In this document: one piece after another, positions 1 through 23,953 of the stretch
Layout of the letters: every line of letters begins with the position of its first letter
How positions within the stretch are numbered: position 1 is the first letter of the stretch
Virus record (IMG/VR): IMGVR_UViG_3300025122_000156
Span: 1 to 23,953 of that record
Reading direction: 5' to 3' (one strand)
From: a virus
Length of the DNA stretch: 23,953 bases
Notes under the pieces: model-generated
The model's database searches: none
What the model saw: the letters and a program-made list of their open reading frames with translations, nothing else
Told to the model about the DNA's origin: nothing
Made by a program: the position numbers and the translations under genes

Positions 1-362
1 CTCGATTCTTGCCCTAGCCTCTCCCAGGTATCACGGCATGCCTAGCCTCCCAAAACGTCTCTAACAGCGCCTGAGGGCCCTTCTCGCGCGTCTCCCCTGC
101 TAGTCACTGGCCTAGGCTCGGCACAACATCCGGCAACAGCTGGCGTAACTTCCAGTCGCTGCCCTTGCTGCTAGCTGCCCCTCCCTGGGCTGGACGCTAG
201 GCCACCGAATCTAGTCAGCCGCGAGTAGCCCCCCGATCCGCAGGCAAGCCCGCACGCTAGCCGAATCGACCAACCCACCCCCCCGGGGGGTCTGCGCGTG
301 TAAATAATATTGGAGGAACGTAAGCACGTCTTTCATTCCCCAGCCTTTTTTCAACACTTTCG
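1..362. other. Non-coding left region, candidate replication or regulatory region
   Basis: All six frames are closed by frequent stops, so I see no gene here. The + strand is C-rich, whereas the genes to the right are G-rich on the + strand. Eight CTAG tetramers start at 14, 42, 100, 112, 171, 197, 211 and 257. An ACGCTAG plus CCGAAT motif occurs twice, at 194-210 with four extra bases inside and at 254-266 without them. A C-run meets a G-run at 278-290, followed by the AT-rich stretch 301-312. The region lies directly upstream of the replication operon, so an origin or an early control region is possible. That role is inferred from position and composition only. Confidence 0.5.
279..290. repeat. 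C6G6 perfect palindrome
   Basis: Six C followed by six G form a perfect 12-bp palindrome with no loop. An AT-rich stretch (301-312) follows closely. It is too short-looped to be a normal terminator hairpin and has no T-run after it. It could be a protein-binding or processing site next to the replication genes. Its function is unknown. Confidence 0.6.
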
Positions 363-392
363 TTGACCTTCATTAGCCGCTTAGGTTACAAC
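363..392 (+). promoter_or_regulatory. Candidate sigma70-type promoter of replication operon
   Basis: TTGACC at 363-368 matches five of six bases of the -35 consensus. TACAAC at 387-392 is a moderate -10 candidate with an 18-bp spacer. Transcription would begin near 399, about 37 nt before the GTG at 436. It is the best-placed promoter candidate for the replication genes, but the -10 is imperfect and the host sigma factor is unknown. Confidence 0.4.
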
Positions 393-417
393 ATCATCCT
401 TGTTGGTTTCAGCGGCT
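375..417. repeat. 7-bp inverted repeat over promoter region
   Basis: AGCCGCT at 375-381 and AGCGGCT at 411-417 are exact reverse complements separated by 29 bases. The left arm lies inside the candidate promoter spacer and the right arm lies before the ribosome binding site. This fits an operator, or a leader hairpin if transcription starts further upstream. The Xre-type regulator encoded at 3511 would be an obvious candidate ligand, but nothing in the sequence proves that. Confidence 0.4.
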
Positions 418-421
418 CTTT

Positions 422-428
422 GGAGGGG
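422..428 (+). promoter_or_regulatory. Ribosome binding site fixing GTG start at 436
   Basis: GGAGGGG lies seven bases before GTG 436. The reading frame also extends upstream to a TTG at 400, but that start has no Shine-Dalgarno sequence, so the GTG is preferred. Confidence 0.75.
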
Positions 429-435
429 CATATCA

Positions 436-1530
436 GTGGGTACACCGTGGGTACGAATAGACGTAGATTTCCGTGACGATCCTGATTTGGTCATGGGCGG
501 TTGGGAGGCGGTCGCGTTATGGCCTCAGGTTGTCGCAGCCTTGAAGCGTGCAGACGGAGCGTTGACAGCCAGGGACCTTGAGGTGTTCCCAGTTGTGGAG
601 CGAATTCCCCGAGAGGTGTGGGTTCGGGCCTTGGATCATTACCGGAGTGTGGGGTTGATCGTAGAGGGTTCCTGTGTGTGGACGAGCCAGGGTAAGGGTG
701 AAGGAGTGAACAAATCCAAGGCTGGTTGGGTTACTCCCAGGCTCGCTGAAAAGGGCAATGGGCCGTCACGGTCCACATCTGAGATTATTGTTAGAAACGG
801 TGTAATCCCGTCAGATGTCGAGAGAAGTGAAGTAGAAAAAGAAAGAACTGAGGAGAAAGAGGATAATATTTTTAATATTGTTCCTCGCGCGCTGTCCCGT
901 CCCGTATTGTCTTGTCCTTCCAGGGTGAGGGGGTCTGGGGGAGAGGGGTCGTCTGAGGATAGCCTCTCTCAATATATGCGGGCTACGTGGGGCGATAAGT
1001 GCCTGTTGAACAAGAAGCCGTTAGAGGATTGGGTAGCTGCACAGGATGACTTGCACCCCAACCTAGACCTCCTAGTTGAGGCTAAGAAGGCCAGGGCATA
1101 CGAAGAGTCAAAGGGCAAGTACTACAAGAACGCACGCCTCGGGCTAAACAGGTGGTTTAACAACGCAGAGAAGTTCAAGGCTGAGAACAGTACAGACCAC
1201 TGGTCAGGGCTGAACAAGTCTGCCCGCGAGCAGGAGATAGCCGCAGGGAATACGTCGTATAGAAGTAACGTGAATGGCGTGAGCCTTTGGCGGGATCTGA
1301 GGGACGACGGATATGTACTGTCTGCCCAAGATGTATTGAACCCAGAGCTACCGTATATGGAGGCCGTCCGTGCTGCCGCAGAAGCTGCGGTGGGAGAGAG
1401 TGGCGATCCGTATGACCATGAGCAACATGTCAAGGCACTGGTTAGCCTCGGGGCTAGGGCGGAGAACTCGCAGAACCTGACGTTCGCGATTGACCAAATC
1501 GTCGCAGAGTTGAAGGGCGGTGCGGCGTGA
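436..1530 (+). CDS. Replisome-organiser-like DNA replication protein
   Basis: The product is 364 aa from GTG 436. Residues 4-80 (WVRIDVDF near the start, GLIVEG near the end) look like the N-terminal winged-helix region of phage replisome organisers and DnaD-like initiators: a strand carrying a D-x-D-F motif, helices, then a GLI strand. Residues of about 90-180 are charged and low in complexity, probably a linker. A basic C-terminal part (KKARAYEESKGKYYKNARLG) resembles tails that bind DNA or a helicase. Its stop overlaps the start of the primase-helicase gene by 4 nt, so the two are translationally coupled. It probably opens the origin or loads the helicase, perhaps at the non-coding region just upstream. 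The family call rests on pattern and position, with no catalytic motif to confirm it. Confidence 0.55.
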   Translation: MGTPWVRIDVDFRDDPDLVMGGWEAVALWPQVVAALKRADGALTARDLEVFPVVERIPREVWVRALDHYRSVGLIVEGSCVWTSQGKGEGVNKSKAGWVTPRLAEKGNGPSRSTSEIIVRNGVIPSDVERSEVEKERTEEKEDNIFNIVPRALSRPVLSCPSRVRGSGGEGSSEDSLSQYMRATWGDKCLLNKKPLEDWVAAQDDLHPNLDLLVEAKKARAYEESKGKYYKNARLGLNRWFNNAEKFKAENSTDHWSGLNKSAREQEIAAGNTSYRSNVNGVSLWRDLRDDGYVLSAQDVLNPELPYMEAVRAAAEAAVGESGDPYDHEQHVKALVSLGARAENSQNLTFAIDQIVAELKGGAA

Positions 1531-3500
1531 CGCGGCTGGACGACGCTCTGACCCGGGACATACGAGGGGTTGCAGAGACGCTTGGAGTTGCGCTGAGTCG
1601 CAACAAGAGAAAGGCGTTTTGCCCTGAACACAGTCGCGGACCTGGCAAGGGATCGCCGTCGGTTAGCTTCTACGTCAAGGGCGGCAAGTGGAAGTTCAAG
1701 TGCCATGGCTGTCAGAAGTCTGGCGACAACGTAGACCTTGTTTCGTGGCTTACCGACCGGGACGTGAACCAGTCCGTCGATTGGCTGATGGGACCCAAAC
1801 TGAATGGGCTGAAAGTGGTGTACCCAGAGGCGAAGGAAGAGCCAGAAGCCGTACCGACGCAGTTGCGGATCGCAGCCTGCTCATCATTCCTCGCTGCGCT
1901 GGGAGAGATGGGCGAGTTTGGGTTCGAGTGGCTGGAGAAGGAACGAGGGATTAGGCGGGAGACGGCTAGCAAGTATCGGCTGACGGACATCAGTTCCGGC
2001 AAGGCAGAGGATGCGCTGGGGGCCGCGATACACGCCACGAGCGTCGATACCTGCATCAAGCTGGGGCTGGCGAAACGATCCGCACACAGCGACAAGCTGT
2101 ACTGCCCGATGGGCTTTGCGTACTTCATTGCCATTCCATATCTGACCGACAGCGGCTCTGTGGCGCACATCCAGTTCCGCAGGGTTCATCGCGGCGACGA
2201 GAAGAACGATGGGCCGAAGTACATGCACATCCGGGGCGCGGTTCCGATCCCGTTCAACCTGCCCTCCACCACAGCACCGCCGCTGGGGGAGGATGGCCGT
2301 GGAAGGTGTTTCTTGGTCGAAGGTGCGTTAGACGCCCTGAGCCTCGCCCAGATTGGTTTGTGTGCGCTGGGTATACCGGGGGTAGGGTGGCTTAATAAAA
2401 ATCGCTCGGAGAGCCTTGTAGAGCGCCTGATGGGACATACGAGACCCGTGGTTGCGTTCGATGCGGACGAGGCGGGGAAGAAAGCTACGTCGAGAATTGT
2501 GGATGACCTCGCCGCGCTGGGTGCCGACCCGCTTTCGGTTCGGTGGCCGGAGGGGTTTGCCGGAGACTGGTGCGACTGGTTCCGGGCCAACAAAGACGGC
2601 GGGGCTCCAGAGATACGAGAGCCAAAGGTTCAGTTGCTGGAGACCGAAGCCTGGATGGGCGACCTGATGCGTGAAGGCGCTCAGGAGATTGTGGACATAG
2701 CCTCTGGCAACAAGGTGTCGAACCAAATCCTCACCGGGTATTCGATGCTGGACAAGATGCTTGAGCTACAGCCAGGCGACATGGTGGTGGTTGCGGCTAG
2801 GCCAAGCGTCGGCAAGAGCCACTTTGTGCTTAGCCTACTCCAGCGCATGGCGAAGAGGTTCAGCAAGACGAGCCTGTTTGTGAGTCTAGAGATGAGCAGG
2901 CCGTCCATCACGAAGCGCATAGCAAAGGCTGAGATGCGGCTTGGGCTTGACGTGAACAAGTCTGGGACATCGCTGGCGGAGTCTGCGAAGGAGGCGGCAA
3001 GGTCGTTTGATGGCATTCCGATACTGGTTGACTTTGGCAGGCCGGATCTTGACCGGGTGCTGGAAAGCTGCACGTCCGGCGTGAGGAAGCACGGGGTTGG
3101 GATCCTTGCCATTGACTATCTTCAGCTACTCAGAACAAAGGGAAGAACTAGGGAGCAGGAGGTGGCGGCATGTTCTAGGTCGATAAAGGCCATGTCCAAC
3201 GAACTGCTAGTCCCGGTTATCACCGTAGTACAGATGAACAGAGAGATTGAGCATAGGGCCAACAGGAGGCCACAGATGAGCGACCTAAGAGACTCGGGTC
3301 AGATTGAGCAGGATGCAGACGTGATCTTGTTTGTGGACAGACCGTTCGCACACGACATGAACACCAGCCCAACCGACTTCAACGTGATTATCGCGAAGCA
3401 GAGAAACGGGACTACGGGCTCGCTGACCATGCACCTTCCAGAGCCCTTTGGCTGGCTGGAAGACAGAGAGTTTCGTTTTACGGAGCGCCAAGTTGGCTAG
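1527..3500 (+). CDS. Bifunctional primase-helicase (T7 gp4-like)
   Basis: This 657-aa protein joins primase and replicative helicase, as in T7 gp4 and Twinkle. A zinc-binding domain at residues 32-62 has C32, H35, C59 and C62 (CPEH and CHGC). The TOPRIM domain shows VEGALDA at 264-270 with the catalytic Glu, and FDADEAG at 311-317 with the metal-binding Asp pair. The C-terminal DnaB-type RecA domain has Walker A ARPSVGKS (424-431), FVSLEM (451-456), Walker B LAIDYLQLL (528-536), Q569, and AKQRNG (623-628), which places the lysine and arginine finger. It would unwind the phage fork and lay down lagging-strand primers. GTG 1527 overlaps the previous stop (GTGA). All core motifs are intact, so the enzyme is expected to be active. 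Confidence 0.93.
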   Translation: MTRLDDALTRDIRGVAETLGVALSRNKRKAFCPEHSRGPGKGSPSVSFYVKGGKWKFKCHGCQKSGDNVDLVSWLTDRDVNQSVDWLMGPKLNGLKVVYPEAKEEPEAVPTQLRIAACSSFLAALGEMGEFGFEWLEKERGIRRETASKYRLTDISSGKAEDALGAAIHATSVDTCIKLGLAKRSAHSDKLYCPMGFAYFIAIPYLTDSGSVAHIQFRRVHRGDEKNDGPKYMHIRGAVPIPFNLPSTTAPPLGEDGRGRCFLVEGALDALSLAQIGLCALGIPGVGWLNKNRSESLVERLMGHTRPVVAFDADEAGKKATSRIVDDLAALGADPLSVRWPEGFAGDWCDWFRANKDGGAPEIREPKVQLLETEAWMGDLMREGAQEIVDIASGNKVSNQILTGYSMLDKMLELQPGDMVVVAARPSVGKSHFVLSLLQRMAKRFSKTSLFVSLEMSRPSITKRIAKAEMRLGLDVNKSGTSLAESAKEAARSFDGIPILVDFGRPDLDRVLESCTSGVRKHGVGILAIDYLQLLRTKGRTREQEVAACSRSIKAMSNELLVPVITVVQMNREIEHRANRRPQMSDLRDSGQIEQDADVILFVDRPFAHDMNTSPTDFNVIIAKQRNGTTGSLTMHLPEPFGWLEDREFRFTERQVG

Positions 3501-3510
3501 GGAGGCCGCA

Positions 3511-3846
3511 ATGAGCAAGTTCGGAAACAGCATACGAGAAGCCAGGACGGAACTGGGCATGAGCCTAGATGACCTGGCTACCGTTATTGGGGTGTCGAAG
3601 GTGTACATCTGCGACGTAGAGCGTGGGCTGAGGAAGCCCTTCACGCAGCGGAGGATCCCCCTAGTCGCAAAGACATTGAACCTAGATCCAGTGGAGTTGG
3701 CAAAGCATGCCGCGATTGAGCGCGGTTATGTGGAGCTAACAGTAGTTAAACAAAAGCCTAGCAAGGCTAGGCTGGCAGCAGCCCTTTCGCATGGCTGGGA
3801 TGCAATAGACGAGGATGCTGTCAACAAGCTGATGGGAGCGTTATAG
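3511..3846 (+). CDS. Xre/Cro-type helix-turn-helix regulator
   Basis: The product is 111 aa. The frame opens earlier, inside the primase-helicase gene, but AGGGAGG at 3498-3504 and ATG 3511 mark the likely start. Residues 5-60 form a typical Xre helix-turn-helix: RxELGMSLDDLA, then VSKVYICDVERGLRKP with the recognition helix, then a closing helix ending in DPVELAK. The C-terminal half is charged and short, without a dimerisation domain I recognise, and has no peptidase, so a LexA/CI-like self-cleaving repressor is unlikely. It sits inside the replication operon, which suggests a Cro-like early-gene switch or copy-number control. Its targets may be the dyads near 375-417, 7923-7941 or 13434-13470. 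That link is a guess. Confidence 0.8.
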   Translation: MSKFGNSIREARTELGMSLDDLATVIGVSKVYICDVERGLRKPFTQRRIPLVAKTLNLDPVELAKHAAIERGYVELTVVKQKPSKARLAAALSHGWDAIDEDAVNKLMGAL

Positions 3847-3848
3847 CA

Positions 3849-4205
3849 ATGATTGCTAGCATGAATAAGGTGATGGTTATGGGTCGCGTCGAGTCTGACG
3901 CCGATCACCGCCTAGTGGGCGACGGAACGAAGGGCAAGCTGGGCTTCAGGCTCCGCACAGAGCGACAGTGGAAGGAGCAGACCTTCTCTACGGTTCACAG
4001 AATCGTGGCATGGGGCTCGATGGCGGAACAGCACAAGAGCCTGAAGGCGGGCGCTACGGTGTACGTGGACGGGCGTCTTGAGAACCGGAAGTATGAGAAG
4101 GACGGAGAGACCAAGTGGATCTCCGAGATTAGTGCCGGCGACATTCAAGTGTTCGGTGCCCCCGCAGCGAGCGAGACGCTGCCTGAAGAAGAAATCCCGT
4201 TCTGA
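3849..4205 (+). CDS. ssb: Single-stranded DNA-binding protein
   Basis: The product is 118 aa with an SSB-type OB fold. MNKVMVMGRV is the usual first strand, FRLRTERQWKE and TVHRIVAWGSMAE are core strands, and AGATVYVDGRLENRKYEKDG is the hallmark late hairpin. The tail ends in EEEIPF, a variant of the acidic DDDIPF tip that recruits partner proteins. The intervening tail is very short for an SSB. It coats ssDNA during phage replication and probably contacts the primase-helicase or a polymerase encoded elsewhere. ATG 3849 lies 2 nt after the regulator stop. ATG 3861, which starts with the family-typical MNKV, is an equally reasonable start. Its stop overlaps the next ATG (TGATG). Confidence 0.92.
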   Translation: MIASMNKVMVMGRVESDADHRLVGDGTKGKLGFRLRTERQWKEQTFSTVHRIVAWGSMAEQHKSLKAGATVYVDGRLENRKYEKDGETKWISEISAGDIQVFGAPAASETLPEEEIPF

Positions 4206-4768
4206 TGGGCAGCCCATACAATGCGCGGCAGCTGTGGTCCGAAACGGAGGAGGGCACAGACAACGCCCTGTGGGCTACCCCACCAGAGGTCTTCGACAAG
4301 CTAAACGAGCGCTTCGACTTTGATCTAGATGCTGCGGCTACTAGGGATAGCGCGAAGTGCCCGCTTTACTTTGACGAGAACATAGACGCGCTTAGCGTGT
4401 CTTGGGATAGGCCGGGTGTTGTCAGAGAGAAGGGTACTCACGGAGACACCTGGACGAGCGTTCCGGTGGACAAGGTGGGTGCCGCGTTCCTGAACCCACC
4501 GTGGGGAAGGGGCATCTCTAGATGGCTGAAGAAGGCCTACGAAGAGTCACGCAAGGGAGTCACCGTTTGCTGCCTCATCCCATCATGTACCGACACTAGG
4601 TACTGGAGGGACTACGTTTGGAAGGCAGCAGAGGTCACGTTTATGACTGGCAGGGTTAGGTTCCTACAGCCAGACGGGACAGCCAGGGGGCCATGCCCCA
4701 AGGGCACCGCCGTTGTCGTCTTTGCCGCGTGGTCTGAAGGTCCGCCTGTGTGCAGGCTGGGTCTTTAG
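4205..4768 (+). CDS. Phage N6-adenine DNA methyltransferase (Dam-type)
   Basis: The 187-aa product matches the compact phage adenine methyltransferase family. It has WATPPEVF (23-30), then F-DLDAAA (40-45) for S-adenosylmethionine binding, and the catalytic motif NPPW (97-100), followed by a helix and LIPSCTDTRYW. The segment at about 68-92, between the two motif blocks, is charged and may be a loop insertion. It would methylate adenine in the phage genome, giving protection from host restriction or marking replicated DNA. No cognate restriction enzyme gene lies nearby, so it acts as a solitary enzyme. The target site cannot be read from sequence. It is coupled to ssb by TGATG and followed 10 nt later by a tRNA gene. 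Confidence 0.9.
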   Translation: MGSPYNARQLWSETEEGTDNALWATPPEVFDKLNERFDFDLDAAATRDSAKCPLYFDENIDALSVSWDRPGVVREKGTHGDTWTSVPVDKVGAAFLNPPWGRGISRWLKKAYEESRKGVTVCCLIPSCTDTRYWRDYVWKAAEVTFMTGRVRFLQPDGTARGPCPKGTAVVVFAAWSEGPPVCRLGL

Positions 4769-4778
4769 TTTAGATGGT

Positions 4779-4855
4779 GGGCCTGTAGCTCAGTTGGTCA
4801 GAGCGGTCGGCTCATAACCGAATGGTCCCAGGTTCAAGTCCTGGCAGGCCCACCA
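4779..4855 (+). tRNA. tRNA with CAU anticodon, probably tRNA-Ile2
   Basis: This is a 77-nt cloverleaf with encoded CCA. The acceptor stem is GGGCCTG/CAGGCCC, the D arm GCTC/GAGC, the anticodon loop CTCATAA with CAT at 4813-4815, and the T arm CCAGG/CCTGG with loop TTCAAGT. One mismatch (G27-A43) lies at the base of the anticodon stem. A CAU anticodon can mean initiator Met, elongator Met or Ile2. The variable loop TGGTC and the C4-G69 and C5-G68 pairs resemble bacterial tRNA-Ile2, whose C34 is changed to lysidine by host TilS so that it reads AUA. The tail genes are rich in ATA, which fits. Its 3' end lies one base from the stop of the convergent gene. Confidence 0.92.
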
Positions 4856-4856
4856 G

Positions 4857-7106
4857 CTAGTCCCGGGCCCTAGACATGGCCGGACGCCGGTCCTCCCTTT
4901 CGGGCCTCCAGTCGAGGGCTTCGCGCTCTCTCCCTGGGGTTAGTTCCGCCCTTAGCCCGGACCAGTCCTCTGGGCTGAGTTCCTTCCACGACCCCCTGGC
5001 AAAAGCGTCAGCCTCTTCAAAGCTGTCGAACGGGATGGCGTTGCCGGCCTTAACCTGGCGCTTGGCCCACTCGTCATCGCCGGGCTCTTTCTCAACAAGC
5101 CTCCCGCCCTCATACGCGATCTCTGGGTAGACCCACTCCCTCCCGTCAAATCCGGCAGTGGAAAGAAGAACAGTGGAGACATCTTCGCCCTTGTCGATAT
5201 ATCCCAACCCACTGTCCGAATCGAGGTAGTCGCCAGGGTTCAGGATGCGTTTGACGAACGGCACGTCTTTGTGTTCTCGGATCGTTGCCTTGACGCTCTC
5301 TTTGGCCAGCGCCTCTTCGGCCACATCAATCGGCAGCCTTGGGGGTCGCCCCTCTGTTCTTGTCGGGCCGTAGGGCAGGATGTCCACCAACTCTTCCACG
5401 CGAAGATCCTCTAGCTCCGCGTCTTCTTCGATCATGTCTCTAAGCCCGTCTTCCCCAAACTCTTCGATTGCCTTGTCTAGAAGGTGGGCCCGCCACTCTT
5501 CCTTCCGGCCCTCCTCTTTATCGACGGCCTCCAGTATCCTCTCCTGGCTAGTCTCGCCCCCCAGCCGCAGCCTCTCTGGCGGGGTGAGGAATCCGGCAGA
5601 CCCTGGCTCTCCGCCAGCCACCCTTCCCAGACCCGCTGAGACGGCACCAACGGCAGCGCCCTCAAGCACCCCCTTGGCTATCATGGCCGGGGTTAGCGCG
5701 GTCTTTGCCGCCTTGGCGAACTTCGCTGCCGCTCTCAGGACGCGATCCCGCCAGGCACCGGATCCGCCCTGAAGCCCCCTGAACACCAGCTTGCCCTCGC
5801 CTCCTTTGAAGCGTGGATCGTTGGCTATCTCGTCAATGATCTTTCTGGCGTCCTCGTCGCTTAATGACGGCTTCTTCCAGGCTGGCCCAGCCTTGTTGTC
5901 CATTTCATAAAAGCTAACGTCGGGCGGAAGCTCTTTTCTGGCCCAGGTCCAGGCTGGTTGGCTTGCATCAAGGCCCTGTGCCTTAGCTACGCCAGCGGGA
6001 GAGTCCGCTGCGTAAAGACCAAGGGCGCGAGCCTCCTTCTTCGTTAGGCTGAAGTCCTTGATTAGCCTCTGCTCTGTGTTCCACCTTTCCGTTGGGGTTT
6101 GACGGGCGCTGCTGGATGGGTAATCACCCTCTACGGGGTAATCGACCTCCCACGGCTCATTGACCAAATATCCTGAGCTTTTCTCGCCAAACAAGTTGGG
6201 CAGCGAGCGTGGGACTGCCCGCTCTGGCATAACCGGACTGGCCTGTCTTGGCATGTCAATGCCTGCCCGCTTGGCCGCGTCGTGGCCTAGCTCTGTAACC
6301 TCTTTGTACGACAGGCCAGCGCCCGCCACGCGAGCCTCGGTGCCCTTCCCCCAGGCCCACTGTTCGCTAGGAAGATCATAAAGGCGGTGCGGATCGATCT
6401 CCGGGTTATACCTAGGGCTAGGGTCTATAACCCCGCGCACCATTTTCGCCTGACCCGGGCGTAGTCCCTCGGCCTTGTATGAAAACCCGGTCGGCCACTC
6501 CCTGTGTCCGGTTGGCCTGTCGCCTTTGACTCCAAAGAGGCTAGACTCAAGATTGAAGGCGTGTCTTCCTGGTCGCCTTGCTGGCTCAGTCGGAACCTCT
6601 AAGACCTCTTTCGGCTCAACCCTAATTGGGTAGACTCTGCCCGCACCCGCGTCACCGTAGTCGTTGGCATACGAGAGGGCGACGAACGGGTTCTCGGATG
6701 CAAACGCCACCTCCTTCGATGAAAAGGGTTCTCTTGCCGACGCCGGGAATGGATGCTCTGTCGCCAGGTATGCAGCGGACTCAACCTCCGGCCTCACTCT
6801 TGACAGAAAGGCCCCGGCCCCAGCGCCAAGCAGCGCCCCCTCTCCCAGGGTCTTCGCCCAGCTAGTGGTCTGAAGTGGCTCCAGTCTGGTCGTGCGCTCC
6901 GGCTCATACGACGGAAGGGCGCTTGGCCTGTTGGGCTGGTACAGCGCGGCAAGGTGTCTTCCGTAGTAGTCGTTTTCTATGTCTTCGGGCGAGCGAAGCA
7001 GGGCCAGCCTCTTCTTCGGCATGAAGTCGAACTCTCCCTCAGGCCGCGACCCCGCATAGTCTGGCTTGCCGAAGATGCTCTCCAGGGCCCCCTCGTTGTT
7101 AGGCAC
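4857..7106 (-). CDS. Large multidomain virion or injected protein, ART-like segment
   Basis: The product is 749 aa from GTG 7106, which overlaps the upstream stop by 8 nt; ATG 7022 is an alternative. Residues 110-172 (FASENPFVALSYAND, then GRVYPIRVEP) look like the part of ADP-ribosyltransferase-like domains of phage polyvalent proteins where a hidden-in-time strand precedes R-V-Y-P. Two Gly/Ala-rich hydrophobic stretches (about 86-101 and 470-499) could insert into a membrane. Residues 520-605 are acidic and helical. Residues 640-710 (WVYPEIAYEGGRL, IPFDSFEEADAFA) resemble a short domain often found at the ends of phage virion proteins. No complete catalytic triad is visible. I infer a protein packed in the head and ejected with DNA. 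Membership of a specific family is unproven. Confidence 0.5.
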   Translation of the reverse strand: MPNNEGALESIFGKPDYAGSRPEGEFDFMPKKRLALLRSPEDIENDYYGRHLAALYQPNRPSALPSYEPERTTRLEPLQTTSWAKTLGEGALLGAGAGAFLSRVRPEVESAAYLATEHPFPASAREPFSSKEVAFASENPFVALSYANDYGDAGAGRVYPIRVEPKEVLEVPTEPARRPGRHAFNLESSLFGVKGDRPTGHREWPTGFSYKAEGLRPGQAKMVRGVIDPSPRYNPEIDPHRLYDLPSEQWAWGKGTEARVAGAGLSYKEVTELGHDAAKRAGIDMPRQASPVMPERAVPRSLPNLFGEKSSGYLVNEPWEVDYPVEGDYPSSSARQTPTERWNTEQRLIKDFSLTKKEARALGLYAADSPAGVAKAQGLDASQPAWTWARKELPPDVSFYEMDNKAGPAWKKPSLSDEDARKIIDEIANDPRFKGGEGKLVFRGLQGGSGAWRDRVLRAAAKFAKAAKTALTPAMIAKGVLEGAAVGAVSAGLGRVAGGEPGSAGFLTPPERLRLGGETSQERILEAVDKEEGRKEEWRAHLLDKAIEEFGEDGLRDMIEEDAELEDLRVEELVDILPYGPTRTEGRPPRLPIDVAEEALAKESVKATIREHKDVPFVKRILNPGDYLDSDSGLGYIDKGEDVSTVLLSTAGFDGREWVYPEIAYEGGRLVEKEPGDDEWAKRQVKAGNAIPFDSFEEADAFARGSWKELSPEDWSGLRAELTPGREREALDWRPEREDRRPAMSRARD

Positions 7107-7755
7107 GGCCCCTGCCCAGCTTGCCTAGCCGCTGCTCCAGGCTCTTACTTGCTAGCGCACGTCGGCGCTGCGCTTCGGCTAGTCGGTTGCGAGCGGCGGG
7201 GCTTCCCTCTCCGCGCTCCGCGCCAGCCTCAAGCACCTTGCTCCGGCCCTCTGCTAGCCCCGATTCATACGAATCCTTGGCGGCGTTTTCGACGTTGTTC
7301 TTTCGCTCCTGATCTAATTCCCCCTCAAGTTGTGTGATTCTGCCGCTGTACAGCCTCTGAAGCGCCTGTGCGCTCGGGGTTTGGGCCTGGAAGCCCTGGG
7401 CCTCTGCATACTGCGAGACGGGCGGCTGAAGCGGGCCAATGGCGCTGTCGGTTGGCCTAGCCGTCTGAAAGGCGGGGTCTCCTCCGGCGGCATTCTGCTG
7501 GGCTAGGCGGGAAAGCTGCTCTCTGCTCCCAGCCATGAAGCGTTGAATCTCTCCCCTGCCGGCAACCGTTCCCGCACCCTTGGGGTCTCGGGTTGCCCGC
7601 TTGGTTTGGTAGTCGATGCCCTGTTGCCCGTAGCGCGCGAACTGGTCTCTGCTGAGCCCGGTCTGCTGCTCGGCCATGCGAAGGAACTCCTCGATCTCGT
7701 TGGGGGTTCCGAAGTCTTCAGGGGAGGGCTGCCCGCCGCCTTGTTCAAAAGCCAT
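7099..7755 (-). CDS. Hypothetical Gln-rich helical protein, probable virion component
   Basis: The product is 218 aa and I do not recognise its family. It is rich in Gln, Ala, Arg and Glu. An N-terminal acidic helix (EIEEFLRMAEQQTG) is followed by a low-complexity middle with many GQ and PQ pairs. The C-terminal half is predicted coiled coil (ITQLEGELDQERKNN onward) ending in a basic tail (KLGRGRA). AAGGAAG lies 8 nt before ATG 7755, and the ATG overlaps the stop of the 41-aa gene (TAATG). Its stop overlaps the start of the 749-aa gene by 8 nt, so all three are one operon. The composition suits an internal head or ejection protein. That role is inferred. Confidence 0.7.
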   Translation of the reverse strand: MAFEQGGGQPSPEDFGTPNEIEEFLRMAEQQTGLSRDQFARYGQQGIDYQTKRATRDPKGAGTVAGRGEIQRFMAGSREQLSRLAQQNAAGGDPAFQTARPTDSAIGPLQPPVSQYAEAQGFQAQTPSAQALQRLYSGRITQLEGELDQERKNNVENAAKDSYESGLAEGRSKVLEAGAERGEGSPAARNRLAEAQRRRALASKSLEQRLGKLGRGRA

Positions 7756-7880
7756 TAGTATTTCTTCCTTTTCGTGGCGCGGCTCCCCTTTGCGGGCCTG
7801 CTCCTACTTGGTTTACCTGTGTAGCTCTTTCCGCTCTTGCGTCCGCGCCTCCCCTTGGCCAGGCATCTCTTTGCGGGCAT
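7755..7880 (-). CDS. 41-aa Arg/Lys-rich basic peptide
   Basis: A short reading frame begins with MPAKRCLAKGRRGRKSG. Its start ATG 7880 is preceded at 5 nt by a perfect AAGGAGG, and its stop overlaps the next gene (TAATG). It has 9 Lys and 8 Arg in 41 residues and no Asp or Glu, plus Ser, Gly and Pro. There is no membrane segment. Such a composition fits a nucleic-acid-binding or DNA-condensing peptide, comparable in character to protamine-like viral core peptides. It is the first gene of the minus-strand operon and so is likely made in quantity. I do not know a named family. The excellent ribosome binding site and both-side coupling make it a real gene. Confidence 0.8.
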   Translation of the reverse strand: MPAKRCLAKGRRGRKSGKSYTGKPSRSRPAKGSRATKRKKY

Positions 7881-7969
7881 TTCGACCTCCTTGAATTGGG
7901 GCGGTTTTGCCAGTCTTAGCTGTTATGCTACTTTCGCATAAGGCTAAACCATATCAACAGGAGTGTGCA
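7881..7969. promoter_or_regulatory. Divergent intergenic control region
   Basis: This 89-bp spacer separates the divergent 7880 (-) and 7970 (+) genes, so both operons must start here or be read through. It holds the exact inverted repeat TTATGC (7923-7928) and GCATAA (7936-7941) with a 7-nt loop, flanked by partial AGC and GCT arms. I could not find a convincing -35/-10 pair on either strand. The dyad may be an operator or a phage-specific promoter element. Ribosome binding sites occupy both edges (AAGGAGG for the minus gene, AGGAG for the plus gene). Confidence 0.45.
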
Positions 7970-8290
7970 GTGTCCTTTGATCCAAGCGAGTATAGCGTCA
8001 AGGAGGCGGTCAGCAGGCTGGACGACCTTTCGCTTGACGACCTTTCTGCGGTGTTATCCCTTGAGCTAGAGAACAAGCACCGATCATCGTTAGTTTCCGA
8101 GATTGGGCGGGCCATTGATGCGGCTAAGACAGCCGACGAGGCTGAGGAAGCCGTCGAGGAGCCGGTTGAGGTAGAGGCGGTGGTTGCAGCGAGGCCCAAG
8201 CAGTTAATTTCGCTTCAGCGGCTGCTCAAGCTACGCCCCGACGCCAGGAAGAAGTTCACTCGTCGCCAAGACGGCATGTTTGAGGCGTAG
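7970..8290 (+). CDS. Small helical acidic protein, unknown function
   Basis: The product is 106 aa. The frame opens upstream at a TTG at 7907, but AGGAG at 7959-7963 points to GTG 7970. Residues 6-50 form a short helical domain beginning YSVKEAVSRLDDL and ending in NKHRSSLVSEIGRAI. Comparable Tyr-Ser-Val-x-Glu helix-loop-helix domains occur in small phage head or tail accessory proteins. A Glu/Val-rich linker (about 55-72) leads to a basic C-terminal helix. The LDDLS motif is duplicated back to back. Its stop overlaps the GTG of the next gene (TAGTG), which ties it to the terminase operon. A packaging or head accessory role is likely but not shown. Confidence 0.7.
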   Translation: MSFDPSEYSVKEAVSRLDDLSLDDLSAVLSLELENKHRSSLVSEIGRAIDAAKTADEAEEAVEEPVEVEAVVAARPKQLISLQRLLKLRPDARKKFTRRQDGMFEA

Positions 8291-8946
8291 TGCCGAGAAA
8301 CACCAGAGTCGGGGGCGTCAACTCCTGGCGTCTTCCGGCTGGCAGCGATGGGGTGTCAACCTACCGCCCGGTGAGACGGGCGCAGGACAGGACCCCAGAC
8401 TCCCAAACCAACGTCCGTGTCCCAGGGTTTCAAGACGACCACGCCAGATATGGGTGGGAGGTTGAGCAGTGGAGGAACGCATTCGTTACAAAGATGCGGT
8501 GGACGAAGTGGATGGGCGCTGATAGCAAGTGGCACGTAGGCCCCCCCGTTCACCCAGACGCCCCGGTATTCTGGAACGAGGTGGCGCAGAGAGCGTTCAA
8601 GGAGGCCAACAAGGAGGGGTACGCTGCCCCAAGACACGTCGCTGAAATGGTGGACATCAGCAGGTATGAGGCAAAGCGCCTGATGGACGTTATGCACGGC
8701 CACATGCGACTAGCTTTCGTGCAGTACCCGCACAACAGGCTCACAAACACAATATGGAACTGCCGAATGCTTCATATTGACGATGTTGTTGATCTGGGCC
8801 AAAACTTAGACGAATGGAGAACGAGGCTGAAGGCCGCGTTCAAGGACAGAGCAATACCCCTTCCGAGTCAGAGGATGCGGCAAAAGGGACTGATCTGGGA
8901 TTACAATGGCAAGGGCTGGAAAAAAGTACGCAGACGAGGCGACTGA
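8290..8946 (+). CDS. Candidate terminase small subunit
   Basis: The product is 218 aa, starting at GTG 8290 inside the previous stop and overlapping the TerL start by 41 nt. The N-terminal 45 residues are basic and probably disordered. Residues of about 95-135 contain a helix-turn-helix-like stretch (APRHVAEMVDISRYEAKRLM). The C-terminus is basic (KGWKKVRRRGD). Small terminase subunits recognise the packaging site through a helix-turn-helix and sit just before TerL, which fits here. I see no unmistakable family signature, so the call is mainly positional. A different DNA-binding packaging factor is possible. Confidence 0.5.
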   Translation: MPRNTRVGGVNSWRLPAGSDGVSTYRPVRRAQDRTPDSQTNVRVPGFQDDHARYGWEVEQWRNAFVTKMRWTKWMGADSKWHVGPPVHPDAPVFWNEVAQRAFKEANKEGYAAPRHVAEMVDISRYEAKRLMDVMHGHMRLAFVQYPHNRLTNTIWNCRMLHIDDVVDLGQNLDEWRTRLKAAFKDRAIPLPSQRMRQKGLIWDYNGKGWKKVRRRGD

Positions 8947-10825
8947 AGAGCTTACTTCAGGGGTACACGACGACTTCATTGAGTTTGCAGAGGCGCACCT
9001 CAGGATTCAGACGAAGAGCGGAGAGTTCAAGGAGCTAGCGCTTAACAGATCGCAGCTTCTCCGCGAGGGCCTGATCACAGAGATGGAGAACGCCAAGCGC
9101 CCCGTGCGGGTTTGGGAGGCGAAGGCCAGACAGCTAGGCTGCTCCACCCACGTTCAGGCAAAGATGTTCCATCGCTGCATAACCAACCACGACGAAGTGG
9201 CGCTGGTTGCGGCACACACAGAGCCCTCTGTTAGAAGCATCTTCACCAAGTGCAAGATGTTCTACGACTTCTTGCCAGAGAGGCTGCGCCCGCTTACCAG
9301 ATACAACAACGTATACGAGCTAGACTTCAGAGCGCCGTCTGGGCCTGCGGGCCTGCGATCACGGTTCATCGTTATGACGGCGAAGTCCATTGACGACGCC
9401 CGTGGGTTTACGGCTAGGCAGGTTCATTGCTCAGAGGTCGCCTTCTACAAGAACCCAGAGGCGTTCTTCCTGGCGACGTTGCAGGTCGTGCCAGACGAGC
9501 CAGGGACAATGGTCTACGTGGAGTCTACGTGTAACGGCGCGGGAGACTTCCACCACAGCCAGTACCTATCGGCCAACGTTTGGTGGGATGAGATTCCGCC
9601 GTGGATGGCGTTGAAGAGGCGCTTTCCCGGGCACCCAGACAGCACTTGGTACGCGCTCTTCACTCCGTGGTTCCTCATGGACGAGTACAAGCGAAAGCTG
9701 AACGTGCCTGAGAAGGAGTTCCGCGCAAGCCTAGACGCCGAAGAGCGGTCGTTGCTTGATCGCTTCGACAAGTGGCTAGACCTTGAGAGCTTGCAGTGGA
9801 GGCGCGAAACGCTCGTAAGCAAGTGCGGCGGAAGCCTAGAGCGCTTCAAGATGGAGTACCCGTCAACTGACGAGGAGGCATTCTCTGCCACCGGAAGCCC
9901 CGTGTTTGACCAGAAGATCATCTACAACCAGATAGAGAACTGTGGGTGCTGGTGCGAGCTTTGCGCCCCGAAGTCTCAGAAAAAGGGCGACGACAACGAC
10001 TGCCCAGAACACAAGTGGTTTGAGATTGTAGACAGGTCGGGGAACGAGGGCGGCAGGGCCAGGCTATTCACAAACTACAGGCCGGATATTGAGGAGACCA
10101 TGGAGGGGTCTGGCAGGCTGTCGGTTTGGAAAAAGCCCGACCAAGGAAGAAGATATGTTGTAAGCACAGACGTAAGCAAGGGCGCGGCTAGCCGTGACTG
10201 GGACCACGCCGTAGTCATAGACATAGCAAGTATGGAGCAGGTTGCGGAATGGCGCGGGAAAGTGGATTTGGATGTGCTGGCGGAGCAGATGCTTATGTTG
10301 GCCCTGTACTACAACAACGCAGTCCTGGCCCCAGAAGTGTCGGGGCTTGGGGCTGGCCTGGTTGCGATGTTGAACCAAACCAGATACTGGAATCTATACC
10401 GCCGCCGCTCTGTAGACACCCTGACGGTGAACTCCGTGATGCTTGGCTGGGACACCAACAGGAAGAGCAAGTCCGCAATGGTGGGGCTTACCCAGAAGGC
10501 GCTTAAAGACGACTACATAAAGATACGCTCGCAGGCCGTCTTGTCGGAGATGGCGGCGTATAGGCGCGTGCTAAAGATGACGCCAGACGGCGATGAGGGT
10601 CACGCGAAAATGTCCGCACCGGCAGGCAAGCACGACGACGCCTGTGTTGCTCTGATGATCGCAAACGCGGTCGCGCACTACTGCCCAGGAAGCGGGGCAG
10701 ACGTGAGAAAGGAAGAGGTGCGGGCCGCCTCAGGCAACCACAACCTGTGGTCTTCCGAAGACTGGGACGCCTACGAAACCTGGACTAAGAAGGCGAAGAG
10801 CAGGTTGCTTATGAAGGGGAGGTGA
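8906..10825 (+). CDS. terL: Terminase large subunit
   Basis: This 639-aa packaging motor has an N-terminal ATPase and a C-terminal nuclease. The P-loop position reads ARQLGCST (74-81), which lacks the usual GK[ST]; related terminases use ARQLGxST here. HCSEVAFY (174-181) is the Walker B equivalent with E177, and ESTCNG (206-211) is the coupling motif. The RNase-H-like nuclease shows D422 in TDVSKG, E477 in APEVSG and D577-D578 in KHDDAC. Between the domains lies a Cys cluster (C346, C348, C350, C353, then C366 and H369) that could bind zinc. It translocates DNA into proheads through the portal and cuts concatemers. Its 3' end overlaps the convergent gene by 17 nt. Confidence 0.93.
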   Translation: MARAGKKYADEATEELTSGVHDDFIEFAEAHLRIQTKSGEFKELALNRSQLLREGLITEMENAKRPVRVWEAKARQLGCSTHVQAKMFHRCITNHDEVALVAAHTEPSVRSIFTKCKMFYDFLPERLRPLTRYNNVYELDFRAPSGPAGLRSRFIVMTAKSIDDARGFTARQVHCSEVAFYKNPEAFFLATLQVVPDEPGTMVYVESTCNGAGDFHHSQYLSANVWWDEIPPWMALKRRFPGHPDSTWYALFTPWFLMDEYKRKLNVPEKEFRASLDAEERSLLDRFDKWLDLESLQWRRETLVSKCGGSLERFKMEYPSTDEEAFSATGSPVFDQKIIYNQIENCGCWCELCAPKSQKKGDDNDCPEHKWFEIVDRSGNEGGRARLFTNYRPDIEETMEGSGRLSVWKKPDQGRRYVVSTDVSKGAASRDWDHAVVIDIASMEQVAEWRGKVDLDVLAEQMLMLALYYNNAVLAPEVSGLGAGLVAMLNQTRYWNLYRRRSVDTLTVNSVMLGWDTNRKSKSAMVGLTQKALKDDYIKIRSQAVLSEMAAYRRVLKMTPDGDEGHAKMSAPAGKHDDACVALMIANAVAHYCPGSGADVRKEEVRAASGNHNLWSSEDWDAYETWTKKAKSRLLMKGR

Positions 10826-11462
10826 GGCGATATGTCTTCTCGGCCTCGCCCTTCTGAAGCCACCCCGTCTTGATCCCGCTAATGATCCCTCCAAGGAGGC
10901 TCTTGGGATCGGTGTCGATGTCACGAATGAGATCGCCGTAACTAAAAGAGCCGCCCTGCTCGCTGGCATACTGCTGGATGATCTCGGTTGGGCGAGGGCC
11001 AGTCGGAGCAGCCTTCTTCTTGCTCTTCTTCTTGCTCTTCTTCGCGACCCTTGCGTCAATCACAACACGACGCGCCTTCTTAGGCTTGGGCTTCACAACC
11101 TCAGAGCCGTCAGGGGCGAAGGTTTTCGCTGCGTGGTTTTTCTTTGGCTCAAGGCCCTCGTCGTCTTGAACTGCAACGCGCCCAATCTCGGCAAGCTGAC
11201 GATCCCGCTCTTGCTTGGTGTAGAAGTCGCGGCCCTTGAGTTCTGGGCTGGCGTGCTTGCCCCATGTGCCCTTGACGGTCAGGTTGGCTGGGGCTGAGTC
11301 GCGTGGGTAGAAGCGATCCAGGGTTCCGGTGCTGCCACATCGAGTGCATCGGATGTCTCGGAACCCGTCTCGCTTGCTGATCTCATAAAGATCAGGCTTC
11401 GTGAAATAGTCAAACTCCGCGCCGCAGGTTTCAAACAGACAGCGCATTGGGTAGTAAGGCAC
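10809..11462 (-). CDS. Zinc-ribbon plus winged-helix-like protein
   Basis: The product is 217 aa. GTG 11462 is chosen because AGGGG lies 5 nt upstream and the portal stop is 1 nt away; ATG 11447 is an alternative. The N-terminal zinc ribbon has C8-x4-C13 and C39-x2-C42. A middle section is basic, with a Lys run (KKSKKKSKKK, about 141-150). The C-terminal domain (157-213: PTEIIQQYASEQGG, then LLGGIISGIKTGWL and TYRLT) looks like a winged helix. It could be a DNA-binding regulator or a packaging accessory linked to the portal. No specific family is recognised. Its 3' end runs 17 nt into terL on the opposite strand. Confidence 0.7.
   Translation of the reverse strand: MPYYPMRCLFETCGAEFDYFTKPDLYEISKRDGFRDIRCTRCGSTGTLDRFYPRDSAPANLTVKGTWGKHASPELKGRDFYTKQERDRQLAEIGRVAVQDDEGLEPKKNHAAKTFAPDGSEVVKPKPKKARRVVIDARVAKKSKKKSKKKAAPTGPRPTEIIQQYASEQGGSFSYGDLIRDIDTDPKSLLGGIISGIKTGWLQKGEAEKTYRLTSPS
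11013..11043. repeat. Tandem 12-nt repeat in Lys-rich linker
   Basis: CTTCTTCTTGCT occurs twice exactly (11013-11024 and 11025-11036), followed by a 7-nt partial copy. On the minus strand it encodes the KKSK-type lysine run of the zinc-ribbon protein. One unit is four codons, so gain or loss keeps the frame, and linker length may vary between relatives. Confidence 0.85.
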
Positions 11463-11463
11463 T

Positions 11464-13419
11464 CTATCCCCTAACTCTAGACATAAGCGTAGCCACGTCG
11501 GCTGTGCCGCCCGTGCCACTGGTTGCTGGCGGGCCAGCTAGGGGCTGCCCATCAGCCCCCATGCCCCGACCCTGGACGCTCTCTGGGCCCACAGGACCAC
11601 CACCGCCGCCACCACCGGCTGGCGCTGGCGTAGATGCGGCCTGGAGCGCTGCGAGCGGCTCCATCAACATCCTCTTGTCTTGCTGCCAAATCGAGAAGGC
11701 GCGATCCACGAAGTTTGTGATGGTGTCGGGGCTAGAGATACCCGCCTGAACAAGAGGGATCAAGGAGTTGACCGTGGCGTTGATTGTGTTCAGTAGGCCC
11801 ATAAACGCCTGCTGCTCTGTGCCGGGATCTTTGCCGATGGTGCTGCCAGCCTCAACGCGGACATCAAACATGCCAGATATGTCACCTGGGCTCAGTGTTA
11901 TGAAGTCGTCGCTCCCGGCTGGGCCAGAGACACGAAGGTAGCGCGGCTCGTCCCAGTATTGGCGGATGATTGACAGGACTAGGCGGCCAATGTTTTCAAT
12001 GAACCGCTCTACGGTTCCTAGGCGAACGGCTGATCTGTTTGACGATCCCTGCGCGGCAATGGCCACCTCTGTGGCGGTTGTGCCCTTTCGCCCCACGCCA
12101 CCGCGTTGGTAAACATCAACCCCACTGATTTCGTACATTAGGCGCTGTAGGCCCTGCATGACGGAAACGGTGGTTGACGGGGGCGGCGCTTCTGGAAGAA
12201 GCATGATTGCGTTTCTGATGTCCCCCACGTTAGCCGGGATCTCTGCAACCTCCATGTCGGCATCAGACGTAAGCAGGGCGGACAGCGAGCCGTCCTCAAG
12301 GATCCCGGGCAGCCCAACCCACTTGCGCTTGGACGAGATGGAGTGGTGGTGCAAAAGCTGAGACCACTCTTGGTTCAACCTAGCGGCAATGTCCCTAATC
12401 GCGGCTAGGTCGGAAACCTGGGTGGAGTGCATTCGGCCCGGTATTCTCGTGAAAGAAAGAGACCTGTATGGGTATCCGCGAGTGTTAAGCGGATCGTTGA
12501 TGTGGCGAATAACGCACTCTTGCGGCTTCAGGTAGTCCTGGGTCTTGGTTAGCCACAAGATCCGGCGACGAAGGCCGGACTTGGTTTTGGCCCAATACCG
12601 TAGCTCGTAGATAGTAACGAATTCGGGCTCGTCTTCGTATTCGTGCCCCCTGTCGTGGGCAGTGCCGGAGTACCCGCTTGGAAGCGTCTCGGTTAGCCAG
12701 GCATCAGGCGAGAGTTCCCTGGGGATTGAAAACCGATCATCGGCCCTGAGGTCTTCGATACGGACAGTAAGGCGCTCGGCAACCCACGGGCACTTCTGTA
12801 CGTCGGAGTAGCCGGGAGGGGTGAGTAGGTTCCATGGCGGAACGCGCTCAATGGTCGGGTTGTCTTGGGGCCCGTCGTCAAAGGGTATGTCTTCCTCTGC
12901 CATGATCCGACGAAGCTCTCTCGCTTCGTATTCGTCCAGCCCCCCCTCGTCCTCCGCGTCAGTATGCTCTGGCCCCGTTTCGTATTCCTCGTCCAGAAGA
13001 AACGCTCCAGACGGATCGTAGCCAACCTTGGCAACGCCAAAGTTAAACATCAGGCCGTCGAGAACAACGTCTTGAACGACTGACTTGACGTCTATCTCAC
13101 GAAACACATAGTTGACCGCGCCCTCGGCTAGCCTTGCGCTCTCTTCGTCCCCGGGCCTTCGTGGGAGAAACCTAACGTATGGCTCTGCGGAGATTATGTT
13201 TGGAACGAGAACGTTTGCTGTGGCTAGCAGGAAGTTGAAGTTTACGCCCCCGTCTACAGCGAGGCTTAGCTCGTCGTGCCCGTGTTCGGCAACGTAGTCA
13301 TCGAGAACCTGCTTCCAGCGTGGAAGAAGGTTTTCCTCTAGGCGCTTTTCGGCAGCATCAATCCTCTGCTGCCACTCAACCACTTCGTCGTCTTTAATTC
13401 GTATCTTTTTAGAGGACAT
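11464..13419 (-). CDS. Portal protein
   Basis: The product is 651 aa from ATG 13419 (MSSKKIRIKD); the frame also extends to 13470 with no better ribosome binding site. An N-terminal helical region is followed by SLAVDGGVNFNFLLATANVL and an alpha/beta core. The late helix SGVDVYQRGGVGRKGTTATE, then the long helical stem to LSIIRQYWDEPRYL, is characteristic of podo- and siphovirus portals. The C-terminus has a poly-Gly stretch (PAGGGGGGGPVG). Twelve copies form the ring at the head vertex through which TerL pumps DNA. It lies between terL and the scaffold gene as usual, but on the opposite strand to both. No strong Shine-Dalgarno precedes its ATG. Confidence 0.87.
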   Translation of the reverse strand: MSSKKIRIKDDEVVEWQQRIDAAEKRLEENLLPRWKQVLDDYVAEHGHDELSLAVDGGVNFNFLLATANVLVPNIISAEPYVRFLPRRPGDEESARLAEGAVNYVFREIDVKSVVQDVVLDGLMFNFGVAKVGYDPSGAFLLDEEYETGPEHTDAEDEGGLDEYEARELRRIMAEEDIPFDDGPQDNPTIERVPPWNLLTPPGYSDVQKCPWVAERLTVRIEDLRADDRFSIPRELSPDAWLTETLPSGYSGTAHDRGHEYEDEPEFVTIYELRYWAKTKSGLRRRILWLTKTQDYLKPQECVIRHINDPLNTRGYPYRSLSFTRIPGRMHSTQVSDLAAIRDIAARLNQEWSQLLHHHSISSKRKWVGLPGILEDGSLSALLTSDADMEVAEIPANVGDIRNAIMLLPEAPPPSTTVSVMQGLQRLMYEISGVDVYQRGGVGRKGTTATEVAIAAQGSSNRSAVRLGTVERFIENIGRLVLSIIRQYWDEPRYLRVSGPAGSDDFITLSPGDISGMFDVRVEAGSTIGKDPGTEQQAFMGLLNTINATVNSLIPLVQAGISSPDTITNFVDRAFSIWQQDKRMLMEPLAALQAASTPAPAGGGGGGGPVGPESVQGRGMGADGQPLAGPPATSGTGGTADVATLMSRVRG

Positions 13420-13506
13420 GGTGGCCAGGATACTTGACAATGGTTGCGAAATGCAGCGACATAATGTCAAACCAATCGGCTATGCCGAAAAACGGGAGAG
13501 GTATTG
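13420..13506. promoter_or_regulatory. Divergent portal/scaffold control region with TTGACA dyad
   Basis: TTGACA (13434-13439) and its exact complement TGTCAA (13465-13470) face each other across 25 bases. Each is a perfect -35 hexamer, one for each direction. On the + strand CATAAT (13460-13465) is a good -10, but the spacer is 20 bp, longer than the optimum. On the - strand no clear -10 follows. The dyad could be overlapping divergent promoters, an operator, or both. This is the only upstream spacer for the capsid operon, so a strong late promoter is expected here. Confidence 0.5.
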
Positions 13507-14322
13507 ATGCCAATAGATGCCACCGATACCCCAGGTGATGGACTCCAGTATGAGGATACTCCGTCCGATGGGATCGGCGCTTCGGCAAACGAGGTCGTCG
13601 TAAATGAAGATAGCGAAGAGCAGGAAGAGGTAGATTACTCTACTGACCCCCTGGGGTACCTACAGACTAGGGACGATATCCCCGAAGATGTCAAGGGTGC
13701 GCTCAGTAAGGGATTCCTGCGTCAATCTGACTACACAAGGAAAACCCAGGCAATCGCGAGCGAGCGACGTCGCCTGGATGATCAGCGATCAGTCGTTGAT
13801 CAAATCATCCTTGAAAAGTCAGAGGCAAAGAAGGCTAAAGAGGAAGAGAAGGCACCCCCGCCAGACTTGGCAAGAGGGGCAAAGCCGGAAGATGTAATCC
13901 TTTACTACGTCAACAAGCAGGTTGAGGCTCGTCTCGCAGAGATCGGTCTTAACGAAAAGTTGACAAGCCTTGAGCCGATGGCGCAACAGCAGAAGGTCGT
14001 TTCCTCATACCAACGATTCGCTAAAGAAAACCCAGCCATTGATCACGCCACTATGGCGGCAGAGGTTGGGCGCATTCTCGACACCGATCCCGATCTGTCT
14101 GACCTCGCAGAGGTCAACCCTGATCGTGCCGTAAGACTTGCAGCAAAGATGGCTCAGTCGAGCCGGAAGGTTGCGAAGAACACGGCCAAGTCTAAGAAGC
14201 GAAAAGAGGCTGCTCCTGTTGCCAGTAGGCAAGGCTCTGTTGTGAGGAAGGGTAGGCGAGAAAGCCCGCTTGAAGCCGCAACTAGGGCGCTAAAGGAGCA
14301 GGGAGTTAACTTTGGCAACTAA
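13507..14322 (+). CDS. Capsid scaffolding protein
   Basis: The product is 271 aa from ATG 13507, with GGGAGAGG 5 nt upstream; a TTG directly before it is less likely. The N-terminal 45 residues are acidic and low in complexity. LRQSDYTRKTQAIASERR (about 71-88) is the typical phage scaffold signature, followed by a long coiled coil, an RFAKENPAID segment and a basic Ser/Lys-rich C-terminus. Scaffolds guide capsid protein assembly and contact it through a basic C-terminal helix, as in P22. It lies 9 nt before the major capsid gene. No protease domain is visible, so it is probably not a fused protease-scaffold. Confidence 0.87.
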   Translation: MPIDATDTPGDGLQYEDTPSDGIGASANEVVVNEDSEEQEEVDYSTDPLGYLQTRDDIPEDVKGALSKGFLRQSDYTRKTQAIASERRRLDDQRSVVDQIILEKSEAKKAKEEEKAPPPDLARGAKPEDVILYYVNKQVEARLAEIGLNEKLTSLEPMAQQQKVVSSYQRFAKENPAIDHATMAAEVGRILDTDPDLSDLAEVNPDRAVRLAAKMAQSSRKVAKNTAKSKKRKEAAPVASRQGSVVRKGRRESPLEAATRALKEQGVNFGN

Positions 14323-14331
14323 GGAAATCTA

Positions 14332-15447
14332 ATGCCTGCAACAACTATTGCTGCTCTCGCACTGGATCGTGTTTATTCAACAACGATGCATGTGCAGCGG
14401 GACACTGTGGCTATGGAAATAGTCCAGGCCAACCCGCTCCTTTGGCACTTTTACCGGCAGGGGGCCGTTCAGTACCAGGGTGGTACCGAGTGCCGTCTCC
14501 CTGTGGTTCTCACCGAGTCGCAGAACGTGGGAGCCATCGGCACCTACGCAACGTTCTCGACCACTCCCGAAGACGGACCTGATTTGGCCCGGTACCCGAC
14601 GTGGTACAAGAACCGCTCGTCAATCGTCGTGGACAACACTGAGCTTGCTCAGAACCGTGGTCCCCAGCAGATCGTGAACCTTCTCCAGTCCAAGTTGGCG
14701 ATTGCGAAGATCAGCATGATCAACGACCTCAACCGCCAGGTTTATGCGGCTGGTGGTGCGGAACTCGCAACTGGCAACGTTCTGGAGCTTAACGGCTTGC
14801 AGTCGATGATTGAGTTCCGGCCTGAAGACGACGGCACTGGCGCTGACCAGCAGTCGGCTGGTTACACGAGCGTTGGTGGTATCAACAAGCGCACCTACGT
14901 GAACTGGCGCAACCGCTACGGTCAGATTACCGCTTTCGGTACTGATGGCCTGGACGCCTGGGAACAGGTGTACATGGACTGCTCTGCCAAGGGCACCCAT
15001 CCAGACATCATCATCACCGACCCGGCTGTCTACCGCTTCTTCAAGCGGCTGGTGGCTCCGAATCAGGAAGAGCGGGACAAGGCTCTCTGGGACCAGGGTT
15101 TCCAGAACCTCCTCTTCAACGGCACCCCGGTTGTGCCTGACGATGAGTTGTCTGCTACCGGTCAGACCTACTTCTTGACCACGACCGGCAAGCGTGGCGT
15201 CAACGACTTCAACCTCAAGCCAGAGCATTTCTCAGTTCCTGGGAAGAACCCCCTGGCTAAGGGCGCGGCCACTGGCGTCGGTATGCAGCTTGCTATTCTT
15301 TCTAGCGACGACTTCCGCATGACGGACTTTATGACCCCGCCTAACTCGGATGTTATTATCGCCCACACTTACCTTACCGCCATGATCACTACCTCTAGCC
15401 TCAAGCGGCAGGGTTGCACCGACTTCTCTGGCGCTGTCCAGTTTTAA
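14332..15447 (+). CDS. Major capsid protein
   Basis: The product is 371 aa with AAGGAA 6 nt before the ATG. It fits an HK97-fold capsid protein of the type without a processed N-terminal arm. Its N-terminus carries MEIVQANPLLWHFYRQGAV, then an IGTYATFSTTPED loop, and KNRSSIVVDNTELAQNRGPQ, a helix-strand pattern common in these capsids. It directly follows the scaffold. Its codon use differs sharply from the tail genes: all Arg codons are CGN (I counted none of AGA/AGG) and only one Ile of about 18 is ATA. That bias marks the most highly expressed gene of the window. Confidence 0.9.
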   Translation: MPATTIAALALDRVYSTTMHVQRDTVAMEIVQANPLLWHFYRQGAVQYQGGTECRLPVVLTESQNVGAIGTYATFSTTPEDGPDLARYPTWYKNRSSIVVDNTELAQNRGPQQIVNLLQSKLAIAKISMINDLNRQVYAAGGAELATGNVLELNGLQSMIEFRPEDDGTGADQQSAGYTSVGGINKRTYVNWRNRYGQITAFGTDGLDAWEQVYMDCSAKGTHPDIIITDPAVYRFFKRLVAPNQEERDKALWDQGFQNLLFNGTPVVPDDELSATGQTYFLTTTGKRGVNDFNLKPEHFSVPGKNPLAKGAATGVGMQLAILSSDDFRMTDFMTPPNSDVIIAHTYLTAMITTSSLKRQGCTDFSGAVQF

Positions 15448-15468
15448 GCTGAAAAAGGAGACACTCAA

Positions 15469-16008
15469 ATGTCTGGATATGATTTTGGTGGATCGGCTCT
15501 TACGGTCGATATTGGCGTCCGAAACGGCACCTGCACTGGTGGGGCTGCTGTAACAGCGGAAACAACCTTTGTTCCTGGGGATTGGGTTGCTCTCAGCGCC
15601 CAGCCCAATAGCGACAGCGGCTATGAGGCCGTTCGCGTCACCCTGGCCTCTAGCTCTGATGCCCTAGCGGCTCAGATGGTTATGCCTGTCGGCGTGGTAC
15701 TCGGGCCGCCTGGAAAGACGTATTTGCCTGCAACTTCGGCAACGGCAAACAATGGTGACGAGTTCTTGATCCGTATCAAGGGTGTTGCCGATGCGAAGGT
15801 GACTGCGGCTGGTGCCACAACCGCTCCTGTTGCTCTCTTGAAGGTCACTGACGCAGTTCATGCGATAGAGGCTACTAGCCGCGACTTTGAGGGTACGGCA
15901 GCGCATGCTCTTGTTTTCCAGAACCACGGCATAGGCGTGATGATCGAAGACCACGGTGGAACCGGGGTTGAGACCGTCAAGTGCTGGGTTTTGAATAACC
16001 GGATCTAA
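15469..16008 (+). CDS. Candidate capsid decoration (cement) protein
   Basis: The product is 179 aa with AAGGAG 8 nt before the ATG. It is beta-rich and low in charge, with many Ala, Gly, Thr and Val (for example GGSALTVDIGVRNGT, then PGDWVALSAQPNSDSGYEAV). There is no signal peptide or membrane segment. Position right after the capsid gene, size, the same CGN-only Arg codon bias and a strong ribosome binding site all suggest a protein needed in many copies, such as a head decoration protein. The family is not identified by motif. A strong hairpin follows it, so it is probably expressed together with the capsid protein. Confidence 0.6.
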   Translation: MSGYDFGGSALTVDIGVRNGTCTGGAAVTAETTFVPGDWVALSAQPNSDSGYEAVRVTLASSSDALAAQMVMPVGVVLGPPGKTYLPATSATANNGDEFLIRIKGVADAKVTAAGATTAPVALLKVTDAVHAIEATSRDFEGTAAHALVFQNHGIGVMIEDHGGTGVETVKCWVLNNRI

Positions 16009-16021
16009 CAATTAACGTGTG

Positions 16022-16049
16022 TGCGGAGGGGGCTTACGCCCTCTCCGCA
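16022..16049 (+). terminator. Strong 12-bp hairpin after capsid/decoration genes
   Basis: TGCGGAGGGGGC (16022-16033), loop TTAC, and GCCCTCTCCGCA (16038-16049) form a 12-bp stem with one G-T wobble. No T-run follows, so it is not a standard intrinsic terminator. It may be a partial terminator, an RNA-processing site, or a 3' stabiliser for the capsid message. It separates the highly expressed head genes from the tail genes. Confidence 0.7.
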
Positions 16050-16069
16050 GCATGACTAGGAGAATTTAA

Positions 16070-16543
16070 ATGGCTAGTCTAGCCCCACACGTTAGTCGCG
16101 TGTCAAAGGAATACGCGCCTCACGGGTTTTCTATTTATACAGATGTCGTTGTTGATCTTTATGAGATTGATAGCGACGACACAGACCACTCTATAGACGC
16201 CACTGTTTCCGACTTCGCTATCCTTGCGTCCACGGACTCCGACATCTACATCGAGACAGTTACGCTGATCTGTGAGAACACAGTCGCAGCTCACGCGGCT
16301 AATAAATGGACGTTCATGGTTGACTACAAGTCTGCTGCTGGCGGAGCAGGCGCAGACCTGTTCGCGGCTGCGGTTTCAACGGAAGACAAGGCAATCACTG
16401 GGTACGTGCCCTATGTGATGACGCCGGATCAGAACCGAGTGGTTCCACAGGATCGGTGCGTTACGATTACCTGCACAGAGGCAGGAACCGTTGCCGCTCT
16501 GTCTCGGCCCAAGGTTCAGATTCGTTACCGTCGCAGAGCATAG
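16070..16543 (+). CDS. Small virion protein, unknown function
   Basis: The product is 157 aa, with AGGAG 7 nt before ATG 16070. It appears beta-sandwich-like: repeated hydrophobic strands (FSIYTDVVVDLYEID, then SDIYIETVTLICEN and KWTFMVDYKSA), a GGAGADLFAAAV turn, and a final basic strand KVQIRYRRRA. It has no membrane segment. It lies between the decoration candidate and the head-tail connector, so a minor head or neck component is likely. I do not recognise a family. Confidence 0.7.
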   Translation: MASLAPHVSRVSKEYAPHGFSIYTDVVVDLYEIDSDDTDHSIDATVSDFAILASTDSDIYIETVTLICENTVAAHAANKWTFMVDYKSAAGGAGADLFAAAVSTEDKAITGYVPYVMTPDQNRVVPQDRCVTITCTEAGTVAALSRPKVQIRYRRRA

Positions 16544-16562
16544 TCGCGTACTGACCACGCGA
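16544..16562 (+). other. Small hairpin between virion genes
   Basis: TCGCGT (16544-16549), a 7-nt loop and ACGCGA (16557-16562) form a perfect 6-bp stem that begins immediately after the preceding stop codon. It has no T-run. It could be a weak pause or RNA-processing site before the next gene, whose G-rich ribosome binding site (GGGGGG, 16571-16576) follows it. Confidence 0.45.
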
Positions 16563-16581
16563 TGATTCTTGGGGGGTCGTT

Positions 16582-18027
16582 GTGAACCTTTCGGATCTCA
16601 GGACGGCCCTCCAAGAGCGGCGCGAAGACTTCTCGCAGTCTAGCGCCAAGCTCAACAGGCGCATCAATCAGGCCTACCTAGACATCTGCTCTAGGCGCAA
16701 GTGGGGATGGCTGCGTCGAATCCACTTGGCGCAAACGTTCGCCACAGAGACATACGACGACGTTGTTTGCACCCAAGACTGGACAAAGGTGACCGTCCCG
16801 CAGGGGTCGATGCCAACCACAAGGTTGGGCTACAAGTGCAGACCAAGGGATCGGCGGATAGAGATAAACGGGCACGTCTACCGCACTCTTCGGGTAGAGG
16901 ACACGGACGTAGAAACTGCGGCACCAACTGCGGCTACAACAAGGGAGATTTGGTGGCTAGACCAGCCGTTTATAGGCTCGTCTGGGACATACACCGCCAC
17001 GGTCTACCACGACGAGCTTGCTCTGCCTCTTGGCGCAGAGAGGATCGTTGAGGCTATCGTTGTGTCCGATTCTCGCAACGTATCGCCTGGTGGCGTAACG
17101 GTTACTGTCGGCGGCATCGGCACCACGGGTCTGGGGTCTATTTCACCGGCAGACATGACTATGCGCGACCTTACCTCCACGGGTAGGCCGAGTGCGTATT
17201 CTGTGGTGAGGAAGGAGCCCATCCCTCCGCCGCTAAACGCCCTCTCAATAAAGGAGTCGTCCACCTACCCCCTGGGCGTTTACACGCCAGCCACCGGCCC
17301 AAGCCCACTCGGGGCAAGATCGAAGTACAGATACTGGGCGGCACACGTAGACATCAAGTCTGGAGCAGAGTCGGCTCTTGGCCCCGAGTTCCTGGTGGAC
17401 AATACAGACCTGGGATTGGGGGTTGGGGTGCTTACCCTTGACTACGACCCAAGCCTCTACGGGCTTGCCGTGAAGCTGTACAGGAGCAAGGATGGGGGCA
17501 GCACGCCGCTTCACTTGCAGGTGAACGCGGCAGCCGGCGGCCTTGACCGCTCAGACACGCTTCTCCCAAACACTGTCGGTGACGTAGTAACCTCAGCGCC
17601 GTTGGTTGACAGCGACTTTTCTGGGACCGGGGCGCACGACACGCGACCCGACATAGACCTGGGCAATAGAGCGCCAGACAGCGCGTCAACTATATACATG
17701 ACGCTGTGGCCCGCTCCTTCAACAAGGTATCAGGTCAAGGTTCTGTACCAGCTTGAGGCGCAGAGGCTTATAGAAGACGCAGACATCCCGCTGTTTGACG
17801 CCTCGTTCCACCACCTCGTGCTAGACGGTGCGGAGGCGTTGATGCTGGAGGCGGAGGACGAGCAGAGTCGAGCAAACCAGGCCCGCCAGCGCTTTGAATT
17901 GGGGATAGCCAGGATGATTCAGAACGACCGGCTGGATGGCGACCATCGAGTTGTGATGGGCGGCAGGACCAGGGTGGCCGGCAGGCCGCAGGCCTGGCAC
18001 GGATCCTGGGACGGCACTGGGCCCTGA
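16582..18027 (+). CDS. Head-tail connector with Fn3-like insertion
   Basis: The product is 481 aa from GTG 16582. The N-terminal helix pair (LRTALQERREDFSQSSAKLN, then INQAYLDICSRRKWGWLRR) is typical of gp6/gp11-type adaptors that sit under the portal ring. A C-terminal helical hairpin (about 405-450: HHLVLDGAEALMLEAEDEQ, then QRFELGIARMIQ) completes that fold. In between, residues 248-330 (KYRYWAAHVDIKSGAESAL, VKLYRSKDGGS, DRSDTL) form an Fn3-like beta domain, unusual for a minimal adaptor. It would join the portal to the tail nozzle encoded next. The stop is 1 nt before the next GTG. The connector role is inferred from the helices and gene order. Confidence 0.65.
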   Translation: MNLSDLRTALQERREDFSQSSAKLNRRINQAYLDICSRRKWGWLRRIHLAQTFATETYDDVVCTQDWTKVTVPQGSMPTTRLGYKCRPRDRRIEINGHVYRTLRVEDTDVETAAPTAATTREIWWLDQPFIGSSGTYTATVYHDELALPLGAERIVEAIVVSDSRNVSPGGVTVTVGGIGTTGLGSISPADMTMRDLTSTGRPSAYSVVRKEPIPPPLNALSIKESSTYPLGVYTPATGPSPLGARSKYRYWAAHVDIKSGAESALGPEFLVDNTDLGLGVGVLTLDYDPSLYGLAVKLYRSKDGGSTPLHLQVNAAAGGLDRSDTLLPNTVGDVVTSAPLVDSDFSGTGAHDTRPDIDLGNRAPDSASTIYMTLWPAPSTRYQVKVLYQLEAQRLIEDADIPLFDASFHHLVLDGAEALMLEAEDEQSRANQARQRFELGIARMIQNDRLDGDHRVVMGGRTRVAGRPQAWHGSWDGTGP

Positions 18028-18028
18028 T

Positions 18029-20830
18029 GTGGCTAGGTCCAAGGGTCGGACAGAGTATTTTGAGCCGTCTAATACTGTCGGCCTAGATACCCGCATCTGG
18101 CAGCAGCGAGGCTCTGCCAACAAGATTCTAGGTGCCGTCTTCACCATGGAAGGCGAGATCGTCAAGGTTGACGGTTGCAGGCTTCTTGTTAAGTGGGAGC
18201 CGCAAGAAGAGCAGCAGCAAGAAGTCCGCAGGAGGATGTCCAACTGGGTTCCGGGCGAGACCCTGGCCGCCAAGGGCCCGACAGTGGTTGAGGCGCAGAT
18301 CACCGGAGCATCCGGCCTGTCTCAACCGCCCCTTTCTGGTCACATCGAGAGCGATGTCACGACGACGACGTGGACTAGAAGCGACAACCCGTTTTCAGAG
18401 CCAAACGCAAGGAACAAGATATTCACTGTAGGGACGTTTACCTGGGGCGAGACCGTAGAGCTTATGGTCGCCTGGGGCGATGCGGACACCATCAAGATTG
18501 GCGTTCTTGAAAGCAACAATGTCAGGCTGCTAAAGACGATAGAGATCCAAACCAAGGACGTTAGGCCCAGGGTCTACCCTAGGTTTGTGGATGTCGGTCA
18601 GTTTGTGATCATCTTGGTTGGCGGGCATGCGGCCCTGAAGTGGGATGGCAGGGTGCTGACCAGCCTTGGGATTAATGCCCCGCCGGAGCCGATTCGGGCC
18701 AGGTTTCTTAGGGGAACCAAGGACATATTCTTCAAGACATCTTCGATAGGAATAGACGACGCGGCGTCAATACGGCTTCGCTACTACCAGACGTTCATAA
18801 ACAAGTACGGCCAGGAGTCGGAGCTATCTGCTGCGTCCAACGTAATATTTATGAACGAGTACTTCGGGCTCACCATTGGGGAGGGAGAGCAGCAGAAGGC
18901 TGTTGGGGTACTGATTGGCGAACGCCGGCAAGAGCAGAGGCGGGCTGAGCAACAAGAGCTAGAGCCTAGGCCACTGGCGTCTGTTGGCGAAACAAATGCC
19001 AGCGCCGAAGGAAATCAGTACACGTCGGGTGCCAGCACGGACAGCTTTATACACACAACGGCAGACCCAGGAGACGCCGTTCCCTGGGCCGACAGGGCCG
19101 CGATGGTCTTTTTGGATTTGGGCGACTCGCCAGATCAGGAAGACATTGTTGAAAGGGCCATTTACAGGAGCATAAACGGCCAGCTTCCTACCGCCCTGCC
19201 AAGGCGTCTTGGGCCAAGGGCCAGAACCCACTTTGATGTTAGAAGGCCGGCTGAGTCCTCGGTTGACCCAGCGCCACCAATCGGTGAGAACATGCCGCCT
19301 CCGATGGCGTCCTGGGCCTTCCCGTTTCGGGGCAGAACGTACTACGGCGGCGTGTCAAACGAGCCGTCGATTCTGTACTACTCAACCCTCCATAGACCAG
19401 AGGCCGTGAGTGTGACCTCGTTCATCGAGGTGAACGCAAACGATGCGGATCGGTTGACTGGTTGGGGGGTTGCCCAAGACTACGCCATTGTGTTTAAGAG
19501 AAACAGCGCCTACCTAGTCACGCACGACAAGGCAGAGTACCCGGTCGTGACACCGTTGCAGGCTACGTTTGGTTCGATAAGCGACCGCGCTGTAGCAAGC
19601 ATAGACAACAGAACATACTTTATGTCAGACGTGGGCATACACGTTTTTGACGGAAGCAAGTTTACTAGGATCTCAAAAATCCTAGACAAGATGGTTAGGA
19701 ACCTTCCCGAGTTCTCCAGGGACAATGCGGTGATGTGGGCCGACGCGGCTAGCGAGCGTGTCTACTTGGCTGTCAGCGCAAACCCAGGCTCAGAAAACAA
19801 TGAGGTCTGGGTAATACAAACAGACACTGGCGCGTTTAGCCGCATTTCTGGCAGGGAAGTGACCCACGGAATATCCTACAAGGGCGAGTCAATAGTAGCG
19901 CTGTACAACAACGGTAGCGGCTTCCCCGATCTGTACCTTTGGGGCGGCGGTCATCAGATAGACAAGGCTTCTTACTCTGGTGTTGCATCCGGTATTTGGA
20001 CAGAAACGACAACACACACTATTACGGTTGACCCACTCACCGGGGCAACGGTTGTAACCGAGTCGTCTTCAGCCTCTGGGGAAGAGCCAGAGACGGTTTC
20101 GCCTGGAACCCCAACCTGGCCTGAGAGCTTCCCGCCGCAACCGATTCCATACCTCCACGACTACGCCGGGATTAGGTACGACATAGGCGGGCCAATACTC
20201 GGAGACTACGAAACCGAGTGGATGGAGGTTGGAGATCCCAACACAGACAAGCGCTTCTACAAGATCGCTCTCTACTTCGTTCAAACGGGAAACGTTGATC
20301 TTAACGTTGAATGGTGTTTGGACTGGGACGACAGAAGGGCGGCGGGCTCAACCACGGTCAACCTTCAGGCCGACGACGCGACTACGTGGGCAATGGCGGA
20401 CCCCGATGGAGACGCCTTGCTGTGGGACGCGGGTGGCGGCCAGAAATGGGATAAGCGTCGGGTGGTCTGCAAGATGATCGATCTAGAAGAGGCGCATGGG
20501 AAGTGCATCAGGTTTAGGTTCCACACGGGGTCCGTTGAGAAGGAGCCGGCCCCCGATGTTGTTGCAAGCACCGTTCATACGTCGGCTATCCCGCTTCCGC
20601 ACTTGATTCACACAAACGACTCATCGCCAGGCTCAATGATGCTTCAGGAACAGGGGGCCGTGTTTGGCGAACATACCCCCGATCCGCCCGCTGGCGTTCG
20701 GGTGCAGCAAATCCAGCCAGCCACAAGGCCGCTCTATGAGCCGTGGAGGCTAGTTGGCTGGCACCTCTTCTTGGAGGATCATGGGGTAAGAAGCCGGGGA
20801 ACAGACGGAATAAGAGAAGCGGGCTCGTAG
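18029..20830 (+). CDS. Tail nozzle-like (stabilisation) protein
   Basis: The product is 933 aa from GTG 18029. Its middle (430-560: FRGRTYYGGVSNEPSILYYS, VFKRNSAYLVTHD, FMSDVGIHVFDGSKFTRIS) shows the repeated blade pattern of beta-propeller tail nozzle or DNA-stabilisation proteins such as T7 gp12 and P22 gp10. An Fn3-like part lies at 248-385 (RYYQTFINKYGQESELS, ERAIYRSINGQ), with a Gln/Glu-rich insertion at 285-312. A beta-rich C-terminal region follows. Such proteins plug the neck after packaging. Codon use is ATA-rich, with about 20 of about 53 Ile. It follows the connector by 1 nt. The family call is by pattern. Confidence 0.7.
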   Translation: MARSKGRTEYFEPSNTVGLDTRIWQQRGSANKILGAVFTMEGEIVKVDGCRLLVKWEPQEEQQQEVRRRMSNWVPGETLAAKGPTVVEAQITGASGLSQPPLSGHIESDVTTTTWTRSDNPFSEPNARNKIFTVGTFTWGETVELMVAWGDADTIKIGVLESNNVRLLKTIEIQTKDVRPRVYPRFVDVGQFVIILVGGHAALKWDGRVLTSLGINAPPEPIRARFLRGTKDIFFKTSSIGIDDAASIRLRYYQTFINKYGQESELSAASNVIFMNEYFGLTIGEGEQQKAVGVLIGERRQEQRRAEQQELEPRPLASVGETNASAEGNQYTSGASTDSFIHTTADPGDAVPWADRAAMVFLDLGDSPDQEDIVERAIYRSINGQLPTALPRRLGPRARTHFDVRRPAESSVDPAPPIGENMPPPMASWAFPFRGRTYYGGVSNEPSILYYSTLHRPEAVSVTSFIEVNANDADRLTGWGVAQDYAIVFKRNSAYLVTHDKAEYPVVTPLQATFGSISDRAVASIDNRTYFMSDVGIHVFDGSKFTRISKILDKMVRNLPEFSRDNAVMWADAASERVYLAVSANPGSENNEVWVIQTDTGAFSRISGREVTHGISYKGESIVALYNNGSGFPDLYLWGGGHQIDKASYSGVASGIWTETTTHTITVDPLTGATVVTESSSASGEEPETVSPGTPTWPESFPPQPIPYLHDYAGIRYDIGGPILGDYETEWMEVGDPNTDKRFYKIALYFVQTGNVDLNVEWCLDWDDRRAAGSTTVNLQADDATTWAMADPDGDALLWDAGGGQKWDKRRVVCKMIDLEEAHGKCIRFRFHTGSVEKEPAPDVVASTVHTSAIPLPHLIHTNDSSPGSMMLQEQGAVFGEHTPDPPAGVRVQQIQPATRPLYEPWRLVGWHLFLEDHGVRSRGTDGIREAGS

Positions 20831-20832
20831 CA

Positions 20833-21033
20833 ATGCCTGATCGCAATGTTAAAAAGCTAGCAGGCCTCGTTGCCGAGACGGACCTTGGCATTCCGGTTTC
20901 GCTGGTAACGTCGGATCTACTGTCTGCTGCAAACAGGGCGCTAACAAGGAACGGGTCTCCGAAGATTAGCGACTTGGAGGACAGCACGCAGGTATCTAGA
21001 GCCGTGAGAAACCTTGAAAGGGCGTTGGGATAG
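20833..21033 (+). CDS. 66-aa helical protein, unknown
   Basis: The product is 66 aa starting at ATG 20833, 2 nt after the nozzle stop; the frame also opens upstream inside that gene. The sequence is helical and amphipathic with balanced charge (NVKKLAGLVAETDLGIPVSL, then DLEDSTQVSRAVRNLERAL). No domain is recognised. Tight packing on both sides (2 nt to the next ATG) supports a real gene. It may be a small tail-assembly or structural helper, but nothing shows which. Confidence 0.6.
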   Translation: MPDRNVKKLAGLVAETDLGIPVSLVTSDLLSAANRALTRNGSPKISDLEDSTQVSRAVRNLERALG

Positions 21034-21035
21034 CC

Positions 21036-21743
21036 ATGCACTACAGGGCAAAGGAGTTTCCGCTACCCGGTCACATAGCTGACGCAGAGGCCCTGATGCG
21101 CGAGATGAACCGCGCAATGGCGGCTGTTGATGGCGGCGTGGATCAAAACAACGCCAAAGGCGCGTCAATTCCGTATGAGTTGATTAGGGATTCATACGGC
21201 AGCGCGTACATGAGGTCCACGTCCTTGGTTGGGGAAAACGATCCCACCGAAGGAACCCTGTTTGCGGAGGTGCAGCAGCCCTCAGGGACCTACACGCAGT
21301 CACTTCAGACTGCGGCAAATGCGTACAGCGGCGCAGAAGGCGAGGCAAACAGAAACACGGTGTGGGAGTGGCTCCAAAAGAGCGCGGTGCTGCGACTTAA
21401 GATGAACCTAGAGGTCAGGGAGGCAACGCGCCTACATATCATTCTAAACGGGCAGACCCAGATTCCAGAGCAGGGGGTCCCGAACCCGGAAGAGAGATAC
21501 ATCAGCGAGTTTGATGTCCGAATAATGGTCAACAACAGGCCGCTAGACGAGATGGGATCCTTTTCTTGCACTGCCAATGAGGGCTGGATGCCGTTCCATC
21601 TACATGGAACAGTAATTATAAGGCCAGGCGTAAATAGAATCGGAGCCCAGATAAGAGACAGGACGTTTAGGGTGGCTGACGCCGCCGAGCCTGTTCTGAA
21701 GATTAGCAACACATACCTCTACTGCTACGGGTACACAAGGTAA
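21036..21743 (+). CDS. Tail or neck appendage protein A (tandem set)
   Basis: The product is 235 aa. An N-terminal helix (IADAEALMREMNRAMAAV) leads into DGGVDQNN at 32-39, then a beta-rich domain with Gly/Asn loops (LHIILNGQTQIPEQG, EFDVRIMVNNRPLDE) and a final strand TYLYCYGYTR. The next two genes share the same plan. Helix followed by an [DN]-G-x-V-D motif is common at the start of phage fibre and collar proteins, where it begins a trimeric coiled coil. A minor tail, collar or spike protein is likely. The stop overlaps the next ATG (TAATG). No enzymatic motif is visible. Confidence 0.6.
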   Translation: MHYRAKEFPLPGHIADAEALMREMNRAMAAVDGGVDQNNAKGASIPYELIRDSYGSAYMRSTSLVGENDPTEGTLFAEVQQPSGTYTQSLQTAANAYSGAEGEANRNTVWEWLQKSAVLRLKMNLEVREATRLHIILNGQTQIPEQGVPNPEERYISEFDVRIMVNNRPLDEMGSFSCTANEGWMPFHLHGTVIIRPGVNRIGAQIRDRTFRVADAAEPVLKISNTYLYCYGYTR

Positions 21744-22495
21744 TGGCTGCTCCGTCGTCATTCGATCACAATGTTGGGCTAAGGCATCTCATAGAGCCTG
21801 GAGAAGACCTTAACGCGACCAAGGTAAGGGAGAACTTCCACCGCATCCAGGCTGCCGCGAACGGGATGGTGGACGCCAGCGTGGAGCCTGGGGCTATTAA
21901 CACGCGCCACCTAGATGACCTCACGGCTGTCACGGGAGCGACTGTTACCGACGGCTACTACAAGTCGTTCTTTTACGATTCCGTTACCACTGACTTCGCA
22001 ATACCGAATAGCAGTTGGTCGGAGAGGTGGAACTGCACCTTCGGAGATCCAACGAGGGACGTTCCAAACATTCCGCTCTTTATAGAGATATTCCTTGAGA
22101 TAGAAGATATGTGCTGGCTGGATGGGCCGGGCCTAACGGCGATAGACGCGCGGTACTGGTTCGCAATGAGGGTCATCACGCCGCATTCGGGCACCGTTGC
22201 TCTGCCGGAAGTTCGCGACAGCAACCTGGCCTATATACAGAACCCAATACGATCAATAACCCTATCGGCCAAGAACGAGGCACAACCGTCGAATGATTTT
22301 TACACCGGATACATGGAGAGGCAGCAGCTTGTTCTTGCTGCCCCGTATATTCCAGCGACACCAAGCGCCGACATGACATCGCTTAAGGTGTCTCTGTATA
22401 CGCAGACCACTGACTACGCTGGAAGCGGCGCGGCGGCAGCATCAACTGCAAAGATCAAAAGGTCTACGGTCGTGGTAAGGGCCATTAGAAGGTAA
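21743..22495 (+). CDS. Tail or neck appendage protein B (tandem set)
   Basis: The product is 250 aa. Its plan parallels its neighbours: N-terminal helix (NATKVRENFHRIQAAA), then NGMVDASV at 40-47 followed by GAINTRHLDDL, then a beta-sandwich-like domain (IPLFIEIFLEIEDMCW, YWFAMRVITPHSG, MTSLKVSLYTQTT) and a basic end (TVVVRAIRR). The ...VEPGAINTRHL pattern is reminiscent of adaptor segments in tail fibres that attach a trimer to the tail. It is coupled to both neighbours by TAATG overlaps. Ile codons are often ATA, as in the nozzle gene. Its exact role is unknown. Confidence 0.6.
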   Translation: MAAPSSFDHNVGLRHLIEPGEDLNATKVRENFHRIQAAANGMVDASVEPGAINTRHLDDLTAVTGATVTDGYYKSFFYDSVTTDFAIPNSSWSERWNCTFGDPTRDVPNIPLFIEIFLEIEDMCWLDGPGLTAIDARYWFAMRVITPHSGTVALPEVRDSNLAYIQNPIRSITLSAKNEAQPSNDFYTGYMERQQLVLAAPYIPATPSADMTSLKVSLYTQTTDYAGSGAAAASTAKIKRSTVVVRAIRR

Positions 22496-23355
22496 TGAGT
22501 ACATACATCCCACAGTTGTTCAAAGTCTGGCACGGGCAAGCGCTTTCTCATCGCCCGGTAACGCAGTGCTTTTTAGACCTTGAGGACTCTATTGATGGGG
22601 AGGTCGATAGGGGCAACTTTGGGGAAGATGCGGTTCTAAGTCTTGTAAGTTTTCACGAAAGGTCGCTTACGGAAACGCACAGGGCTAGGCAGCTTATATG
22701 GAACGAAGAGGCCATTTGGGTCTTTCAGTTTCGGGCCGCTTCCTCGACCAACACATTTGAACACCTTGGCGCACACGACAACAAGTTCACGGTTGAAGAG
22801 GCGGCGACAAGGGTTTTGGTTCCAAGTAGCTGTGTGGTTGAGATACAGGCTCAGATTGAGATCGATGCAATTCTTTGGAACGGCAAGGATCAGACGGACG
22901 TGCTTTCGGCAACCTCGCTTAGCACTCTCACTCCAGCGGAAGTCAGATTCCCTGGGCTGCAACTCACATTCAAGCTGTTCAAGTCAGAGGTGGGCAGCCC
23001 CGTGAAAACAGAGGTGGAAACGAGAATAATTAAGCGCCTTATGGAGATAACGGCGGATGCAACCGACACAGACGCCGTTCAGCAGAAACGACGCGGGGCA
23101 ACAGTGAGCTTTTGTGCTTTAGACCAGATAACTATTGCCGAAGAAGACACCAGAGTCGGGGGCGCTGTTGACTACTGGGTAGAGGTTTACGGCGAATTTC
23201 TGGAATCAAGGGATAAAGATGGCGCTATTCACACCGCCCTTCCCGCAGCAGAAGTTGGCTGGGCAGTAGTAAGAAGCAAGGCTAGGCACCTGACTGCAAC
23301 GTCGTATTCGGCAAGCTACAAAGGGAGTGCCACAAGCAGCATAGCGGCACCGTAG
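22495..23355 (+). CDS. Tail or neck appendage protein C (tandem set)
   Basis: The product is 286 aa, coupled to the previous gene by TAATG. It has an N-terminal helix (RPVTQCFLDLEDSI), DGEVDRGN at 34-41, then a long beta-rich region (VVEIQAQIEIDAILWNG, LQLTFKLFKSEVG, VDYWVEVYGEFLE) and a Ser/Ala-rich C-terminus. It is the longest of the three tandem genes and shares their architecture, which suggests old duplication. It is probably a head-tail interface appendage or spike. No enzyme or adhesin motif is visible. Ten bases separate its stop from the next ATG. Confidence 0.6.
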   Translation: MSTYIPQLFKVWHGQALSHRPVTQCFLDLEDSIDGEVDRGNFGEDAVLSLVSFHERSLTETHRARQLIWNEEAIWVFQFRAASSTNTFEHLGAHDNKFTVEEAATRVLVPSSCVVEIQAQIEIDAILWNGKDQTDVLSATSLSTLTPAEVRFPGLQLTFKLFKSEVGSPVKTEVETRIIKRLMEITADATDTDAVQQKRRGATVSFCALDQITIAEEDTRVGGAVDYWVEVYGEFLESRDKDGAIHTALPAAEVGWAVVRSKARHLTATSYSASYKGSATSSIAAP

Positions 23356-23365
23356 GCAACCAACT

Positions 23366-23953
23366 ATGGCATATGAAAAATACGAAAAGCTACTTGGCGA
23401 CTTTGGTGGGCCACTGATGCCGTACTCTGCGTTCGGCGCAGAGGTCGGTATGAGGGAGCATGGAGAGGTTCTGGCGAAAAAGGCAAGTGCGGCGCGACAA
23501 CTCAGGGACCTAGAGCCAGAGGGCGCGGTAGCGGGATTTAGGTCTCGCGGTGGGAGGTCGCCGTACCTCCATGGTTCTGATGTGAAGAGGTTTGCCGGTA
23601 GGAGGGCGGAGTTGGCTGCCATGGGCGCGGGGGCCGCTGGTGACGCAAGGGCAAGGGAGCAAATAGATAAAAGGAAGTATCTCGCCCAGCAGCTAGAGGA
23701 TCAGATAGCCGCACAACGGGCGACCATCAAGGCAAAGAAGCAGCTTGAGCAAGGGATTGTAAAGGCTGTCGGCCAGGTTGGTGCGATGGGAACGGCCATG
23801 ATGTACAAGGCCGGCAGAATCAACGCCAAGTACGACGCGCTTCAGAAGGAGGAGCCCGAAGAGGTGCCCACGCCAGCGGTTGATGACTACGAGAGCGTTA
23901 GGCTCGCTGTTAATGAGGCAGCGGATCTGGAGGCGGCGGCACTTGAGGAGAGC
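23366..23953 (+). CDS. Partial gene, internal virion protein candidate (runs off window)
   Basis: The frame from ATG 23366 stays open to the window end: 196 codons, no stop. The start MAYEKYEKLLGDFGGPL is followed by Ala/Arg/Gly-rich sequence, a coiled coil (about 98-127: KRKYLAQQLEDQIAAQR), a glycine-containing hydrophobic helix (KAVGQVGAMGTAMMYKAG) and an acidic end. A coiled coil followed by a small-residue hydrophobic helix is typical of podovirus internal or ejection proteins such as T7 gp14. Position after the tail genes agrees. The C-terminal part lies outside the window, so the call is tentative. Confidence 0.55.
   Translation, partial: MAYEKYEKLLGDFGGPLMPYSAFGAEVGMREHGEVLAKKASAARQLRDLEPEGAVAGFRSRGGRSPYLHGSDVKRFAGRRAELAAMGAGAAGDARAREQIDKRKYLAQQLEDQIAAQRATIKAKKQLEQGIVKAVGQVGAMGTAMMYKAGRINAKYDALQKEEPEEVPTPAVDDYESVRLAVNEAADLEAAALEES

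Follow-up and report, generated by a model that had tools for sequence, protein, structure and literature searches.

The minus-strand block between the replication and packaging genes of this phage DNA is probably an exchangeable accessory slot, in which a constant basic micropeptide gene is followed by cargo of new families, and not a fixed structural module. We found that the block is an operon of three genes (K41, Q218 and X749), that Q218 and X749 are under purifying selection, that the K peptide is constant while the cargo is variable, and that the cargo differs by a clean swap between two near-identical phages. The phages of this group are uncultured and probably marine.

According to the proposed mechanism, the tiny, constant and polybasic K gene would open a minus-strand operon beside the packaging genes, and the cargo behind it would be swapped by recombination between conserved flanks, with Q218 and X749 as the cargo of the window's clade. 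The K peptide would bind nucleic acid through its charge. Q218, whose gene directly precedes and overlaps that of X749, may be a partner or chaperone of X749, which would itself be a large host-directed protein whose two Gly-rich segments could contact membranes. The cargo most likely acts in host takeover or counter-defence, because the kinds of cargo found, including a C5 methyltransferase and HExGH proteins, fit such a role, the methyltransferase being suggestive only.

Layout of the block and coding evidence

The window, meaning the whole stretch of DNA analysed, corresponds to a complete IMG/VR record (23,953 bases) and is a fragment of a tailed phage. Its plus strand runs from replication genes through packaging genes to tail genes; TerL, portal and scaffold were assigned with the support of profile matches, and the primase-helicase, SSB-like and adenine-methylase-like genes were named by eye. 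The K41, Q218 and X749 genes form a minus-strand trio with replication genes on one side and packaging genes on the other (Table 1). On the packaging side, the neighbours are TerL and a small gene, together spanning 7970-10825, and the small gene possibly encodes a small terminase or a DNA-binding protein. A strong AAGGAGG site lies upstream of K41, the K41 stop and the Q218 start overlap as TAATG, and the Q218/X749 junction GTGCCTAAC is an 8-nt overlap. The reading frames and overlapping stop and start codons agree with the first-pass annotation, which had described three overlapping genes as a separate operon. A scan of the slot for promoters and terminators returned nothing above chance.

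Table 1. Features at the slot in the window, and slot content in the window and its relatives
Feature	Position or locus	Strand	Basis or remark
K41, 41 aa, ATG start	7755-7880	-	First slot gene; product ends in Tyr; ORF, homologous position, composition and C-terminal Tyr in relatives
Q218, Gln-rich, 218 aa, ATG start	7099-7755	-	ORF; homologues in L003/L004 and L005
X749, 749 aa, GTG start	4857-7106	-	ORF; incomplete homologue in L005, stub in L003/L004
X749 N-terminal ~55 residues	6942-7106	-	Sole X portion left in sibling L003/L004
tRNA-Met(CAT)	4779-4855	+	Distal slot edge; abuts X749 stop
SSB-like and adenine-methylase-like genes	3849-4768	+	Left slot border; names by eye
Small gene divergent from K41	7970-8290	+	Right slot border; MSFDP-like start conserved in relatives
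K + Q + X	window, L005	-	Slot content
K + Q + 71-aa X stub	L004	-	Slot content
K + one further basic peptide	L007, L020, L023	-	Slot content
K + HExGH proteins	L010, L016 (366 aa), L018 (343 aa), L015 (421 aa)	-	Slot content
C5 methyltransferases	L019, L022	-	Slot content
K + phrog_7595 + gene pair near candidate lysis genes in 55-kb sibling	L009, L018	-	Slot content

Elsewhere in the window (10809-13470), the portal gene and a 236-aa gene are inverted between the plus-strand TerL gene and the plus-strand scaffold/capsid genes. The 236-aa product is Lys-rich, with Cys pairs that appear zinc-ribbon-like by eye, and this inversion is kept in every relative where the region is present.

In IMG/VR, Q218 had two independent relatives, namely L003/L004, which are parts of one 55-kb contig (the sibling), and L005; a third record, L002, duplicates the window at 99.9%. 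Q218 was 67% identical to the sibling protein and 32% identical to that of L005. Q218 and X749 are genuine coding genes under purifying selection, since they differ from relatives mainly at the third codon position. Between the window and L003, the differences at codon positions 1/2/3 numbered 55/40/117 for Q218 (dN 0.25, dS 1.9) and 18/14/29 for the X N-terminus, and between the window and L005 they numbered 105/76/149 for X residues 42-285. The DNA pattern of K41 was weaker (16/16/23), and its status as a real gene is argued for by its conserved position and composition.

The composition of the two smaller proteins was also compared with what had been said of them. K41 has 17 Lys/Arg, no Asp or Glu and a pI of 12, in keeping with the earlier description of a basic peptide that could bind DNA. 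Q218 had been called a coiled-coil Gln-rich protein; the Gln-rich part stands (24 Gln, 11%), and the coiled-coil part is not established, as 133 of 300 shuffled sequences scored as well as Q218 or better in a crude heptad test.

Slot content and cargo exchange among relatives

A terminase search retrieved about 25 close contigs with the same gene order, including the inverted portal gene. Across these contigs, the flanking genes were conserved at both slot borders and the slot content varied. Slot content was compared in 18 loci (the window and 17 related viral contigs), many of which are short fragments and in which X is represented by one incomplete homologue. A K-like peptide was the first slot gene in 16 of the 18 loci, free-standing in 15 and fused to phrog_7595 in one (L021). 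The 12 distinct free-standing K sequences were 31-45 aa long (41 aa in L003), with 40-52% Lys/Arg and no Asp or Glu; they were selected by a composition filter, and the C-terminal Tyr present in all 12 lay outside the filter criteria. In 11 loci, the K start was located 22-23 nt from the start of the divergent gene (an internal ATG was taken as the start in L018), so that any separate K promoter would sit inside the divergent gene.

Two further observations concern basic peptides in the relatives. In L021 (~6607-6936), a K-like head is apparently fused in frame to the phrog_7595 protein, whose family also occurs in HMO-2011 and cobaviruses. In L015 (4979-6486) and L016 (4935-6290), a second basic peptide of 47-49 aa, also ending in Tyr, lies on opposite sides of the cargo.

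The cleanest exchange was observed between L015 and L016, which are 99.5% identical over 4.9 kb to the left of the slot and 99.3% identical over 3.4 kb to its right. Between these flanks, the 421-aa cargo of L015 and the 366-aa cargo of L016 are unrelated, and L019, a near relative (95-98%), carries a C5 methyltransferase at the same slot position. The HExGH slot proteins had no family match, so "zincin" can be applied to them at motif level only. Q and X were confined to the window's three-member clade; in the TerL tree, the three carriers formed one supported clade (100/100), and the other cargo was scattered among close tips.

The DNA match between the window and L004 breaks at 4856 and restarts at 7095, and in L003 (8653-8923) the sequence of the X stub continues into the tRNA-Met gene at its 3' edge. 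This arrangement suggests a recombination border at the tRNA edge (window 4779-4859). We infer that X was lost in L003 rather than gained in the window, the simpler course given that the long form is found in L005, which is more distant.

Phage accessory and anti-defence hotspots carry interchangeable cargo between conserved flanks. The slot resembles them in its fixed position, conserved flanks, near-identical genomes with swapped cargo and DNA methyltransferases; unlike them, it begins with a micropeptide gene whose product is constant, polybasic and Tyr-ending, and most of its cargo is without known relatives.

Possible co-injection and related phage systems

The first-pass annotation had taken the three proteins for a co-injected set from the head interior. 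As a mechanism, K would condense or coat the DNA, Q would act as an internal adaptor, and X would be an effector ejected with the DNA, in the manner of the P1 Dar or T4 internal proteins. This is the main rival reading, and we consider it unlikely. It draws on a K peptide that is basic, acid-free and conserved beside the packaging genes, on the two Gly-rich, weakly hydrophobic segments of X749 (residues 86-104 and 475-493), which are similarly placed in the L005 homologue, and on the portal, a late gene that is also on the minus strand. It is not supported as a set, and the refutation that the first-pass annotation had named, genes that are not conserved together, holds in part: of the 16 loci with K, 13 lack both Q and X, which are confined to the window's clade, and the nearest sibling has K and Q but hardly any of X. 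A C5 DNA methyltransferase as cargo is also unexpected in a phage head. Moreover, the sibling has a candidate ejection run (345, 289, 759 and 3640 aa) elsewhere, on the plus strand downstream of the tail genes. These four proteins are ejection candidates by position and size, profile searches gave none of them a name, and the 289-aa member has a strongly hydrophobic segment.

The HExGH cargo of a sister phage aligned with the sibling's 3640-aa protein at the motif region (39% over 59 aa, E 8e-4 in a 12-sequence search), which counts toward co-injection. Zincin-like peptidases are described as typical of proteins packaged in phage heads (Iyer et al., PMC5512222), and this alignment hints weakly that slot cargo and ejected proteins may share one pool of domains, as has been described for polyvalent proteins (PMC5512222). 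The 3640-aa protein itself lies at 7307-18226 of L088 (record 26307-37229) in the 55-kb sibling, downstream of the tail genes; its HELGH motif is at residue 1385, and it had no Pfam or PHROG match.

The block was also compared with known systems. Like the Dar genes of P1 (Hdf, DarA, DdrA, DdrB, Ulx and DarB), it groups small, middle-sized and very large proteins with a suggested host-directed role (PMC9024508). The Dar proteins differ in being proven virion components, with a tested N-terminal capsid-targeting sequence in DarB; no sequence similarity between the K/Q/X block and P1 Dar was found. The X N-terminus, a capsid-targeting candidate, is retained in the L003 stub; it was sought on the other slot cargo and found on none. 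The polyvalent proteins (Iyer et al. 2017, PMC5512222) offer a second likeness, in that X749 is large with a possible ART-like motif, sister cargo has HExxH, and the phage is of the portal-terminase kind. The likeness does not extend to domains: X749 had no recognised domain in Pfam, PHROG or NCBIfam, versus the at least two effector domains expected of a polyvalent protein, and HExxH, a frequent though not required feature of such proteins that is present in sister-phage cargo, is absent from X749 and its L005 homologue. Some slot peptides of the relatives match phrog_7595 (HMO-2011 gp69, CRP-345 gp80, P12053L gp37), a link to HMO-2011-type and cobavirus marine podophages, whose genomes likewise have clusters of small Lys/Arg-rich genes. 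In contrast to this likeness, TerL was only about 26% identical to that of a Roseobacter CRP phage, and none of K, Q and X was found in those podophages.

Candidate functions of X749 and meaning of the slot

The X homologue in L005 is 38% identical to X749 and incomplete, with at least 599 aa before the contig end cuts it; in L003/L004, X is a 71-aa stub in which the X sequence is missing past ~residue 55. Searches of K41, Q218 and X749, as whole proteins and crops, against Pfam, PHROGs, NCBIfam, PADLOC and PDB gave no significant match, the PDB profile searches returning one chance-level match only. The earlier label "multidomain" for X749 is not established, as no domain was recognised. The L005 homologue matched phrog_5880 at E 0.01, a family that did not turn up in the phages tried. 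Neither tblastn of X and X crops against phage records nor scans of a genome collection with X and with TerL gave matches, and hence no host was assigned. AlphaFold models, each built from two sequences, had mean pLDDT values of 34 for X749 and 33 for its residues 105-290, too low for a judgement of the fold. A candidate C-terminal motif (VYPEIAYEGGRL...AIPFDSFEEADAFAR) was dropped after a pattern search of the loci matched the window protein alone.

It is unlikely that X749 is an ADP-ribosyltransferase-like effector of toxin type (Tox-ART-HYD2/ART-PolyVal) that modifies host proteins. A likeness to the second ART motif is visible by eye at residues 133-172 (AFASENPFVALSYANDYG...GRVYPIRVEPKEVLEV), more strongly in L005; MVRGVIDP could supply the ART Asp, and L005 has PFHGPH where the first-motif His is expected. 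This HG pair is missing from the window protein, so that of the ART triad (His on strand 1, Tyr on strand 2, Asp on strand 5) the His-like site is present in L005 and not in the window, and the strands are unassignable. Furthermore, no ART profile match was obtained for X749 in Pfam, PHROG or PDB, PF18760 (ART-PolyVal) gave no match to the window at E 10, with its own controls also below the cut-off, and the AlphaFold crop that covers the motif was poor. A further, quite improbable reading is that K marks and serves an exchangeable effector slot, as a peptide of the virion DNA or the ejection channel that aids delivery of the current slot effector, X749 then belonging to a new effector family. 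A decaying or neutral insertion beside the tRNA is a very improbable account of X749: X is almost gone from the closest sibling, ending at the tRNA edge, but its 749-codon open frame, host-like codon usage and excess third-position change versus L005 across two separate regions argue against decay.

The exchangeable accessory slot remains our preferred reading, and it carries a caution, since one genome's unexplained operon is easily misread as a structural module. If it is right, the slot maps a source of new proteins for counter-defence or host takeover in a phage lineage that is little known. It would also define a constant family of micropeptides, for which the strict composition and the C-terminal Tyr call for a function.
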